A stretch of DNA of 64,000 nt from an uncultured Bacteroidales bacterium (GTDB lineage Bacteria > Bacteroidota > Bacteroidia > Bacteroidales > UBA932). Location of the stretch: NCBI GenBank assembly GCA_944322575.1, contig CALUPK010000001.1, positions 109,319 to 173,318 on the forward strand, read 5' to 3'. Below the pieces are notes generated by a model. That model saw only the letters and a program-made list of their open reading frames with translations, was not told the DNA's origin and did no database searches. The translations under genes were made by a program, and so were the position numbers. Below are positions 1 through 64,000 of the stretch, one piece after another (the stretch's first letter is position 1; each line of letters starts with the position of its first letter).

Positions 1-323
1 AGGTACTTGTCGGTATCGGTCCTTTCCGAAGTCTCAAACATGTTTCTGAGGTGCCGCTTGAAGATGGACTCTACCGTTCCCTCGAATTCGGGGTTGAGCA
101 GTCTTTCCCGGCAGAACATGCCGAATCCTTTGAACCGGTAATATTCTCTCAGGCATCTTGACTTCCATTGATGGAAGTCCTCTCCTTCTTCGGGCGGGAA
201 TTGTGATGCGACTAAAGCGGCCTCGTCCCGGACGTCACGGAAAAATCCCATGCGTCTGAGACGGTACCGCTCATCTTCCTTGGTGAGCAGTTCGAGAGTG
301 TCCCTTTCGAGCCTGCCTGCCAT
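1..323 (-). CDS. Hypothetical protein, 3' part outside window
   Basis: An open reading frame runs from an ATG whose first base is at 323 to the window edge, giving about 107 residues without a stop. The protein begins MAGRLERDTLELLTKEDERY and is rich in Arg, Glu, Phe and aromatic residues, with no signal peptide or membrane segment. It starts only 6 bp after the stop of galE on the same strand, so it is probably co-transcribed with galE. I do not recognise the family and no catalytic motif is visible. The reading frame is believable because of its uninterrupted length and its spacing to galE, but the function is unknown. Confidence 0.6.
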   Translation of the reverse strand, partial: MAGRLERDTLELLTKEDERYRLRRMGFFRDVRDEAALVASQFPPEEGEDFHQWKSRCLREYYRFKGFGMFCRERLLNPEFEGTVESIFKRHLRNMFETSERTDTDKY

Positions 324-329
324 CGGGTG

Positions 330-1370
330 TTAGATGCCTCTGACCTTTTTCTCCCATTTCCATGCGGAACGGAGAACATCATCGACGGGGGTGTCGGCTT
401 TCCAGCCGAGGACCTTGTTGGCTTTCTCAGGGTTTGCCCATACCTTGATGATGTCGCCGGCTCTGCGGGGGGCGAAGCTGTAGGGCAGTTTTGCTCCTGT
501 AGCCGAGATGAAGTGGTTCACGAGCTCGAGGACGGACAGACCGTTGCCGGTTCCGAGGTTGAATATCTCATAGCGGTCGGAGTCGCTTACTCCGAGCATT
601 CTGTTGACAGCCGCTACGTGGGCCTTGGCCAAGTCCACTACGTAGATGTAGTCGCGGATGCAGGTGCCGTCAGGAGTGGGGTAGTCGTTTCCGAATATCT
701 TGAGCTCCTTGCGGATGCCGGCTGCTGTCTGAGTGATGTATGGAACCAAATTCTGGGGTACGCCTATGGGCATCTCGCCGATAAGGGCGGAAGGATGTGC
801 TCCGATGGGGTTGAAATATCTGAGAGCGATGACTTTCAGGGAAGGATAAGCGGTTACGCAGTCCCGGAGAATCTCCTCGCACATCTGCTTGGTGCGGCCG
901 TAGGGAGAGGTCGCCGGCTTGACCGGGGCGTTCTCGCTGATGGGCAGGTTCTCGGGATCGGGCTCTCCGTATACGGTGCAGGATGAAGAGAATACGATGC
1001 CGCGCTGACGTCCGTCGCAGGTGGAAAGGTCGATGAGGTAGAGGAGAGAACGGAGATTGTTCTCGAAGTACTTGATAGGCTGCTGGACACTTTCGCCTAC
1101 AGCTTTATGGGCTGCGAAATGAATGGCGGCTACGATGTCGGGATATTTCTCGAAGACTTTTGCGAACTGTGCCTTGTCGCTGCAGTCTATCTCCATGAAG
1201 GGGAGCGGCTTGCCGGTAATCTGCTCTATGCCCTTGAGCATTTCGGGAGACGAGTTGGAAAAATTGTCCACACCGACTACCTCATAGCCGGCGTTTACCA
1301 GTTCAACGACTGTGTGCGAGCCGATGTATCCTGCGGCTCCTGTAACGAGTACCCTGCCTTTGTTGTTCAT
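330..1370 (-). CDS. galE: UDP-glucose 4-epimerase
   Basis: This 346-residue cytoplasmic short-chain dehydrogenase/reductase interconverts UDP-glucose and UDP-galactose using tightly bound NAD. The N-terminus has the GxxGxxG nucleotide-binding motif (Gly11, Gly14, Gly17 in TGAAGYIGSH). The catalytic signature follows as FSSSCTVYG near residues 127-135 and Tyr157-x3-Lys161 in SPYGRTK. The length is normal for the family. The start at 1370 (MNNKG) is preferred over an in-frame ATG at 1514, because the family begins a few residues before the glycine motif and a TAnnTTTG promoter box lies between the two. UDP-glucose is also the presumed donor of the GT3 synthase domain encoded at 47821. Confidence 0.95.
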   Translation of the reverse strand: MNNKGRVLVTGAAGYIGSHTVVELVNAGYEVVGVDNFSNSSPEMLKGIEQITGKPLPFMEIDCSDKAQFAKVFEKYPDIVAAIHFAAHKAVGESVQQPIKYFENNLRSLLYLIDLSTCDGRQRGIVFSSSCTVYGEPDPENLPISENAPVKPATSPYGRTKQMCEEILRDCVTAYPSLKVIALRYFNPIGAHPSALIGEMPIGVPQNLVPYITQTAAGIRKELKIFGNDYPTPDGTCIRDYIYVVDLAKAHVAAVNRMLGVSDSDRYEIFNLGTGNGLSVLELVNHFISATGAKLPYSFAPRRAGDIIKVWANPEKANKVLGWKADTPVDDVLRSAWKWEKKVRGI

Positions 1371-1389
1371 TTTCTTAAAATTTTGTCTG

Positions 1390-1397
1390 CAAATATA
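1390..1397 (-). promoter_or_regulatory. Putative galE -7 promoter box
   Basis: The minus strand reads TATATTTG, a match to the Bacteroidetes -7 consensus TAnnTTTG, 19 nt before the galE ATG. No clear -33 element is seen. Confidence 0.5.
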
Positions 1398-1408
1398 CTC
1401 AAATTTTC

Positions 1409-1416
1409 TAATTTTG
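1409..1416 (+). promoter_or_regulatory. Putative rpiB -7 promoter box
   Basis: TAATTTTG matches TAnnTTTG and lies 24 nt before the rpiB ATG. A TTTG at 1382-1385 could be the -33 element, though the 23-nt gap is slightly long. The box is divergent from and close to the galE promoter. Confidence 0.5.
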
Positions 1417-1440
1417 CGGCCGTTAAATTCAAATGTTGCT

Positions 1441-1872
1441 ATGCTGTTAGGAATTGCATCAGACCACGCCGGCTTCGAGATGAAAGAAGCCCTGAAGAAG
1501 TATCTGGCCTCCATGGGCCATGAAGTTAAGGATTTCGGAACTCACTCGCCCGAGAGTATGGACTATCCAGATGTGGCCCATCCTTTAGCCGAAAGCGTCG
1601 AGAAAGGGGAGGTGGAGCTGGGTGTCGCTCTCTGCGGTTCCGGCAACGGTATCAGCATGACCCTGAACAAGCATCAGGGGATACGCGCCGCCCTCTGCTG
1701 GAATGAGGAACTGGCAGCCCTGGCCCGTCAGCACAATGATGCCAATGTCCTGTCGCTTCCTGCCCGTTTCATATCGGTGGAGCTTGCAGAGAAGATAGTC
1801 AGGAAATTTCTCGAAAGCTCTTTTGAAGGTGGCCGCCACCAGCGCAGAGTAGAGAAAATCCCCTGCAGATAA
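1441..1872 (+). CDS. rpiB: Ribose 5-phosphate isomerase B
   Basis: The 143-residue protein belongs to the RpiB/LacAB isomerase family and interconverts ribose 5-phosphate and ribulose 5-phosphate in the pentose phosphate pathway. The N-terminus GIASDHAGFEMK carries Asp8 and His9. The catalytic cysteine is Cys65 in ALCGSGNG, and RQHNDANVL near 97-105 is the conserved His/Asn segment. The start at 1441 is chosen because the family begins with this motif; an upstream in-frame ATG at 1312 lies inside the divergent galE gene. The stop overlaps the truB start by one base (TAATG), indicating translational coupling. Confidence 0.95.
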   Translation: MLLGIASDHAGFEMKEALKKYLASMGHEVKDFGTHSPESMDYPDVAHPLAESVEKGEVELGVALCGSGNGISMTLNKHQGIRAALCWNEELAALARQHNDANVLSLPARFISVELAEKIVRKFLESSFEGGRHQRRVEKIPCR

Positions 1873-2597
1873 TGTACGCTGTAATAGACAGGAATACCCC
1901 TGCCGGCACATCCTTGGCTCCGGATCTTTATCCGGACGGGTTTGTCATGGTCATAGACAAGCCCTACCGCTGGACTTCGGCGGATGCGGTACGCAAAATC
2001 AAGTTCTCCCTCAAGAAACTGTATCATCAGGGCAATATCAAGGTGGGACATGCAGGGACTCTTGACCCTTTGGCTACCGGAGTGCTGCTGGTGTGTGTCG
2101 GCAAGGCTACAAAAGTCTCCGAGGCGCTTCAGGCAGAGCGCAAGGAGTATGTCGCTCAGGTGACATTCGGTGCTACGACTCCGTCTTTCGACATGGAGCA
2201 TGAGGTGGATGCATCGTATCCGTGGGAACACGTAACGGAGGATGCCATAGCTGCGGCCCTGAAGGAAATGGAAGGGGAGCAGATGCAGCTGCCTCCGGTG
2301 TATTCGGCTAAGTATGTGGACGGTGTAAGGGCTTATGAGATGGCGCGTCAGGGAGAGGATGTGACTCTCAAGGCGGCCAGAATACATATTTACGGCACAC
2401 GCATCATCGAGTACAGGGCTCCGGTGCTGAAAGTCGCCATAGAGTGCAGTAAGGGGACTTATATAAGGGCCTTCGCACGCGATCTCGGGACGGCAGTAGG
2501 CAGCGGTGCCTATCTTTCCGCTTTAGAAAGGACTGCGTCCGGAGGGTTCCGTGTCGAGAATGCTCTTACAATCACGGAATTTGCAGAAAGATTTTGA
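1872..2597 (+). CDS. truB: tRNA pseudouridine(55) synthase
   Basis: TruB converts uridine 55 in the T-loop of most tRNAs to pseudouridine. The 241-residue protein has the family signature GHAGTLDPLATGVLL at residues 59-73, with the catalytic aspartate at Asp65, followed by the KEYVAQVTFG strand and the SKGTYIRAFARDLG motif near 190. Its length fits a TruB without the C-terminal PUA extension. It overlaps rpiB by one base and is followed after 34 bp by queA, so a second tRNA-modification enzyme probably shares its transcript. Confidence 0.95.
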   Translation: MYAVIDRNTPAGTSLAPDLYPDGFVMVIDKPYRWTSADAVRKIKFSLKKLYHQGNIKVGHAGTLDPLATGVLLVCVGKATKVSEALQAERKEYVAQVTFGATTPSFDMEHEVDASYPWEHVTEDAIAAALKEMEGEQMQLPPVYSAKYVDGVRAYEMARQGEDVTLKAARIHIYGTRIIEYRAPVLKVAIECSKGTYIRAFARDLGTAVGSGAYLSALERTASGGFRVENALTITEFAERF

Positions 2598-2631
2598 AAC
2601 TTTAGGCAGGTAACTGCGTATTAATTATAGT

Positions 2632-3750
2632 ATGAAGCTTTCACAATTTAGTTTTGATTTAGATATCAGAAAGAATATCGCGCCCTATCCTTCCGAGTAC
2701 AGGGATGAGTGCAGGATGCTGGTTCTGCACAGGTCGACAGGTGATATCGAGCATAAAATATTCAAGGACATTATCAACTACTGCGATGAGGGCGATGTTT
2801 TCGTCTTCAATGATACCAAGGTCTTCCCTGCCCGTCTCAAGGGCAACAAGGAGAAGACAGGGGCAGAGATAGTCGTATTCCTTCTCAGGGAACTGAACAA
2901 GGACCAGAGACTCTGGGATGTTCTGGTGGATCCGGCCCGTAAGATAAGAATAGGCAATAAGCTGTATTTCGGTGAGAATGATTCGTTGGTGGCCGAAGTC
3001 ATTGACAATACCACTTCGCGCGGACGTACTCTGAGATTTCTCTTCGACGGGTCTTATGAGGAGTTCAAGTCCACACTTTACTCTATGGGTGAGATACCTG
3101 TGCCGGAATATGTGTACATAGCACGTCAGGCTCAGAGGGAGAGGGACGGACTGCCTCTTCTCAAGCAGAACGGTCCTTTCATCTATTCGGAACCCTTTGA
3201 TGTGGACCGTTTCCAGACCATTTATGCATCTGTCGAGGGAGCGGTGGCGTCTCCTGCAGCAGGACTGCACTTCAGCCGTGAAGTGTTCAAGCGTATGGAG
3301 ATTAAGGGTGTCGATGCCCGCTTCATAACTCTCCACATGGGACTGGGACATTTCCGCAATGTGGATGTGGAGGATCTGTCAAAGCACAAGATCGATTCCG
3401 AGCGTATGATTATTCCGGAGGAGACGGCAGATGCCGTTAATGCCGCCAAGGCTGCCGGTCATAAAATATTCGCAGTGGGCGCGACCGTGGTGAGAGCTAT
3501 AGAGACGCCCGTGACTACTACCCGGCAGCTCAAGCCCTTTGACGGATGGACAAATAAGTTCATATTCCCTCCTTATGCATTCTCGATACCCGATGCAGTG
3601 ATTACCAACTTCCATCTGCCGAACTCCACGATGCTCATGTCCGCCTGCTCGTTCGGAGGTTATGAGAATGTGATGAATGCCTATGCGACAGCTTTGAAGG
3701 AAGGCTATCAGTTCGGCATGTACGGCGATGCGATGCTGATAGTGGAATAA
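2632..3750 (+). CDS. queA: S-adenosylmethionine:tRNA ribosyltransferase-isomerase
   Basis: QueA transfers and isomerises the ribosyl part of S-adenosylmethionine onto 7-aminomethyl-7-deazaguanine in tRNA, giving epoxyqueuosine. The 372-residue protein shows the standard family landmarks: [12 protein letters not shown] near residues 58-69, the [20 protein letters not shown] region near 198-217, [11 protein letters not shown] near 230, and [13 protein letters not shown] near 325. It is the last gene of the rpiB-truB-queA run and converges on ftsZ, with a hairpin between the two genes. Confidence 0.95.
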
Positions 3751-3752
3751 GT

Positions 3753-3799
3753 AACAGCAGCAGGAACAGTACTGCTACTGCCCCTGCTGTTGCTTTTTG
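3753..3799 (+). terminator. Probable terminator of queA
   Basis: Just after the queA stop, CAGCAGCAGG can pair with CCTGCTGTTG (10 pairs, one G-T) around an 18-nt loop, followed by CTTTTTG. The right arm lies inside the end of ftsZ, so the ftsZ tail codons (Gln-rich) also form this hairpin. The T-run favours termination of plus-strand transcripts only. Confidence 0.5.
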
Positions 3800-5004
3800 A
3801 GTCTCTCGCGTCTGGCGAGTGCTGTCTCGTTTTCCAAGTCAGAAATATTACAGTCCGCGGAATAAGTGAAGATATGCTCCGTGTCTAATTCCCGGATACT
3901 GCCCTCCTGGTCCTCCGTGCTTCCTGGAGAAAGAGTTATTACACCGTCGCTTTCCGCTGTCTCGGAGAGTTCGACGGTGTCTCCGTTGTTGCGCATGTGG
4001 CGGCGTCTGGATGGCGGAGTGTTGTTGACCTTGAAGCCGGTGGCGAGGATAGTGACGGCTATCTCTCCTTCTTCGAGCCTGTTGTCTATGGTAAGTCCTC
4101 TCTTCAGCTTGCTCACTCCTCCTCCTGTGCATTCACTGACGTAGTCGAGAATCATCGTGTCCTCGGAGCCGAGGATGGAGGATTTGCTGTTGTACATGAC
4201 ATTGACGAGGACGTTCTTGGCCGTATTGAGATCAAAGTCCTTGAGCAGGGGGGAGGTAAATGCCCTTTCCGCTGCTTCTATAGCCCTGTTGTCGCCTTTT
4301 GCCCTGCCGGTTCCCACGAGTGCCATACCGCTGTTGCGCATGACTACAGTGACGTCCTGCAGGTCTACGTTGACGAAACCGGTGCTGGTGATAATCTCCG
4401 ATATGCCTCTTACGGCTGTGTCTAAGACGTCATCGGCCTTCTTGTAGGTGGACTGTATGTCGAGGTCACCGTAGAAGTCGTACATCTTCTGGTTGTCTAC
4501 GATGATGATGGAATCAGTGTACTTGCGCATCTCCTCGATACCCTCGTAGGCGCGCTGGAGCGCTTCGAGACCGTCATTGTCGCGGGGATACGTGACGACG
4601 GCGATGGTGAGTTTGCCTGCCTCCTTGACAGTCTTGGCTATTACAGGAGAAGCTCCCGTCCCTGTGCCTCCGCCCATGCCGGCGGTGATGAATACCACTT
4701 TTATATTGTCCCCGATGTATTTTTTTATCTCCTCGATGGACTCGATGGCGGCATTGCGCCCTTTCTCAGGGTCCATGCCGGCTCCAAGTCCCCGCGTGAG
4801 GTTCGAGCCGAGCTGTATCTTGTCGGGTACGGGGGATGCCATGAGGGCCTGCCTGTCAGTGTTGCAGAGCAGAAATTCTACGTCCTTGATGCCTTCGTTG
4901 AAGAGTCGGGTAACGGCGTTGCAGCCTCCTCCTCCGACTCCGATAATCTTTATGGTGGACATGTTGTCGAGTATGCCCTCGGGTATAGGTTCAAAATCTG
5001 TCAT
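3775..5004 (-). CDS. ftsZ: Cell division protein FtsZ
   Basis: FtsZ is the tubulin-like GTPase that forms the division ring at midcell. The 409-residue protein contains the tubulin signature GGGTGTG at residues 111-117, the N-terminal GVGGGGCNAV loop at 22-31, and the catalytic T7 loop NVDLQD at 212-217. The GTPase core ends near residue 325. The C-terminal linker is acidic and short, and the tail (TALARRERLKK) only loosely resembles the usual FtsA-binding peptide. ftsZ is the last gene of the dcw cluster and lies 19 bp after ftsA. Confidence 0.97.
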   Translation of the reverse strand: MTDFEPIPEGILDNMSTIKIIGVGGGGCNAVTRLFNEGIKDVEFLLCNTDRQALMASPVPDKIQLGSNLTRGLGAGMDPEKGRNAAIESIEEIKKYIGDNIKVVFITAGMGGGTGTGASPVIAKTVKEAGKLTIAVVTYPRDNDGLEALQRAYEGIEEMRKYTDSIIIVDNQKMYDFYGDLDIQSTYKKADDVLDTAVRGISEIITSTGFVNVDLQDVTVVMRNSGMALVGTGRAKGDNRAIEAAERAFTSPLLKDFDLNTAKNVLVNVMYNSKSSILGSEDTMILDYVSECTGGGVSKLKRGLTIDNRLEEGEIAVTILATGFKVNNTPPSRRRHMRNNGDTVELSETAESDGVITLSPGSTEDQEGSIRELDTEHIFTYSADCNISDLENETALARRERLKKQQQGQ

Positions 5005-5023
5005 AATCTCATGCTTTTAAGGG

Positions 5024-6415
5024 TTATGCCTCATTGTCGGAAGATCCGAAGAGGTCTCCGATGATGTCGCTGAAGGACCGTTTGGGGCCTTTTGGCGGTC
5101 TGGGCGTATTTTTGGGTTGCCCGCCCTTGTTGCCGGACTCTGATGGTGCTGCAGCATCCTCCTGGCCGTCGAAGAGGGTGGGCTCTGTCTGTCCGGAGTT
5201 CTCTAATCCGTAGTCGCCCTGCTCTGCCGCAGTGCTGTCCTCGTACTCGAAACCTTTGATGATGAGGCCTGCTGCGACGGAGGCTTCGGGACGGAATACG
5301 TCGTCTATGGAGTTGCCTATGATGGTGTTGCTGTCGGGGAAGCCTAAACGGACATCCATCCGGAGGATGTTCTTGGCTAAAATCTGTATGTGGTTGAGGT
5401 TGACCGAACCGCCGGTGAGGACAGCTCCGCTGCTGATGCGGTCGCCGTAGCCGGACTCGTCTACGATTCTGCGTACAGTGGCGAGTATCTCGCACATGCG
5501 GGCTTCGATGGCCGAGTGAAGTACCTTGAACGGTACGTCCTTGACAGTCATTCCGTCCTTGCCCTTGATGGATATGATTTTGTTCTCCGGGGCATACTCG
5601 CTGATGCAGGAGCCGTGCTGGACCTTCATCAGTTCGGCGTTCTTGAGGGATACCTTGCATATCTGCCTGATATCCTCGGATATGGAGTTGCCTCCGAAGG
5701 GGATGACGGCGGCGTGGCGGATGATATTGTCCTGGTAGATGAGAACGTCGGTGGTACCGGCCCCGATGTCTACAAGTACGGTTCCGAGCTCTTTCTCGTC
5801 ATTGGTGAGCAGGGCTGAGGCGGCTGCTATGGGGGAAAGAATGAACCTGCGGGGACGCAGTCCGGCCATGCTGACAGCCTGCTCGCACTTTTTCATGGTG
5901 CCTGAGCTGCCGATAAAGAGACGGTACTCGCCCTCTATCTCCTTGCCGGTCATGCCGTCCGCTTCGGAGGCACCGATGAACTCGTCCACGTTGTAGTATT
6001 GCGGCACCACATAGAGAATCTTCTCTGTCGGCTCTACTTTGGACAGGTACATCTCCTCGAGCATGGATTCCACCTCCTCTTCGGTAATCAGGGAATCAGG
6101 GTCCTGACGGTTCTTGTGCAGGTTGGCGGACAGGCATCTGAGGCTCTGTCCGGAGATGTTGACGTAGACATCCCGGATGCCGTAGTGCTCGGTGTCAGGG
6201 AGGGAGTTGACCTGACTCCTGACCTTTTCCATTGCCTGCTTTATCGCCGTGAACACACCCTTGATATTCATGATCTCACCCCTGCGCACTCCGTCCTGGG
6301 GTAGAGGCTCGTCGCAGTAGCCGATGATCTTTATGCCGGTGGCTGTTCTCTCACCTACGATGGCCGCGACTTTGGACGTGCCTATGTCTAAGGCTGTAAT
6401 ATATCTGCTGCTCAT
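5024..6415 (-). CDS. ftsA: Cell division protein FtsA
   Basis: FtsA is the actin-like ATPase that tethers FtsZ to the membrane. The 463-residue protein begins with the phosphate-1 motif ALDIGTSKVAAIVG and has the phosphate-2 motif VLVDIGAGTTDVLIY near residue 213 and the adenosine-site segment GAVLTGGSVNL near 335. A Pro/Lys-rich linker is followed by a C-terminal RSFSDIIGDLFGSS segment that could be the membrane-targeting amphipathic helix. It overlaps ftsQ by 4 bp and precedes ftsZ, the usual order. Confidence 0.96.
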   Translation of the reverse strand: MSSRYITALDIGTSKVAAIVGERTATGIKIIGYCDEPLPQDGVRRGEIMNIKGVFTAIKQAMEKVRSQVNSLPDTEHYGIRDVYVNISGQSLRCLSANLHKNRQDPDSLITEEEVESMLEEMYLSKVEPTEKILYVVPQYYNVDEFIGASEADGMTGKEIEGEYRLFIGSSGTMKKCEQAVSMAGLRPRRFILSPIAAASALLTNDEKELGTVLVDIGAGTTDVLIYQDNIIRHAAVIPFGGNSISEDIRQICKVSLKNAELMKVQHGSCISEYAPENKIISIKGKDGMTVKDVPFKVLHSAIEARMCEILATVRRIVDESGYGDRISSGAVLTGGSVNLNHIQILAKNILRMDVRLGFPDSNTIIGNSIDDVFRPEASVAAGLIIKGFEYEDSTAAEQGDYGLENSGQTEPTLFDGQEDAAAPSESGNKGGQPKNTPRPPKGPKRSFSDIIGDLFGSSDNEA

Positions 6416-7230
6416 ATTCTTATACTGTTTTTAACCTTGTTGTCATCCCTCAGTGTGCATACTATCTGGTCCGAGAACTTGAGATTGACACCGGAGTACC
6501 GTTCCCATCCGTAGACGGGGACTATCTCGAGATAGTAGGTCCTGAGTTTTGCAAATTTATAATCTATATCGTCAATAGCACCAAAAATTATCTTCTGGTC
6601 GCCTATCGCATTGTAGAAAACGATATCACCGTTCTCCTCCACGTCTATCTGCTGTATCTGGGCGTTCCATACAGGATGCCGGTCGAGATACTGGGCGAGG
6701 GATATGATCTGCTCCACCCATTGGCGGTCATCCCCTTCAGGTACCCCCCTGTATCCTTCCTCGAGCCGGACCGGAATATGTCCGGAGACTACAGGTACGT
6801 AGGAGGTGAAGGTGTTTACCCAAGGAAATATGTAGCCTGTGTCGTCAATATAGAACGCCCCTTTCTCTGTCTGTACCCTGAGAACAGGCCTGCGCTGGGT
6901 CACTTTTACTCTCAGGATGCCGTCCATCGACACAGATGCGTCGCTGAGGCGTATGGCGCTCCGGCTCTCGAGCAGCTCTTCTATAAGATCCAGCTGTGTT
7001 TCGGTCCTGGGCCTGCCTACGGGATTGATGTCGGAAGAAAGGATGATAGACCGGATTTCTTCGGGGGATACAAAGCGGTTGGCCGCGCTGTCGAGTATGG
7101 TTACGGAGATGCCGGTACACAGCTCTCCCTTCCTTCCCTGTGCGGAAAGATAGGAGGCTGCCGCAAAATATCCGCAGAAAAGGAGGACGGCAAAAGCGAT
7201 GAGGCAGTATGTGACGATCCTTTTAATCAT
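6412..7230 (-). CDS. ftsQ: Cell division protein FtsQ
   Basis: FtsQ is a bitopic inner-membrane protein linking early and late divisome proteins. The 272-residue sequence has one N-terminal membrane helix (about residues 5-27) and a periplasmic part containing a POTRA-like region (SVTILDSAANRFVSPEEI) and a segment like TQRRPVLRVQTEKG. Sequence identity in this family is low, so the call rests on the fold-like features and on the position between murC and ftsA, with overlaps of 8 bp and 4 bp. Confidence 0.9.
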   Translation of the reverse strand: MIKRIVTYCLIAFAVLLFCGYFAAASYLSAQGRKGELCTGISVTILDSAANRFVSPEEIRSIILSSDINPVGRPRTETQLDLIEELLESRSAIRLSDASVSMDGILRVKVTQRRPVLRVQTEKGAFYIDDTGYIFPWVNTFTSYVPVVSGHIPVRLEEGYRGVPEGDDRQWVEQIISLAQYLDRHPVWNAQIQQIDVEENGDIVFYNAIGDQKIIFGAIDDIDYKFAKLRTYYLEIVPVYGWERYSGVNLKFSDQIVCTLRDDNKVKNSIRI

Positions 7231-8581
7231 ATTTTTCCTTGAGGAGATTCTCGATAGGCTGTACTGTTCTGTCTATGTCCCCCGCTCCGAATGTGACGAG
7301 GATGTCGATGTCGCGTGAGGCAATTTCTTCCAGAAGTTCTCTTTTCTGGATGATTCTCTTGTCCTGCAGTGTGACGTGCTCGAAAATCATGCTGGAGGAG
7401 ACTCCGGGTATTGGCTCCTCTCTGGCAGGATATACCGGCAGCAGCAGCAGGGAGTCCAAATTGCTGAGGCTCCGGGCAAATTCTAAGTGAAAATCTCTTG
7501 TCCTGGAAAACAGATGGGGCTGGAAGACTCCTAAAATCTTTCTGCCGGGCCACACCTGACGGATGGAGGCTATAGTCGCGGCTAACTCGGCCGGATGGTG
7601 GGCATAGTCGTCTATGTAGGTGTGTCCGTGAGCATTGAAGCGGATGTCAAACCGGCGTGCTACCCCGCGGAAGGAGGCGATGCCTTCTCTGACGCTTTCC
7701 GCCGGGGTCCCGTGTATCAATGCCAATGCGGCCGCGGCCGTGGCGTTCTCAATATACACCTCTCCCGGTACTCCGGCATGGCAGTGCTCTATCTTTCCGT
7801 CGGGAGCGTTCAGGGTGAAAAACATTTTTCCTTGTCCGTCGGACACGATGTCGGAGGCATAGTAGTCCCCTCCGGGACCGTAGGTGCGGACTTCCGCGCT
7901 GATGCCGGCATCGCGGAAATAGCCTTCGAGGCCCTTCCTGACGACGAGGATGTCAGAGCATTGCCGTCCGAACTGTATAAATGCTCCGCGAAGGTCGTCC
8001 ATGTCACGGTAAATGTCCATGTGGTCGGCGTCCATGGCTGTCACAACAGCTCCTTCGGGATGCAGCCGGAGGAATGAGCGGTCAAACTCGTCCGCCTCGG
8101 CGACTATCACGCCGCTGTCCGACAGCAACAGGTTGGATCCGTAATTTCTGGAAATGCCGCCGAGAAATGCGGTGCATCCTTCGCCGGATACTGTCAGTAT
8201 GTGGGCCAGCATGGTGCTGGTGGAGGTCTTTCCGTGGGTGCCGGCTACAGCGAGGCAGCGGTGTCCGCCGGTAATCTCTTCGAGGGCCTCTGAGCGCTTG
8301 ATTACCCTGTATCCGCGGGAACGCGCATAATTCAGTTCCCCGAAGTCATGCGGTATGGCGGGGGTGTATATGACAAGGGTGTCCCCGGGTGAAGGCGGAA
8401 TCATCTCCGCATTGTCCTCGAAGTGTACGTGTATGCCCTCGCTTTCTAAGGCGTCTGTCACTGGCGACGCGGTTCTGTCGTAGCCGGAGACAGTGTACCC
8501 CGCGTGCCGGCACCAGCGGGCTACAGCGCTCATTCCGATCCCGCCGATGCCTATGAGGTAGATATTATTGTATGACTTCAT
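7223..8581 (-). CDS. murC: UDP-N-acetylmuramate--L-alanine ligase
   Basis: MurC adds L-alanine to UDP-MurNAc with ATP, the first step of stem-peptide synthesis. The 452-residue cytoplasmic ligase has the N-terminal Rossmann motif GIGGIGMSAVARW at residues 11-23, the ATP-binding loop GTHGKTS at 114-120, and the C-terminal DYAHHPAELAATI motif that marks the MurC/Mpl group. An N-terminal motif without a tripeptide-type signature favours MurC over Mpl. It overlaps murG and ftsQ, as is typical of the dcw cluster. Confidence 0.95.
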   Translation of the reverse strand: MKSYNNIYLIGIGGIGMSAVARWCRHAGYTVSGYDRTASPVTDALESEGIHVHFEDNAEMIPPSPGDTLVIYTPAIPHDFGELNYARSRGYRVIKRSEALEEITGGHRCLAVAGTHGKTSTSTMLAHILTVSGEGCTAFLGGISRNYGSNLLLSDSGVIVAEADEFDRSFLRLHPEGAVVTAMDADHMDIYRDMDDLRGAFIQFGRQCSDILVVRKGLEGYFRDAGISAEVRTYGPGGDYYASDIVSDGQGKMFFTLNAPDGKIEHCHAGVPGEVYIENATAAAALALIHGTPAESVREGIASFRGVARRFDIRFNAHGHTYIDDYAHHPAELAATIASIRQVWPGRKILGVFQPHLFSRTRDFHLEFARSLSNLDSLLLLPVYPAREEPIPGVSSSMIFEHVTLQDKRIIQKRELLEEIASRDIDILVTFGAGDIDRTVQPIENLLKEKYD

Positions 8582-9726
8582 GTTCTTGTCTTTTTATCAG
8601 TGAGCCGGAGTACTTCGCGTGCTATATCCATGGATGCGTCCGGCCGGGCCATCCTGAGGATATTGTTTTCGAGCAGTTCCCGTCTTTCTTTGTCTGCAAG
8701 CAGCTCCGAAATGGCGGGGAAGAGATCCGTGGCAGCCCTGCTGTCGCATACCATAGCAGCTGCGTCGGCATCTACAAGGGCCATGGCGTTGTGCGTCTGG
8801 TGGTCTTCGGCGACATTGGGCGAGGGGACAAATATAGCGGCCTTGCCTATGGCGCAGAGCTCGGAGATGGTTCCCGCGCCTGCCCTTGACACCACGATGT
8901 CGGATGCTGCGAAAGCAAGGTCCATGCGGGTGATGAAGTCGCAGTTGCGGATGTTGCCCCAGATGCGTACGTTGTTGGAGTTCTGGCTCACTCCTCCGAG
9001 ATGGGCGAACAGTTCTCCTGTATGGCGGGCATATCCCTTGCCGCTCTGCCAGATAATCTGGTAGGGGAAGGCACCGCCTCCGGTGCAGGCTGTGCTCATG
9101 ACAGTGTTGAATGTTCCGCATCCGCCGCTTCCTCCGACTATGAGAACAGTGGGAAGAGAGGGGTCGAGGCTGAAGAACCGCTGGCCTTCGGCTTTTTCCT
9201 CAGGGGTGTAGGGACGTATGGACTCCCGGATGGGGTTGCCTGTAAGGATAATCTTTGAGGCGGGAAAGAAGCGCTCCATACCGGGGTAGGCCGTGCAGAT
9301 GCGGTGCGCCCTGCGGCTTAGGATCTTGTTGGTCAGTCCGGCATACGAGTTCTGCTCCTGGATGAGGGTGGGTATGCCTTTGGACGCAGCTTTCCACAGC
9401 ATGGGTGCGCTGGCGTAGCCGCCTACGCCCACAACGGCATCGGGACGGAAGTCTTTGATGATCTTGCCGGCCTTATTCAGGCTTTTCAGTACTTTGGCCG
9501 GGAGTGCGAGGTTGGAAACGCTGAGGCTCCGCTGTAGTCCGGCTACCGGCAGTCCTATGATGCGGTATCCTGCGGCAGGAACCCGTTCCATCTCCATCTT
9601 GCCTTCCGCGCCCACGAAGAGTATGTCGGCCTCAGGCTCGATCTTACGGATAGCGTCTGCTATGGACAGGGCGGGGAAGATATGTCCTCCTGTACCGCCT
9701 CCGCTGATTATGATTCTGTGCTGCAT
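8578..9726 (-). CDS. murG: Lipid II synthase, GlcNAc transferase MurG
   Basis: MurG transfers N-acetylglucosamine from UDP-GlcNAc to lipid I to form lipid II on the cytoplasmic face of the inner membrane. The 382-residue GT28 enzyme has the glycine loop GGGTGGH at residues 9-15, a hydrophobic VGVGGYASAPML stretch near 100, and the donor-binding segment VVSRAGAGTISELCAIGKAAIFVPSPNVAEDHQ (its parts near 278-310). It overlaps ftsW by 19 bp and murC by 4 bp. Confidence 0.96.
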   Translation of the reverse strand: MQHRIIISGGGTGGHIFPALSIADAIRKIEPEADILFVGAEGKMEMERVPAAGYRIIGLPVAGLQRSLSVSNLALPAKVLKSLNKAGKIIKDFRPDAVVGVGGYASAPMLWKAASKGIPTLIQEQNSYAGLTNKILSRRAHRICTAYPGMERFFPASKIILTGNPIRESIRPYTPEEKAEGQRFFSLDPSLPTVLIVGGSGGCGTFNTVMSTACTGGGAFPYQIIWQSGKGYARHTGELFAHLGGVSQNSNNVRIWGNIRNCDFITRMDLAFAASDIVVSRAGAGTISELCAIGKAAIFVPSPNVAEDHQTHNAMALVDADAAAMVCDSRAATDLFPAISELLADKERRELLENNILRMARPDASMDIAREVLRLTDKKTRT

Positions 9727-10907
9727 AATGTTTCCTCCTTTTCAGTTTTAAGTTTCAAGTCTTTTATTTCGATAGTCCTGTTGACGGACAGGATGATGCC
9801 GAAGGCGCAGCTCATGATGAGCAGGGAAGTTCCGCCGCGGCTGATCATGGGCAGGGTCTGGCCCGTGACCGGCAGGATGCCGATGTTTACAAAGATGTGC
9901 AGGAACGCCTGCATGGTGATGAGTGTGGACAGGCCTGAAACGGCGATTATGGAGAACTTGCGTGTGCAGGCCCTGGCTATCTTCAGGCATCGGTAGAAGA
10001 ACCAGAGGTAGAGAAGGATTACGGCGATACCTCCGAAAAGGCCGTATTCCTCGACGATAATCGAATAGATGTAGTCGTCGTAGGCGTTGGGCAGGATATC
10101 TCTCTTGATGCTGTTTCCGGGCCCTCTGCCGAAGATTCCGCCGAGCTGGATGGCTTCACGGGCCTGTTCGGACTGGAAGTTCTTGTCTTCCAGCTCTGCC
10201 AATTCGGCAGCGGACAAGCCTTCGGTGTCTTCTGAGGTAAAGTGACGCTCGATTCTCTCTCCGAACGTGTCGAAGCGCGAGAATACCTTTCCGTCACTAA
10301 GCACGCTGACGGTAAATGCTATGGCGACAGCACCTGCGGCTATGGGGATGCTCCACAGGATAAATTCCCGCTTGACACCTGAGCAGATCAGGATGACTAA
10401 TGTCAGAGTTCCGATAATCAGTGTGGCGGACATACTGCCGAGCATGCACAGCGCACATACGGCGCCTATCGGAAGGAGTATTTTCAGGGCGTACTCCTTA
10501 AAGGTGTCCAATTTTGAGGCTTCAATGGTGCGGGCGAGATAAAGTACTGTGGCGAGCTTGGCAATCTCTGAAGGGTGGATGTCTACTCCGAGAACGCTGA
10601 AACTGCGGAGCTCGTGCTGGAATATGGGCAGCAGAAGCAGAATGACTGCAAACGGGACGGCAAGATATGATACGGACCTGTAGAATCCCATAGGTATCCT
10701 GTAGCAGACCAACAGAATTCCGAAACCGGCGATGTAGAATACAGCCTGGTCCATCATGAAGCTGAACGGGGTGGAGTCGAACCGGTATGCGAGGGCGCTC
10801 GTGGCTGAATACACCACTGCGAGGGAGATCATGGCGAAAATCAGGATTATCAGCCAGATCACCCGGTCCCCTCGGAGCCTGCCCATATTTTTTAATTTCT
10901 CCGTCAT
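9708..10907 (-). CDS. ftsW: Lipid II polymerase FtsW (SEDS family)
   Basis: FtsW is the SEDS-family glycosyltransferase that polymerises septal peptidoglycan together with its class B PBP partner, here the ftsI product. The 399-residue protein has about ten membrane helices. It contains the SEDS motifs GRGPGNSIKRDILPNAYDDYI (around residues 255-275), EEYGLFGGIAV, and GILPVTGQTLPMISRGGTS near 350-368. The genetic linkage to ftsI and the dcw position argue for FtsW rather than RodA. Confidence 0.95.
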   Translation of the reverse strand: MTEKLKNMGRLRGDRVIWLIILIFAMISLAVVYSATSALAYRFDSTPFSFMMDQAVFYIAGFGILLVCYRIPMGFYRSVSYLAVPFAVILLLLPIFQHELRSFSVLGVDIHPSEIAKLATVLYLARTIEASKLDTFKEYALKILLPIGAVCALCMLGSMSATLIIGTLTLVILICSGVKREFILWSIPIAAGAVAIAFTVSVLSDGKVFSRFDTFGERIERHFTSEDTEGLSAAELAELEDKNFQSEQAREAIQLGGIFGRGPGNSIKRDILPNAYDDYIYSIIVEEYGLFGGIAVILLYLWFFYRCLKIARACTRKFSIIAVSGLSTLITMQAFLHIFVNIGILPVTGQTLPMISRGGTSLLIMSCAFGIILSVNRTIEIKDLKLKTEKEETLCSTES

Positions 10908-10909
10908 CC

Positions 10910-12244
10910 CTACAGCTCCCTTACAGCCTCCTTAAACTGTCTTCCGCGGTCCTCATAATTCTTGAAGAGATCGAAGCTCGCGCAGCAGGGCGAGAGCAGT
11001 ACTACATCTCCGTCTGAGGCGAGTCCGTAGGCTTTCTGGACTGCCTCTTTTGCGGAGGAGGCGTCGGTGACGGTGTGAACGATGGGACCGAAGAACTCGT
11101 GCAGTTTCCTGTTGTCCTTCCCGAGACAGATGAGGGCTTTTACCTTTTCCCTTACTAACTCTTCTATCTCGGTATAGTCATTGCCTTTGTCTGTCCCTCC
11201 GGCAATCCATATCACAGGGTGCTTCATGCACTCGAGGGCGTACCAGGTGGAGTTGACGTTGGTGGCCTTGGAGTCGTTGATGTAAAGGACGCCGCGTACT
11301 TTCATGACTCTCTCGAGGCGGTGCTCGATGTTCTGGAATGTGGCGAGACTCCGTCGGATGACCTCGTTGGTGATGTTCATGATCTTTCCGGTGATGGCGG
11401 CTGCCATGGAGTTGTAGATGTTGTGCTTGCCCTTGAGAGACAGCTCTTCGGTGGGAACGCTAAGTTCCTGTCCGTCGTAGCGGACGGTGATCTTTCCTCC
11501 GTCCTCGAAAGCGCCCTGAGACACCTCGTGTTTTTCTGAGAAGGGGAGCATTCTGGCCCTGAGTACAATCTCTTTGATGTGCCCCACTGTGACGTTGTCA
11601 TCATCGCAGAAGATGAAGCAGTCCTCTTCGGACATGTTGCGGGTGATGCGGAACTTGGCCTTGATGTAGTTCTGCATGTTGTGGTCGTAGCGGTCGAGGT
11701 GGTCGGGGGTGATGTTGAGGATGATGGCTATGTCGGCCTTGAAGTCGTACATGCCGTCGAGCTGGAAGCTGCTCAGCTCCAGTACATAGATGTCGAAGTC
11801 CTCGGTGGCGACCTGGAGCGCGTAGCTCTTGCCTATATTGCCGCCGAGACCTACGTTCATGCCGGCGTTGCGCAGCATGTAGTAGATGAGTGAGGTAGTG
11901 GTGGTCTTTCCGTTGCTGCCGGTGATGCAGATTTTCTTGGCCCTGTCGTAGCGGCCTGCGAACTCTATCTCCGATATAACGGGAATGCCGGCGCCGACGG
12001 CAGCACTGACCACTGGGGCTGAGTCCGGAATCCCGGGGCTCTTGATGATTTCGGCCGCGTTGAGGATTTTGTCCATAGTGTGGCCGCCTTCCTCAAAGGG
12101 TATGCCGTACTGCTGCAGCAGGGCCTTGCCTTCTTCAGGGATGCTGCCGTTGTCTGACAGGAAAACGTCGAAGCCTTTGACTTTTGCGAGGACGGCTGCT
12201 CCGACTCCGCTCTCACCGCCTCCGAGTGCTACGATCCTTTTCAT
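10910..12244 (-). CDS. murD: UDP-N-acetylmuramoylalanine--D-glutamate ligase
   Basis: MurD adds D-glutamate to UDP-MurNAc-L-Ala. With the start at 12244 (MKRIVALGGGESG) the protein is 444 residues, the usual size. The N-terminal motif GGGESGVGAA matches the family, and the ATP loop is GSNGKTT at 109-115, followed by ITPDHLDRYDHNMQNY near 205 and the C-terminal LSPCCASFDLFKNYEDRG segment. A longer in-frame ORF starting at 12619 is rejected because it would overlap most of the end of mraY. The gap to mraY is 2 bp. Confidence 0.96.
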   Translation of the reverse strand: MKRIVALGGGESGVGAAVLAKVKGFDVFLSDNGSIPEEGKALLQQYGIPFEEGGHTMDKILNAAEIIKSPGIPDSAPVVSAAVGAGIPVISEIEFAGRYDRAKKICITGSNGKTTTTSLIYYMLRNAGMNVGLGGNIGKSYALQVATEDFDIYVLELSSFQLDGMYDFKADIAIILNITPDHLDRYDHNMQNYIKAKFRITRNMSEEDCFIFCDDDNVTVGHIKEIVLRARMLPFSEKHEVSQGAFEDGGKITVRYDGQELSVPTEELSLKGKHNIYNSMAAAITGKIMNITNEVIRRSLATFQNIEHRLERVMKVRGVLYINDSKATNVNSTWYALECMKHPVIWIAGGTDKGNDYTEIEELVREKVKALICLGKDNRKLHEFFGPIVHTVTDASSAKEAVQKAYGLASDGDVVLLSPCCASFDLFKNYEDRGRQFKEAVREL

Positions 12245-12246
12245 GG

Positions 12247-13425
12247 CTATCGTATTTTGAGTGTGATGATTGTTGCTATTGCGAGGATAATGCTTATAAT
12301 CCAGAAGCGCATGACGATTTTCGCCTCCGGTATGGCCCTTGACGGTCTGCTGATCAGGGCGGGTACTCCTTCCTTCTGGAAGTGGTGGTGCAGGGGGGCC
12401 ATCTTGAATATGCGGCGGCCCTCCCCGTATTTTTTCTTGGTATATTTGAAGTACAGTCTTTGGAAGATGACGGACAGTGATTCTGCGAAGAAGATGCCGC
12501 AGAGGATGGGGATGAGCAGCTCCTTGCGGATGAGTACGGCGACCACCCCGATTATTCCTCCGAGGGCGAGGCTGCCGGTGTCTCCCATGAATACCTGGGC
12601 GGGGTAGGAGTTGAACCACAGGAAGCCGAGCAGAGCTCCGACTAAGGCCGAGAGGTAGACTACGATCTCGCCGGAGTCGGGGATGTACATGATGTTGAGG
12701 TAGTCGGCGTAGATAACGTTACCGGAGAGATAGGCTAAAACACCGAGGGCGGCTCCGACTATGGCGGTGATGCCGGCGGCCAGACCGTCCATGCCGTCAG
12801 TCAGATTCGTGGCGTTGGACATGGCCGTGATGATAAAGATGATGACGGCTACGTAGATGACTACCTGCAGCAGCTCTTTTATCTTGCCGCTTCCGGGTGC
12901 CAGCCAGGCGTAGTCAAATTCGTTGTTCTTTACGAAAGGTATGGTCGTGAGTGTGCTTATAGTGTCCTCATGCACGCATATAGTGATACCTACGGCCAGG
13001 GCGAGGATGACTTGTCCGATAATCTTGTATTTTCCGGACATGCCCTCTTTGTCCTTTTTGAAAACTTTGATGTAGTCATCGGCGAAGCCTAAGGCACCGA
13101 GCCATACGAGGGTGACGAGCAGCAGCTGGATGTACATGTTGGTCAGGTCTCCGAAGAGCAGGACGGCTATCAGTATCGATCCGAGAATCATTACGCCTCC
13201 CATCGTCGGTGTTCCTTTCTTTGCCAGCTGACCCTCTAAGCCGAGGTCGCGGATCTCTTCACCTATCTGCAGCCTCTGGAGCATCCGGATGACCTTGCTT
13301 CCGAAGCACAGCATGAGCACGATAGCGGTTACACTGGCCAGAATCGAGCGTACTGATATGTACTGCAGCAGTCCTGAGCCAGGGAAGTCAAGATATCGAA
13401 GGTGTTCGAAAAGATGGTATATCAT
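12247..13425 (-). CDS. mraY: Phospho-N-acetylmuramoyl-pentapeptide transferase
   Basis: MraY moves phospho-MurNAc-pentapeptide onto undecaprenyl phosphate to make lipid I. The 392-residue protein has about ten membrane helices. It contains the KKGTPTMGG segment at residues 69-77, the metal-binding Asp116-Asp117 pair in GFADDYIKV, the [15 protein letters not shown] loop, and the [12 protein letters not shown] loop near residue 345. The stop is 2 bp before murD and the start overlaps murE by 4 bp. Confidence 0.97.
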
Positions 13426-14876
13426 AGCAGCGTCTCTTTTATTATCTCCTTGTCGTCAAAGTGGGATTTGACTCCGTTTACTATCTGGTAGTCCTCATGC
13501 CCCTTGCCGGCGACCAGAACTATGGCTCCGTCGGGGGCTGTCATCAGGGCAGTGCGGATGGCTTCCCTTCTGTCGGTTATGAACATGGTCCGGGTCATTC
13601 CCTCGGCGTCTATGCCTTTCTTCATATCCTCGATGATGGCGGCAGGGTCCTCGAAGCGGGGGTTGTCGGATGTTATGACGGCCCGGTCAGCGTAGCGGGT
13701 GCCTATGGCCGCCATCTCCGGACGTTTTGTCCGGTCACGGTTGCCGCCGCAGCCGAAGACGGCGATGAGCTGGGAGCCGCCGCGGAGCTCCCGGAGGGTT
13801 TTCAGCACATTCTCGAGTGCGTCCGGAGTATGAGCATAGTCAACCACAGCGGTGATGCCGCGGCGGCCCCGGATGTATTCCATGCGTCCGGGTACGGGAC
13901 CCATGGCGCTGATCTCCTTGAGGGTCTCTTCTTTGTCGGCGCCAAGCAGCACAGCGGTCGCGTAGACGGCGCAGATGTTGTGGGCGTTGTAGTCTCCGAT
14001 GAACCGGGTCCATACTTCGGTCCCGTCGATGTTGAGCAGCGAGCCCTCGATGCTCCGTTCGACTATCCGGACCTTGAACTCGGCCATACTTCCTTCACTG
14101 TAGCGGTATACCCTCGCGGCTGTGTTCTGGACCATGACAGAGGCATTGCGGTCGTCCGAGTTGATCAGGGCGAAGGCGTTCCGGTCAAGTGAGTCGAAGA
14201 GCAGCTTTTTACAGCGTATATACTCGCTGAAGGTCTTATGGTAGTCGAGGTGGTCGTGAGTGATGTTTGTGAATACGGCTCCGCGGAATTTAAGTCCTTT
14301 GACTCTCCCCTGATGCAGGGCGTGCGAGCTGACTTCCATGAAGCAGTACTGGCAGCCGCGGTCACACATGAGTCTCAGGAGGCGGTTCAGCGTTATCGGG
14401 TCCTGAGTGGTGTTGGTGGTCTCGAAGCGCTCACCGCATACGTAGTTGGCAATGGTGGAAAGCAGACCGCAGCAGTAGCCGAGTCCGGAGAAAAGGCGGT
14501 AGAGAAGGGTGGCGATGGTGGTTTTCCCGTTGGTGCCGGTCACTCCTATCAGGTTGATGTCGGCGGAAGGGTGACCGAAAAAATTTCCGGCGGCATCAGG
14601 CACGGCGCCTCTTGTGTCTCCGACCCTGACAGCTGTGATTCCGGAACCGATGATCTCTCCTGCCGCTTCAGGATGCTGGTACATGACAGCGGACGCGCCT
14701 GCCTCTATGGCTTTCCCGATGTAGGAGTGGCCGTCGCTCTCGAAGCCTGGAACGGCTATGAACAGGCATCCCGGCCGGCACTGGCGTGAGTCGGTGGTGA
14801 TGTCGGTAATGTCGATGCCGGTGTCTCCGTGGATACCGGCTGTGTCAATACCTTCTAATATATAGTCAAGTCTCAT
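13422..14876 (-). CDS. murE: UDP-MurNAc-L-Ala-D-Glu--meso-diaminopimelate ligase
   Basis: MurE adds the third residue of the peptidoglycan stem. The 484-residue enzyme has the ATP loop GTNGKTT at residues 114-120, the [10 protein letters not shown] motif near 205-214, and the SDNPRFEDP segment near residue 400. DNPR at this place is the known signature for meso-diaminopimelate rather than lysine. The gene sits between ftsI and mraY; it lies 10 bp after ftsI and overlaps mraY by 4 bp. Confidence 0.96.
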
Positions 14877-14886
14877 ATCTCTTCTG

Positions 14887-17001
14887 TTATTTCAATGTCA
14901 GTGTTATAAGGCCTCCGCGTCCGAGGGCTGTGCCGGCGGCCGGGGACTGGGAGCTTACCCTGCCTGTTCCGGAGAAAACCACTCTGTATCCTTCATTCTC
15001 TAACAGGTAGAGCGCATCTTTCAGACCCATCTCCGAGACGTCAGGCACTGTTCCCCTGTCTATTTCGATATCGGATACCACTGGGGTCCCGCTCCCGTGG
15101 CCGGTGTCTATCCTTACCCATCCCTTTCCCTTGGTGTGCGGCCGCGAGTTCATGGGCATATACTCTACCGGCATCCCGTTGCGGCCTGCCAGGCCCGAGG
15201 CGATGGAGGGGTTGTCCGGAGGGATGAGGCCGTCAGCGTAAAGCGGAGGATTCCACTCGGGGTGCGAGGCGTAGATCTTGTCTGCAATGCGCTTGAATAC
15301 GGGCGCGGCCCATGTCGCTCCGTAGAAATTGCCCTTGGTCTTTCCGGTATACAGCACTACGATGCACGAGTACTTGGGGTCATCCGCCGGGAAGTATCCT
15401 GCGAAGGAGGCCTGATACTGGCGGTAACCGTTCTCGTCCTCGTAACGGCCGTTGATTGCCACGCGGGCGGTTCCAGTCTTTCCGGCGATGGCGTACCGCT
15501 CGTCATCGCATATCCTGGCTGTCCCGTCAGTCACTACTCCGCGCAGGGCGGTGCGGACGGCGTTGAGAGTGCTCCGGGAACAGATGGAGCCGCTGACTAC
15601 TGAGGGTCCGAATTTTTCTGTGGAGATGCCGTCTCTCTCGAAGTCTTCGATGAAGTACGGACGCATCATCCTGCCCCCGTTGGCTACGGCGTTGTAGAAT
15701 GTGAGGATGTGCATGGGGGTCAGAGTCAGGGCATATCCGTAGCCGAGGCTGGCGAGCGATGAGTTGGACCACGCTGCGTCGTCGGGGCTCAGGATGTAGG
15801 CATAGCCCTCTCCCTCGATGTCGAGGTTGAGCTTCTCGACGAGCTTCATGTTGTGCAGGCGGGAGATGTAGGCTGCCGGGTCGTCTCCGTAGGATTCGGT
15901 GATCATCTTTGCAAAGGCTATGTTGGAGGATTTCTCAAAGGCTTCGAGGGCGGTCATCTTGCCGTATCCTCCACGGTGGGTGTCTGTAATCTTTATGCCT
16001 CCGTAGTACCATTCGCCGTTGCCTCCGTCTACCGGAGTGTCGAGGCTGATGTGTCCGTCCTCTATCATGGCTATCATGGCGGCGAGCTTGAGTGTCGAGC
16101 CGGGCTCGGTGGCGTGGGCTACGGCGTAGTTGTAGGACTCGTCGAAAGAGCCGTCACGCCGTTTGTACATGTTGGCGATACCCCGGATGGCCCCGGTCTT
16201 CACGTCCATTATCACGGCAGTGCCGCCTTCAAATACATCGCTCATGGCTATCTGTGCCCTGAGCTCTGTCTCCGCGGCCTCCTGTATGCGTACGTCTATG
16301 GTGGTGCGGATGTCCACTCCGTCGACAGCCGGGCGGGCCGGAGCCCCGTTGACCGGAATCCATTCGTTGCCGAGCATTCTGTGAACGGTCTGAACGCCCT
16401 TCTCTCCCCTGAGCCTGTAGTCGTAAGTGTATTCTATCCCAGTGCCTTCTCCGTCAGCGTTGAGATATCCTACGGTCCTGCTTGCCAGATGCCCGTAGGG
16501 ATTGATCCGCTCACTGTCCCGGTTGACGATCAGCCCTCCGGTGAACTGGCCTAACCTGAAGATGGGGAAGCTGCGGATCTCTTCAAGCTCTCCGAAATCC
16601 ACCTTGCGGCTGCCTATGAGCTTGTATCTGTTGCCGCTCCTGCGTGCGGAGACTAACTCTGAGCGCCATGCGGATTTGGATTTGTCTCTGAATATCCGGT
16701 TGAGGCAGAGGGCAAGAGAGTCTACATCGCGGCTGAATATGGAGTCAGGGACGACCTTGGAGTCCCAGCGCAGCTCGAACACCGGAGTCGATACAGCCAG
16801 CGGACTGCCGTCTGAAGCGAGTATGCTTCCTCTCAGCGGCAGCAGTACCTGTTCTTTGTAGATATCCTCGGCTGTGACCTTGTCCTTGCTGAGGAACTGG
16901 ACGGATATGATGCCTCCCACCGCCAGTATGCCCATGAGCAGGAAGAAGACATAGACGAAGAAGAATCTCAGGAAGATCTTATTTGTGCCGTTGTTTTCCA
17001 T
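14887..17001 (-). CDS. ftsI: Division transpeptidase (class B PBP) with PASTA domain
   Basis: This 704-residue class B penicillin-binding protein crosslinks septal peptidoglycan. It has one N-terminal membrane anchor (about residues 11-35), a PBP dimerisation domain, and a transpeptidase domain with the active-site motif Ser302-x2-Lys305 (EPGSTLK), the SSN triad at 358-360 and KTG at 508-510. The last 60 residues (about 643-704) form one PASTA repeat (VPDVSEMGLKDALYLL), a cell-wall binding module. It is followed by murE, as expected for ftsI. PASTA on FtsI is common in Bacteroidetes, so this is not itself unusual. Confidence 0.95.
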   Translation of the reverse strand: MENNGTNKIFLRFFFVYVFFLLMGILAVGGIISVQFLSKDKVTAEDIYKEQVLLPLRGSILASDGSPLAVSTPVFELRWDSKVVPDSIFSRDVDSLALCLNRIFRDKSKSAWRSELVSARRSGNRYKLIGSRKVDFGELEEIRSFPIFRLGQFTGGLIVNRDSERINPYGHLASRTVGYLNADGEGTGIEYTYDYRLRGEKGVQTVHRMLGNEWIPVNGAPARPAVDGVDIRTTIDVRIQEAAETELRAQIAMSDVFEGGTAVIMDVKTGAIRGIANMYKRRDGSFDESYNYAVAHATEPGSTLKLAAMIAMIEDGHISLDTPVDGGNGEWYYGGIKITDTHRGGYGKMTALEAFEKSSNIAFAKMITESYGDDPAAYISRLHNMKLVEKLNLDIEGEGYAYILSPDDAAWSNSSLASLGYGYALTLTPMHILTFYNAVANGGRMMRPYFIEDFERDGISTEKFGPSVVSGSICSRSTLNAVRTALRGVVTDGTARICDDERYAIAGKTGTARVAINGRYEDENGYRQYQASFAGYFPADDPKYSCIVVLYTGKTKGNFYGATWAAPVFKRIADKIYASHPEWNPPLYADGLIPPDNPSIASGLAGRNGMPVEYMPMNSRPHTKGKGWVRIDTGHGSGTPVVSDIEIDRGTVPDVSEMGLKDALYLLENEGYRVVFSGTGRVSSQSPAAGTALGRGGLITLTLK

Positions 17002-17005
17002 ATCC

Positions 17006-17329
17006 TCAGTCCTCCTTCATTTTGACTCTTGTCGGTGGGGTGGCGGGGGCCTTGATGTCTATTGAGCTCTCTTCCAGAAGTTTCTCTATTTCTCCTCTCT
17101 TTCCGGTGTACAACAGACGCGTGTATTTCCCCATATATTCCGAGCGCAGGTTCCTCAGTGTCTCTTCGTTGCGGGTCATGCGCTGCATCGTGTTCCGTAT
17201 TCCGAAGTGAATGCTGATGTAGAGTATGACCAGTGCGAAAAGGTAGAGGATGAACCTCCACTGCCTTGTAAAGCTGCTTTTTGCAAGTATCTGTCCTCCC
17301 AGTACGTTCTCGATAATCCGTTTTCTCAT
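17006..17329 (-). CDS. ftsL: FtsL-like division protein
   Basis: A 107-residue bitopic membrane protein with one helix at about residues 25-43, preceded by a basic cytoplasmic segment and followed by a short alpha-helical periplasmic part. Sequence identity in FtsL is very low. The call rests on size, topology and position between rsmH (4-bp overlap) and ftsI (4-bp gap), which is the conserved slot for FtsL in dcw clusters. It would form a trimer with FtsB-like and FtsQ proteins at the septum. Confidence 0.85.
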   Translation of the reverse strand: MRKRIIENVLGGQILAKSSFTRQWRFILYLFALVILYISIHFGIRNTMQRMTRNEETLRNLRSEYMGKYTRLLYTGKRGEIEKLLEESSIDIKAPATPPTRVKMKED

Positions 17330-18240
17330 AACTCGCTTCTTGATGCCGCCCGGAGCTTGGCGCTGCGTGCCCTGGTGTTCTGCATTACCTCGGCTTCAGT
17401 GGGGAGGACGGGTTTTCGGGTAATGACTGTGAAGGGGCTGCGCCTGCGTCCATAAAGGTCGGCGGTGTCCTTGCCTTCGATATTGCCTGTACGGAAAAAA
17501 TTTTTTACCATCCGGTCTTCGAGTGAGTGATAGGTGATGACGGCGGCCGTACCTCCGGGCTTGAGGGAGGCGAGAATGCCTCTGAGCAGGTGCTCGAGGC
17601 TGCGCATCTCTCCGTTGACCTCAATGCGCAGGGCCTGGTAGATCTTGGCCAGGGTCTTGTGGGGGGCTGCTGCCGGAAGGACGGGGGCTACGGCCGCGTT
17701 GAGGGCGGCGGTGGTGGTGATGGGGGATTTTGCTCTGGCAGAACAAATCAGGGCAGCGGTCCTGCGGCTGTTCTCCACTTCCCCGTAGATGCGGAGGATG
17801 TCCGCGAGGCGCTGCTCGTCGCAGGAGTTCAGCAGATCGGCTGCGCTCTGCCCGGATGAGGTGTTCATCCTCATGTCGATGTCAGCGTCGAAACGGAAGG
17901 AGAATCCCCTTTCCGGAGTGTCAAACTGATGTGATGATACGCCGAGGTCAGCTATGATGCCGTCTACGCCGGATGAGTGGCCGAGGTAGCGGACATAGTT
18001 GTGAATGAAACGGAAGTTGCTGCGTACGGCTGTGACGCGGCTGTCTTCGGGGGCATTGGCTATCGCGTCGGAGTCCATGTCGAAGCATATCAGGCGGCCT
18101 TCCGCGCCTAAGCGCGAGAGGATGGCGCGGCTGTGACCTCCTCCTCCGAGGGTCGCGTCGACGTAGACTCCGTCGGGCTTCACCCCGAGGATGTCCACGC
18201 TCTCGTGAAGCATTACGGGTATGTGATATGCTGTACTCAT
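17326..18240 (-). CDS. rsmH: 16S rRNA (cytosine(1402)-N(4))-methyltransferase
   Basis: RsmH (MraW) methylates N4 of C1402 in the 16S rRNA P-site. The 304-residue protein opens with YHIPVMLHESVDIL and has the SAM-binding motif DATLGGGGHS at about residues 28-37. DLGVSSHQFDTPERGFSFR near 98-116 and the ITYHSLEDRMVKNFF motif near 240-254 follow. Length and position between mraZ and ftsL are standard. It overlaps both neighbours by 4 bp. Confidence 0.97.
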   Translation of the reverse strand: MSTAYHIPVMLHESVDILGVKPDGVYVDATLGGGGHSRAILSRLGAEGRLICFDMDSDAIANAPEDSRVTAVRSNFRFIHNYVRYLGHSSGVDGIIADLGVSSHQFDTPERGFSFRFDADIDMRMNTSSGQSAADLLNSCDEQRLADILRIYGEVENSRRTAALICSARAKSPITTTAALNAAVAPVLPAAAPHKTLAKIYQALRIEVNGEMRSLEHLLRGILASLKPGGTAAVITYHSLEDRMVKNFFRTGNIEGKDTADLYGRRRSPFTVITRKPVLPTEAEVMQNTRARSAKLRAASRSEL

Positions 18241-18683
18241 CCTAAAATCTTTTCAGCCAACGCGGTGAACTCCTCCTCCGAGAGACGTGACTCCTCGAAT
18301 GTGCCGCGGGCCCAGAGCTCTATCTTGTGGTCGTTGCCTGCAAAGACCACCTCCCTGTCCACGCCTATGCTGTCGAGCATCTGGCGGGGAATGGATATGC
18401 GGCCGATCTTGCCGTCAGGCTCCACAATGGCTCTTCCGCTCATGTATCCTCTCCAGAGTGCTGCGTGGTCGCGGTTGAAGAAGTTGAGCCGGGACTTGAT
18501 TTCCTCCGACTCCCTTTCCCATTCCTCGTAGGTGTAGATGTTCAGACAGGGGGCGAAGAGGTCTTTTTTCACCACGAGGCGCATGGGGCCTTCAGAGCCC
18601 ATAAGGGCCTTGAAAGCAGAGGGAAAGACTAATCTTCCCTTGTCATCTGTCTTTGCTCGGTATTCTCCTACGAACTTTATCAT
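18237..18683 (-). CDS. mraZ: Transcriptional regulator/division protein MraZ
   Basis: MraZ is an AbrB-like DNA-binding protein that usually controls the dcw cluster it heads. The 148-residue protein contains two MraZ repeats; the first includes KTDDKGRLVFPSAFKALM (residues about 11-28), and the second has EPDGKIGRISIPRQML near 95-110. It is the first gene of the operon and lies beside a long AT-rich intergenic region shared with the divergent M23 peptidase gene. Confidence 0.95.
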   Translation of the reverse strand: MIKFVGEYRAKTDDKGRLVFPSAFKALMGSEGPMRLVVKKDLFAPCLNIYTYEEWERESEEIKSRLNFFNRDHAALWRGYMSGRAIVEPDGKIGRISIPRQMLDSIGVDREVVFAGNDHKIELWARGTFEESRLSEEEFTALAEKILG

Positions 18684-18705
18684 CCTGTCGTGGTGTTATT
18701 TCCTG

Positions 18706-18713
18706 CAAAAGTA
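18706..18713 (-). promoter_or_regulatory. Putative dcw operon (mraZ) -7 promoter box
   Basis: The minus strand reads TACTTTTG, matching TAnnTTTG, 22 nt before the mraZ ATG. It would drive the whole mraZ-to-ftsZ run. The region from 18715 to 18785 is strongly AT-rich. I did not find the direct repeats that MraZ binds in other bacteria, but I could not search exhaustively. Confidence 0.5.
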
Positions 18714-18776
18714 ACCAAAAATTTTACATAATTTTCCACATTATTACAATTTTTTCCACAATTTGAAAATCTTTTT

Positions 18777-18784
18777 TAATTTTG
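18777..18784 (+). promoter_or_regulatory. Putative -7 box of M23 peptidase gene, leaderless layout
   Basis: TAATTTTG lies exactly 4 nt before the ATG at 18789. With this spacing the expected transcription start falls on or next to the A of the start codon. Confidence 0.45.
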
Positions 18785-18788
18785 TTCC

Positions 18789-20216
18789 ATGAAATTACCT
18801 GAACTGAAAGATAAGTTATTGTCCGACAGACTGTTTAAAGGCATTGTCTGCGGGGTCATAGGAACATTGGCTGTAGAGTTTTTAATCTTGTCGATAATCT
18901 TTGCGTTTAGAGCTCTGCCCGATGCGGCTGACAGAGAGCTCCGGAAAGAGGAGAAGCTGGAGCTCCGGCAGGAGCGCCGTATGGCGAGAGAGCAGAGGAA
19001 GGCGCTGCGTCATGAGCATGGTACGGAGACGGCAGATACCTGTGCGCAGGACACATTGTCGGCCGCAGAGGTCTATGAGTACAATATTCCTATCTCCCGG
19101 TTCAGAAAAGTGGAGGGAAATATCCGCAGGGGAGAGTTTTTCTCGACCCTCATGACCCGCCTCGGAGCTTCCCAGAACGATATCTACGCGCTTGACGCCA
19201 AGTCCAAAGGAGTATTCGACATGCGTCAGATCAAGGTGGGCTATCACTATCATGCCTATTATGCTCCCGGTGAACCTGATACCCTTGCCTATGTGGTGTA
19301 CGAGAAAGACAATTCTTCCTATGTCGTCTTTTCTCTCCTTGACTCCCTCTCTGTCAACGTGTATGAGAAGGATATCGCTGTCGAGACGGACTATGTGGAA
19401 GTAGAGATCGAATATTCGCTGTGGCAGGACATTATCGACTCGGGGGCGCCGGCCCTGCTGGCTGTCTCATTGGCCGATATCTATGCCTGGAGCATAGATT
19501 TCTTCGGCCTGCAGAAAGGGGACTCTTTCAAGGCGGTGTATGAGAAGACAGTCTGCGACGGGGAGATACTCAATGTGGAGAAAGTCCTGTATGCTGAATT
19601 CCGCCACGGCGGAGATGTCTACAGGTCATACTGGTTCGACAACGGCACCGGCAACTATTACTGGAACGAGAAGGGCGAGAGCATGCGCAAGGCCTTCCTC
19701 CGTGCTCCGTTGAGCTATACCAGGATAAGCTCGGGATTCACATACAGCCGGCGCCATCCTATTACCAGGAAGGTGCGTCCTCATACGGGAATAGATTACG
19801 CGGCCCCCTCCGGAACGGAGGTTATGAGCATAGGCGACGGAGTCGTGGTCTACAAGGGTTTTAAGACGGCAGAAGGCAATATGGTCAAGATCAAGCACAA
19901 TTCGGTCTATACTTCGGCCTACCTGCATCTGTCCCGTTATGCCAAGGGACTTAAAGTGGGGGACCGTGTGCGTCAAGGAGAGGTCATCGGCTATGTCGGC
20001 AGTACCGGGTACTCTACAGGGCCTCACTTGGACTTCCGTATCTGGAAGAACGGGACTCCGATAAATCCTCTGAAGATGGAGTCTCCTCCGGCAGAGCCTT
20101 TGGCAGAGGCCGACATGCCCGCCTTCAAGGAGAGTATGAAGGAGTCGGAGCGGGCCGCCGCACGCTCCCTTGCAAAGGAGGCAGTCCGGAAGACGGCCTC
20201 ACACCTGTACCGATAA
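18789..20216 (+). CDS. M23-family murein endopeptidase, membrane-anchored
   Basis: A 475-residue predicted peptidoglycan hydrolase of the LytM/M23 zinc family. It has a cytoplasmic N-terminus, one membrane helix (about residues 18-38), and a charged Arg/Glu-rich stretch likely to be a coiled coil (about 46-80). A middle region and a C-terminal M23 domain follow. The zinc ligands are visible as His332 and Asp336 in HTGIDYAAPSG and His413 in GPHLDFRIW, and His380 in YLHLSRY is the catalytic histidine. All key residues are present, so it should be an active enzyme and not an EnvC-type activator. It is transcribed divergently from the dcw operon. Confidence 0.9.
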   Translation: MKLPELKDKLLSDRLFKGIVCGVIGTLAVEFLILSIIFAFRALPDAADRELRKEEKLELRQERRMAREQRKALRHEHGTETADTCAQDTLSAAEVYEYNIPISRFRKVEGNIRRGEFFSTLMTRLGASQNDIYALDAKSKGVFDMRQIKVGYHYHAYYAPGEPDTLAYVVYEKDNSSYVVFSLLDSLSVNVYEKDIAVETDYVEVEIEYSLWQDIIDSGAPALLAVSLADIYAWSIDFFGLQKGDSFKAVYEKTVCDGEILNVEKVLYAEFRHGGDVYRSYWFDNGTGNYYWNEKGESMRKAFLRAPLSYTRISSGFTYSRRHPITRKVRPHTGIDYAAPSGTEVMSIGDGVVVYKGFKTAEGNMVKIKHNSVYTSAYLHLSRYAKGLKVGDRVRQGEVIGYVGSTGYSTGPHLDFRIWKNGTPINPLKMESPPAEPLAEADMPAFKESMKESERAAARSLAKEAVRKTASHLYR

Positions 20217-20251
20217 TTTTATCCAAGGAAATACTGCATTTAAAAATTTAT

Positions 20252-20259
20252 TATATTTG
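20252..20259 (+). promoter_or_regulatory. Putative efp -7 promoter box
   Basis: TATATTTG matches TAnnTTTG, 20 nt before the efp ATG, in an AT-rich gap after the M23 gene. Confidence 0.5.
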
Positions 20260-20279
20260 CACACAATTTTTCATGTTAT

Positions 20280-20846
20280 ATGGCAACAACAGCAGATTTT
20301 AAGAACGGACTGTATTTCAATTATGAAGGAAAACCAGTGTCCATAATCTGGTTTCAGCATGTAAAACCCGGAAAAGGCCCCGCTTTTGTGAAGACCAAGC
20401 TCCGTAACTTGGAGAACGGAAAGATCCTCGACAGGACATTCACGGCAGGTGAGAAGATAGAGCCCATCAGTGTCGAGAGAAGACCCTATACTTACCTCTA
20501 CAAGGATGATATGGGCTATAACTTCATGCACACTGAGACTTACGAGCAGGTAAGTATTCCTGAGGAGATGGTCGAGAACGCCGACCTCATGAAGGAAGGA
20601 CAGTATGTGGAGATGATGTTCCTCGCTGATGAGGAGAAATGTCTTACATGCGAGCTTCCCACTTATGTGGAACTTGAAGTCACATATACCGAGCCGGCCG
20701 TAAAAGGAGATACTGCATCGAGCAACGCGCTTAAGGCAGCAACATTGGAGACAGGTGCGGAGATTATGGTTCCCCTGTTCATCAATCAGGGAGACAAGAT
20801 CCGCGTCAATACTGTGGACCGCAGTTACGGTGAGCGTGTGAAGTAA
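20280..20846 (+). CDS. efp: Translation elongation factor P
   Basis: EF-P binds the ribosome and relieves stalling at polyproline. The 188-residue protein has the three-domain EF-P layout. The tip loop HVKPGKGPAFVKTK carries a lysine at position 32, the residue corresponding to the modified Lys34 of E. coli EF-P. No epmA or epmB gene is in the window, so how or whether the lysine is modified is unknown. The C-terminal segment GDKIRVNTVDRSYGERVK is typical. A strong hairpin terminator follows. Confidence 0.95.
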   Translation: MATTADFKNGLYFNYEGKPVSIIWFQHVKPGKGPAFVKTKLRNLENGKILDRTFTAGEKIEPISVERRPYTYLYKDDMGYNFMHTETYEQVSIPEEMVENADLMKEGQYVEMMFLADEEKCLTCELPTYVELEVTYTEPAVKGDTASSNALKAATLETGAEIMVPLFINQGDKIRVNTVDRSYGERVK

Positions 20847-20887
20847 AAGTTTTACTGAAACTAACCTAAGAAAAAGCTGTCAAGACA

Positions 20888-20923
20888 GGGACAGGCGGCA
20901 CGAGCTGCTCAGTCCCTTTTTTT
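20888..20923 (+). terminator. Intrinsic terminator of efp
   Basis: GGGAC (20888-20892) pairs with GTCCC (20912-20916). Inside is a second 5-bp stem GCGGC/GCTGC with an ACGA loop, and a run of T residues to 20923 follows. It overlaps the last codons of the convergent O-methyltransferase gene. Confidence 0.75.
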
Positions 20924-21517
20924 GTGTATCACGGCGAGGCCGTCCCGTACAGGAATTATGACTGGTTCTACTCTCGGGTCTCCCGCAACCGTGTGGTTGA
21001 AATCGAGGATGGCGCTTGTCTGCCTGTCGGCCGGAGGCGTGTCGAGGGCGGTCTTGCCGCTCCATAGGACATTGTCGGCAAGGATGTAGCCTCCCGGTCT
21101 TACTTTGTCGAAGACCAAGTCGTAGAACCGGTGGTAGAGGCGCTTGTCTGCGTCTATGTAGACTATGTCGTACGGCCCCGGCAAAGAAGGTATTACCTCG
21201 AGGGCATCAGCGTTGTATGCCGTTATCTGACCGGAGGCTCCGGCGATATCGAATGCGCGGGTGTAGATGTCCGTCATCTCATCGTCTTTCTCGATGGTGT
21301 CTATCCGGCCTCCGGCCTGCAGCCCTGCAGACAGGCACAGGGTAGCGTAGCCGGTGAAGGTGCCTATCTCAAGGACTGCGGACGGCCTCACCATCATGGA
21401 AAACGCCTGAAGGAACTCTCCCTGAATTCCGTCGGAGAGCATGCGGTAGGATTTGGTTCTCAGATGAGTCTCTCTTTCTATAAATGACAGAGCGGCCCGG
21501 AGCTTGGTGCGGTCCAT
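20909..21517 (-). CDS. SAM-dependent O-methyltransferase (COMT-like family)
   Basis: A 202-residue class I methyltransferase of the catechol-O-methyltransferase-like O-methyltransferase family 3. The SAM-binding motif VLEIGTFTGYATLCLS is near residues 49-64, followed by IDTIEKDDE and the metal/SAM motif YDIVYIDADKRLYHRFYD near 116-133. LADNVLWSGK near 147-156 is also a family hallmark. The natural substrate cannot be told from sequence. It is the last gene of a three-gene operon, 2 bp after the M16 peptidase gene. Confidence 0.9.
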   Translation of the reverse strand: MDRTKLRAALSFIERETHLRTKSYRMLSDGIQGEFLQAFSMMVRPSAVLEIGTFTGYATLCLSAGLQAGGRIDTIEKDDEMTDIYTRAFDIAGASGQITAYNADALEVIPSLPGPYDIVYIDADKRLYHRFYDLVFDKVRPGGYILADNVLWSGKTALDTPPADRQTSAILDFNHTVAGDPRVEPVIIPVRDGLAVIHKKRD

Positions 21518-21519
21518 GT

Positions 21520-22752
21520 CTATGTGTATATGAGGGTTGACAGTCCGGCCGGGTCAAATACTTCTGCGGCCGCACTGCGGATGTCTTCTGCGGTGACTTT
21601 CTCGATAAGCCTGGCGGTCTCGGCGTTGCTGATGACCCTGCCGTATGTCATAAGGCTCTTGCCCATAGCCAATACCTGTGCCTCGCCGTTGTCGGAGGCT
21701 ATGGCCATCTGTCCGAGCAGCTGTTTCTTGGCCCAGCTGAGGGTTCTGGTGGAGAGCTGCTCCTCCCGTAGGGAGGCGAGGACTTTGTCCGTGAGGCTCA
21801 GGCATCGGTTCAGATTGCTTTTTTCGCAGCCGAAATAGATAGTGGTGATTCCGGCGTCGGAGTACAGCCCGTATGAGGCATCTACGCTGTAGACCAGTCC
21901 GTAGCGTTCCCGGAGCAGGAGATTGAGCATAGAGTTGGCCACTGGGCCGCCGAGTATGTTTACTAAAAGGCTCAGTGCTGTGCGTCTACTGTCGTATGCG
22001 GCGTAGGCCCTGGCGCCTATGATGCAGTGGGCCTGGTGGTTGTGCCGCGCTGCAGTGCGTTGGAACCGGGGGACTGCCGGCAGTAGTGGTGGAACCTCCG
22101 CTTTGATATTGTCCCCGGATTCTTCTCCACAGAGCTCTAAAACCGGAGACGGGTCAGTAGAGTAAACCGACAGCGCTTTTTGAACCATCCCGAATACCTT
22201 TTTCTCCTCCATGTCCGCAACTGCCGTGAAATACATCCTGTCCTGCCTGAACATGGCCCGGTAGTATCCTTCCACTATGTTGCGGTCTGCCTTGCGCAGA
22301 TATTTCGCCTTTCCGAGAACCGGCATGGACAGAGGGGTGCCTTCGAACATGAGCTCCTCGAAGTCATCGTAGATCTGCTCTGACGGAGAGTCCTTGTATG
22401 TATTGATCTCCTCCAGTACTACGCCCCTTTCTTTCTCGATCTCCTTCTCGGGGAAAGTACACCTGAACGCTATGTCCATGAGCAGGTCTACTGCCCTGCG
22501 GAGATCCTCCTTGAGAACGGTCGCATGGATGACGGTCTCTTCCTTGGTGGTGTAGGCGTTCAGTTCTCCTCCGAGCTTTTCGATGTAGGAGTTGACTGTA
22601 TTTGCACTTCTGGTCTCTGTTCCCTTGAACAGCAGATGCTCGGTGAAGTGCGCCAGACCGCCCTTGCCGGCATCCTCATAGCGGGTGCCGGTCTTTATAT
22701 GGATGGCGCAGTAGGCTACAGGGGAAAGGCTTCGCTTGAAGGCAAATTTCAT
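21520..22752 (-). CDS. M16-family zinc peptidase
   Basis: A 410-residue pitrilysin/insulinase-type peptidase. The inverted zinc motif HxxEH is present as His35-x2-Glu38-His39 in HFTEHLLFKG, and the distal glutamate lies in KERGVVLEEI near residues 108-117, so the active half is intact. It has two M16 lobes, the second with the LNLLLRERYGLVYSVDA segment near 283-299. No signal peptide is visible, which suggests a cytoplasmic protein. It overlaps the upstream unknown gene by 4 bp. Confidence 0.92.
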   Translation of the reverse strand: MKFAFKRSLSPVAYCAIHIKTGTRYEDAGKGGLAHFTEHLLFKGTETRSANTVNSYIEKLGGELNAYTTKEETVIHATVLKEDLRRAVDLLMDIAFRCTFPEKEIEKERGVVLEEINTYKDSPSEQIYDDFEELMFEGTPLSMPVLGKAKYLRKADRNIVEGYYRAMFRQDRMYFTAVADMEEKKVFGMVQKALSVYSTDPSPVLELCGEESGDNIKAEVPPLLPAVPRFQRTAARHNHQAHCIIGARAYAAYDSRRTALSLLVNILGGPVANSMLNLLLRERYGLVYSVDASYGLYSDAGITTIYFGCEKSNLNRCLSLTDKVLASLREEQLSTRTLSWAKKQLLGQMAIASDNGEAQVLAMGKSLMTYGRVISNAETARLIEKVTAEDIRSAAAEVFDPAGLSTLIYT

Positions 22753-23690
22753 TTCTCTTTTTGCTTGACAACGAAGGCGTTGAGCGCAAATTCTGGAGTT
22801 ATGAGCTTGGATATGCGCTTGAGGTCGGATTTCAGGAAGCCAGGTCCGTTCTTGGGAGTGAGCCTGTGCTTGCGGAAGTAGTAAAGCTCATAAGTGTCCG
22901 CACTTATTATCATCTTGTAGCAGAATGCCCTCCTCGATATTTCTTCCGGAGCGACGACAAGTGATACAAGGGTGGAGGGAGCCGCGCTCTCCATGGCTGC
23001 GTCTATTTCATCCTGAGTTACCTGAGAGGCTCTGCCGCGGAACATCTTCTCAAACTCCTGCATCGCCGGCTCGTATGCTAAGTCACCTTTGCGGAAAAGT
23101 ACCCGGGTGTTTCTGGTCTTCTCCGGTGTCCCGAGGTAGACAGCGCCCTTCTTTGAGGGATAGATACGTCCGTCTACTATTTTCTGGATATAGTTCTGTA
23201 TGATATTCATGTAGGCCGGCAGGTAGGAATAGATGCGGTCGCTGTTGTCGTTCTCGGGGAAGAGGGGCAGGGCAATAAGCTCGGGCATTGCGGAAATATT
23301 GTCGCCCTCAGCCTTCCCGTTGCCTTTGAGGAAGCATACAAACTCCATTACGGGATCGCTCTCGCTGCGGTGCATCTTGTCGATGCGCATGAGAAAATAG
23401 TAGTTGGTGTCTGACTTGATGCGGTCGAATTCCTCGTAGCTGCAGAATTCGAAAGGAGAGATGTTCCAGCTCTGTTCCACGGCGTCTTTGAAGATGAGGT
23501 CGGTCATGGAGTTGTCGGAAGCGATGACGACTTTGGTCATTCTGGCAGGGATGTCTCTGTAGTATTCTCTGCCTGAGTCTACTTTCTGCTCCTCGAACTG
23601 TTTTATCTCCATGTCTACGCGGTTGTTGTCCTGGGCGGCCATGGTAAAGGCCGCGGTCAGTGCCGTCAGGACTGCAATTGTCTTTTTCAT
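22749..23690 (-). CDS. Secreted protein of unknown function
   Basis: A 313-residue protein with a clear N-terminal signal peptide (MKKTIAVLTALTAAFTMAAQ) and no further membrane helix, so it should be periplasmic or surface-exposed. The rest is a mixed alpha/beta sequence with no motif I recognise. It is the first gene of an operon with the M16 peptidase and the O-methyltransferase. The -7 box TAATTTTG lies 23 nt upstream. I regard it as a Bacteroidales conserved hypothetical on the basis of context only. Confidence 0.75.
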   Translation of the reverse strand: MKKTIAVLTALTAAFTMAAQDNNRVDMEIKQFEEQKVDSGREYYRDIPARMTKVVIASDNSMTDLIFKDAVEQSWNISPFEFCSYEEFDRIKSDTNYYFLMRIDKMHRSESDPVMEFVCFLKGNGKAEGDNISAMPELIALPLFPENDNSDRIYSYLPAYMNIIQNYIQKIVDGRIYPSKKGAVYLGTPEKTRNTRVLFRKGDLAYEPAMQEFEKMFRGRASQVTQDEIDAAMESAAPSTLVSLVVAPEEISRRAFCYKMIISADTYELYYFRKHRLTPKNGPGFLKSDLKRISKLITPEFALNAFVVKQKEK

Positions 23691-23713
23691 TTCGGACTCG
23701 AATTAAATTTCTG

Positions 23714-23721
23714 CAAAATTA
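23714..23721 (-). promoter_or_regulatory. Putative -7 box for the secreted-protein/M16 operon
   Basis: The minus strand reads TAATTTTG, 23 nt before the ATG at 23690, divergent from the cmk promoter 12 bp away. Confidence 0.5.
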
Positions 23722-23733
23722 GATAAATATGTT

Positions 23734-23741
23734 TACATTTG
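23734..23741 (+). promoter_or_regulatory. Putative cmk -7 box, leaderless layout
   Basis: TACATTTG sits exactly 4 nt before the cmk ATG at 23746, the same spacing as at 18777 and 60401. Confidence 0.45.
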
Positions 23742-23745
23742 TACT

Positions 23746-24456
23746 ATGACATCACCTATCATAATAGCCATCGACGGTCACTCTTCCACGGGCAAGAGCA
23801 CATTCGCCAAAGCTATAGCGAAAGAGTTGGGCTATATCTACATAGATACAGGAGCCATGTACAGGGCTGTAGCCCTGCTTGCCGTCAGACACGGGTTTGT
23901 CTCCAAAAATAATACCATAGACGCGGACAGTCTTGGAAAAACTCTTTCCCTCAACCCTCAGCCGGATATCTCGTTCCGTACTTCCGGGGACGGAGGGGCC
24001 AGTGAGACGTGGCTGAACGGGGAGAATGTGGAGCAGCAGATCAGGACGATAGAGATATCTAAAGTGGTCAGCCATATAGCTGCGCTGCCTGTGGTCCGCG
24101 AATATGTGGACCGCCGTCTGAGGGAGATAGGTTCCCGCAGAGGAGTGGTCATGGACGGACGTGATATCGGTACGGCTGTGTTCCCGGACGCTGAGCTGAA
24201 GATATTTATGACGGCAAGTCCGGAGGTCCGGGCACGGCGCAGGTATGAGGAGATGCGCTCCAAAGGTCAGGATACCCCGTATGAGGAGGTTCTGAACAAT
24301 ATCAGGGAACGGGACTATATCGACGAGCACCGGCAGACGGCTCCTCTGACCAAGGCTGATGACGCAGTCCTGTTAGACAACAGTGACATGACGGTCGGGG
24401 AACAGGTGCTGTGGTTTAAGGATTTATTGAAACGGAGGCATCTATGCGGATATTGA
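23746..24456 (+). CDS. cmk: Cytidylate kinase
   Basis: Cmk phosphorylates CMP and dCMP with ATP. The 236-residue protein has the P-loop GHSSTGKS at residues 11-18, the YIDTGAMYRAVAL segment near 33-45, and the long NMP-binding insert. The MDGRDIGTAVFPDAELKIFMTASPEVRARRR region follows (its parts near 136-165). Length fits the bacterial enzyme. It overlaps ispH by 13 bp, and the pair is likely translated together. Confidence 0.95.
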   Translation: MTSPIIIAIDGHSSTGKSTFAKAIAKELGYIYIDTGAMYRAVALLAVRHGFVSKNNTIDADSLGKTLSLNPQPDISFRTSGDGGASETWLNGENVEQQIRTIEISKVVSHIAALPVVREYVDRRLREIGSRRGVVMDGRDIGTAVFPDAELKIFMTASPEVRARRRYEEMRSKGQDTPYEEVLNNIRERDYIDEHRQTAPLTKADDAVLLDNSDMTVGEQVLWFKDLLKRRHLCGY

Positions 24457-25301
24457 TAGACTCGGGCTCGGGCTGCTGCAACGGGGTAGGCCGGGCCATT
24501 TCCACAGCAGAGAGTTATCTCGCTGATCATTCAGAGCTCTTCTCTCTCGGAGCTATAGTTCACAATGATGCGGAGATTCAGCGTCTGGCAGCTCTCGGTC
24601 TCCGTACAGTCGGATATGCGGATCTGCCGGGTCTCCGCGGCTCCACTGTCCTGATCAGGGCTCACGGTGAGCCGCCCTCCACTTATGAGCTGGCTAAAGA
24701 GGCGGGGGTCTCCCTGATAGACTGTACTTGTCCAGTAGTTCTCGCCCTCCAGCGCAAGATAGCGGCAAAATATGCGGAACTGTCCCCTGTAGGAGGTACT
24801 GTCCTGATTTTCGGCAAGCGTGGGCATGCTGAGGTCAACGGTCTGGTAGGTCAGACTGAGGGACATGCCGTCGTGGTGGAGAGCATGGCCGATCTTGAGG
24901 AAAAGCTCTCGTCCGGAGCCATCAGTCCGGCTCATCCGCTGGCTCTCTTCTCGCAGACAACCAAGGACCCCGAGGAGTTTGCCGCGCTGGCAGCCAAGCT
25001 GCGGAAAGATAATCCAGACGTAGAGGTGTTCGATACCATCTGCCGGCATGTGTCGTCACGTCACCGTGCCCTGCGGGAGTTTGCCGCAACATGTACTGTG
25101 GTAGTGTTCGTATGCGGCCGCGAAAGCTCCAACGGCAAAGTCCTCTTCGAGCTCTGTCGTTCGGTCAATCCTCGTTCCTATAAAATCGAGAGTGCGGACG
25201 AGCTTCCTGCAGGAATCTTCCGTCCGGACGATATCGTCGGTATATGCGGGGCTACTTCTACGACCCGCTGGCAGCTTGAGAAGGTGGCGGCCTCTATCTA
25301 A
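24444..25301 (+). CDS. ispH: 4-hydroxy-3-methylbut-2-enyl diphosphate reductase
   Basis: IspH (LytB) is the last enzyme of the non-mevalonate isoprenoid pathway and makes IPP and DMAPP through a [4Fe-4S] cluster. The 285-residue protein has the three cluster cysteines in GCCNGVGRA (Cys12), DCTCPVV and DTICRHVSSR. The substrate-binding segments AIVHND, IRAHGE, GHAEVNGLVGQ, FSQTTKDP and the ESSNGKVLF serine-asparagine motif are also present. The first motif differs from the common GFCFGV and the third from the usual CxATxxRQ, so it is a divergent member, but all key residue types are kept. Confidence 0.92.
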   Translation: MRILIDSGSGCCNGVGRAISTAESYLADHSELFSLGAIVHNDAEIQRLAALGLRTVGYADLPGLRGSTVLIRAHGEPPSTYELAKEAGVSLIDCTCPVVLALQRKIAAKYAELSPVGGTVLIFGKRGHAEVNGLVGQTEGHAVVVESMADLEEKLSSGAISPAHPLALFSQTTKDPEEFAALAAKLRKDNPDVEVFDTICRHVSSRHRALREFAATCTVVVFVCGRESSNGKVLFELCRSVNPRSYKIESADELPAGIFRPDDIVGICGATSTTRWQLEKVAASI

Positions 25302-26044
25302 TCACGCGGTCTCAGCACAGCCTTGCGCAGCTCAAAGTTCTGGCCGAGGTATTTCTTGCGGACTTCCGGATTGGAGGCGAGATCCTCGGCCGTACCGCTC
25401 TCGAGGATACTTCCCTCGTAGAGGAGATAGGCGCGGTCGGTGATGGCCAGGGTCTCGTGGACGTTGTGGTCGGTGATTATGATGCCGATATTCTTGGTCT
25501 TGAGTTTTGCTATGATGTGCTGGATATCCTCTACCGCTATGGGGTCGACGCCGGCGAACGGTTCGTCAAGCAGGATAAACTTCGGGTCGATGGCCAGTGC
25601 GCGGGCTATTTCGCAGCGGCGTCTCTCACCTCCGGACAGCTGGATTCCGTAGCTCTTGCGTACCTTTGCGAGTCCGAACTCGTCGATGAGGGACTCTAAG
25701 CGCTCGCGTCTTTCCTTTTTGGAGAACTTAGAGAACTCCATTACGGACATGATATTGTTCTCGACGGACATCTTGCGGAAGACAGAGGCCTCCTGTGCCA
25801 GATACCCCAATCCTTTCTGGGCGCGGCGGTACATCGGAAGGTCGGTTATCTCCTCGTCGTCAAGGAAGATGTGTCCGTCGTTGGGCTTGATAAGGCCTGT
25901 TATCATGTAGAAACTGGTAGTCTTTCCAGCACCGTTGGGACCGAGCAGACCCACGATTTCGCCTTGTTCGACGTTGATGGACACGCCTTTGACGACCGTA
26001 CGGGTTCCGTATTTCTTTACTAAGTTCTCGCTGTATAGTTTCAT
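25298..26044 (-). CDS. lptB: Lipopolysaccharide export ATPase LptB
   Basis: LptB is the ATPase of the LptB2FG transporter that extracts lipopolysaccharide from the inner membrane. The 248-residue ABC protein has Walker A GPNGAGKTT at residues 35-43, the YLAQEASVFRKMSVENNI segment near 86-103 that is typical of LptB, the signature LSGGERRR, and Walker B FILLDEPFAGVDP. It lies 17 bp after dnaX. Its stop overlaps that of the convergent ispH by 4 bp (the shared bases are CTAA). Confidence 0.93.
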   Translation of the reverse strand: MKLYSENLVKKYGTRTVVKGVSINVEQGEIVGLLGPNGAGKTTSFYMITGLIKPNDGHIFLDDEEITDLPMYRRAQKGLGYLAQEASVFRKMSVENNIMSVMEFSKFSKKERRERLESLIDEFGLAKVRKSYGIQLSGGERRRCEIARALAIDPKFILLDEPFAGVDPIAVEDIQHIIAKLKTKNIGIIITDHNVHETLAITDRAYLLYEGSILESGTAEDLASNPEVRKKYLGQNFELRKAVLRPRD

Positions 26045-26061
26045 TGTCGGAAGTATTCTGA

Positions 26062-27738
26062 TTATTTTACGTCCAGTCCGAGGTCCTTGACCATCTCGCC
26101 TAATTCAGGCTGCTTGGATACTAAGAACTTGGCTTTGTCCTCCGGCATATAGGGCACGGAGGTTTTCTGTCCGCCTGCGGATTCGTATATCTGGACTTCT
26201 ATTTTTATCTTGCTGTTGTGCAGTGCTTTCCGTAATGCCGCTTCCATTCTTGACAGGGCTTTCTCCTTTATCCATTCCTGTTGGGCACTGTTGCTCACAA
26301 AGAAGGTCAATACGGCTGTATCAATATCTATGCCGGGACTATGGTGAAGCATCGCTGTGGCAAGTGAGCTGCGGCCGGATGTTCTCTCGCCCTCTGCCAA
26401 TGTCTGCCATGCGTTCATCATTGATTCAAATGTCAGGGGCTCGTCTGTCAGGGCGGCGGTGTCACCTGCGGCACCGGAGGCTTCCTGTTTTTCTGCCTTG
26501 GAGATGAGGCTCTTGAGGGATAGTCCTGGGAGCTTGGCGGGAGATTGCTGCGGCTGCGGTTGCGGCTGCGGTTGCGGCTGCGGCTGTGGCTGTGGCTGCG
26601 GCTGAGTTTGGGAGGGCTTAACCGGCTGTGGAGCCTGTTCGGGTGCAGCGGCTTTCTCGGCCAGACGCATGAGGGCAAACTCGATGAGCAGCCGCTGGTT
26701 GCCGCACTGACGGTAGGACGCCTCGCATGACATTGTAATATTGAGCGATGAGAAAATGAACTGGACTGAGCACCGGTCCGCCTGTTCCCGGTACCGCTCA
26801 ATGAGGGATGGAGGCAGCGACAGCAGTGCTGACCCATTGGAACTCTTGCATACCAGCAGGTCCCGGAGGTGGGAGCTCAGGCCCGATACGAAGTAGAGGG
26901 CATTGAACCCCTTGGAAAGGATTTCGTCGAAGAGCAGGAGGGAGGAGGTGTAGTCCCCCGAGAGAGAGTTGTCGATTATTTTGAAATAATATTCGTAGTC
27001 CAGCACGTTGAGGTCGCGGATGACGTCCTCGTAGCGGACTTCCTTCCCGCAGAAGGCCACTATCTGGTCAAATATCGTGAGGGCGTCCCTCATGGCCCCG
27101 TCGGCCTTGACGGCGATGACGTGCAGGCTCTCGCTGTCTATGGTGATGCCCTCCTTGGAGGCTATGTCCGTGAGGTTGCGCACGATGTCGGGGACGCTGA
27201 TGCGGTTGAAGTCGAAGGTCTGGCAGCGGGAGAGGATGGTCGGCAGTATCTTGTGCTTCTCGGTGGTGGCCAGGATGAAGATGGCGTGGGCGGGCGGTTC
27301 CTCGAGGGTCTTGAGGAAGGCGTTGAAGGCCGCGGACGAGAGCATGTGCACCTCGTCGATGATGTAGACGCTGTACTTGCCGACCTGGGGCGGGATGCGG
27401 ACCATGTCGGTGAGGTTGCGGATGTCGTCCACGGAGTTGTTGGAGGCCGCGTCGAGTTCATGGATGCAGTAGGAGCGGCCCTCGGCGAAGGACAGACAGG
27501 ACTCGCACTTGCCGCAGGGCTCCATGTCGGGGCCGGGGTTGAGGCAGTTGATGGACTTGGCGAAAATCCTGGCTGTGGTGGTCTTGCCCACTCCGCGAGG
27601 TCCGCAGAAGAGGTAGGCGTGGGCGAGCTGTCCCCTGATGATGGAGTTCTTGAGGGTCCTGGCGATGTTTTCCTGGCCGATGAGTGACTCGAAAGTGTCG
27701 GGCCTGTATTTCCTGGCTGATACTATAAACTGTTCCAT
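26062..27738 (-). CDS. dnaX: DNA polymerase III subunit gamma/tau
   Basis: DnaX is the clamp-loader ATPase. With the start at 27738 (MEQFIVSARKYRP) the protein is 558 residues. It has Walker A GPRGVGKT at 46-53, zinc cysteines Cys65, Cys75, Cys78 and Cys81, the DEVHMLS Walker B and the TTEKHKILPTILSRCQ sensor segment. A Gln-Pro repeat (about 20 residues) forms the linker to the C-terminal tau-like domain. I saw no slippery heptamer with a nearby hairpin, so a programmed frameshift is not indicated. The in-frame ATG at 27825 is rejected because it lies beyond a good promoter box. Confidence 0.95.
   Translation of the reverse strand: MEQFIVSARKYRPDTFESLIGQENIARTLKNSIIRGQLAHAYLFCGPRGVGKTTTARIFAKSINCLNPGPDMEPCGKCESCLSFAEGRSYCIHELDAASNNSVDDIRNLTDMVRIPPQVGKYSVYIIDEVHMLSSAAFNAFLKTLEEPPAHAIFILATTEKHKILPTILSRCQTFDFNRISVPDIVRNLTDIASKEGITIDSESLHVIAVKADGAMRDALTIFDQIVAFCGKEVRYEDVIRDLNVLDYEYYFKIIDNSLSGDYTSSLLLFDEILSKGFNALYFVSGLSSHLRDLLVCKSSNGSALLSLPPSLIERYREQADRCSVQFIFSSLNITMSCEASYRQCGNQRLLIEFALMRLAEKAAAPEQAPQPVKPSQTQPQPQPQPQPQPQPQPQPQQSPAKLPGLSLKSLISKAEKQEASGAAGDTAALTDEPLTFESMMNAWQTLAEGERTSGRSSLATAMLHHSPGIDIDTAVLTFFVSNSAQQEWIKEKALSRMEAALRKALHNSKIKIEVQIYESAGGQKTSVPYMPEDKAKFLVSKQPELGEMVKDLGLDVK
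26545..26607. repeat. Gln-Pro coding microsatellite in dnaX
   Basis: About ten tandem 6-bp units of the type CTGCGG/TTGCGG/CTGTGG (plus strand) encode alternating Gln-Pro in the linker of DnaX. Such hexamers keep the frame when they gain or lose units, so length may vary between strains. Confidence 0.8.
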
Positions 27739-27753
27739 AACTCGAATAACTGC

Positions 27754-27761
27754 CAAAGATA
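27754..27761 (-). promoter_or_regulatory. Putative dnaX-lptB -7 promoter box
   Basis: The minus strand reads TATCTTTG, a consensus TAnnTTTG, 15 nt before the dnaX ATG. It faces the divergent response-regulator promoter. Confidence 0.5.
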
Positions 27762-27768
27762 CGGAAAC

Positions 27769-27784
27769 TGCCGGAATTCCGGCA
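27769..27784. promoter_or_regulatory. 16-bp perfect palindrome between divergent promoters
   Basis: TGCCGGAATTCCGGCA is a perfect inverted repeat placed between the two -7 boxes at 27754-27761 (minus) and 27794-27801 (plus), overlapping the expected -33 regions of both. It could be an operator controlling both directions. No regulator can be assigned. Confidence 0.45.
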
Positions 27785-27793
27785 TTAAAGTTG

Positions 27794-27801
27794 TATATTT
27801 G
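27794..27801 (+). promoter_or_regulatory. Putative -7 box of the response regulator gene
   Basis: TATATTTG matches TAnnTTTG, 23 nt before the ATG at 27825. Confidence 0.5.
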
Positions 27802-27824
27802 TCTCCTTGAAAATCTGAAATGCA

Positions 27825-28982
<1,158 letters not shown>

Positions 28983-30848
28983 TCAGAAAGGGAATAGCAG
29001 CGGCAGGACCAGGACCATGACTATGCCCATTATGATCTGAAGCGGCAGACCTACTTTGATATAGTCCATGAAAGTGTACTGACCGACCGGCATGACGAGG
29101 GCGTTGGGCGGGGTTGAGAACGGCGAGGCAAAGCACATGCTGGCAGCTACGGTGACTCCGAACAGCAGAGGAACAGGGCTGATGCCGATCTGAACGGCGC
29201 TCTGGAGTGCGATGGGAGCCATCAGTACTGCGGTTACGGTGTTGCTGATGAACATGGTCAGCAGCGATGTCGTAAAATATATTCCGGCCATCAGCGCGAG
29301 CGGTCCATAGGAACCTAAACTGCTGACAAGGGACCCGGAAATGAGTTCAGAGACACCTGTTTTCTCCAATGCCAAGGACATGGGCAGCATGGCTGCAAAC
29401 AGCACTATCGTCTCCCAGTTGATGGTCTTGTACGCGGCCTCTACATTGCGCAGGCATCCTGTCAGCACCATGAGTACGGCGGCTATGAGTACGGCGGTGA
29501 CCGGCTCTACTCGAATAAAATCGAAGACCATCATGGCTATCATCATCACCATTATGAGGCCGGCGACAGGAGCTTTGTAGTCCAGTGTTACTTTTGCAGC
29601 CTGCTCCATCGGCTGTCCGAGTACTACCCAGTCGGCTTCCTCACGGCTCAGCCGCCCGATATCATCCCACGCTCCCTGCACTAACAGTACGTCTCCCCCG
29701 TGGAGCTTCTCTTTGCCGAGGTCATTCAGGATGTACTCTTTTTTACGTCTGATGCCTAAGACATTGACATTGAATTTGTCCCTGAATCCGGCATCCTTGA
29801 CTGTGCGGTTGATGATGCCGGAAGAGGGCATGAGGACTATCTCGGCTATGCCGATGTCGTAGAAATCCAAAGAATTGCCTTGTGCGGCAGCCGATGTGGA
29901 CTCAACGCTGTGTCCGTCCATCATCTCCAATGAGAAGTCTTCAGCGAACTGGCTTACCGAGTTGACGTTTCCGGAGACATAGAGAACGTCTCCTTCCTCG
30001 AATACCGTGTCGGATGAGGCTAATTTCTGGGTTACAGTCTTGAGGAAGCGGTGCTGTGAGCCTTCTCCGCGGCGTACCTCCATGAGATTGAGTCCATAGC
30101 GGTTGCGCAGGTCCAGGTCCACTACCGTCTTCCCGGATACAGATGACCCGGAAGCAGCTCTGAGGCGGAAGAGATTGTCAGTGAGTCCGTATTCCTTTAC
30201 TAACTCGCTCAGGGATTTTCCGGTAGCGCTTTTTTCGTCTTTTCGGCCTTTGTCCGACAGGAATAACTTGGTCAGCGGCAGGAGTACGATGATTCCTACT
30301 GCTACGCAGATGAGTCCTACGGGAAGGAAGGAGAAGAATGAGAGCGGCTCGTACCCGGCCCCTGTGAGGGCATCCTGAATTACGAGGTTGGGCGGGGTTC
30401 CGATCAGTGTCATCATGCCGCCCATACTGCTGGCAAATGCTAAGGGCATGAGAAAACGTCCGGAATTCATGCCTGCATTGGCGGCCATACTTACCACTAT
30501 CGGCAGCATAAGAGCTACCGTTCCTGTATTGCTTACGAACGCGCCGATGGCGGATGTTACTAACATCACCAGCAGGAAGAGCTTCAGCTCGCTCTTTCCG
30601 GCCAGCTTGAGCAGTTTGGAACTGATCATCTTGGCAAGGCCGGTCTGGAAAATGGCTCCTCCGACTATGAACAGGCCGACCATCATGATGACCACAGAGT
30701 TGGAGAATCCAGACAGGGCTTCAGCGGGAGTGAGGATATGGGACAGCAGCAGGGCTATCAGCGCACATAGCGCTACGATGTCAGACCGGACTTTTCCAGA
30801 TATGAAAAATGCGGCGGAGACGGCGAGAATGATGAGTGTTATCAGCAT
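28983..30848 (-). CDS. SLC13/DASS-type transporter with TrkA-C (RCK_C) domains
   Basis: A 621-residue inner-membrane transporter of the sodium-coupled anion family (dicarboxylate, sulfate or related anions). There are membrane helices at the N-terminal half (GAFVSNTGTVALMLPIVVS, TLIGTPPNLVIQDALT) and the C-terminal half (ISNTVTAVLMAPIALQS, FASPFSTPPNALVMPVG). Between them is a cytoplasmic region with two RCK_C modules, the first with SGKTVVDLDLRNRYGLNLMEV and the second with NVLGIRRKKEYIL. The SNT motifs in both halves form the ion and substrate site in this family. The substrate cannot be fixed. It follows the NtrY-like gene by 27 bp. Confidence 0.88.
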   Translation of the reverse strand: MLITLIILAVSAAFFISGKVRSDIVALCALIALLLSHILTPAEALSGFSNSVVIMMVGLFIVGGAIFQTGLAKMISSKLLKLAGKSELKLFLLVMLVTSAIGAFVSNTGTVALMLPIVVSMAANAGMNSGRFLMPLAFASSMGGMMTLIGTPPNLVIQDALTGAGYEPLSFFSFLPVGLICVAVGIIVLLPLTKLFLSDKGRKDEKSATGKSLSELVKEYGLTDNLFRLRAASGSSVSGKTVVDLDLRNRYGLNLMEVRRGEGSQHRFLKTVTQKLASSDTVFEEGDVLYVSGNVNSVSQFAEDFSLEMMDGHSVESTSAAAQGNSLDFYDIGIAEIVLMPSSGIINRTVKDAGFRDKFNVNVLGIRRKKEYILNDLGKEKLHGGDVLLVQGAWDDIGRLSREEADWVVLGQPMEQAAKVTLDYKAPVAGLIMVMMIAMMVFDFIRVEPVTAVLIAAVLMVLTGCLRNVEAAYKTINWETIVLFAAMLPMSLALEKTGVSELISGSLVSSLGSYGPLALMAGIYFTTSLLTMFISNTVTAVLMAPIALQSAVQIGISPVPLLFGVTVAASMCFASPFSTPPNALVMPVGQYTFMDYIKVGLPLQIIMGIVMVLVLPLLFPF

Positions 30849-30875
30849 AGTGCTTGTCGTTAGGTTGTTTTAGGT

Positions 30876-33800
30876 TTATGTATAGTCTTCGGGTACTTCA
30901 GTGTACATGGGCAGGACGACAGTGAAGTCCGCACCGCCGAGCTCCTGCGATTGTTTGTAGTAAATGTCTCCGTGGCTCTGGGTGACAATATTCTTGCATA
31001 TAGCCAGTCCTAAACCGGAGCCGCGTGTCTTGGTCGTGAAGTTGGGTCTGAACAGCTTTCCGAGGTTCTCTTCCGATACGCCGCTGCCGTTGTCCTCAAT
31101 GTCCGCGACGTAGTATCCCGGGGTCATCTTCAGCGATACGGCGATTTCTCCGTGCTCAAGACCCTCCACGGCCTGTATGGCATTTGTGATTAAGTTTACA
31201 AATGCTCTGGTAATCTGACTCTTGCGTGCAAGAATAACGGCTTTGTCTATAGTGCTGTGGAAAGTCATGCTGATGTGGTCGTAGTTGTCGAAGAGCACCC
31301 GTTGCTCGGAGAGGATTTCTACTAAATTGACTTCAGATACCTCCTCGTTGTAGAACTTGGCGAAGCTGGAGAACTCGCTGGCGGTGTTGGACAGGATGTC
31401 TATCTGTTCAATCAGCGATGTGGCCAAGGCCTCGAAACGGTTCTGCCAGTCCGGGACTCCTTGTCTCTTCAGACGTATCAGATGCTGGATGCTGAGTTTC
31501 ATAGGAGTGAGCGGATTCTTGATCTCGTGGGCTATCTGCCGCGCCATCTCTCTCCACGCCTGTTCACGCTCGCTCTGCGCCAGTTCCTTGGTACTTCGGT
31601 CGAGGTCGTCTATCATCTGGTTGTATGTCCTTACTAACAGACCCAGTTCGTCATCCGCCTTGTAGTTGATGTGCTCTACTTTATGCGATATGTCCATGGC
31701 CTGCATGTTGCGGCTGATCTCCTTTAGCGGCTTGGTGATGGAGTTGGACATGGTGATGCCTACGAAAAGAGCCGCGATGATGAGTATGAGGTAGAGGTTG
31801 ACAATGGCTGCGATGATGGGGGTCGCATCGTATTCGAAAGTGTTGTCGTTGATAAAGAACGGAATGTTGGCGACGGCCAGCAATACGCCTTTCTCATTGT
31901 AGATGGGCGTATAGAGCGAATAGTAGGTGAGGGTGGAGATACTTTCTTCCTGAATGACCTGCATCCGTTTGTTGTAGACCAGCTCATAGTAGGCTTCGGG
32001 ATTCATGCGCGAGCTGACCAAGTATTCGTTGAATACTTCCGGCTTTGTAGTCCTGATAAGTCTGCCGGTGGGGTCGAACAGGTTGATGTCCACCTGTGAG
32101 CTCTGCGAAACGGCGGTCATGGCTGTAAATACCTCCACAGTATTGAGCTCATCGTAATTCTCTGTGGTGCGGGTCATCTTGTTGAGGGTGTTCTGGACTG
32201 AGATCAGGGTCTCTTCCATCATCCGGTTGTTGTTTCCGTTGATATATCGGACAATTAGGACGACACTGCCTATGGCCATGAGAATCAGGGCGCCGACCAT
32301 TGAGGCCGTGAGCAGGACCGTCATCTTTATGCGGAATGAGCGCTTGGGCCTGAACAGGGATTCGCGGTTGCGCTTGCGGAAGAGTCTCGGCAGTGCTATA
32401 AGCAGCAGGGCGAAAGTCAGCAGGACGTATGAGAAGGAAATGAGTGTCGGAAATATTCCCCGGGCCGGGCGGCTGACAGTAATCATGTTGGTTCCGGGCA
32501 GTTTGTTGATGAAGATGACAGTCTCGTCGATGAAGTAATGCGAGAAACCTTCTTCGAAGCTGTAGACGTTTATCGATACCGGGAAGTTGTAGCGGCCCTG
32601 ATGGCTGGTGAGACGTCCGTTGTGGTACTTGGCGAGCGAGTATGGGTAGTGGACCGTATATGCAGCCGGATTGATGTTGTCCAAAAGCGATGACGGATAG
32701 CCGATATTGTCGGAACTGCTCTTGGAATTGATCTCTAAATAGAGGTCGTACCGCATACCGCCACGCAGGATGCTGAATGCACCGAGGTAGCTGATATTGT
32801 TTCGGAAATAGTCCAGATAGTAGAAGGCTGAGCCTTCAGAGAGCTTTACTCCGTAACTGTCGATGATGTCCTTATAGTAGGCAAAGCAGTTGACGGGCTC
32901 CGAGTAGTTCTCAGTGATGATGCTCTGGTAGCGGCTGCAGACAGCAAGGCGGATATCATATTCGGGAAGAATATTGAAGAAGTATCGTTCCGCAAGTCTG
33001 TTGAGGATGATGTTCTCATACTCCGGGTTTCCTGTTAGGCGGCGTACAAGGGGGTCGGAGATGATGCTCTTCTCTATGGACTGGAGCTGCATCTCTAAGG
33101 ACAGGTCGCGCTCTATGGCCAGCCTTCCGGTGAGAACCCTGATGTTCTCGCATTCTTTCTGGAAGCTGAATATGCCCACACATGCTGTGATATAGACAGA
33201 TGTGCCAAGTACATATCCGAGAATCAGACGTTTGGAGTGCCTTTTGCGCTTGAGTCTGTAATGTCTGCTGACAGTCGGAATGAGTATGTTGAGCAGCAGG
33301 AGGATGGATAGGAACAGCAGTCCGTAGATGAAAAACGTGATGACTGTATAGATCGAGATGCTGCTGATCTGAAAAAGGTCAAAATTGATGCTCGAGTTGA
33401 GAATCAAGGACCTGAATGTACTGTGGATGTAGATGAATATGCCGATGATGGCTATTCCGATGGCTGCAGTCTTCAGCCTGCGTGCTGCCGGGCGGGAGTT
33501 CCAGAGATCCTTGAAGATATTCTTCCTCGAATTGTATGTGGCTATACAGTAGAGCAGGATGAAGATATGGAAGATCATCAGGGCTCCGAACGAGTTGAAG
33601 TTGCCGTCAGCATAGAGCATTGGGGAGAACATACGGGCGTCTACCGGTACGTCCTGGATCATCATGAAAGAACAGATCTGCATGATGAATATGCCGCCTA
33701 ACGTGAAGTACAGCGAGACGAGGCTTCTGTACTGCTTCTGGAAAGTCAGGATGGCCATGAGGGCAAACAGCATGGCGGCCCACCTCATGCCCGCTGTCCG

Positions 33801-34472
33801 GTGGTTGCTGTCTGTCATCATTTCGTTGCGGAGGACGGAGAAAGCCGGGGTTCCGTCTGAAGTGTATACCACGTTGATGTCGTTCACAAAAGGGGGAACT
33901 GTGGTGTAACGGTCGCTCAGCCCTATGTTGCGGTTGCAGGAGTTGCGCAGGACTGAGTTCTCGGATGAGTACTGCTGCATCACCTCGATGGCGGCTATCA
34001 CCTCGATATTGCCCTGCCGGTAGATTTTTACTACGTACCACGAGGGGCCGAGGTTGATGAACTGGGTGGATGAGTCCAAGAATGCCAGCGGTATGTTGAA
34101 TATGTTCCTGTTGCGCAGGTCATGAATCCGGTACCAGGGCTGGCTTATCCCTATTCCGTCATTGCTGATAGGGAATGTGTTGGCCCAGCTCTGGAGTACA
34201 CCGTCGACGTAGCGGTACAGAACTAAATCGTCAGGAAAATCCTCAAACTTCATCCACTGGTCGGCGGGTATCCCGAATGCGCGGTCGACATATCTCTGAA
34301 GTACATTCTCCCGCTTGTGCAGCATTCTCTCTATGCGGTCTGTCCGCTTGATGGAGGAGACAGGTTCAATGTGTAGAAATGAGAGGAAGAAACAGCATAG
34401 TGCCAAGGCCCAGAATATGGATATTCTGTTTTCCTTCAGAAATCGGGATATATGTCTGACTCCGGCCTTCAT
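30876..34472 (-). CDS. NtrY-like membrane sensor histidine kinase, very large
   Basis: A 1198-residue hybrid-free sensor kinase. The first 730 residues hold many membrane helices and two long extracytoplasmic regions. After a further membrane/sensor segment comes a HAMP domain (ITKPLKEISRNMQAMD) and the phospho-acceptor His982 in ARQIAHEIKNPLTPMKLSIQ, which is the NtrY-type H-box. The ATPase domain follows, with the N box (FVNLITNAIQAVEG), DNGSGVSEENLG, and GSGLGLAICKNIV. It lies 10 bp after rlmH and upstream of the SLC13 gene. The NtrX-like response regulator encoded just beyond that transporter is the obvious partner. Confidence 0.92.
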   Translation of the reverse strand: MKAGVRHISRFLKENRISIFWALALCCFFLSFLHIEPVSSIKRTDRIERMLHKRENVLQRYVDRAFGIPADQWMKFEDFPDDLVLYRYVDGVLQSWANTFPISNDGIGISQPWYRIHDLRNRNIFNIPLAFLDSSTQFINLGPSWYVVKIYRQGNIEVIAAIEVMQQYSSENSVLRNSCNRNIGLSDRYTTVPPFVNDINVVYTSDGTPAFSVLRNEMMTDSNHRTAGMRWAAMLFALMAILTFQKQYRSLVSLYFTLGGIFIMQICSFMMIQDVPVDARMFSPMLYADGNFNSFGALMIFHIFILLYCIATYNSRKNIFKDLWNSRPAARRLKTAAIGIAIIGIFIYIHSTFRSLILNSSINFDLFQISSISIYTVITFFIYGLLFLSILLLLNILIPTVSRHYRLKRKRHSKRLILGYVLGTSVYITACVGIFSFQKECENIRVLTGRLAIERDLSLEMQLQSIEKSIISDPLVRRLTGNPEYENIILNRLAERYFFNILPEYDIRLAVCSRYQSIITENYSEPVNCFAYYKDIIDSYGVKLSEGSAFYYLDYFRNNISYLGAFSILRGGMRYDLYLEINSKSSSDNIGYPSSLLDNINPAAYTVHYPYSLAKYHNGRLTSHQGRYNFPVSINVYSFEEGFSHYFIDETVIFINKLPGTNMITVSRPARGIFPTLISFSYVLLTFALLLIALPRLFRKRNRESLFRPKRSFRIKMTVLLTASMVGALILMAIGSVVLIVRYINGNNNRMMEETLISVQNTLNKMTRTTENYDELNTVEVFTAMTAVSQSSQVDINLFDPTGRLIRTTKPEVFNEYLVSSRMNPEAYYELVYNKRMQVIQEESISTLTYYSLYTPIYNEKGVLLAVANIPFFINDNTFEYDATPIIAAIVNLYLILIIAALFVGITMSNSITKPLKEISRNMQAMDISHKVEHINYKADDELGLLVRTYNQMIDDLDRSTKELAQSEREQAWREMARQIAHEIKNPLTPMKLSIQHLIRLKRQGVPDWQNRFEALATSLIEQIDILSNTASEFSSFAKFYNEEVSEVNLVEILSEQRVLFDNYDHISMTFHSTIDKAVILARKSQITRAFVNLITNAIQAVEGLEHGEIAVSLKMTPGYYVADIEDNGSGVSEENLGKLFRPNFTTKTRGSGLGLAICKNIVTQSHGDIYYKQSQELGGADFTVVLPMYTEVPEDYT

Positions 34473-34482
34473 GGTATTACTG

Positions 34483-34956
34483 CTATTCGTTGTGATAGGG
34501 CTCGCCCTTTATGATGGTCATGGCTCTGTAGAGCTGTTCCACAAAAAAGAGGCGGATGATCTGGTGGGAGAATGTCATGTCGGAGAGGGACAGCATTTCC
34601 GAGGCCGCATCTCTTACCTTGCTGCTGAAACCGTAGGCACCGCCTATGACAAACACTATGCTCTTGCATCCTGTGTCAATCATCTTTGCGAGATGTTCCG
34701 CCCAAGAGACAGATGTAAAGCGCTTTCCCTTCTCATCAAGGAGGATAAGCCTGTCTCCCGACTTGAGCTTCTTGAGTATAAGCTCGCCCTCCCGCTCTTT
34801 TATCTCATCGTGGGACAGAGATGATGTGCCCTGAAGGGCCGGTATTTCCACTTTTGTGTAACTCAGATATCTGCCTATGCGTTTCTCATACATGGCCATA
34901 CCTTCTTTAACGAAGTCAAATGTGGTCTTGCCGACGGTTATCAGAGTGATTTTCAT
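34483..34956 (-). CDS. rlmH: 23S rRNA (pseudouridine(1915)-N(3))-methyltransferase
   Basis: RlmH is a SPOUT methyltransferase acting on pseudouridine 1915 in helix 69 of 23S rRNA. The 157-residue protein opens with MKITLITVGKT, has LILLDEKGKRFTSVSWAEHL near 70-89, and the trefoil-knot region IVFVIGGAYGFS near 100-111 plus MTFSHQIIRLFFVEQLYRA near 128-146. The length is standard. It probably heads the transcript of the sensor kinase gene 10 bp downstream. Confidence 0.96.
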   Translation of the reverse strand: MKITLITVGKTTFDFVKEGMAMYEKRIGRYLSYTKVEIPALQGTSSLSHDEIKEREGELILKKLKSGDRLILLDEKGKRFTSVSWAEHLAKMIDTGCKSIVFVIGGAYGFSSKVRDAASEMLSLSDMTFSHQIIRLFFVEQLYRAMTIIKGEPYHNE

Positions 34957-34977
34957 GCTCTATGTGTTCTCAGCCTA

Positions 34978-34985
34978 CAAATGTA
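34978..34985 (-). promoter_or_regulatory. Putative rlmH operon -7 promoter box
   Basis: The minus strand reads TACATTTG, 21 nt before the rlmH ATG at 34956. Confidence 0.5.
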
Positions 34986-35048
34986 AGAAAATTTGTTGCA
35001 CGATTGGCCTGAATTTTGCTTATGAGTCAACAAAAATGGAATAAATCG

Positions 35049-35465
35049 ATGAACAGGTTAGTTTTAATACTTGGACTTCTGTCTCTTTTCCCGCTATCTT
35101 TGGCGTCGCAGAATATGACGCGGGTAAGCAGCGGTGAGGAGAGCAGCGTATTTGTTCCTATCGCAAAATATCTGCAGCGCGGTGATGCCGAATGTCTCGC
35201 TGCGTGGTTCGCTGATAATCTGCAGGTCAACGTCATGGGTACTGTCTCCAATTGCAGCCGCAATCAGGCCCGCCAGATAATCCGAAACTTCTTTACCAAC
35301 TATACTCCGCGTTATTTCGAAATCGTCTATACGAGCGGGACATATCCCATGGAGTATGCTGTCGGTAATCTTGACAGCGGCGGCAATATGTTTACCGTTA
35401 CGATTCTCGTCAAGACCAACGATTCCGGGAACTATATCGAACAGCTCAAAATCGAGAAACAGTAG
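35049..35465 (+). CDS. DUF4783 family secreted protein
   Basis: A 138-residue protein with a signal peptide (MNRLVLILGLLSLFPLSLAS) followed by an NTF2-like DUF4783 domain (FVPIAKYLQRGDAECLAAWF, ARQIIRNFFTNYTPRYFEIV, YAVGNLDSGGNMFTVTILVK). Such proteins are common in Bacteroidetes and have no established function. I chose the start at 35049 because the signal peptide begins there; an in-frame ATG at 35022 would add a hydrophilic extension. A near-consensus box (GAATTTTG at 35011-35018) fits a start at 35049. It is a single gene between rlmH and der. Confidence 0.8.
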   Translation: MNRLVLILGLLSLFPLSLASQNMTRVSSGEESSVFVPIAKYLQRGDAECLAAWFADNLQVNVMGTVSNCSRNQARQIIRNFFTNYTPRYFEIVYTSGTYPMEYAVGNLDSGGNMFTVTILVKTNDSGNYIEQLKIEKQ

Positions 35466-35560
35466 TCGGCGTGTCATAGCGGGCAATCTGCAGCGTCATT
35501 TTCGTCGCAGGGCTCAGTCATTTACGTCCAGTAAACTCCTTCGCCCTGCTCCTCAATGAC

Positions 35561-35656
35561 TTGCATATTGCCCACTCTGACGCACCGACAATTTAGTGGT
35601 ATGACGCCTTGCATTTTACCCGCTCTGAAGCACCGACTATTTTTGGCGCATGAAGA
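35561..35656. repeat. Two imperfect 48-bp direct repeats at the der 3' end
   Basis: The unit starting TTGCATATTGCCCACTCTGA at 35561 recurs at 35609 as TTGCATTTTACCCGCTCTGA. The first 29 bases match at 25 positions and the similarity weakens after that. The second unit runs into the last codons of der. The 171-bp stretch 35466-35636 otherwise holds no gene I can support. Confidence 0.6.
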
Positions 35657-36947
35657 TACGGATAGGACAGCCGGTGAAGTCGAAGTGCGAGCGCAGCTTA
35701 TTCTCCAGATACCTCTTGTAAGGCGCCCCGATATACTGCGGCAGATTGCAGAAGAAGGCAAATGAGGGACATGGCGTAGGCAGCTGTGTGACGTACTTGA
35801 TCTTGATGAACTTGCCCTTGGTCGAGGGGGGAGGATAGTTCTCGATCTCCTCGAGCATGACCTCGTTGAGGGTGGAGGTGGGTATCTTCTGGGAGTAGCT
35901 GGACCATACCTTGGCGGCAGCGTCCAGCACGTCGAGGATTCTCTGTTTCTTGATTACCGACGTGAAGATGACCGGGATGTCGCTGAAGGGGGCGAGCCGT
36001 TTGCGGATGGACTCTGCGTATTCCTTCATGGTGTTGCCCGTCTTGTTCTCTATGAGGTCCCACTTGTTGACGGCCACTACACAGCCCTTGCTGTTCTTGA
36101 GGATGAGGTTGAAGATGGCCATGTCCTGGGCCTCGACTCCGTACTGGGCGTCGATCATCAGGATGCAGACGTCCGAGTGCTCGATGGCGCGGATGGCCCT
36201 CATCACGGAGTAGAACTCTAAGTCCTCGCTGACCTTGGTCTTCTTGCGGAGGCCGGCGGTGTCTACGAGGATGAACTCGTGGCCGAACTTATTGTAGTAA
36301 GACTCCACTGCGTCGCGGGTGGTGCCGGCTACTGGGGTGACGATGTTGCGCTCCTCACCGAGGAAGGCGTTGGTGATGGATGACTTGCCGGCGTTGGGCC
36401 GTCCTACGATGGCGATGCGGGGAACTCCGGCGTGCGGGTCTTCCACGGCCTTGTCGGCCGGGAGCATGGAGACGAGCTTGTCCAGCATGTCCCCGGTGCC
36501 GCTGCCGTTGGCCGAGGAGATGTCCCAGGGATCGCCTAATCCTAAGGAGTAGAACTGGTATGAGTCGAAGCGTTTCTCGGCATTGTCCACCTTGTTGACC
36601 ACTAATAGGACGGGCTTGGCGCTGCGGCGCAGGATGTCGGCTATCTCCTCGTCGAAGTCGGTGATGCCTGTGCCTACCTCCACGAGGAAGAGGATCACGT
36701 CGGCCTCCTCGATGGCTATCATCACCTGTTTGCGGATCTCTTCCTCGAAGACGTCTTCCGAGTTGGAGGTGTATCCGCCGGTATCCACTACCGAGAAGGT
36801 GGTGCCGCACCACTCGCACTGACCGTAATGGCGGTCGCGGGTGACTCCGGCCGTCTCGTCGACGATGGCCTGGCGCATGCCTACAAGGCGGTTGAAAAGG
36901 GTCGATTTACCTACGTTGGGTCGTCCTACTATGGCTACTAAACTCAT
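35637..36947 (-). CDS. der: Ribosome-associated GTPase Der (EngA)
   Basis: Der is an essential double-GTPase for 50S subunit assembly. The 436-residue protein has two G domains and a KH-like C-terminal domain. G domain 1 shows [11 protein letters not shown] (residues 8-18), DTGGYTS and NKVD. G domain 2 shows [22 protein letters not shown] and NKWDLIE. The C-terminal part ends with [11 protein letters not shown]. Length is standard. It is the last gene of the engB-prs-nadE-membrane protein-der operon. Confidence 0.97.
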
Positions 36948-36960
36948 ACTCTTTCTTGTT

Positions 36961-37236
36961 CTATTTCTTCTGTTCTGCAGGATGGTGGTCGCAGCTGCCT
37001 AATGCATTGAGGCCGCAGTCCGAGCAGGATGCCCCGTCGCAGGTGGCGGCGCCTCCCCGCTTGGGTCCCCAGAGCTTCATCTCCTCCTCTTTGGCGCAGA
37101 CGATGCCCCGCTTGCGAAGCTCCTTGCTGTGCCCTATCTCACTGTCGGGGAAGGGCTTCTTCCGGAAGATGATGTTGAAGCACATGATGAAGACCGCGAG
37201 GCCTACGAAGATGATTGCTGCGATTAGAATTTCCAT
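36961..37236 (-). CDS. Small membrane protein with Cys-rich tail
   Basis: A 91-residue protein with one N-terminal membrane helix (about residues 3-23) and a hydrophilic tail holding Cys47, Cys66, Cys71, Cys74 and Cys82 in a [17 protein letters not shown] pattern. The clustered cysteines suggest metal or iron-sulfur binding, or disulfides if the tail faces the periplasm, but no family can be named with certainty. Similar short helix-plus-cysteine proteins occur widely in Bacteroidetes. It lies between nadE (15 bp) and der (13 bp) in the same operon. Confidence 0.75.
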
Positions 37237-37251
37237 TGTACCTAATATTAT

Positions 37252-38100
37252 TTATTCCGCCGGCTCCACCCATTTGCTCCTGTCTAAGAGGGGGGCGGTG
37301 CTCAGCCGTATCATGGGGGCCAGCTGGTGGACCTTGAAGGCCGCGGCCTTGCGGAGCCGGATGATTCTGTCCACGAGCCCCTTGTCCACGCCTTCCTGCA
37401 AAATCTGTTCCGCGCTGCAGCCGCCCTCGTTGAGACGGTAGAGTATCGGGTCCAGGACGTCGTAGGGCGGGAGGGAGTCGGTGTCCTTCTGGCCCTCCTT
37501 GAGCTCGGCCGAGGGGGCCTTGGTGATGGTCGAGGAGGGGATGACCTCGCCGTTGCGGTTGATCCAGGCGGCCATCTCGTAGACCTCGGTCTTGTAGAGG
37601 TCGGCGATGACCATCAGTGCGCCGCAGAGGTCACCGTAGAGAGTGCCGTAGCCCATCGAGAGCTCGCTCTTGTTGGTGGTGTTCAGGAGCAGGGCCCTGT
37701 GCCGGTTGGAGTAGAGCATCAGGATGGTGCCGCGGATGCGGGCCTGGAGATTCTCCTGGGTGGTGTCCCAGTGGAAGTCCCCCTCGAAGAGAGGCTCGGC
37801 CTCCTTCATGAACCGGTCGTAGACGGCGCTGATGGGGACGATGTGGTATTTGATTCCGAGATTGTCGGCTAAGGTCACCGCGTCATTGACGGAGTGGACG
37901 GTGGACCAGGAGGAGGGCATGAGGATGCCGGTGACATTGTCCTTGCCTAAGGCCTCGGTGGCTAAAGCCGCCACTACCGCCGAGTCTAAGCCTCCCGAGA
38001 GACCCAGCACGGTCCGGGACATCCCCGCCTGGGCGAAGAAGTCCCGGATGGTGCGGATGATGCGGCTGTGTACGTCCCCGATGTTAGAACCCGAATGCAT
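37252..38100 (-). CDS. nadE: NAD+ synthetase, synthetase domain only
   Basis: NadE amidates nicotinic acid adenine dinucleotide to NAD+ with ATP. The 282-residue protein has the P-loop SGGLDS at residues 35-40, NTTNKSELSMGYGTLYGDLCG near 138-158, and the ITKAPSAELKEGQKDTDSLP region near 195-214. The last is the form seen in the synthetase half of glutamine-dependent enzymes. The N-terminal nitrilase-like glutaminase domain of those enzymes is absent, so it should use free ammonia or an amidotransferase encoded elsewhere. It overlaps the end of prs by 17 bp. Confidence 0.92.
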   Translation of the reverse strand: MHSGSNIGDVHSRIIRTIRDFFAQAGMSRTVLGLSGGLDSAVVAALATEALGKDNVTGILMPSSWSTVHSVNDAVTLADNLGIKYHIVPISAVYDRFMKEAEPLFEGDFHWDTTQENLQARIRGTILMLYSNRHRALLLNTTNKSELSMGYGTLYGDLCGALMVIADLYKTEVYEMAAWINRNGEVIPSSTITKAPSAELKEGQKDTDSLPPYDVLDPILYRLNEGGCSAEQILQEGVDKGLVDRIIRLRKAAAFKVHQLAPMIRLSTAPLLDRSKWVEPAE

Positions 38101-39046
38101 CGCTGATGGACTTGTAGTTGTAGATGCGGTCGATGACCTCGGCGAACATGTCGGCTACGGAGAGGACGGTGAATTTCGACAGGTCGGTGCCGGCCGGGGC
38201 TCTCAGGGGTATGGTGTCGGTTACGACCACCTCCTGGAGGGCGGACTTGTTGATGCGCTCGTAGGCCTGACCGGAGAATACCGGGTGTGTGGCCATGGCC
38301 CTTACGCTGAGGGCACCCTTCTCCATGAGCATGTCGGCGGCCTTGGTGATGGTGCCGGCGGTGTCGATCATGTCGTCGATGATGACGATGTTGCGGCCCT
38401 CCACGTCTCCGATGGCGGTCATGGAGCCTACAACGTTTGGACGCTCACGCGATTTGTGGCAGATGATCATGGGGCAGCCCAGCACGCGGGAGTAGGCGTT
38501 GGCTCTCTTGGCGCCTCCCATATCGGGAGCTGCTATCGAGAGGTTGTCCAGCTGCATGTCGCGCAGGTAGGGCAGGAAAATGGTGCTGGCGTATATGTGG
38601 TCTACCGGGAAGTCGAAGAAACCCTGGATCTGGTCGGCGTGCAGGTCGGTGGTGATGACCCTGTCGCAGCCGGCGGCTACCAGGAGGTTGGCCACTAATT
38701 TCGCTCCGATGGATACTCTGGGACGGTCTTTGCGGTCCTGACGTGCCCATCCGAAGTAGGGGATGACGGCGATGACCTTGTAGGCCGATGCGCGTCGGGC
38801 TGCGTCGATCATGAGCAGGAGCTCGAAGAGGTTGTCCAGAGGGGGAAATGTGGACTGAACGATGAAGGTGGTGGTTCCGCGGACGGATTCGTTGAAGGCG
38901 GGCTGGAACTCGCCGTCGCTGAAGTCTGTTACGATGGAGTCGCCGAGGTCGAGTCCGAGGGACTTGGCTATCTTCTCGGCCAGATAACGGGATCCTCTGC
39001 ATGAGAAGATCTTGATACCGTGGGTGTGGGTAGTGGTGTGATTCAT
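38084..39046 (-). CDS. prs: Ribose-phosphate pyrophosphokinase
   Basis: Prs makes PRPP from ribose 5-phosphate and ATP for nucleotide, NAD, His and Trp synthesis. The 320-residue protein has the ATP flexible loop YFGWARQDRKDRPR near 104-117, the metal-binding DLHADQIQGFF motif near 138-148, and the PRPP loop IVIIDDMIDTAGTI near 224-237. Placement before nadE makes biological sense because PRPP feeds NAD synthesis. It is 12 bp after engB. Confidence 0.96.
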   Translation of the reverse strand: MNHTTTHTHGIKIFSCRGSRYLAEKIAKSLGLDLGDSIVTDFSDGEFQPAFNESVRGTTTFIVQSTFPPLDNLFELLLMIDAARRASAYKVIAVIPYFGWARQDRKDRPRVSIGAKLVANLLVAAGCDRVITTDLHADQIQGFFDFPVDHIYASTIFLPYLRDMQLDNLSIAAPDMGGAKRANAYSRVLGCPMIICHKSRERPNVVGSMTAIGDVEGRNIVIIDDMIDTAGTITKAADMLMEKGALSVRAMATHPVFSGQAYERINKSALQEVVVTDTIPLRAPAGTDLSKFTVLSVADMFAEVIDRIYNYKSISDAFGF

Positions 39047-39058
39047 ATGGTCAGTATT

Positions 39059-39676
39059 TTATCGTTTGTCTTCTGCTGTTGTTTTTGCGCTTTTCAGGTC
39101 AGCTTCTATCTCATCCAGTATTTCTTCCCTGCCTGTGCGTTTTTCTGACGATGCGGGTATGATGCTGACACCGGGATGGATGGCTCCGATGGCTTCTGTC
39201 ATGTATTCCATGCTGCGGTCCAAAGCTGCCTTTGAAAGTTTGTCGCACTTGGTCAGGATGACGGTGAAGGGGATGCCGGCTCCTGCCACCGCGGTGATGA
39301 AGCTGCGGTCTATCTCCTGCAGCTCGTGTCTGGAGTCTATCAGGATGAAGAGCCGTGCGAGCTCCTCCGAGTGGCTGACGTAATCCTCTATCATGGCTTT
39401 CAGGGTGGCCTGCGCCTTCTTCGAGGCCTTTGCGAAGCCGTAGCCGGGCAGGTCTACCAGGTACCACTTCCCGTTGATGAGAAAATGGTTGACTAATATC
39501 GTCTTGCCTGGCATGGACGAAGTCTTGGCCAGATCCTTGCGGCCGCACAGCATGTTGATAAGCGAGGACTTGCCCACGTTGGAACGTCCTATGAAGGCGT
39601 ACTCCGGCGCCCTCAGCTTCGGTTTCTGAGTCACGTTGGTGCTGCTTCCCTGAAATATGGCCGTCTTGATTATCAT
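39059..39676 (-). CDS. engB: Ribosome biogenesis GTPase EngB (YsxC)
   Basis: EngB is a small GTPase needed for late 50S assembly and division. The 205-residue protein shows the G1 loop GRSNVGKSS (residues 31-39), the G2/switch segment SSMPGKT, the G3 motif DLPGYGFAK and the G4 motif TKCDKL. It is the first gene of an operon that ends in another 50S assembly GTPase, der. The promoter box TACTTTTG lies 16 nt upstream. Confidence 0.96.
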   Translation of the reverse strand: MIIKTAIFQGSSTNVTQKPKLRAPEYAFIGRSNVGKSSLINMLCGRKDLAKTSSMPGKTILVNHFLINGKWYLVDLPGYGFAKASKKAQATLKAMIEDYVSHSEELARLFILIDSRHELQEIDRSFITAVAGAGIPFTVILTKCDKLSKAALDRSMEYMTEAIGAIHPGVSIIPASSEKRTGREEILDEIEADLKSAKTTAEDKR

Positions 39677-39692
39677 ACCTTATTTAAAACGG

Positions 39693-39700
39693 CAAAAGTA
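39693..39700 (-). promoter_or_regulatory. Putative engB operon -7 promoter box
   Basis: The minus strand reads TACTTTTG, 16 nt before the engB ATG. Confidence 0.5.
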
Positions 39701-39732
39701 GCAAATTTTCCATACCGTTCGCGGATTTGTGC

Positions 39733-39740
39733 TAAATTTG
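39733..39740 (+). promoter_or_regulatory. Putative xseA -7 promoter box
   Basis: TAAATTTG matches TAnnTTTG, 33 nt before the ATG at 39774. It could drive xseA, xseB and the glycogen genes, since no other good box was seen before 52977. Confidence 0.5.
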
Positions 39741-39773
39741 TTTTGTGCAAATACAATAAAAAATCTACGGAAT

Positions 39774-41096
39774 ATGCAGGAATACATCACATTGACCCGA
39801 CTGCTGCAGGGAATACGTGGGGCTGTGGCGGACAATTTCCCCGCTCCGGTATGGGTGCGGGCGGAAATCCATGAGCTTAAAATGCACAATAACGGACACT
39901 GCTACTTAGAACTGGTGGAGAAGGGCTCCGGGCGGGATCTGTTCAGCGCAAAGGTCCAGGCGGTCATCTGGAGGTCAAGGCGGTCTATAGTCGAGGCGGC
40001 CTTCTATCAGGGGACGGGGCGCCGGTTAGAAGTCGGAATGACGGTGCTGGTGCTGGTGCGGGTGCAGTATTCGGAGGTCTACGGGATGAGCCTGAGCATC
40101 GAGGATATCGACCCGGCTTTCACGCTCGGGGAGGTGGAACTGGCCCGGCAGCGGACCCTGGAGAGGCTGCGCAAGGAGGGTATGATAGACATGAACAGTA
40201 CCCTGCCGCTGCCCCGGCTGCCTAAGCGCTTCGCCCTGATCACTTCTGAGACGGCGGCGGGCTACGGGGATTTCATGCACCATCTCTACGACAACGGTTA
40301 CGGCTTCAAGTTCTATACCCGTCTGTATCAGGCTCCGATGCAGGGACCGACAGCACCGGGGGGCATCATTTCCGCCTTAGATGCGGTAATGGCCGATGTG
40401 GAGGCCGGGGAGGTCTACGACGCGGTGCTGCTGCTGCGCGGAGGCGGGGCTGTGGCCGACTTAGTCTGCTTCGACGACTACGACTTAGCCGTGAATATCG
40501 CCCAGTTCCCGCTGCCCGTGATGGTGGCCGTGGGACACGAGCGCGACACGCATATCTGCGACATGGTGGCCGCCCGCTCGGTCAAGACACCTACCGCCCT
40601 CGCTGACCTGATAGTGAATGCCTTCGTGGAGGAGGACGCCTCTCTGACCGCTTTAAGTGACCGGCTGCGCTCCTCGGTTACGCTCAGGCTCGACGGTATG
40701 CGCCAGCGGCTCGAGCAGACCGCCCGCCGCTTAGGTTCAGGCACCGAGATGCGCTGCCGCCTTGAACGCAACCGTATGGACATGCTCCTGATGCGTATGC
40801 GGAAGGGTGTGACTCTCCGTTCCGGCAATGAACTGAATGCCCTTAACATCCTGTGGATGCGGATCAGAAGCGGTACTGCCCTGCGTCTGAAAGCCGAGTC
40901 AGGCAAACTCGACATGCTCGAGCTCCGTGTCCGCAAGGGCGACCCCGTGGCCATGCTCCGTCCCGGCAGCGCCTACGTCCTCCGCGACCGCCGCCCCGTC
41001 GAGTCCGCTGCCGACCTCACCCCCGGCGACCGCCTCGACCTTCTCCTGCGCGACGGCTCCGCCCGTTGCCTCGTCGAATCCGTGAATCAGGGGTAG
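39774..41096 (+). CDS. xseA: Exodeoxyribonuclease VII large subunit
   Basis: XseA is the catalytic subunit of exonuclease VII, which degrades single-stranded DNA. With the start at 39774 (MQEYITLTRL) it has 440 residues. It shows an N-terminal OB fold (residues about 1-100), the catalytic core with the MVAVGHERDTHICDMVAARS motif and TPTALADLIV near 260-295, and a long coiled-coil tail made of repeated MRxRxGxxLR-type units. An in-frame ATG at 39729 is less likely because it precedes the promoter box. xseB follows after 58 bp. Confidence 0.95.
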   Translation: MQEYITLTRLLQGIRGAVADNFPAPVWVRAEIHELKMHNNGHCYLELVEKGSGRDLFSAKVQAVIWRSRRSIVEAAFYQGTGRRLEVGMTVLVLVRVQYSEVYGMSLSIEDIDPAFTLGEVELARQRTLERLRKEGMIDMNSTLPLPRLPKRFALITSETAAGYGDFMHHLYDNGYGFKFYTRLYQAPMQGPTAPGGIISALDAVMADVEAGEVYDAVLLLRGGGAVADLVCFDDYDLAVNIAQFPLPVMVAVGHERDTHICDMVAARSVKTPTALADLIVNAFVEEDASLTALSDRLRSSVTLRLDGMRQRLEQTARRLGSGTEMRCRLERNRMDMLLMRMRKGVTLRSGNELNALNILWMRIRSGTALRLKAESGKLDMLELRVRKGDPVAMLRPGSAYVLRDRRPVESAADLTPGDRLDLLLRDGSARCLVESVNQG

Positions 41097-41154
41097 GGGC
41101 TTGCGCGGTATCGGATTTTTTTGTAAATTGCAACGATGTTTTAAATTTTCAAAT

Positions 41155-41352
41155 ATGGCAGAACTGGAAAAAATGAAATATGAGGAGGCGCTGGGGCGTC
41201 TGGAAAAGATTGTGGCTCAGATCGAGGATCCGCAGACTGCGGTGGGGGATATCCCGGCAAAGGTGAAGGAGGCGGCAGCGCTGTTGACATATTGCCGCAG
41301 GATGCTCAAGGATAGTGAGGAAAGCATAGGAAAAATACTCGAGGAACAATAA
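41155..41352 (+). CDS. xseB: Exodeoxyribonuclease VII small subunit
   Basis: XseB is the small helical subunit that coats the coiled-coil tail of XseA. With the start at 41155 (MAELEKMKYEEALGRLEKIV) the protein is 65 residues, the usual length, and it shows the YEEALGRLEKIVAQIE pattern of the family. The in-frame ATG at 41101 is rejected because the extra 18 residues are atypical. It lies 11 bp before glgB. Confidence 0.9.
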   Translation: MAELEKMKYEEALGRLEKIVAQIEDPQTAVGDIPAKVKEAAALLTYCRRMLKDSEESIGKILEEQ

Positions 41353-41363
41353 AAACAACAGAT

Positions 41364-43337
41364 ATGATCTACGATACCGACCCTTATTTGTCTCCCTACC
41401 GCGGACAGATAGACAGACGCTACAGGGAGCTGGTAATCAGAAAACAGGAACTGGCCGGATACGGCAGGCGGATTGCCGATGCGGTGAATAACCATCTGTA
41501 CTACGGAGTACACGCCGACAGGAAGGAGGTGGTCTTCAGGGAATGGGCTCCGAACGCCACGGCGATGTACGTTATCGGGGATTTCAACGGCTGGCAGAAA
41601 AATGCGAAATACCGTATGAACCCTGTCGGCGGCGGCAACTGGGAACTCCGTCTGCCGGCTGCGGAGGTGCCTCACGGCTCTCTGTTCAAATGGATAGTGG
41701 AATGGAACGGCGGCAGCGGCGAGAGGCTTCCGGCCTATGCGACCCGCTGCGTCCAGGACCCGGAGACGAAGATTTTCTCCGCCCAGGTATGGCTTCCTCC
41801 TAAGAAGTACCGCTGGCGGCATACCCGCTTTGTCCCGCACAACCGCTGCCCCCTCATCTACGAGGCCCATATCGGCATGAGCTCCGAGGAGGAGAAGGTC
41901 GCCTCGTTCGACGAGTTCCGTCAGAACGTGCTGCCGCGCATCCGCGACCTCGGGTACAACACCCTGCAGATAATGGCCCTCCAGGAGCATCCCTACTACG
42001 GCTCCTTCGGCTATCAGGTCTCCAACTTCTTCGCCTTGAGCTCCCGCTTCGGCACTCCGGAGGAGTTCAAGGCCTTAGTGGACGAGGCGCACGGGATGGG
42101 CATTGCTGTGGTCATGGACATAGTACACTCGCACGCGGTGGACAATGAGGTGGAGGGCATCGGTATGCTCGACGGCACCGAGTACCTCTACTGTCACGCA
42201 GGGGCAAGGGGACGGCACCCGGCCTGGGGCTCGCGGTGCTTCAACTACGGCAAGCCATCGACGGTCCATTTCCTCCTCTCTAACATCAAGTTCTGGATGG
42301 AGGAGTACCGTATAGACGGTTTCCGCTTCGACGGGGTGACCAGCATGATATATTTAGATCACGGCCTGGGCAAGGACTTTACGGACTATTCCTGCTATTT
42401 CGACGGCAATCAGGACGAGGACGCCCTGCTCTATCTCGGCCTGGCCAACATCATGATAAAGGAAATAAATCCCAAGGCCATCACCATCGCTGAGGACGTC
42501 AGCGGCATGCCCGGGCTGGCGGCTCCTGCGGGAGTGGGCGGCATCGGCTTCGACTTCCGATTGAGCATGGGCATCGCCGATCACTGGATCAAGTGGATAA
42601 AGGAGCGCAAGGACGAGGACTGGAGCATGGGCGAGATATACTACGAACTGACCAACAAGCGGGCCGACGAGCGCACGGTCTCCTACGCCGAGTGCCACGA
42701 TCAGGCCCTTGTGGGTGACAAGACGATCATCTTCCGTCTGATGGACAAGGAGATGTACACGGCAATGAACAAGGCTTCGCAGAACCTCACAGTGGAGCGA
42801 GGTATGGCCCTGCACAAGATGATAAGGCTCGTGACGATAGCCACGGCCGGTGACGGTTACCTGAACTTCATGGGCAATGAGTTCGGCCATCCCGAGTGGA
42901 TAGACTTCCCCCGTGAGGGGAACGGCTGGTCCTATTTCTACGCCCGCCGCCAGTGGTCCTTGAGCGACAACCCGGACCTGCGCTACGGCGAACTCCGGGA
43001 TTTCGACCGGGCGATGATACACCTTTTTGCTGATAACAATATCCTGACAGAGCGTCCCGTGCAACTTTACGTGGATGAGGCCCGAAAAGTTTTGATTTTT
43101 GCAAGAGGATGTTTTATCTTTGCGCTCAATTTCCACCCATCTGAGTCGGTGGCAGACTTCAAGTTCCCGGCACCGGCTGGAGAATACAGACAAGTACTTG
43201 ATACAGATGCGTCTGTGTTCGGAGGTTTCGGGCGGAATGACGAGAGCACGGCTCATTTTACCGTGCGGGATAACGACTGTGACACACTTTCCCTTTACCT
43301 GCCAAGCAGGTCGGCCATAGTCCTGAAACGAAAGTAA
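41364..43337 (+). CDS. glgB: 1,4-alpha-glucan branching enzyme
   Basis: GlgB introduces alpha-1,6 branches into glycogen. The 657-residue protein has an N-terminal CBM48 domain (EVVFREWAPNATAMYVIGDF near residues 53-72) and a GH13 catalytic barrel. The catalytic residues are Asp323 (GFRFDGVTSM), Glu377 (IAEDVSG) and Asp446 (YAECHDQALVG). The long barrel sequence resembles the eukaryotic-type (GH13 subfamily 8) branching enzymes rather than the E. coli type. It opens a run of five glycogen genes on one strand. Confidence 0.95.
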   Translation: MIYDTDPYLSPYRGQIDRRYRELVIRKQELAGYGRRIADAVNNHLYYGVHADRKEVVFREWAPNATAMYVIGDFNGWQKNAKYRMNPVGGGNWELRLPAAEVPHGSLFKWIVEWNGGSGERLPAYATRCVQDPETKIFSAQVWLPPKKYRWRHTRFVPHNRCPLIYEAHIGMSSEEEKVASFDEFRQNVLPRIRDLGYNTLQIMALQEHPYYGSFGYQVSNFFALSSRFGTPEEFKALVDEAHGMGIAVVMDIVHSHAVDNEVEGIGMLDGTEYLYCHAGARGRHPAWGSRCFNYGKPSTVHFLLSNIKFWMEEYRIDGFRFDGVTSMIYLDHGLGKDFTDYSCYFDGNQDEDALLYLGLANIMIKEINPKAITIAEDVSGMPGLAAPAGVGGIGFDFRLSMGIADHWIKWIKERKDEDWSMGEIYYELTNKRADERTVSYAECHDQALVGDKTIIFRLMDKEMYTAMNKASQNLTVERGMALHKMIRLVTIATAGDGYLNFMGNEFGHPEWIDFPREGNGWSYFYARRQWSLSDNPDLRYGELRDFDRAMIHLFADNNILTERPVQLYVDEARKVLIFARGCFIFALNFHPSESVADFKFPAPAGEYRQVLDTDASVFGGFGRNDESTAHFTVRDNDCDTLSLYLPSRSAIVLKRK

Positions 43338-43354
43338 CATATTAATAAAGGTAT

Positions 43355-45298
43355 ATGTCGTATCTTAAATTTGACAAAGAAGAATTGGTGAACTTAGAGT
43401 ACTCTCTGGTCAGGGAAGTGCTCGCCACCAATAAGACCGGCGGATATCTGAACACTACACTCGTAGGCTGCAATACCCGCAAGTACCACGGTCTGTTTGT
43501 GCTCCCCGTCAAGAACTTCGACAACAGAAGGTATGTCCTTCTATCCTCGCTGGATGAGACACTTATCCAGCATGGCCGGGAATTCAATCTCGGTATTCAC
43601 TGTTATGGCAAGAACAACTATGAGCCCCGCGGACACAAATACATCGTGGATTTCGAGTTCGACAAGTACCCCACGATTACCTACAGGGTCGGAGGTATCC
43701 TCTTCAGCAAGTCCATGCTCTTCCTGCACAACAAGGAGCAGCTGCTGATCAAGTACACCCTGCTCGACGCCCACTCGGCCACTACGCTGCGCCTCAGACC
43801 GTTCCTTTCATTTAGGGAAATACACACCCTGACCCATGCCAACGAGGATGCGGACCGCGGATACGTGACCGTGGAGAACGGAGCCGCCTACAGGCTCTAC
43901 GAAGGTTTCCCCACCGTCAACCTCCAGCTCAACAAGCAGAACGATTATTTCCACAACCCCGACTGGTACTACAACATCGAGTATCTCGAGGAGAAGCGCC
44001 GCGGCTTCGAGTATCAGGAGGACCTCTATACCCCCGGCTACTTCGAGCTCCCCATCAAAAAAGGAGAATCGATAGTAGTGTCGGTATCCACTTCCCCCGT
44101 AGCGGCGAAAGGCCTTTCCGGAGTATTCACCCGCGAGGCCGCCAAGAGGATTTCCCTCCAGAGCTACGACGACTGCCTGCACCGTGCAGCCAAGCAGTTC
44201 ATCGTCAACACCGGCAAGGGCCTCAAGGAGATATACGCCGGCTACACCTGGCTCGGCAAGGGACTGCGCGAGACCTTCATCTCCCTGCCCGGCCTGACCC
44301 TTTTCGCCGACGGAGACACCGCCCAGTTCGAGGAGGTGCTCGAGAGCACTTTCAAGATATACAACCATCAGCTCCTGCATGGATCCAAGCAGGTGGACGC
44401 TGCCCTGTGGCTGTTCTGGGTTATCCAGCAGTATGCGGCCTTTACCGGTGACGCTCAGGGTACATGGCTGAAATACCGCACGAAGCTCAAGGCCATCCTC
44501 AAGAGCTTCCTCGACGGAGGCCGCATGGGAGTCTCCCTGTCCGACAACGGTCTGCTGTGGGCCAGAATGAACGGTGTGGCCATGACCTGGATGAACGCCT
44601 ACGACAAGGACGGAGTGCCCGTCACCGAGCGCAGCGGTTTTCAGGTGGAGACCAACGCCTTCTGGTACAACGCCGTCAGCTACATGATCGACATGGAGAC
44701 CAAGTACGGCTCAGACACCCGTTTCGTATATCAGCTCCAGGCCGTGAAGGATAAGATAGACGCCAACTTCTACAACGTCTTCTGGTGTGAGGAGCGCCAG
44801 CATCTGGCCGACTACGTGGACGAGAACGGACAGAATGTCTTCACCCGTCCCAACCAGATCTTCGCCTGCAGCTTAGACTACTCCCCTCTGAGCGAGGAGG
44901 TCAAAGGCAAGATTATGGAGGCTGTCAAGAGGGAACTGCTCACCGAGCGCGGCATCCGTACCCTCTCTCCCAAGAATTCTCTCTACAAGGGAGTATATGA
45001 CGGAAACCAGAATCAGAGAGACCATTCCTATCATCAGGGCTCGACCCGGGTATGGCTCCTGACTTACTATATCGAGGCCATGCTGAAACTCTACGGAGGC
45101 ATGTCCGTCCGCAGGGCCACTGAGCTCATCAACGCATTCGAGGAAGATATCGAGCGTCACGGCGTCGGAGCCATCTGTGAGCTCTACGACGGCGATCCCC
45201 CGCACAATCCTCACGGAGCCATCTCCAGCGCAGTGGCCACCGCATCCCTGCTTCGTTCCGAATATCTTGTAAACAAATATAAAACGGAGGAGTTATGA
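43355..45298 (+). CDS. Glycogen debranching enzyme (amylo-alpha-1,6-glucosidase type)
   Basis: A 647-residue protein of the archaeal/bacterial glycogen debranching (GDE) family. The N-terminal beta domain includes REVLATNKTGGYLNTTLVGC and NTRKYHGLFVLPV (residues about 18-52). The C-terminal alpha/alpha barrel has LWARMNGVAMTWMNAYDKDG and TERSGFQVETNAFWYNAV near 390-430, matching the family's TWMDA...VEINALWYNA pattern. It should hydrolyse alpha-1,6 linkages left after phosphorolysis. It starts 17 bp after glgB and overlaps the next gene by 4 bp. Confidence 0.92.
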   Translation: MSYLKFDKEELVNLEYSLVREVLATNKTGGYLNTTLVGCNTRKYHGLFVLPVKNFDNRRYVLLSSLDETLIQHGREFNLGIHCYGKNNYEPRGHKYIVDFEFDKYPTITYRVGGILFSKSMLFLHNKEQLLIKYTLLDAHSATTLRLRPFLSFREIHTLTHANEDADRGYVTVENGAAYRLYEGFPTVNLQLNKQNDYFHNPDWYYNIEYLEEKRRGFEYQEDLYTPGYFELPIKKGESIVVSVSTSPVAAKGLSGVFTREAAKRISLQSYDDCLHRAAKQFIVNTGKGLKEIYAGYTWLGKGLRETFISLPGLTLFADGDTAQFEEVLESTFKIYNHQLLHGSKQVDAALWLFWVIQQYAAFTGDAQGTWLKYRTKLKAILKSFLDGGRMGVSLSDNGLLWARMNGVAMTWMNAYDKDGVPVTERSGFQVETNAFWYNAVSYMIDMETKYGSDTRFVYQLQAVKDKIDANFYNVFWCEERQHLADYVDENGQNVFTRPNQIFACSLDYSPLSEEVKGKIMEAVKRELLTERGIRTLSPKNSLYKGVYDGNQNQRDHSYHQGSTRVWLLTYYIEAMLKLYGGMSVRRATELINAFEEDIERHGVGAICELYDGDPPHNPHGAISSAVATASLLRSEYLVNKYKTEEL

Positions 45299-46575
45299 GA
45301 GTCTTAATGTTCGGATGGGAGTTTCCGCCCCATATCTCTGGCGGACTCGGAACGGCCTGCTACGGCATGGTCAGAGGCTTGGCCAACAATGATGTGGATG
45401 TACTTTTCGTAATGCCTTCGGCTTCCGGAGACGAGGACGGCTCAGTGGCGCATATCATCAATGCGAGCGATGTGGAGGCCACAGACATCAAGTGCAGCCC
45501 GATGGATTTCCTGCAGAGAATCAATTTCCTCAGGATAGGCTCCAACTTAGTGCCTTATGTCGATCCCCGAGATTTTACCGAGATGGTCGAGGAAGACAGG
45601 CACAATCAGGTCAATGACTTCAAAATCAACTTCAAGCAGAAATACAAATTCTCCGGCAAGTACGGCACCAACCTCATGGAGGAGGTAGCCCGCTACGCCC
45701 TCGTGGGAGGAACCATCGCACTGCAGAATCAGTTCGATGTCATCCACGCGCACGACTGGCTTACCTACGCAGCGGGAGTGGCTGCCAAGAGACTTACCGG
45801 CAAGCCGTTAGTGGTCCATGTCCATGCCACGGAGTTCGACCGTACCGGCGAGAATGTCAATACTCAGGTCTACGCCCTCGAAAAGATGGGCATGGAGGCT
45901 GCCGACAAGGTAATCACCGTCAGCAACCTTACCCGCAACATCGTCATCAACCGCTACGGCATATCGCCCGATAAGGTGGTCACGGTCCACAACGCGGTGG
46001 ACTTCAGTGGCCGCAACGAGATAGACGTGCAGCGCGGGGTGCCCGAGAAGGTGGTCACCTTCTTAGGCCGTATCACTTTCCAGAAAGGACCGGAGTACTT
46101 TATCGAGGCCGCCAACAAGGTCCTCAAATACTATAAGAATGTGCGTTTTGTGATGGCCGGCAGCGGCGACCTGCTCAACCGCTCTATCCGCCGCGTCGCC
46201 AAGTTAGGCATATCCGACAGGTTCCATTTCACCGGCTTCCTCCGCGGAGCCGACGTCCAGAGGATGTTCGCCGTCTCAGACGTGTACGTGATGCCCTCCG
46301 TCTCGGAGCCTTTCGGTATCTCTCCCCTCGAGGCCATGAGGACGGGAGTGCCCACCATCATCTCCAAGCAGTCCGGCGTGGCCGAGGTTCTGAAGCACTC
46401 CATCAAGGTGGACTTCTGGGACATCGATGCCATGGCCGACGCCATCTACGGCCTTCTCAGATATCCCGCCCTCGCGGATATGTCGTCCCGCTGCGGATTA
46501 GAGGAGGTCAACACCCTCAAGTGGAACAACGCAGCACAGAAAATCAAACAAGTTTATTTGTCAACATTGGATTAA
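45295..46575 (+). CDS. GT4-family glycosyltransferase
   Basis: A 426-residue GT-B fold glycosyltransferase of family 4. The N-terminal glycine motif is FGWEFPPHISGGLGTACYG (residues about 6-24), the acceptor-side motif is DVIHAHDWLTYAA near 149-161, and the donor motif is SEPFGISPLEAMRTGVPTIIS near 339-359. Its position in the glycogen operon, overlapping the debranching gene by 4 bp and followed by GH57, points to an alpha-glucan role such as primer formation, but the donor sugar and product are not determined by sequence. Confidence 0.9.
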   Translation: MRVLMFGWEFPPHISGGLGTACYGMVRGLANNDVDVLFVMPSASGDEDGSVAHIINASDVEATDIKCSPMDFLQRINFLRIGSNLVPYVDPRDFTEMVEEDRHNQVNDFKINFKQKYKFSGKYGTNLMEEVARYALVGGTIALQNQFDVIHAHDWLTYAAGVAAKRLTGKPLVVHVHATEFDRTGENVNTQVYALEKMGMEAADKVITVSNLTRNIVINRYGISPDKVVTVHNAVDFSGRNEIDVQRGVPEKVVTFLGRITFQKGPEYFIEAANKVLKYYKNVRFVMAGSGDLLNRSIRRVAKLGISDRFHFTGFLRGADVQRMFAVSDVYVMPSVSEPFGISPLEAMRTGVPTIISKQSGVAEVLKHSIKVDFWDIDAMADAIYGLLRYPALADMSSRCGLEEVNTLKWNNAAQKIKQVYLSTLD

Positions 46576-46587
46576 AAGCACATTATT

Positions 46588-47793
46588 ATGGAAACAAAAC
46601 CTTCAATCTGCATATATTTTCAGGTTCATCAGCCTGACCGTCTCAGACAGTACCGTTTCTTCGATATAGGAAACGACCACCACTATTACGATGACTTTGC
46701 CAACAGGACTATCCTCCGCCGTGTGGCAGAGAGGTGCTACCTGCCCATGAACAAGCTCCTGCTGGAGGTGATAGCCGCCTGCGGCAAGAAGTTCAAGGTG
46801 GCCTTCTCCATCTCCGGATCCGTGATAGAGCAGTTCGAGGCATACGCCCCCGAGGTGCTCGACAGCTTCAAGGCCTTAGCCGCCACAGGCTGCGTGGAGT
46901 TCATCGGCGAGACCTATTCACATACTTTAGCATCCCTGTTCTCGCCCTCAGAGTTCGAGAAACAGGTCAAGCTGCACTCGGCCCTTATCGCCAAACATTT
47001 CGGCAAGAAGCCCAAGACCTTCAGAAACACCGAGCTGATTTACTCCGACGAGATAGGCTCGCTCGTCAGCAAGATGGGCTTTACCTGCATGCTGACCGAA
47101 GGCGCCAAGCACATCTTGGGATGGAAATCCCCCAACTACGTATATACCAACGCTATCAACCCTAAGCTCAAGCTCCTGCTCCGTAATTTCGGCCTGAGCG
47201 ACGACATAGCGTTCCGCTTCTCCGACAAGTCCTGGGACAAGTGGCCCGTGGACACCGGTAAGTACATATCCTGGCTGACCGACTCGATTAAGGACGGGGA
47301 GGTGATCAACCTCTTCATGGACTACGAGACTTTCGGCGAGCATCAGAACGCCTCCACCGGCATCTTCGAGTTCTTCCGCGCCCTTCCCGAGGCCGTGCTC
47401 TCGCAGACCGGTTTCGAGTTCTGCACCCCTCAGCAGGTGATCAAGAAGCATCAGCCCGTGGCTCCTCTCAACGTGCCCTTCCCGATTTCCTGGGCGGACG
47501 AGGAGAGAGACACCACCGCATGGCTCGGAAACGAGCTGCAGAACGAGGCTTCCTCGAAGCTCTACGCCCTCACCGATAAGGTGATAGCCACTGAGGACCA
47601 GAAGATTGCCAAGGATTTCCTGAGACTGCAGGAGAGCGACCATTTCTACTACATGTGTACCAAGTTCTTCTCAGACGGAGCCGTGCACAATTACTTCAAT
47701 CCGTACGACACCCCGTATGAGGCATTTATCAACTACATGAACGTTTTAAGTGACTTTATGCTGAGGATCGACGGACGTCTGAAACAAGAATAA
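46588..47793 (+). CDS. GH57-family alpha-amylase/glucanotransferase
   Basis: A 401-residue GH57 enzyme. The family motifs are YFQVHQPDRL near the N-terminus, the nucleophile Glu149 in RNTELIYSDE, and the acid/base Asp245 in MDYETFGEHQ. GH57 members include alpha-amylases, 4-alpha-glucanotransferases and branching enzymes; the short length and lack of a C-terminal helical domain argue against the branching type. No signal peptide is present, so it acts in the cytoplasm on glycogen or maltodextrin. It is 12 bp after the GT4 gene. Confidence 0.92.
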   Translation: METKPSICIYFQVHQPDRLRQYRFFDIGNDHHYYDDFANRTILRRVAERCYLPMNKLLLEVIAACGKKFKVAFSISGSVIEQFEAYAPEVLDSFKALAATGCVEFIGETYSHTLASLFSPSEFEKQVKLHSALIAKHFGKKPKTFRNTELIYSDEIGSLVSKMGFTCMLTEGAKHILGWKSPNYVYTNAINPKLKLLLRNFGLSDDIAFRFSDKSWDKWPVDTGKYISWLTDSIKDGEVINLFMDYETFGEHQNASTGIFEFFRALPEAVLSQTGFEFCTPQQVIKKHQPVAPLNVPFPISWADEERDTTAWLGNELQNEASSKLYALTDKVIATEDQKIAKDFLRLQESDHFYYMCTKFFSDGAVHNYFNPYDTPYEAFINYMNVLSDFMLRIDGRLKQE

Positions 47794-47820
47794 TATCCGT
47801 TACCAACATCAAGACATTTT

Positions 47821-50800
47821 ATGAGTACTGAAAAAGTTGTGATGCCCGACTATCTGTTCGAGGCAAGCTGGGAAGTCTGCAATAAGGTAGGAGGCATCCA
47901 TACCGTATTGGCTACAAAATCCCTGAACCTTTCCGAGGAGCTGGGAAGTAACCATATCCACATAGGACCGGATGTATGGGTGGACACCGCCCAGAATCCG
48001 GAATTTACCGAGGATCCTATTCTCTTCCGTACATGGAGGATTGCCGCTGCAGAGGAGGGCCTGCGCCTGAGAGTGGGAAGGTGGAACATCCCCGGGAAGC
48101 CGATTGCCATCCTCGTGGATTTCTCCCAGTTTATTTCCAAGAAAAATGAGATATTTACCTCCCTGTGGGAGAAGTTCAAGTTAGACTCCCTCTCCGGACA
48201 GTGGGACTTTATCGAGGCAGCCCTTTTCGGTTATGCCGCCGGAAAGGTGATAGAGAGCTTCGTACAGTTCAACCTCCAGCCCCATCACCGCGTAGTGGCT
48301 CAGTTCCACGAGTGGATGACTGGAGCCGGAGTGCTCTACCTCAAGAGTATCAATGCCCATATTGGCACCATCTTCACCACTCACGCCACAGTCGTGGGCC
48401 GCTGTCTGGCATGCAACAACGTGCCTCTGTACGAGACACTGAGCAACTGCAATGCCGATGAGAAGGCCCGTTACTACAACGTGATGGCCAAGCACTCTCT
48501 CGAGAGATGCGCAGCTGTCAACGCCGACGTGTTTACTACCGTCAGCGATATCACAGCTACGGAGTGCGAGCGCCTGCTCGGTAAGAAAGTGGACCTTATC
48601 ACACCGAACGGTTTCGACAACAGTATACTTCCCACAAAGGACAAGAAGGCGGAAGCTGTCGCAGAAGGACGCGGACTTCTTCTGAATTTAGCCTCAGCTA
48701 TGTGCGGAGAGGACTGCTCTGATGCGTTCATCACAGGCATAAGCGGCCGCTACGAGTATAAAAACAAGGGAATAGATGCCTTCCTCGATGTACTCGGCAG
48801 GCTCAACAACTCCAGCTACAACGGCAGGACAGTAGTAGCCTTCATCATGGTTCCCGCAGGTCATAACGGCCCCGACAAGGACCTGACCGCCAAGCTCGCG
48901 GGTGACGGTTCCAGCTATCAGTGCCTGACGACCCACATTCTCAATGAGCCTGGAAATGACATCATACTCAACCGCATGAAAGCCATGGGCTTAGTCAACC
49001 GCCCCGGAAGTAAGGTGAAAGTCATCTATGTGCCTTCATACCTGAACGGATATGACGGAGTACTCAACAAGAAATACTACGATCTGCTCATGGCCATGGA
49101 CCTGACAGTGTTCCCTTCGTATTACGAGCCTTGGGGATATACTCCGTTGGAGTCATTGGCCTTTGGAGTTCCTACTGTCACCACTACTCTGGCAGGTTTC
49201 GGCCTCTGGGTACGCAGCCACTACAACGCTGCCCATCCTTCCATCACCATTGTGCCCCGCAACGACTCCAACTATGACCAGGTGGTGGACACCGTCCTCA
49301 AGCAGATTATAGAGATGACGCAGCTTTCTCCCGAGACCATGGAACACTATAGGGCCAATGCTGTGGAAGTGTCTGAGATTGCTCTCTGGAAGCACAATAT
49401 CTACTATTACAAACAGGCCTTTTCGATGGCTTTGGAGCGCGTGGTCCATGCTATGGGCGCTTATCCCGACTATAAGGAGGATCAGGTGCAGAATTACCAC
49501 CGCATAGAGGTCAACCGCCCCTCGTGGAGCCGCATCATCGTTACCCGCGTGATGCCAGAGAGGCTCCGTTACCTCGACATCATCTCCAAGAACCTGTGGT
49601 GGTGCTGGAATCAGGAAGCCATGGACCTGTTCATGAGCATTGACCCCGAACTGTGGAAGAAATGCGAGAAGAATCCCATCGCTCTGCTCGACCGTCTGAC
49701 CCTCGATGACTATAAGAAACTTGAGGCCGACACCGACTTCCTGGCCCGCTTAGATGCCGTTACTGAGATTTTCAAGACATATATGGAGGGCAAGAACGAC
49801 CGTCCCTCCCCCTCGATAGCCTATTTCAGCATGGAGTACGGTCTGGATACTTCCCTGAAGATCTATTCGGGAGGTCTGGGTATCCTTGCCGGTGACTACC
49901 TCAAGGAGTCCAGCGATATGAGGGTCAAAATGACCGGTATCGGCCTGCTGTACCGCTACGGCTATTTCAGCCAGAGGCTTACTGCCCAGGGGGATCAGGT
50001 GGCCGACTATGAGCCTCAGGACTTCTTCAAGATTCCGGCCATGCCCGTCAGGGACGAGAACGGCAACTGGAAGATGGTGTCGATCGTATTCCCCGGCCGT
50101 ACCGTACATGCGAAGATATGGAGGGTGGACGTAGGACGTACCGAGCTGTACCTGCTCGATACTGACTTCGAGGACAACCTGCCCGAGGACCGTCAGATCA
50201 CTCACCATCTCTACGGAGGTGACTGGGAGAACCGTCTTAAACAGGAGCTGCTGCTCGGTATCGGCGGTATCCGTGCCCTGCGTGCTCTCGGTATCCACTG
50301 CGATATCTATCACTGCAACGAGGGACACGCCGCCTTCATCGGACTCGAGCGCCTGCGCGAGTATGTGGCCGCCGGTATTTCCTATAACGAGGCTCTCGAG
50401 CTGGTAAGATGCTCCTCGCTCTTCACCACGCATACCCCTGTGCCCGCCGGTCACGATGCCTTCAGTGAGGACCTGCTCCGTACCTACATGAACCACTATC
50501 CCCAGAGGATGAAGATAGACTGGGAGACCATGATGGCTCTCGGCAAGATCAATCCCATGGATCGCGGTGAGAAGTTCTCCATGAGCAACTTAGCCTGCAA
50601 CCTCTCCCAGGAGGTCAACGGTGTAAGCTGGATGCATGGGAAAGTCAGCCAGGAGATACTCGGCGGACTGTGGCCCGGGTATCTGCCCGAGGAACTGCAT
50701 ATCGGCTATGTGACCAACGGAGTACACTATCCTACATGGACCGCACCTCAGTGGAAGGCCATACATGCCAAGGTATTCGGTCCCGAGTTCGCCGCCCACA

Positions 50801-52056
50801 AGTACGACAAGAAATGCTTCGACGGCATCTACTCCGTGGATGACAAGGTGATGTGGAATGTCCGCAGCGAGCTCCGCGCCAGGATGATAGAGGTGGTCAA
50901 GAAGCGTATATCGAACCCTGAGATATCCAGCCACTACTCTCCTCACCAGATAGTGACCATTGTGGATACCCTGCGCAGCGACGTGCTGACCATCGGATTT
51001 GCCCGCCGTTTCGCCACCTATAAGAGAGCTCATCTGCTCTTCAGGGATCTGGACCGTCTCAACGAGATAATCAACGATCCCGAGCATCCTGTACAGTTCA
51101 TTTTTGCCGGAAAGGCTCATCCTGCCGATAAAGCAGGTCAGGACCTCATCAAGCGTATTGTGGACATCTCCAAGATGCCTCAGTTCATCGGTAAGATTGT
51201 TTTCGTTCCGAACTACGACATGAATCTGGCGAAGGCTCTCGTACAGGGTGTGGACGTGTGGATGAATACCCCGACCCGTCCTCTCGAGGCTTCCGGTACA
51301 TCGGGAGAGAAGGCTGCCATGAACGGTGTGATGCACTTCTCCGTGCTTGACGGCTGGTGGATTGAAGGCTACAAGAAGGACGCCGGCTGGGCCCTGCCCA
51401 TGGAGCGTACCTATGAGGACCAGAACTTCCAGGACGAGCTGGACGCCGCCACTATTTATAATATCATCGAGAACGAGATTGCTCCCGGCTTCTACGACGG
51501 AAGGGATAAGAATACAGGTGTTCCTTCACAGTGGATCAAGTATATCAAGAATACCATAGCACAGGTGGCATCCAACTTCACCACCAACAGGATGCTCAAT
51601 GACTATCTCGATAAGTACTATATGCCGCTGTATCAGAGGACTCTTAAACTCAATGCCGATGGATGTGCCGTGGCCAAGGAGATAGCCTTCTGGAAGAAGA
51701 ATATCCGCCACAGCTGGCAGCACATCGAGATCAAGGACTATGTCCGTCCGACCGATGCAAATGACCAGCCTATGCTCGGCAAGGAGCGTACCTTCGAGGT
51801 TGAGCTCTTCCTCGGCGACATCAATCCCAACGACATAGGAGTCGAGCTCGTATGGGCGGAGCAGGACCGCAAGGGTGTATACCATGTGCGCAAGTGCTTT
51901 ACCTTCGACTACGAGTCCGGTTCCGATGGCACTGCCCGCTACGTATGTCATCTCGTTCCCACCGCGACAGGAGTGTATTATCTGACGGCCAGAGTATTCG
52001 CCAAGAATGACCTCCTGCCTCACCGTCAGGACCTGGAGCTCGTAAGATGGTTGTAG
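47821..52056 (+). CDS. Fused glycogen synthase (GT3) and alpha-glucan phosphorylase (GT35)
   Basis: A 1411-residue cytoplasmic protein with two opposed activities. Residues 1-560 are a eukaryotic-like GT3 glycogen synthase, with EASWEVCNKVGGIHTVLATK at 14-33 and the donor motif SYYEPWGYTPLESLAFG near 428. A DUF3417 segment (SKNLWWCWNQEAMDLFMSID) follows near 600. The rest to about 1290 is a short-type alpha-glucan phosphorylase with YFSMEYGL, HCNEGHAAF and the PLP-lysine motif ASGTSGEKAAMNG with Lys1164. The last 120 residues form a beta-rich domain. GT3 uses UDP-glucose. I found no stop or frameshift at the junction, so the fusion looks genuine. Confidence 0.93.
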   Translation: MSTEKVVMPDYLFEASWEVCNKVGGIHTVLATKSLNLSEELGSNHIHIGPDVWVDTAQNPEFTEDPILFRTWRIAAAEEGLRLRVGRWNIPGKPIAILVDFSQFISKKNEIFTSLWEKFKLDSLSGQWDFIEAALFGYAAGKVIESFVQFNLQPHHRVVAQFHEWMTGAGVLYLKSINAHIGTIFTTHATVVGRCLACNNVPLYETLSNCNADEKARYYNVMAKHSLERCAAVNADVFTTVSDITATECERLLGKKVDLITPNGFDNSILPTKDKKAEAVAEGRGLLLNLASAMCGEDCSDAFITGISGRYEYKNKGIDAFLDVLGRLNNSSYNGRTVVAFIMVPAGHNGPDKDLTAKLAGDGSSYQCLTTHILNEPGNDIILNRMKAMGLVNRPGSKVKVIYVPSYLNGYDGVLNKKYYDLLMAMDLTVFPSYYEPWGYTPLESLAFGVPTVTTTLAGFGLWVRSHYNAAHPSITIVPRNDSNYDQVVDTVLKQIIEMTQLSPETMEHYRANAVEVSEIALWKHNIYYYKQAFSMALERVVHAMGAYPDYKEDQVQNYHRIEVNRPSWSRIIVTRVMPERLRYLDIISKNLWWCWNQEAMDLFMSIDPELWKKCEKNPIALLDRLTLDDYKKLEADTDFLARLDAVTEIFKTYMEGKNDRPSPSIAYFSMEYGLDTSLKIYSGGLGILAGDYLKESSDMRVKMTGIGLLYRYGYFSQRLTAQGDQVADYEPQDFFKIPAMPVRDENGNWKMVSIVFPGRTVHAKIWRVDVGRTELYLLDTDFEDNLPEDRQITHHLYGGDWENRLKQELLLGIGGIRALRALGIHCDIYHCNEGHAAFIGLERLREYVAAGISYNEALELVRCSSLFTTHTPVPAGHDAFSEDLLRTYMNHYPQRMKIDWETMMALGKINPMDRGEKFSMSNLACNLSQEVNGVSWMHGKVSQEILGGLWPGYLPEELHIGYVTNGVHYPTWTAPQWKAIHAKVFGPEFAAHKYDKKCFDGIYSVDDKVMWNVRSELRARMIEVVKKRISNPEISSHYSPHQIVTIVDTLRSDVLTIGFARRFATYKRAHLLFRDLDRLNEIINDPEHPVQFIFAGKAHPADKAGQDLIKRIVDISKMPQFIGKIVFVPNYDMNLAKALVQGVDVWMNTPTRPLEASGTSGEKAAMNGVMHFSVLDGWWIEGYKKDAGWALPMERTYEDQNFQDELDAATIYNIIENEIAPGFYDGRDKNTGVPSQWIKYIKNTIAQVASNFTTNRMLNDYLDKYYMPLYQRTLKLNADGCAVAKEIAFWKKNIRHSWQHIEIKDYVRPTDANDQPMLGKERTFEVELFLGDINPNDIGVELVWAEQDRKGVYHVRKCFTFDYESGSDGTARYVCHLVPTATGVYYLTARVFAKNDLLPHRQDLELVRWL

Positions 52057-52934
52057 CCGCCACAGGTTTCTTCGACGGAGTACACGCCGGACACCGGGCC
52101 GTACTTCAGGTGTTGAAGGATACGGCCCGGGAGGAAGGCGAGGAGAGTGCGGTGGTCACATTCTGGCCTCATCCGCGTAACGTACTCCAGCAGGACGCCT
52201 CCACCTTCCGTCTGCTCAACACTCTGGACGAGAAGAGAGAGCTCATCTACCGTTTCGGCATAGACCATGTCCATGTCGTCCCGTTCACCCGGGATTTCAG
52301 TCAGCTGAGCACGACCGAATTCATGAAAGAGTATCTCGTGGACCGCTTCCACGCAGATACTCTTATTATAGGTTATGATCATAGGCTCGGACGCTCTTCC
52401 ACAGCTTCGAGGGAAGAACTGGCTGCCTTGGCCGCTTCCGTGGGCCTGAAGACCCGTATAGTGGAGGAGGTGCACTGCGGGGAACGGAAGGTAAGCTCGA
52501 CCCAGATCCGCAACGCCATCGCCGCCGGAGAAGTTCAGGAGGCCGCCGGGATGCTCGGCTACCGCTATTCCCTCCTCGGGGTAGTAGTCGCCGGCAATAA
52601 GCTCGGCAGGACAATGGGCTTTCCCACAGCCAACATGGAACTCTACGAGCCGTTGAAGATAGTCCCGGCCAACGGGGTCTATGCCGTCGAAGTGGAGGTC
52701 CTCGGGCAGCGTCACGGCGGCATCTGCAACATCGGCACCCGTCCCACCGTAGGCTCCGGCAACGCCCGCACCATCGAGACCAATATCTTCGGCTTCGATG
52801 ATGACATCTACGGTCTCGACCTACGCATCAGCTTCATTGCCCGCCTCCGGGACGAGCACCGCTTCGCATCCCTCGATGAATTGCGTGCTCAGATTGAGGC
52901 TGACCGCAGGCAGGCTTCGGCTTATGTTGTGTGA
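52047..52934 (+). CDS. ribF: Bifunctional riboflavin kinase/FAD synthetase
   Basis: RibF makes FMN then FAD from riboflavin. The 295-residue protein has the N-terminal nucleotidyltransferase motif GFFDGVHAGH (residues 7-16) and the STTEFMKEYLV and GYDHRLGR segments. The C-terminal riboflavin kinase domain shows GRTMGFPTAN near 189-198 and NGVYAVEVEVL. It overlaps the end of the fusion gene by 10 bp. The overlap suggests co-transcription with the glycogen genes although the function is unrelated. Confidence 0.95.
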   Translation: MVVAATGFFDGVHAGHRAVLQVLKDTAREEGEESAVVTFWPHPRNVLQQDASTFRLLNTLDEKRELIYRFGIDHVHVVPFTRDFSQLSTTEFMKEYLVDRFHADTLIIGYDHRLGRSSTASREELAALAASVGLKTRIVEEVHCGERKVSSTQIRNAIAAGEVQEAAGMLGYRYSLLGVVVAGNKLGRTMGFPTANMELYEPLKIVPANGVYAVEVEVLGQRHGGICNIGTRPTVGSGNARTIETNIFGFDDDIYGLDLRISFIARLRDEHRFASLDELRAQIEADRRQASAYVV

Positions 52935-52976
52935 TCGGTATTTGTCAAAAATAGATAAAATTCAGCTGGAAATTAT

Positions 52977-52984
52977 TATCTTCG
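52977..52984 (+). promoter_or_regulatory. Possible -7 box of the TIR gene
   Basis: TATCTTCG differs from TAnnTTTG at one position and lies 25 nt before the ATG at 53010. The same variant occurs upstream of the cvpA-like gene at 63800. Confidence 0.35.
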
Positions 52985-53009
52985 CAAAAGTTAACTAAAC
53001 TGCGTGATT

Positions 53010-54590
53010 ATGAAAAAATACGATATTTTCATAAGCTACAGAAGAGTAGGCGGCTATGAGACCGCAAAACACCTGTTTGACTTGTTGTCCAGGGACGGTT
53101 TCAGTGTAAGTTTCGATATTGATACACTTCGGAACGGGGATTTCGATACCGCGATATACAGTATTATCGACAGCTGTAAGGACTTCATCATCATCCTGTC
53201 ACCCGGAATATTCGAGAGAAGTGTAAAAAATAATGATGAGGCAAAGGATGACGACTGGGTGAGGAAAGAACTTTCCTATGCCTTGAAAAAGAAGAAGAAC
53301 ATAGTTCCGGTAATGCTCAAGGACTTTGACTTTCCGCCCAACCTTCCTGCTGACATAGCCGGAGTATCGAGGAAAAACGCTGTCATCTACGAAATGCATT
53401 ATTTCGATGCATTTTACGAAAAACTCAAAAAAGACTTTCTGAAAAGCCGTAGTCGAGGGCGCAGGATAATACCGCTAATTGTAGCGGCAGTAGCTGTGGT
53501 GGCGGGATTGGCATGGTACGCTGTCGATAAAGGAGTATTGAGCTTAGGTAATATCGGTGGGATAGACGGTTCAAAGACGGAAGCTGTTGTAGACAGCACT
53601 GCCGCTGCTCCGGCACCAGAAGTCACGCAGTCTGTCCGGCAGCAGGAAAGCACCGCAGTCCCAGAGAAGAAGCCGGAAAACAAATCCGTGAAGAAAGTTG
53701 AGACTGTCGCCGAATGGCTTTTCGCAGATGAGCCCGGCTACATCTGCATAGTCCCTTCCGGCAATGATTACGATAAGAAGACATCGGAAATGCTTTCTGT
53801 AATATACGCTGCATACCAGTGGGTGATAGGCGAGGGCAAACCAGTGTCTAAAAGAGACTCCTCGACAGTCGAAAATTACAATGGATATATTGCGACGCAG
53901 GATAAGATGTATTTCGATTATAAAGTCCGCAGGAGTGGAAAGACGGCAGGAAGTGAGACAGCTTACAGAATATCCGTAACCGGAACATCGGGACGGTCTT
54001 CCTCCGTTTCGTCCTTTGTTGAGATCTTCCGTTATATGATATTCGAACAGGCCGAATCCGGAAGCCTGTCGTCTTCGGCAAATGCGCAAGTCGGGAATTA
54101 CATAGTCGGGCAGATAAAAGGAGAGCCGTTTGTCCTGGAAACTATGAGCATGGCAGACAGCCGGGGTAACAAAGTGCTGAAGCTCTGGCTGAACGATGAT
54201 GAAATCAGTATGCCGTCGTCATATGGCGGATCCATCGAGGGAGGAAAATTCATAGCTCTTGAAGACGGTATGGCTTTAGACACGGAGAATATACTGATGA
54301 ACGGAGATTTGGCTGAATACGGTTCTCTCAGCAGATACTGGGCCTCGGTTTTATTCGACCAGTTTGTCTTTTTAAGCTATCCCTCAGCAAAGACAAATGT
54401 TGAGGGCATAACCGGTTCCGATCCGGACAAAAACATAATGGTTACCTTTACCGATAATTCTTTCCTCGAGCCCTACAGTCTCGTGTTGAACGGAATAAAA
54501 GACGGTAAAGTCTCATTATTCATGCGTCTTGACAAAGAAAAGGAGCAGGAGCGCATACGCTCTTTGGAAAGCGGGGACGGTCATCAATAA
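53010..54590 (+). CDS. Membrane-anchored TIR-domain protein
   Basis: A 526-residue protein with an N-terminal TIR domain (residues 1-145: YDIFISYRR at 4-12, SCKDFIIILSPGIF at 55-68, DWVRKELSYA at 82-91). Glu87 is placed like the catalytic glutamate of TIR NADases. A membrane helix follows at about 153-171. The basic RSRGRR just before it implies TIR inside and the rest outside. After a Pro/Glu/Lys-rich linker comes a roughly 300-residue domain I do not recognise. The ATG at 53010 is preferred over the GTG at 53004. Leu TTA usage here does not follow the TTA-then-G habit of neighbouring genes, which hints at acquisition. Confidence 0.88.
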   Translation: MKKYDIFISYRRVGGYETAKHLFDLLSRDGFSVSFDIDTLRNGDFDTAIYSIIDSCKDFIIILSPGIFERSVKNNDEAKDDDWVRKELSYALKKKKNIVPVMLKDFDFPPNLPADIAGVSRKNAVIYEMHYFDAFYEKLKKDFLKSRSRGRRIIPLIVAAVAVVAGLAWYAVDKGVLSLGNIGGIDGSKTEAVVDSTAAAPAPEVTQSVRQQESTAVPEKKPENKSVKKVETVAEWLFADEPGYICIVPSGNDYDKKTSEMLSVIYAAYQWVIGEGKPVSKRDSSTVENYNGYIATQDKMYFDYKVRRSGKTAGSETAYRISVTGTSGRSSSVSSFVEIFRYMIFEQAESGSLSSSANAQVGNYIVGQIKGEPFVLETMSMADSRGNKVLKLWLNDDEISMPSSYGGSIEGGKFIALEDGMALDTENILMNGDLAEYGSLSRYWASVLFDQFVFLSYPSAKTNVEGITGSDPDKNIMVTFTDNSFLEPYSLVLNGIKDGKVSLFMRLDKEKEQERIRSLESGDGHQ

Positions 54591-54604
54591 AAATTAAAAG
54601 TAAT

Positions 54605-54943
54605 ATGGATAAAGATTGGTTAAGCATTATCATAGCTGTTTTAGTAGTTGTACTTCCTGCTATTTTTGAAAATGACAAGAAGAAAAAACGGCGGAAGAAG
54701 CCGAGGACTGAGGAAGAGCTGCTGCCGGAGCTTATGGAGCCGGAGCCGGTATCCGTGTCTGTTTCAGATTCGGTGTCAGCCCCAGCTCCCTCGCCTGTCC
54801 CCGAACCTGCGCCTGCAGCAGACGTCCCTGCCGTCCCGCATACCGGTGCTCATCAGACGGTATCCCGCCGCAAGCGCCGCTTCAATGCCCGGGATATGGT
54901 GATTTATTCCGAGATAATGCACCCGAAATATTTAGAAAATTAA
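54605..54943 (+). CDS. Small membrane protein with Pro-rich linker
   Basis: A 112-residue protein with an N-terminal membrane helix (about residues 5-21), a very basic stretch (KKKKRRKK), a long Pro/Glu/Val/Ala linker and a short conserved-looking C-terminal motif (RDMVIYSEIMHPKY). The same C-terminal motif type is familiar from small Bacteroidetes membrane proteins of unknown function. It starts 14 bp after the TIR gene and could be co-transcribed with it, or belong functionally with greA downstream. No catalytic residues are visible. Confidence 0.7.
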   Translation: MDKDWLSIIIAVLVVVLPAIFENDKKKKRRKKPRTEEELLPELMEPEPVSVSVSDSVSAPAPSPVPEPAPAADVPAVPHTGAHQTVSRRKRRFNARDMVIYSEIMHPKYLEN

Positions 54944-54953
54944 AAAATATACA

Positions 54954-54961
54954 TATCTTTG
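54954..54961 (+). promoter_or_regulatory. Putative greA -7 promoter box
   Basis: TATCTTTG is a full TAnnTTTG match, 84 nt before the greA ATG and only about 20 nt before the leader hairpin. A TTTAG near 54930 could serve as the -33 element. Confidence 0.55.
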
Positions 54962-54979
54962 CATAGAAATATAGAGAAA

Positions 54980-55012
54980 GAGTCCTGCCCCTATGCGCGG
55001 GATTCTTTTTTT
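54980..55012 (+). terminator. Hairpin plus T-run in the greA leader (attenuator candidate)
   Basis: GAGTCCTGC (54980-54988) pairs over 9 bp (two G-T) with GCGGGATTC (54997-55005) around an 8-nt loop, followed by seven T residues (55006-55012). It lies between the likely greA promoter and the greA start. It may end the TIR transcript, attenuate greA, or release a leader RNA of about 45 nt. Confidence 0.7.
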
Positions 55013-55045
55013 GATTTATCAATTAAGCGCATAAGAAGATTAATT

Positions 55046-55516
55046 ATGTCAGACATCCATTATGTAACAGCAGAGGGTCTTGAGAAACTCAAGGCCGAAC
55101 TGGCTGAGGCAATCAGTCAGAGACCCGTTATTTCCAAACAGATAGCGGAAGCGAGAGACAAAGGAGATCTCTCGGAGAATGCAGAATATGACGCAGCCAA
55201 GGAGGCTCAGGGCCTTCTGGAGCTCAAGATATCCAAGCTCGAGAATCTCGTGGCCAACGCCCGTGTCATCGATGAGTCTAAAATCAACACTGACCACGTT
55301 CAGATGCTTACAAAGGTGACTCTTAAGAACTTGCTCAACAATACGACCGTCCAGTACACCTTGGTCGGTGAGAGCGAGGCCAACTTCCGCGAGGGCAAGT
55401 TGGCTGCCGGCACCCCTATAGGCAAGGCCTTGATAGGCAAGCGTAAGGGCGATGTAGTGGAGGTCAAGGTTCCCTCCGGCATCCTGAAGTTCGAAATCCT
55501 CGATATCTCACTCTAA
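55046..55516 (+). CDS. greA: Transcription elongation factor GreA
   Basis: GreA enters the RNA polymerase secondary channel and triggers cleavage of backtracked RNA. With the start at 55046 (MSDIHYVTAEG) the protein is 156 residues, the standard length. The coiled-coil tip carries the acidic pair Asp41 and Glu44 in DKGDLSENAEYDAAKE, required for cleavage. The C-terminal FKBP-like domain has SPIGKALIGK-like APIGKALIGKRKGD residues (here GTPIGKALIGKRKGD). The in-frame ATG at 54959 lies inside the promoter box and is rejected. The leader contains a terminator-like hairpin. Confidence 0.96.
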   Translation: MSDIHYVTAEGLEKLKAELAEAISQRPVISKQIAEARDKGDLSENAEYDAAKEAQGLLELKISKLENLVANARVIDESKINTDHVQMLTKVTLKNLLNNTTVQYTLVGESEANFREGKLAAGTPIGKALIGKRKGDVVEVKVPSGILKFEILDISL

Positions 55517-55531
55517 CGGCTAAAGGAAATT

Positions 55532-55933
55532 ATGGCATCTGTTTTTTCTAAAATAGTTAAGGGGGAAATACCCTCCTACAAGGTCGCCGAGACCGAGAGC
55601 TGCTATGCATTTTTAGACATCAATCCCCTGAAGGAGGGACATACCCTGGTTATACCGAAGAAGGAGGTGGACTATCTTTTCGATCTGGACGAGCAGACCT
55701 ACGTTGAGCTGCAGCTCTTCGCCCGCAAGGTCGCCAAGGCTGTCAGGGCTGCAGTCCCCTGCAAGAGGGTAGGAGTGGCAGTATTAGGTATGGAAGTGCC
55801 TCATGCACACATCCATCTGGTCCCTTTAGACAGTGAGGGAGACATGGATTTCAAGAAAGCTAAACTTTCACTGAGCGGCGAGCGCTTCGAGGCTCTGGCA
55901 GCCTCCATCGCTGCGGAATATGCAAAGCTCTGA
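55532..55933 (+). CDS. HIT-family nucleotide-binding protein
   Basis: A 133-residue HINT-type protein of the histidine triad family, which hydrolyse nucleoside phosphoramidates and related compounds. The triad is HAHIHL at residues 91-96, and the N-terminus SVFSKIVKGEIPSYKVAE and FLDINPLKEGHTLVIPK match the family. The length is typical. It starts 15 bp after greA and is followed by the lipoprotein gene after 4 bp. Confidence 0.95.
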   Translation: MASVFSKIVKGEIPSYKVAETESCYAFLDINPLKEGHTLVIPKKEVDYLFDLDEQTYVELQLFARKVAKAVRAAVPCKRVGVAVLGMEVPHAHIHLVPLDSEGDMDFKKAKLSLSGERFEALAASIAAEYAKL

Positions 55934-55937
55934 GTCT

Positions 55938-57104
55938 ATGAAATCGAAATACTACTGGATTTGTTTATTTTCCCTTCCGTTGATCACAGCCCTTATTGCG
56001 ACGTGCGGAAAAAGGGATGAGGCGCGTGTAAGTCTTACAGTAAAGGGTGCTCCTGACAGTACGGAAGTCGTAGTATCACGTTTGGCCTTGAATCAGATGC
56101 AGGTGCTGGATACGCTGTATACCTCTAAGGAAAAGGTTTCCGCTGAGGTACCCGTGTATCCCGGTTCTCCTGAATTCGTATATCTGACTTACGGCAATGG
56201 GGGCAGTGCCGCTCTCTTGCTGCAGAACAGGGACAGAGTGACGGTTTCCGCTGATATGACAGGAACAGACGTGAGGATTGAAGGGTCTGAAGAGTCTGTT
56301 CTGATGCAGAAAGTGGATTCAGATATCCGTGCTTTCAATGCGGCCTTTGATTCTTTGACCTACGAGCTTGCCGCTGTTGGCGAGGACGGAAGTCAGGAAG
56401 AGATTGCACGTCTGAAACGAGAGATGGGTGCCCTCTATGTCAAGTGCAAGCAGGAGGCGGTCAAATACGTCGTGACTCATTCCAAATCACTTACTATAGT
56501 TCCGGTTCTGTATCAGAAGACTTCCGGCGGTCTCCCTATCTTCGCGCAGGCCACCGATGCCATCATCATGGAAAGGGCATACGACTCTCTGCGCACGGTG
56601 TATCCGTCGTCTCCGTATATTGTCTCGTTGGCTGACGAGGTGAGCGCCAGACGCAATGCCCTGGAGATTCAGAACCGTATGGCCTCAGCCGAGGAAGTGG
56701 ACTTTCCTGAGATTGTCCTCAATGACGTGAATGGTCAGCAACAGTCCCTTACAGCCCTTAAGGGGAATGTGGTCGTCCTTATGTTCTGGGACGCAGCAAA
56801 TGTTCAGCAGAGAGTATACAATACGGACTTAAAAATCCTGTATGAAAAATACCACAGCCGCGGCCTGGAAGTATATCAGGTCGGCTTGAATTCGGACAAG
56901 ACTGCCTGGGCTTTACAGGTTAAGGAGCAGGAGCTGCCCTGGATCAGCGTATGCGATCCCGCGGCAGGAGCTTCTGTAGGAGCAATGGTGTACAATGTCT
57001 CCCAGCTTCCGGCCATGTACTTAATCTCGCGTCAGGGCAGTATCGAGTCCAAGGATGTGTTCGATATGCGCCTGCTTGAGACTGAGATACGCCGCCTGTT
57101 ATAG
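55938..57104 (+). CDS. Thioredoxin-fold lipoprotein without a CxxC motif
   Basis: A 388-residue lipoprotein. With the start at 55938 the signal peptide ends in the lipobox LIATC with Cys23. An N-terminal DUF4369-like beta domain and a helical stretch lead into a C-terminal TlpA/AhpC-like thioredoxin fold (about residues 250-388). Where the active site WCxxC is expected after VVVLMFWD, the sequence reads AANVQQR, so both cysteines are missing. The cis-proline segment SQLPAMYLIS is kept. It is therefore unlikely to be a disulfide oxidoreductase. Its stop overlaps that of the convergent tsaB. Confidence 0.85.
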   Translation: MKSKYYWICLFSLPLITALIATCGKRDEARVSLTVKGAPDSTEVVVSRLALNQMQVLDTLYTSKEKVSAEVPVYPGSPEFVYLTYGNGGSAALLLQNRDRVTVSADMTGTDVRIEGSEESVLMQKVDSDIRAFNAAFDSLTYELAAVGEDGSQEEIARLKREMGALYVKCKQEAVKYVVTHSKSLTIVPVLYQKTSGGLPIFAQATDAIIMERAYDSLRTVYPSSPYIVSLADEVSARRNALEIQNRMASAEEVDFPEIVLNDVNGQQQSLTALKGNVVVLMFWDAANVQQRVYNTDLKILYEKYHSRGLEVYQVGLNSDKTAWALQVKEQELPWISVCDPAAGASVGAMVYNVSQLPAMYLISRQGSIESKDVFDMRLLETEIRRLL

Positions 57105-57836
57105 TCTGCGGTCAGGATGCAGCACCGCTTCGAGCTTCTTCGAAGGGTCTGCTGCAATGAATTCCTTGAGATAGAAGGGTTCGAAGTACGCTGTGTCTTC
57201 GAACCTTTTTTGTTGCAGGGACCGGAAGGCAGGTATGGCCATATCTATGGCCTCAGGATGGGAAGGCAGGAATACACATCTGCTCCGGTAGTGTTCTGGA
57301 AGTATGTCCATAAACTTGGCGGCACCGTCTCCGGTGAGAATTACTCTGTGGAACTTCTCGAACTCTGCTGTAAAGGTGTCAGGAGTGAGAACCACGGCCG
57401 CTGTTTCTGAGATGCGGTCTCCATGTATGTCATAGAGCGCAGTATACACCTCCATGCGGCGTGCGTCTATCATGGGTATTATGACGGAGTTTTCTGTAGC
57501 CTCTTTTACGGCTCCTGACCTGATGGCCCCAAAGGCGAGGATAGACAGTGTCCCGACACTTATGAGAGGAATCCCTGTGCCGAAGCAGAGCCCTTTTGCA
57601 GTGGAAACGCCGACACGCAGTCCGGTGTAGGAGCCCGGACCGGAACTTACTGCTACCGCAGCAAGTTCTCTTAACCGTATGCCGGCACCGGCAATGGTGT
57701 CCTGAATCATGGGCGCGAGCCTGGAGGCCTGGCTCCTCGCCTCTGTTATGTGTCCTGTGGAGAGAATCTTTTCTCCGTCAGCTACGGCTGCAGAGCATAC
57801 GTCCGTTGCTGTCTCGATAAGCAGTATTTTATTCAT
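57099..57836 (-). CDS. tsaB: tRNA threonylcarbamoyladenosine biosynthesis protein TsaB
   Basis: TsaB is the partner of TsaD in forming t6A at position 37 of ANN-decoding tRNAs. With the start at 57836 (MNKILLIETATDVCSAAV) the protein is 245 residues, standard for the family. The motif SSGPGSYTGLRVGVSTAKGL near residues 64-83 is diagnostic. An in-frame ATG at 57890 is rejected because it lies well inside the end of the HlyD gene; the chosen start overlaps that gene by 8 bp. Confidence 0.95.
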   Translation of the reverse strand: MNKILLIETATDVCSAAVADGEKILSTGHITEARSQASRLAPMIQDTIAGAGIRLRELAAVAVSSGPGSYTGLRVGVSTAKGLCFGTGIPLISVGTLSILAFGAIRSGAVKEATENSVIIPMIDARRMEVYTALYDIHGDRISETAAVVLTPDTFTAEFEKFHRVILTGDGAAKFMDILPEHYRSRCVFLPSHPEAIDMAIPAFRSLQQKRFEDTAYFEPFYLKEFIAADPSKKLEAVLHPDRRL

Positions 57837-59058
57837 TGTTCTCTTTTTTGTCTTTTTCAGTCTGAGGAAGGACTTCCATTCCGTCCTCAAGAATCTTGCT
57901 GATGGTACTGTATGGTCCGGTAACTATCTCGACCGAATCGGCTGAGCAGAGACCGGAGATAATCTCTATGTTTCCGATGTCCTGAATGCCGGTTACGACT
58001 TTCGTTTTGTGGACTGTCGAAGTGCTTCTGTCTAATACGTAGATACATCCGTCAGGGGTGACAGCCTGCAGCGGAACAGTTGTCACGCCGTCCTTTCGCT
58101 CTGTTTCGATCTCTACGGATGCTGACATCCCCGGTCTGAATGGAATGGGGTCTGTCTTCAGCAGGTCGGAGTAGGAGTCCTGTAGGATACGTACCTTGAC
58201 CTCAAAATTGGTGACGTCTGTCATGGCTGTAGTAGTGCTGCCGAGGTTCTTGGCGGAATTGGCAATCTGGGTGACCACGCCCTTGAAAGTTCTGCCCGGG
58301 TATGCGTCCACTTCGATGTCCGCAGTATCTCCCTTGGAGATGCGGATGATGTCGTTCTCGTTGACGTCCACTAACACTTCCATCATGTCGAAATCTGCAA
58401 TACGGAGCATCTCAGTACCGGCCATCTGTGAAGTGCCGACTACTCTCTCTCCTTTTTCTACGGTCAGGCTTGAGATAATACCGTCTATAGGTGAGTAAAT
58501 TACGGTCTTTGTAAGATTCTCCTCCGCCTCGTCGAGGGAGGCTACGGCGCTTTCGATGTTGTATTCTGCCGCATTGAGCTGCTCGCGGGCCATTTCATAC
58601 TCGGCCGTGGATGCCTGGAACTCCTGAAGGGAGATGGCACGCTGCCCGTAAAGCTGCTTGTTGCGCTGATAGTTCTGCTCGGCCTGAGTCAGGCTGGCTT
58701 TCTGCTGCTGGTACTGTGCCTTAGTGGCGTTGAGTGTAGCCGCAGCTCTGTCGCGCAGGGATATGTAGACATCCTGCTTGATCATGATGATGAGGTCTCC
58801 CCGGCTGACTCTGTCGCCTTCCTCGATGTTGAGCTGGATAATCTCACCGGATACATCCGGGCTGATTTTGACTTCAGTTACAGGGTGTATCTTGCCGTTG
58901 GCAGGAATCCGCTCGACAATGGTGCCGGTGTCAGGATACCCGACGGTCACAGGTTCTCCCTTGTCCGAGTTGAGAATTCCGTAGAGCACTGCGGCTGCTG
59001 TTATTACGGCTATGACGGTCATTAATCGCCTCAAGCCTTTGTTCTTCTTCTTTTTCAT
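57829..59058 (-). CDS. HlyD/MacA-type periplasmic adaptor
   Basis: A 409-residue membrane fusion protein with one N-terminal membrane helix (about 10-26). The lipoyl-like half motif includes KISPDVSGEIIQLNIEEGDRV near 64-84. A coiled coil (roughly 100-180) is followed by VIYSPIDGIISSLTVEKGERV near 187-207 and the beta-barrel. It most resembles MacA-type adaptors. It lies 3 bp after TolC on the same strand. No MacB-like permease is in the window, so either the C39 exporter upstream or a pump elsewhere is its partner. Confidence 0.9.
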   Translation of the reverse strand: MKKKKNKGLRRLMTVIAVITAAAVLYGILNSDKGEPVTVGYPDTGTIVERIPANGKIHPVTEVKISPDVSGEIIQLNIEEGDRVSRGDLIIMIKQDVYISLRDRAAATLNATKAQYQQQKASLTQAEQNYQRNKQLYGQRAISLQEFQASTAEYEMAREQLNAAEYNIESAVASLDEAEENLTKTVIYSPIDGIISSLTVEKGERVVGTSQMAGTEMLRIADFDMMEVLVDVNENDIIRISKGDTADIEVDAYPGRTFKGVVTQIANSAKNLGSTTTAMTDVTNFEVKVRILQDSYSDLLKTDPIPFRPGMSASVEIETERKDGVTTVPLQAVTPDGCIYVLDRSTSTVHKTKVVTGIQDIGNIEIISGLCSADSVEIVTGPYSTISKILEDGMEVLPQTEKDKKENNE

Positions 59059-59061
59059 GTG

Positions 59062-60396
59062 CTATAACGTGAGGGGGATGCCTTTGTAAAAGTCTATAAT
59101 CTTCAGCTGGAATACGAACTGGTACTTCGCCTGGATGTATTCTGACTGTGCCTTGAACAGATTGACCTTGGCTACAGTGTAGTCCGTGCCGTTAAGAGTA
59201 CCTGTGTTGAACTTCTCCTGTACGTATCGGAAAGACTCCTGCATGGACCTGACGTTGGCCTCCGCTGCTTCCATCTTCCGGAAATAAGTGTCGGCTTCTG
59301 TTACTGCTGTCTGAATCTCTTTGTACAGATTCTGCTGTTTCATCTTCAGGTCTATCTCAAGGCTCTGGCGCGAGAGCTTGGCGTTCTTGACATTGGTCCG
59401 GACATTCCAGTTGTTGAATATGGGAATGCTCAGACCGATGCTGACCGCCGGGTTGATGTTGTCGCGGAACTGCTCGAAGAACGGGTAGGTGCTTCCGTCC
59501 GGAGCGAAGGACGAGGAACTGTAGAATGTGCCGTAGCTGGCGGACAGGGACAGTTTCGGCCAGTACTGACCTTTGGCGGTCTTCAGCTCTATGTCTCCGC
59601 GCTCGAGGGCCATACGGGCACTCTGTATGACGGGCAGGTCCTGTGCCGACTCGTAGATCTGGCCGATGTCATCGCCTAAGTAGTCTGCGACAGTACCGTC
59701 AATGTCCGGTGTCTCGATCAGGAAGTCATCGCTGTATGGCAGGTCCAGGAGCTGTTGCAGTGCGAGGGTGTTGGTGATAACCTGGTTTTCAGCAGTGACT
59801 ACCTGCACTCTCTCGGAGGCGAGCTGTGACTCTATGTCTAAAAGGGAGGTGTAGGGCTGACTGCCGGCCTCTACCAACAGCAGTGTGCGGTCCCTCTGTT
59901 CTGAGATGGACCTGAAACTCTCCTGTGAAGCGGCAAGCATCTCTTTGGAAAGGAGAATCTGGAGATAGCTGCGGACTATGGATACGGATATTTCGTCCTT
60001 CAGCCGTTCTACTTCCTGCAAGGATATCTCTACGCTTTTCCGGGAGCTTCTGAGATTGTAGAGCTTGGAGAGTCCGTCCAAGAGGTAGATGGATGTGTTG
60101 GCGGATGCACTGGTACTCTGGGACAGCTTGTTGTGAATAATCTCGAGGTTCTGCAGGTCTACCGAGCGGCCCCAGTTGAGACTGTGGCCGAAGGAGGCGT
60201 TCAGAGTGGGAACAAAGTTGAGCTTGTTCTGCAGGAGCTGATTCTCGCTTCGGGTCACTTCGACGAGCTGCTGCTTGATGGTAAGGTTGTTTGCCCATGC
60301 ATGCTCGATGCACCTGTCCAGAGACCATGTGTCCTGGGATATGAGCTTGAGCGGCATGGCCAGCAGCAAAAAGATGACGGCAATGTGGACTTTCAT
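59062..60396 (-). CDS. TolC-family outer membrane channel
   Basis: A 444-residue outer membrane efflux protein with a signal peptide (MKVHIAVIFLLLAMPLKLIS) and two repeats of the TolC helical hairpin. Examples are WSLDRCIEHAWANNLTIKQQ at about 23-42 and the C-terminal SLEIDLKMKQQNLYKEIQTA region. The ending YQFVFQLKIIDFYKG is typical of Bacteroidetes TolC proteins. It precedes the HlyD gene by 3 bp. A -7 box sits only 4 nt before its ATG, and a strong terminator separates it from the peptide genes upstream, so it may have its own leaderless transcript. Confidence 0.92.
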   Translation of the reverse strand: MKVHIAVIFLLLAMPLKLISQDTWSLDRCIEHAWANNLTIKQQLVEVTRSENQLLQNKLNFVPTLNASFGHSLNWGRSVDLQNLEIIHNKLSQSTSASANTSIYLLDGLSKLYNLRSSRKSVEISLQEVERLKDEISVSIVRSYLQILLSKEMLAASQESFRSISEQRDRTLLLVEAGSQPYTSLLDIESQLASERVQVVTAENQVITNTLALQQLLDLPYSDDFLIETPDIDGTVADYLGDDIGQIYESAQDLPVIQSARMALERGDIELKTAKGQYWPKLSLSASYGTFYSSSSFAPDGSTYPFFEQFRDNINPAVSIGLSIPIFNNWNVRTNVKNAKLSRQSLEIDLKMKQQNLYKEIQTAVTEADTYFRKMEAAEANVRSMQESFRYVQEKFNTGTLNGTDYTVAKVNLFKAQSEYIQAKYQFVFQLKIIDFYKGIPLTL

Positions 60397-60400
60397 AATA

Positions 60401-60408
60401 CAAAAATA
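60401..60408 (-). promoter_or_regulatory. Putative tolC -7 box, leaderless layout
   Basis: The minus strand reads TATTTTTG, ending 4 nt before the TolC ATG. This is the third case in the window with the same spacing. Confidence 0.45.
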
Positions 60409-60422
60409 TAAAAAATACTCAG

Positions 60423-60457
60423 AAAAGGTCCGCCGGCCGATTATTCTCCGGCGGACC
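60423..60457 (-). terminator. Strong terminator after the peptide genes
   Basis: GGTCCGCCGG (60427-60436) and CCGGCGGACC (60448-60457) form a perfect 10-bp GC-rich stem with an 11-nt loop. On the minus strand the stem is followed by TTTT, so it should stop transcripts from the exporter and peptide genes before tolC. Possible readthrough to tolC is not excluded. Confidence 0.8.
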
Positions 60458-60487
60458 CGGTCTCAGTACAGATGAGGGGTTGAGATG

Positions 60488-60661
60488 TTACCAGCTTGTC
60501 GCGGCCTGCGGTCTGCGGTCCAGAGTCAGCAGGTCGTACAATGCCCTGCAGGCAGCGCCTACGAGGCGGCCGAGGAGTCTTACGACTCTTCCTTCAGGAG
60601 TGCCTGCGCCGCCTATGACGGAGCACGCCTGGGATCTTCCGATGGTTATGAACTGTTCCAT
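60488..60661 (-). CDS. Double-glycine peptide B (bacteriocin-like candidate)
   Basis: A 57-residue reading frame beginning MEQFITIGRSQACSVIGG. The leader is 18 residues and ends in Gly17-Gly18. The mature part would be 39 residues, basic (six Arg against three acidic residues), with an amphipathic stretch VVRLLGRLVGAACRALYDLL and a GxxxG motif at Gly31-Gly35. It starts 15 bp after peptide A and is followed by a strong terminator. The N-terminus resembles that of peptide A (MEQFITIG against MERIIIG). The family is unknown, and the leader is shorter than classic double-glycine leaders. Confidence 0.6.
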   Translation of the reverse strand: MEQFITIGRSQACSVIGGAGTPEGRVVRLLGRLVGAACRALYDLLTLDRRPQAATSW

Positions 60662-60676
60662 AGTCTCTTATTTTAG

Positions 60677-60862
60677 TTATTTTGCCAATGAACTCACGAA
60701 CTCATGTCCGCTCCATCCCTCGATGAAGCCGATGAGGAACTGGTCGATGTGCTTCTTTACGAAGTTGGCGACGATGCTCCATACGCTGCCGCCGTAGACA
60801 GTTGTGCTCAGGTCGGAATTAATACATTCAAACCCTTCATACCCGATAATAATTCTTTCCAT
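60677..60862 (-). CDS. Double-glycine peptide A (bacteriocin-like candidate)
   Basis: A 61-residue reading frame. The 25-residue leader ends INSDLSTTVYGG with Gly24-Gly25, with a hydrophobic residue at -4 as in classic leaders of C39-processed peptides. The mature part would be 36 residues starting SVWSIVANFVKKHIDQFLIG, rich in aromatic and hydrophobic residues, with a GxxxG motif at Gly45-Gly49. It lies 45 bp downstream of the C39 exporter gene, with a GC-rich hairpin between them. No modification enzyme is nearby, so an unmodified peptide is the simplest reading. No known bacteriocin was recognised. Confidence 0.65.
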   Translation of the reverse strand: MERIIIGYEGFECINSDLSTTVYGGSVWSIVANFVKKHIDQFLIGFIEGWSGHEFVSSLAK

Positions 60863-60883
60863 GATGTTTGATTTTAATGTGAT

Positions 60884-60907
60884 GCCGCGGATAAAAGGCG
60901 CCGCGGC
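60884..60907 (-). promoter_or_regulatory. Hairpin between exporter and peptide genes
   Basis: GCCGCGG (60884-60890) and CCGCGGC (60901-60907) form a 7-bp GC stem with a 10-nt loop directly after the exporter stop codon. No T-run follows on the minus strand, so it looks like an RNA-stability or processing element rather than a terminator. Confidence 0.4.
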
Positions 60908-63004
60908 TTACGCCTGTGAATGCGCATTCTTTGTATTTATGTCGATGATATGGTCTGCTATGCTTTCTGCTTCCTTTTCGTGAGAGATAAGCACGACGGT
61001 CACTTTTCTCTCCCTGAGGGTGCGTACTGTGTCCAAGAGCCTTTGTCTGCTCTCGCTGTCAAGATGTGTGGCCGCTTCATCTAAGATGAGGACTTTGGGC
61101 TGGCGGTACAATGCCCTTGCGAGGGCTATCTTCTGTCTCTCGCCTCCTGAGAGACGGCAGGCGTGCTCTCCGGTGTGGGCAAGTACACCCCCGGGCAGAG
61201 AGTCTATAGTGCGGCTCAGTCCGGCTATGGCGCAGGCTGCGGCAACGGCCCTGATGTCGTAGTCCGTGTCTCCCATGACGATGTTGTCGAGTATGGTACC
61301 GTCAAATATCTCGGGTCTCTGCGGCACGATGGAGATGAACTCTCTCCACCGTTGCGGCCGGATGGTGCGGATGTCGATTCCTCCTGCTGTTATCCGGCCC
61401 TCCTGAGGCTCGTAGCCTTTCATAAGCAGAGCCGCTATGGTGCTTTTGCCGCAGCCGTTGCTGCCGCGGATGAGGTTGATACTGCCGGGAATGATGTCGA
61501 AAGAGAGGTTGTCTATGATCTTCATCCTTCCAGGGAAAGCGAAGCTCAGGCCTCTTGCCTCTATGGCGTCAGCGGCATCGGGTGTGAAATCGATATATTC
61601 TCCGCTGTCTTCCGGCTCAAGGTCGAGGATGTCGAAAATCCTTTCTGCACTTATTCGGGCCTCGGCAATCTCCCGGGTGCTTTCAATAAGCATGACTATG
61701 GGGGATGTAAAGATTGAGGAAAAAGAGAAGAAAGAAACAAGTTCCCCCACAGTCAGCTCTGAATGCAGAACGAAAAAAGCCCCGGCTACTATTGTGGTTA
61801 TGTTGATGAGGCGGCTCATCATGTCGGTGGAGCAGGATATCATGGAGGCGAAGATGCCGCCCCTGTATATAGCCGAGGCTGTCCTGTAATACTGTCCTTC
61901 GATATGGCGTGAGGCCTTGTCGTCCGAGTTGAAGTATTTCACGGCTCGGGCGGAGGACAGCCATTCTATGTTGTTCTGTTCAAATTTTGCATTTTCTTCT
62001 ATGATTTCCCGGTTCAGCTTCCGGTTTACTTTGTCCGAGACGAGATACAGCAGAATAAACACCGGAGCGGAAGCAAGGGTGATAAGGGTCAGTTTCCAGT
62101 CAAAAGTCAGGAGTATGGCGATGGCCGCGGCAAGAGTGATGCAGCTTATGGCCATAAGCAGCAGGCGTCCGGTTATGAACGAACGTATGCGGTATGCGTC
62201 CGATACCCTTGAGTTGAGTTCTCCGCTTCCCATCGAGTCGAAGAAAGATACGGGAAGAGAGAAAAGTTTGCGGAAGTAGCTCGTGATAAGGCGGCAGTCG
62301 ATCTGGAGGCTGATCCTTACCAAGAGGGTGGAACGGACAAATGAGATGAACCAGGCAAGTCCGGTGAGAATTAGCAGGACTACACCGGTCATGATGACAG
62401 CGTTGCGCTCTCCTGAGGGGAGTACATCGTCGATGATCCGCTGTAGGAACACGGATGTGCTGAGGGTGGCGGCGATGAATGCCGCTGAACCCACAAGGAC
62501 GAGGAGCATCTCTTTTTTATAGTACAGGAGCAGCTCCCTGAACCGGCTCATGACAGGTGTGCTGTGGTCGCCCTTGCGGAACATGGGAGACGGACTTAAG
62601 GCTACGATAAAGCCGCTCCACTCGTCCTCGAGTGCTTCAGGCGCTAACTTGTGGATCCTTCCGTCCTCCGGGTCCATGACTGTCGCAGTCTCCGCGTCTA
62701 AGCCGTAAAGGACGACGTAGTGCAGCCATCCGTTCTTTTTCTGCAGGTGGAGTATTACCGGCTTGGCGGCACCTTCGAGGTCTTTGAGGCGTTTCTTCTT
62801 TGCCTTGAGACCGGCTGCGTCCATCCCGAGCTTGCCGCAGGCGTCTATTATTCCCTGCATGGTCGTGCCGTCCGTGCCGGTGCCGCAGGCTTCCCTTATC
62901 CTCATCAGCGGCAGCCGCAGGCCATAATAAGCACATACGGATGCGACGCATGCAGCGGCGCAGTCGCTCTTGTCGTGTTGTCTGATCTGTATCTCCTTCT
63001 TCAT
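60908..63004 (-). CDS. C39-peptidase ABC exporter (peptide processing and secretion)
   Basis: A 698-residue peptidase-containing ABC transporter that removes double-glycine leaders and exports the cargo. The N-terminal C39 protease has Gln9, catalytic Cys15 (QHDKSDCAAACV), His95 (GWLHYVVLYG) and Asp111 (MDPEDG), so it should be active. The membrane domain covers about 165-435. The ATPase has Walker A GSNGCGKST at 514-522, signature LSGGERQ at 618-624, Walker B VLILDEA and His675. The start at 63004 (MKKEIQIRQ) is preferred over 63106 because it matches the C39 domain start and clears the 48-residue gene. The two peptide genes follow at once. Confidence 0.93.
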   Translation of the reverse strand: MKKEIQIRQHDKSDCAAACVASVCAYYGLRLPLMRIREACGTGTDGTTMQGIIDACGKLGMDAAGLKAKKKRLKDLEGAAKPVILHLQKKNGWLHYVVLYGLDAETATVMDPEDGRIHKLAPEALEDEWSGFIVALSPSPMFRKGDHSTPVMSRFRELLLYYKKEMLLVLVGSAAFIAATLSTSVFLQRIIDDVLPSGERNAVIMTGVVLLILTGLAWFISFVRSTLLVRISLQIDCRLITSYFRKLFSLPVSFFDSMGSGELNSRVSDAYRIRSFITGRLLLMAISCITLAAAIAILLTFDWKLTLITLASAPVFILLYLVSDKVNRKLNREIIEENAKFEQNNIEWLSSARAVKYFNSDDKASRHIEGQYYRTASAIYRGGIFASMISCSTDMMSRLINITTIVAGAFFVLHSELTVGELVSFFSFSSIFTSPIVMLIESTREIAEARISAERIFDILDLEPEDSGEYIDFTPDAADAIEARGLSFAFPGRMKIIDNLSFDIIPGSINLIRGSNGCGKSTIAALLMKGYEPQEGRITAGGIDIRTIRPQRWREFISIVPQRPEIFDGTILDNIVMGDTDYDIRAVAAACAIAGLSRTIDSLPGGVLAHTGEHACRLSGGERQKIALARALYRQPKVLILDEAATHLDSESRQRLLDTVRTLRERKVTVVLISHEKEAESIADHIIDINTKNAHSQA

Positions 63005-63035
63005 GTCCTTCCCTCCCGAAAATGTTAAAATGTGA

Positions 63036-63182
63036 TTAAAAGACAGGGAGAAGGGGCATGACTGACAGTAGCAGCGCAGCCGCGACAGCCAAGATGTACC
63101 ACACATATCTGCCTTTAGCCACTGGCGGCAGCATGGTGTCTGCCGTAAGACCGATTCTTTCCTTCAAACTCAATTCTTCCAT
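63036..63182 (-). CDS. 48-residue membrane peptide upstream of the exporter
   Basis: A short reading frame begins MEELSLKERIGLTADTMLPP and ends with one hydrophobic helix (YVWYILAVAAALLLSVMPLL). It lies 31 bp before the exporter start, so it is likely the first gene of the operon. A small membrane protein here could be an immunity protein or an exporter accessory, but no similarity is known to me. It has no Gly-Gly leader motif. The frame is supported by position, a promoter-like box 27 nt upstream and a sensible topology. Confidence 0.55.
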   Translation of the reverse strand: MEELSLKERIGLTADTMLPPVAKGRYVWYILAVAAALLLSVMPLLPVF

Positions 63183-63209
63183 ATCGGCATCAGTTTAGTG
63201 TTTCTGATG

Positions 63210-63217
63210 CAAAGGAA
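63210..63217 (-). promoter_or_regulatory. Possible -7 box of the peptide-export operon
   Basis: The minus strand reads TTCCTTTG, one mismatch from TAnnTTTG, 27 nt before the ATG at 63182, in a very AT-rich stretch. Confidence 0.35.
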
Positions 63218-63239
63218 AGAAAAATTTTTCAAACGCTTA

Positions 63240-63292
63240 TACCACTTTTATCAAAACTTTAAATAATTTTACAAAAGTGGTAATTCATAGTG
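63240..63292. promoter_or_regulatory. AT-rich inverted repeat upstream of the peptide-export operon
   Basis: TACCACTTTT (63240-63249) and AAAAGTGGTA (63283-63292) form perfect 10-bp arms 33 nt apart. No T-run follows the right position on either strand, so an operator for a dimeric regulator is more likely than a terminator. It lies between the cvpA-like stop and the operon promoter. Confidence 0.5.
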
Positions 63293-63295
63293 TTG

Positions 63296-63793
63296 TCAGG
63301 TGTTGAAAAGTTGCTTTAAATAAGGGAATACCGCATCTGTGATAGAGGATATGATCTGCACTCCCTTGGACTTGGCCATCTGCTCGGGAGGAATAATCGT
63401 GAACCAGGTTGTGTTCACGTATTCTATGACGGAGATAACGACTCCTATAAGCAGGACGACGGCGGAGACCGAGAGCAGGACGCCGAGGAGGCGGTTGATC
63501 CAGCCGAGGGTGGTGATCTTGATGACCTTCTCGAGGAGGCGGCTCAGCAGGACTACGCAGAGGCAGACCACGACTATGATGACGATAAACGAAAGCACCT
63601 TCACTACGTTCTCGGAGAGGGTGGGCGTCACGCGGTGGAGCCAGCCCGAGAGCATGGCCGAGAATCTGCCTGCTAAGAATATGCCGAGAATGAGTCCCAC
63701 GATGCCGCCGAGCTGCCGCATCAGGCCGTCCTTGATACCCTTGAACACCGCCAGGGCCAGGAGTACGAGAATGATGATATCTATAACTGTCAT
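63296..63793 (-). CDS. CvpA-family membrane protein
   Basis: A 165-residue inner-membrane protein with about four helices and the family's N-terminal pattern (VIDIIILVLLALAVFKGIKDGLMRQLGG, parts near residues 2-29). CvpA of E. coli was first linked to colicin V production and envelope processes. In Bacteroidetes it is a housekeeping-type gene. Its location next to a peptide-export locus is suggestive but is probably chance because it has its own promoter and is separated by an AT-rich gap. A TATCTTCG box lies 6 nt before its ATG. Confidence 0.88.
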   Translation of the reverse strand: MTVIDIIILVLLALAVFKGIKDGLMRQLGGIVGLILGIFLAGRFSAMLSGWLHRVTPTLSENVVKVLSFIVIIVVVCLCVVLLSRLLEKVIKITTLGWINRLLGVLLSVSAVVLLIGVVISVIEYVNTTWFTIIPPEQMAKSKGVQIISSITDAVFPYLKQLFNT

Positions 63794-63799
63794 GACATG

Positions 63800-63807
63800 C
63801 GAAGATA
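63800..63807 (-). promoter_or_regulatory. Possible -7 box of the cvpA-like gene
   Basis: The minus strand reads TATCTTCG, one mismatch from TAnnTTTG, 6 nt before the ATG at 63793, so the transcript would have almost no leader. Confidence 0.4.
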
Positions 63808-63820
63808 GGAATATTTTCCC

Positions 63821-63828
63821 TATCTTTG
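63821..63828 (+). promoter_or_regulatory. Putative ileS -7 promoter box
   Basis: TATCTTTG is a full TAnnTTTG match, 20 nt before the ileS ATG, divergent from the cvpA-like promoter. Confidence 0.55.
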
Positions 63829-63848
63829 CCCATTAAAATTCAGAATAT

Positions 63849-64000
63849 ATGTTCAAAGAGTATAAAGGACTGGACCTGACAGGTCTCTCCACCGAGGTGC
63901 TGGAGAGTTGGAAGAAGCAGGATGTGTTTCACAAGACGTTGGAAATGAGGGAGGGTGCTCCCGAGTATGTGTTCTTCGAGGGACCTCCCTCGGCCAACGG
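63849..64000 (+). CDS. ileS: Isoleucyl-tRNA synthetase, 5' part only
   Basis: The first 50 residues of a class I aminoacyl-tRNA synthetase are present. The sequence MFKEYKGLDLTGLSTEVLES followed by FEGPPSANG matches the IleS N-terminus, FEGPPSANG being the segment just before the HIGH motif, which lies past the window edge. The gene continues beyond 64000. It is transcribed divergently from the cvpA-like gene. Confidence 0.9.
   Translation, partial: MFKEYKGLDLTGLSTEVLESWKKQDVFHKTLEMREGAPEYVFFEGPPSAN

Follow-up and report, generated by a model that had tools for sequence, protein, structure and literature searches.

A conserved pair of double-glycine-leader peptides with a C39 exporter in uncultured gut Bacteroidales, possibly acting like a class IIb bacteriocin

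Two-peptide systems built on GxxxG motifs are mostly known as weapons of Gram-positive bacteria, and most bacteriocins are not distributed as vertically inherited core genes. Class IIb bacteriocins share a GxxxG motif, or an Ala/Ser form of it, in both peptides, according to the accessible parts of PMC6382864 and PMC6957408. Bacteroidales themselves produce bacteroidetocins, which likewise carry double-glycine leaders and rely on a C39 ABC protein for processing and export; unlike the pair described here, these are single class IIa-like peptides with at least two cysteines, and their genes lie near one for a five-TM protein and, mostly, one for a thiol oxidoreductase (PMC6671954). In another Gram-negative host, Synechococcus elongatus, the EbfG/PteB system also combines several GG-motif small proteins with a C39 transporter, and its function in biofilm formation offers a functional alternative for which we claim no homology (accessible text of PMC4997328). 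Peptides named as class IIb are mentioned in Bacteroides dorei in the part of PMC11944543 at hand, and the corresponding part of PMC13289728 holds nothing on class IIb. Our literature search, with most subscription papers outside its reach, found no description of this family's pair.

The locus studied here lies in a 64,000-nucleotide stretch of DNA (the window) from Candidatus Coprenecus. On its minus strand, an operon runs in the order S, C39 ABC exporter, A, B, TolC and adaptor, flanked by a cvpA homologue and a gene that we take to be tsaB (Table 1). The cvpA homologue is at most a putative member of the secretion system. No bacteroidetocin-type five-TM or thiol oxidoreductase gene lies between cvpA and tsaB in the window. 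At a little short of even confidence, we propose that a two-peptide pair, produced and secreted through this operon, works like a class IIb bacteriocin.

Table 1. Features of the operon and its surroundings, in window positions
Feature	Position	Strand	Basis or remark
cvpA homologue	63296..63793	-	Pfam Colicin_V match; linked neighbour upstream of operon
Inverted repeat CCACTT-N27-AAGTGG, cvpA-S gap	63242..63280	none	likely operator of operon
CTTTG-type promoter -7-like element before S	63210..63217	-	genus-wide CTTTG[CT]
S, 48-aa protein, one predicted transmembrane stretch	63036..63182	-	ORF; first gene after promoter
C39-peptidase ABC exporter, 698 aa	60908..63004	-	Pfam Peptidase_C39 + ABC_membrane + ABC_tran
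Peptide A precursor, 61 aa: 25-aa leader ending GG + 36-aa mature part with G45xxxG49 W50	60677..60862	-	
Peptide B precursor, 57 aa: 18-aa leader ending GG + 39-aa basic amphipathic mature part, G31xLxG35	60488..60661	-	
TolC-family outer-membrane channel, 444 aa	59062..60396	-	Pfam OEP; TIGR01844 matched below cut-off
Periplasmic adaptor, RND_mfp / HlyD_D23 type, 409 aa	57829..59058	-	TIGR01730 above cut-off; Pfam HlyD_D23
tsaB-like gene, end of gene run, housekeeping neighbour	57099..57836	-	Pfam TsaD family

The two peptides travel together across the family. A preliminary description had reported two tiny adjacent genes with double-glycine leaders downstream of a C39 ABC exporter, and a TolC and an HlyD-type adaptor adjoining them; open reading frames, Pfam and NCBIfam matches bear out each of these. 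In all, we read 44 loci of the window type spread over 11 genera of the family, 25 of them outside the host genus. A and B occur together, in that order, as adjacent short precursors with double-glycine leaders at all 44, although 20 of these loci were chosen through B and for those only A counts as an independent finding. A single A precursor carries AG at the aligned leader place and GG three residues further on. Within Candidatus Coprenecus, both peptides are kept in 19 of 19 sampled genomes. Fetching C39 loci from other genera by exporter similarity (n=13) returned five with both peptides and eight with neither; the eight sit in different surroundings and were left out of the 44. One of these pairless loci adjoins cvpA, and its contig stops about 600 bases after the exporter.

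The export machinery is equally intact. The four protease residues named in the preliminary description, Gln9, Cys15, His95 and Asp111, all occur in the window, and 42 of 42 loci whose exporter N-terminus is complete share them, a count that omits one truncated exporter and one locus whose contig ends before the exporter. The exporter matches at E<=1e-100 in 18 of 19 genus genomes and is partial, at a contig end, in the 19th. In 42 of 44 loci a TolC gene follows downstream of B (a contig end cuts one of the remaining two), and the adaptor is present in 42 of 44.

Conservation of the GxxxG motifs carries more weight than their mere presence. Both mature parts in the window contain one, Gly45-Gly49 in A and Gly31-Gly35 in B, as first described. 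The motifs of one sequence prove little, because shuffles of the window peptides often yield GxxxG (15% for A, 26% for B). Across loci, 43 of the 44 A peptides and 40 of the 44 B peptides have a strict GxxxG, the exceptions being Gly/Ala forms; shuffling leads one to expect about 13 of 41 distinct A and 10 of 42 distinct B, and judged by these sequences the conservation exceeds chance. Aligned over 30 rows, A and B each have no invariant column besides the leader glycine(s) and one glycine of the motif. The second motif glycine is kept in at least 90% of A rows and is Gly or Ala in B.

The two mature peptides differ in their predicted helices and charge. The window's B is basic and amphipathic, as had been claimed: its mature net charge is +3, and the hydrophobic moment of helix 22-46 is matched by 0.06% of shuffles. 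B is amphipathic in 36 of 44 loci, and AlphaFold2 predicts a single helix at 22-46, with pLDDT block means of 87 and 95 over residues 21-40. Both motif glycines of B point away from the hydrophobic face, which is compatible with pairing and not proof of it. For A, the moment in the window is matched by 5% of shuffles, amphipathicity reaches significance at no more than 8 of the 31 loci scored, and the predicted helices (16-19, 27-37, 39-51 and 53-59) are of low confidence (mean pLDDT 61). Over the 44 loci the mean mature charge is near zero for A and +2 for B, whose values run from -4 to +6 and are positive in 35 of 44.

Cysteines are scarce in both peptides: the mature parts in the window have none in A and one in B, and among the 44 loci a single mature A and no mature B has two or more. 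A and B might instead give rise to a modified peptide (RiPP), with its enzymes encoded elsewhere. RiPPs in Bacteroidales also use GG leaders and C39 exporters (accessible part of PMC10352776), but no gene of the window from cvpA through tsaB encodes a modification enzyme, and no Cys, Ser or Thr column is marked as conserved in the mature parts of the 30-row alignments. We consider a RiPP origin very unlikely.

A, B and S are translated genes, since pN/pS falls below 1 in every scored whole-gene pair. Pooled values are 0.50 for mature A and 0.46 for mature B, with leaders slightly lower (0.39 and 0.41), and 0.48 for S, where all 96 scored pairs lie below 1. By these ratios, selection on the peptides is purifying, and the mature parts carry no sign of diversifying selection. 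Short length, together with a GxxxG that arises readily by chance, might have suggested that the small frames arose by chance next to an exporter with another cargo. The pN/pS values and the intact pairs, with frames unbroken in 19 of 19 genus genomes and in 25 other-genus loci, rule this out for practical purposes, and the genus showed no case in which both small genes were broken and this exporter kept.

Such pairs are common rather than exceptional in this clade. The preliminary description regarded such an arrangement as unusual for Bacteroidota; an A profile matches 152 of 249 sampled family genomes, mostly once per genome, and similar pairs sit beside C39 exporters in two other Bacteroidales families. 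Comparative data strongly support its two-peptide, GxxxG and C39-exporter reading and leave its claim of rarity unsupported. Across the order, A profile A5 matched 14 of 344 genomes, four of them inside the family. Six of the ten outside matches were read: three are A-like GG peptides, one is another GG peptide and two hold nothing relevant. The flanks of two A-like loci contain an A-B pair, adaptor and C39 exporter; the third has no exporter match in 12 kb.

The order was searched with B profiles too. Profile A4 matched 91 of 344 genomes at E<=0.05, with most listed matches inside ORFs of about 330 aa; two that were read, together with PDB matches, resemble polyprenyl synthases, and we discarded A4 matches as B peptides. 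The narrower profile A3 matched 2 of 344, both of the host genus. Within the genus there were eight further weak B matches, of which only the one in the window's own genome was read; it overlaps a 583-aa open frame, and we take it to be chance.

Database models place the peptides only loosely. Neither window peptide matches a Pfam or NCBIfam model at E<=1, curated class IIb models included. Among family members, 5 of 30 A rows weakly match lactococcin G-beta (best E 0.0012), no class IIb match of B rows appears among the families listed, and single rows have weak NCBIfam matches to other families such as AMEP412 and CTB family bacteriocin. PDB profile searches gave no bacteriocin among their matches.

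The operon is inherited as a fixed part of the chromosome. On the genomes sampled, its distribution is vertical, single copy and core to the genus, and a search for mobile origin found no match of A in plasmids and none of B in phages. In 38 of 42 evaluable loci the cvpA homologue lies on the same strand upstream of the exporter, no more than about 650 bases away, and exporter distances track cvpA distances (r 0.915). A tsaB-like gene follows the pair on the same strand in 43 of 44 loci, the remaining one being cut by the contig end, and in 42 loci it comes within about 110 bases of the adaptor match.

Regulation also appears specific to this operon. The inverted repeat before S would be expected 0.02 times in the window by chance, and each of six genomes searched, all chosen for showing the repeat at this locus, has no other such site. 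By our reading of an alignment, 9 of the 18 genus loci carry both half-sites. CTTTG[CT] occurs in 18 of 18 aligned genus upstream regions, the window's copy deviating from the Bacteroidales -7 consensus. An Rfam search gave no match, and sigma-70 and terminator scans stayed near chance level.

These features suit a factor of the clade's own physiology. Rather than forming a weapon, A and B may serve the producing clade as a secreted signal or as a factor acting on its own physiology, such as a density signal or a switch for differentiation or biofilm, leaving the cell by the same route and being perceived by kin; we hold this reading well below even confidence. The core distribution, the fixed place before tsaB, the exporter-cvpA correlation, purifying selection on mature parts, the sole inverted repeat in each of the six genomes and loci that do without S all favour a signal, as does the Synechococcus precedent, where biofilm formation is driven by GG-motif proteins together with a C39 transporter (in the available part of PMC4997328). 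However, no receptor or regulator gene is seen between cvpA and tsaB in the window, a pair with two conserved helix-packing motifs exceeds a signal's needs, and the 30-row alignments contain no short segment beyond the motifs that is kept between genera.

The small protein S is a candidate immunity protein or exporter accessory. A hydrophobicity screen and reading of loci identified S-like genes in 32 of 42 evaluable loci, comprising 18 of 18 in the genus and 14 of 24 in other genera, and found none in 10. Four of the 14 other-genus proteins are longer, at 101-109 aa, and S has no Pfam match. An immunity role is plausible because CbnZ, a 42-residue membrane protein, confers immunity to a two-peptide bacteriocin (accessible part of PMC6957408).

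A small membrane protein near paired GxxxG peptides and tripartite type I export also recalls the Cdz system of Caulobacter. The mature peptides might accordingly stay on the producer surface as glycine-zipper assemblies, forming a surface or biofilm component or acting in Cdz-like contact-dependent inhibition, which we regard as improbable. As described in the available text of PMC5380434, Cdz shares the Gram-negative host type, two small GxxxG proteins, type I secretion and a small membrane protein, which in Cdz confers immunity, and provides a two-protein precedent. CdzC and CdzD, however, have extended small-hydrophobic GxxxGxxxG zippers, whereas A and B have a single conserved GxxxG each, with charged residues inside it in the window (GFIEG and GRLVG). 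The same text gives CdzI three membrane helices against one predicted stretch in S, likens the Cdz N-terminal regions to RTX signal peptides and describes a cluster without a TolC gene.

In the class IIb-like reading that we prefer, A and B precursors would be translated side by side and the C39 domain would cut both after Gly-Gly. The mature peptides, of 36 and 39 aa, would pass both membranes through the ABC protein, adaptor and TolC; outside, A and B are predicted to fold as helices on a membrane and might pack through their GxxxG faces. We infer that killing would follow as a 1:1 A-B pair disturbs the membranes of susceptible, probably related, cells, with S most likely protecting the producer. 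For such a weapon speak the constant pairing, the invariant glycines, the intact C39 domain, the amphipathic B, the CbnZ precedent and relatives passing a class IIb model. Against it stand the vertical core distribution, the lack of diversifying selection, the absence of S from some loci, the lack of a known activity, the missing model match, the near-zero charge of A, the variable charge of B and the low-confidence A helix. A core physiological or signalling role would account nearly equally well for single copy, vertical descent and the lack of diversifying selection.

It is possible, if doubtful, that a class IIb-type architecture has been fixed clade-wide as a core, vertical and operon-specifically regulated system aimed at the producer's own population rather than an optional weapon; if so, the pair would be a signal, envelope or developmental factor. 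An uncultured gut Bacteroidales clade keeps, stably on its chromosome, a GxxxG pair with a dedicated tripartite exporter and, it seems, a promoter of its own. To test directly between antimicrobial, two-peptide signal and surface factor, two short synthetic peptides would suffice, and variation over the 11 genera would help map which residues pair.

Class IIb bacteriocins, which are unmodified two-peptide systems, are among the closest architectural matches. Their killing requires both peptides at roughly equal amounts, and a dedicated immunity gene has a membrane-spanning product. Lactococcin G, plantaricin S and carnobacteriocin XY have the same adjacent short GG-leader precursors with a GxxxG or GxxxG-like motif in each, and, like this operon, a C39 exporter with a small membrane protein. 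They come from Gram-positive hosts, whereas the operon described here belongs to a Gram-negative one, includes TolC and an adaptor, encodes peptides without a curated-model match, is vertical and core, and has at most a putative activity and immunity. Another close match is the NCBIfam model TIGR03949, the lactobin A/cerein 7B family: the window's A and B do not match it, but A-type relatives in three other Bacteroidales families pass this class IIb model, with matches mainly in the leader. Two of the Bacteroidales peptides that pass it are themselves paired, beside an adaptor and a C39 exporter.

A and B, the adjacent GG-leader peptide precursors of the window, recur as a pair beside a C39 exporter in related bacteria. 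The minus-strand gene order in the window is cvpA, S, the C39 ABC exporter, A, B, TolC, periplasmic adaptor and tsaB, S being a candidate immunity protein or exporter accessory. The host genome is a 2.3-Mb draft from a genus that we infer to be Candidatus Coprenecus, placed by NCBI in Rikenellaceae incertae sedis. Neither window peptide matched Pfam or NCBIfam at E<=1. The preliminary description had proposed looking in relatives for homologous pairs next to C39 exporters, and the pair held up: A and B are both present in all 44 loci of this type, from 11 genera (19 in the genus, 25 in others). Twenty of the 25 were picked among 46 non-genus genomes matching the B profile (A3), so B is present there by choice. 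Exporter similarity led to 13 further loci in 11 genomes, of which five are of the same type and complete the 25; the remaining eight, without the pair and in other surroundings, are excluded from the 44.

Features of the window locus and of two loci in other Bacteroidales families
Feature	Location	Strand	Description
S		minus	48 aa, one hydrophobic stretch
C39 ABC exporter		minus	698 aa; all three expected Pfam domains present
Peptide A		minus	61 aa
Peptide B		minus	57 aa
Inverted repeat	window 63242-63280		upstream of S
L204 pair	904-1328		A-B-like GG peptide pair
L205 pair	5722-6127		A-B-like GG peptide pair

Every sampled genome of the genus carries the system. The exporter was detected in 18 of 19 genomes (E<=1e-100), and in the 19th (G006) a contig end cuts the exporter, with both peptides present after it. 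B was found in all 19 (E<=0.1; weakest match 9.5e-4). A single-sequence search found A in 16 of 19, with no matches in the other 129 relatives searched; direct reading of the three missed loci revealed a diverged A in each.

Comparison across loci, rather than the window alone, gives the GxxxG motifs their weight. A paired GxxxG in one sequence is weak evidence because shuffled mature parts of the window peptides contain the motif in 15% (A) and 26% (B) of cases. Set side by side, the loci make a strong case: strict GxxxG occurs in 43/44 A and 40/44 B peptides, or 40/41 and 38/42 distinct sequences against shuffling expectations of 13.0 and 10.2 for rows that are related, not independent. At the aligned place, the one remaining A carries GxxxA and the four remaining B carry AxxxG. 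Which columns are conserved is telling. Across 16 genus rows (three near-identical genomes left out), A has just four invariant columns (second leader glycine, G45, G49, W50) and B just nine (M1, F4, G17, G18, G31, L33, G35, D43, P51). Across 30 of the 44 rows, spanning 11 genera, invariance shrinks to the leader's second glycine and G45 in A (M1, G24 and G49 reaching at least 90%) and to G17, G18 and G35 in B.

AlphaFold2, run with 30 rows for each peptide, predicted B as one helix at residues 22-46 (pLDDT block means 87 and 95 over 21-40), and A as short helices of low confidence (mean pLDDT 61) with GxxxG inside helix 39-51. The window's B is amphipathic; across loci, amphipathicity reaches P below 0.05 in 36/44 for B and 8/31 for A, a further 13 A peptides being unscorable with the window size used. 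The motif glycines of B lie ~93 and ~133 degrees from the hydrophobic-face centre, and could thus face a partner rather than lipid.

Codon comparisons of the three small genes indicate purifying selection. Pooled pN/pS over the 16 genus loci is 0.43 for A, 0.44 for B and 0.48 for S, and the ratio lies below 1 in every scored pair (112, 59 and 96 of 120, pairs with zero or near-saturated synonymous change being dropped). Mature parts score 0.50 (A) and 0.46 (B) and leaders 0.39 and 0.41, with 105 of 109 A leader pairs below 1; nothing in these loci pointed to diversifying selection on mature A or B. Exporter protein distances correlate closely with cvpA distances (r 0.915), with A (0.897) and with B (0.864), and less so with TolC (0.757) and with the adaptor (0.676); all five values went unmatched in 2000 permutations. 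The correlations fit a vertically inherited locus in which the outer parts of the pump have undergone some exchange. Of 42 evaluable loci, 38 have cvpA upstream in the same orientation, and three of the remaining four have it downstream in the opposite one; a co-directional tsaB lies downstream of the pair in 43 of 44 loci, and a contig end cuts the last. In one fetched stretch (L147, genome G031) TolC and the adaptor had no match and tsaB directly follows B; in another locus (L149, genome G034) cvpA sits beside a different C39 system with the adaptor upstream. The Pfam name of the cvpA family refers to colicin V, and E. coli CvpA owes its name to colicin V production; the link between cvpA and the C39 exporter may be functional or mere neighbourhood.

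The operon also seems to be under its own control. A CTTTG[CT] element, a candidate -7 box of the Bacteroidales promoter type, stands between cvpA and S in all 18 aligned loci of the genus. Upstream of it, reading found both half-sites of an inverted repeat, CCACTT-N26/27-AAGTGG, in 9/18 loci; 0.02 occurrences are expected in the window. Six genus genomes, chosen because the repeat shows at this place, were searched for it; each has this single site, and a reversed control pattern matched once in each of two. The shared element and the repeat's uniqueness make an own promoter and a private putative operator seem likely.

Across the family, an A profile matched 152/249 sampled genomes, in 14/25 genera (E<=0.01): the 11 whose loci were read, plus g17 (best 2.6e-8), g22 and g24 (0.009 each), counted by profile match. 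In all five loci read from another genus, g21 (L112-L116), the longest B frame begins 13 bases inside the A gene, an overlap that hints at translational coupling; A there has an additional stretch ahead of its GxxxG part. An order-wide search of 344 genomes, at least five from the family itself, found two loci in other Bacteroidales families (L204, L205) where an A-then-B pair precedes adaptor and C39 exporter, an order differing from the window's. They suggest that such two-peptide systems form a wider set. A had no match in 72,556 plasmid records, nor B in 50,697 phage records.

How might the pair act? C39 domains are described as cutting GG leaders during export (PMC10352776); here the domain would cleave A and B at GG, with adaptor and TolC forming the route outside. 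A and B would be a co-encoded pair of short helices, each bearing a single small-xxx-small motif, as in class IIb bacteriocins, whose characterised members are reported to carry GxxxG or GxxxG-like motifs and whose immunity factor can be a 42-residue membrane protein (PMC6382864, PMC6957408). By analogy with these traits, a membrane-active pair is most likely. Antagonism of related bacteria is our best single guess, though a tentative one. The main rival, a signal or self-directed factor, is somewhat less probable. In its favour, the system belongs to the core of the genus and is vertically inherited and apparently privately regulated; signs of an arms race were not seen, S is lacking in 10/42 loci, and Synechococcus GG-motif proteins passing a C39 transporter are described as serving biofilm formation (PMC4997328). 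Bacteroidetocins, as described in PMC6671954, likewise appear to have no immunity proteins, so a missing S is compatible with a toxin.

Relative to class IIb, the A-B system is new in being Gram-negative, tripartite and chromosomally fixed, with window peptides unmatched by curated models. It is not a new category, because Caulobacter Cdz, as described in PMC5380434, is a Gram-negative two-protein precedent, an NCBI class IIb model (TIGR03949) already labels related Bacteroidales peptides, passing A-type peptides from the L204 and L205 families and a third, and class IIb-named genes are reported next to an ABC transporter in Bacteroides dorei (PMC11944543).
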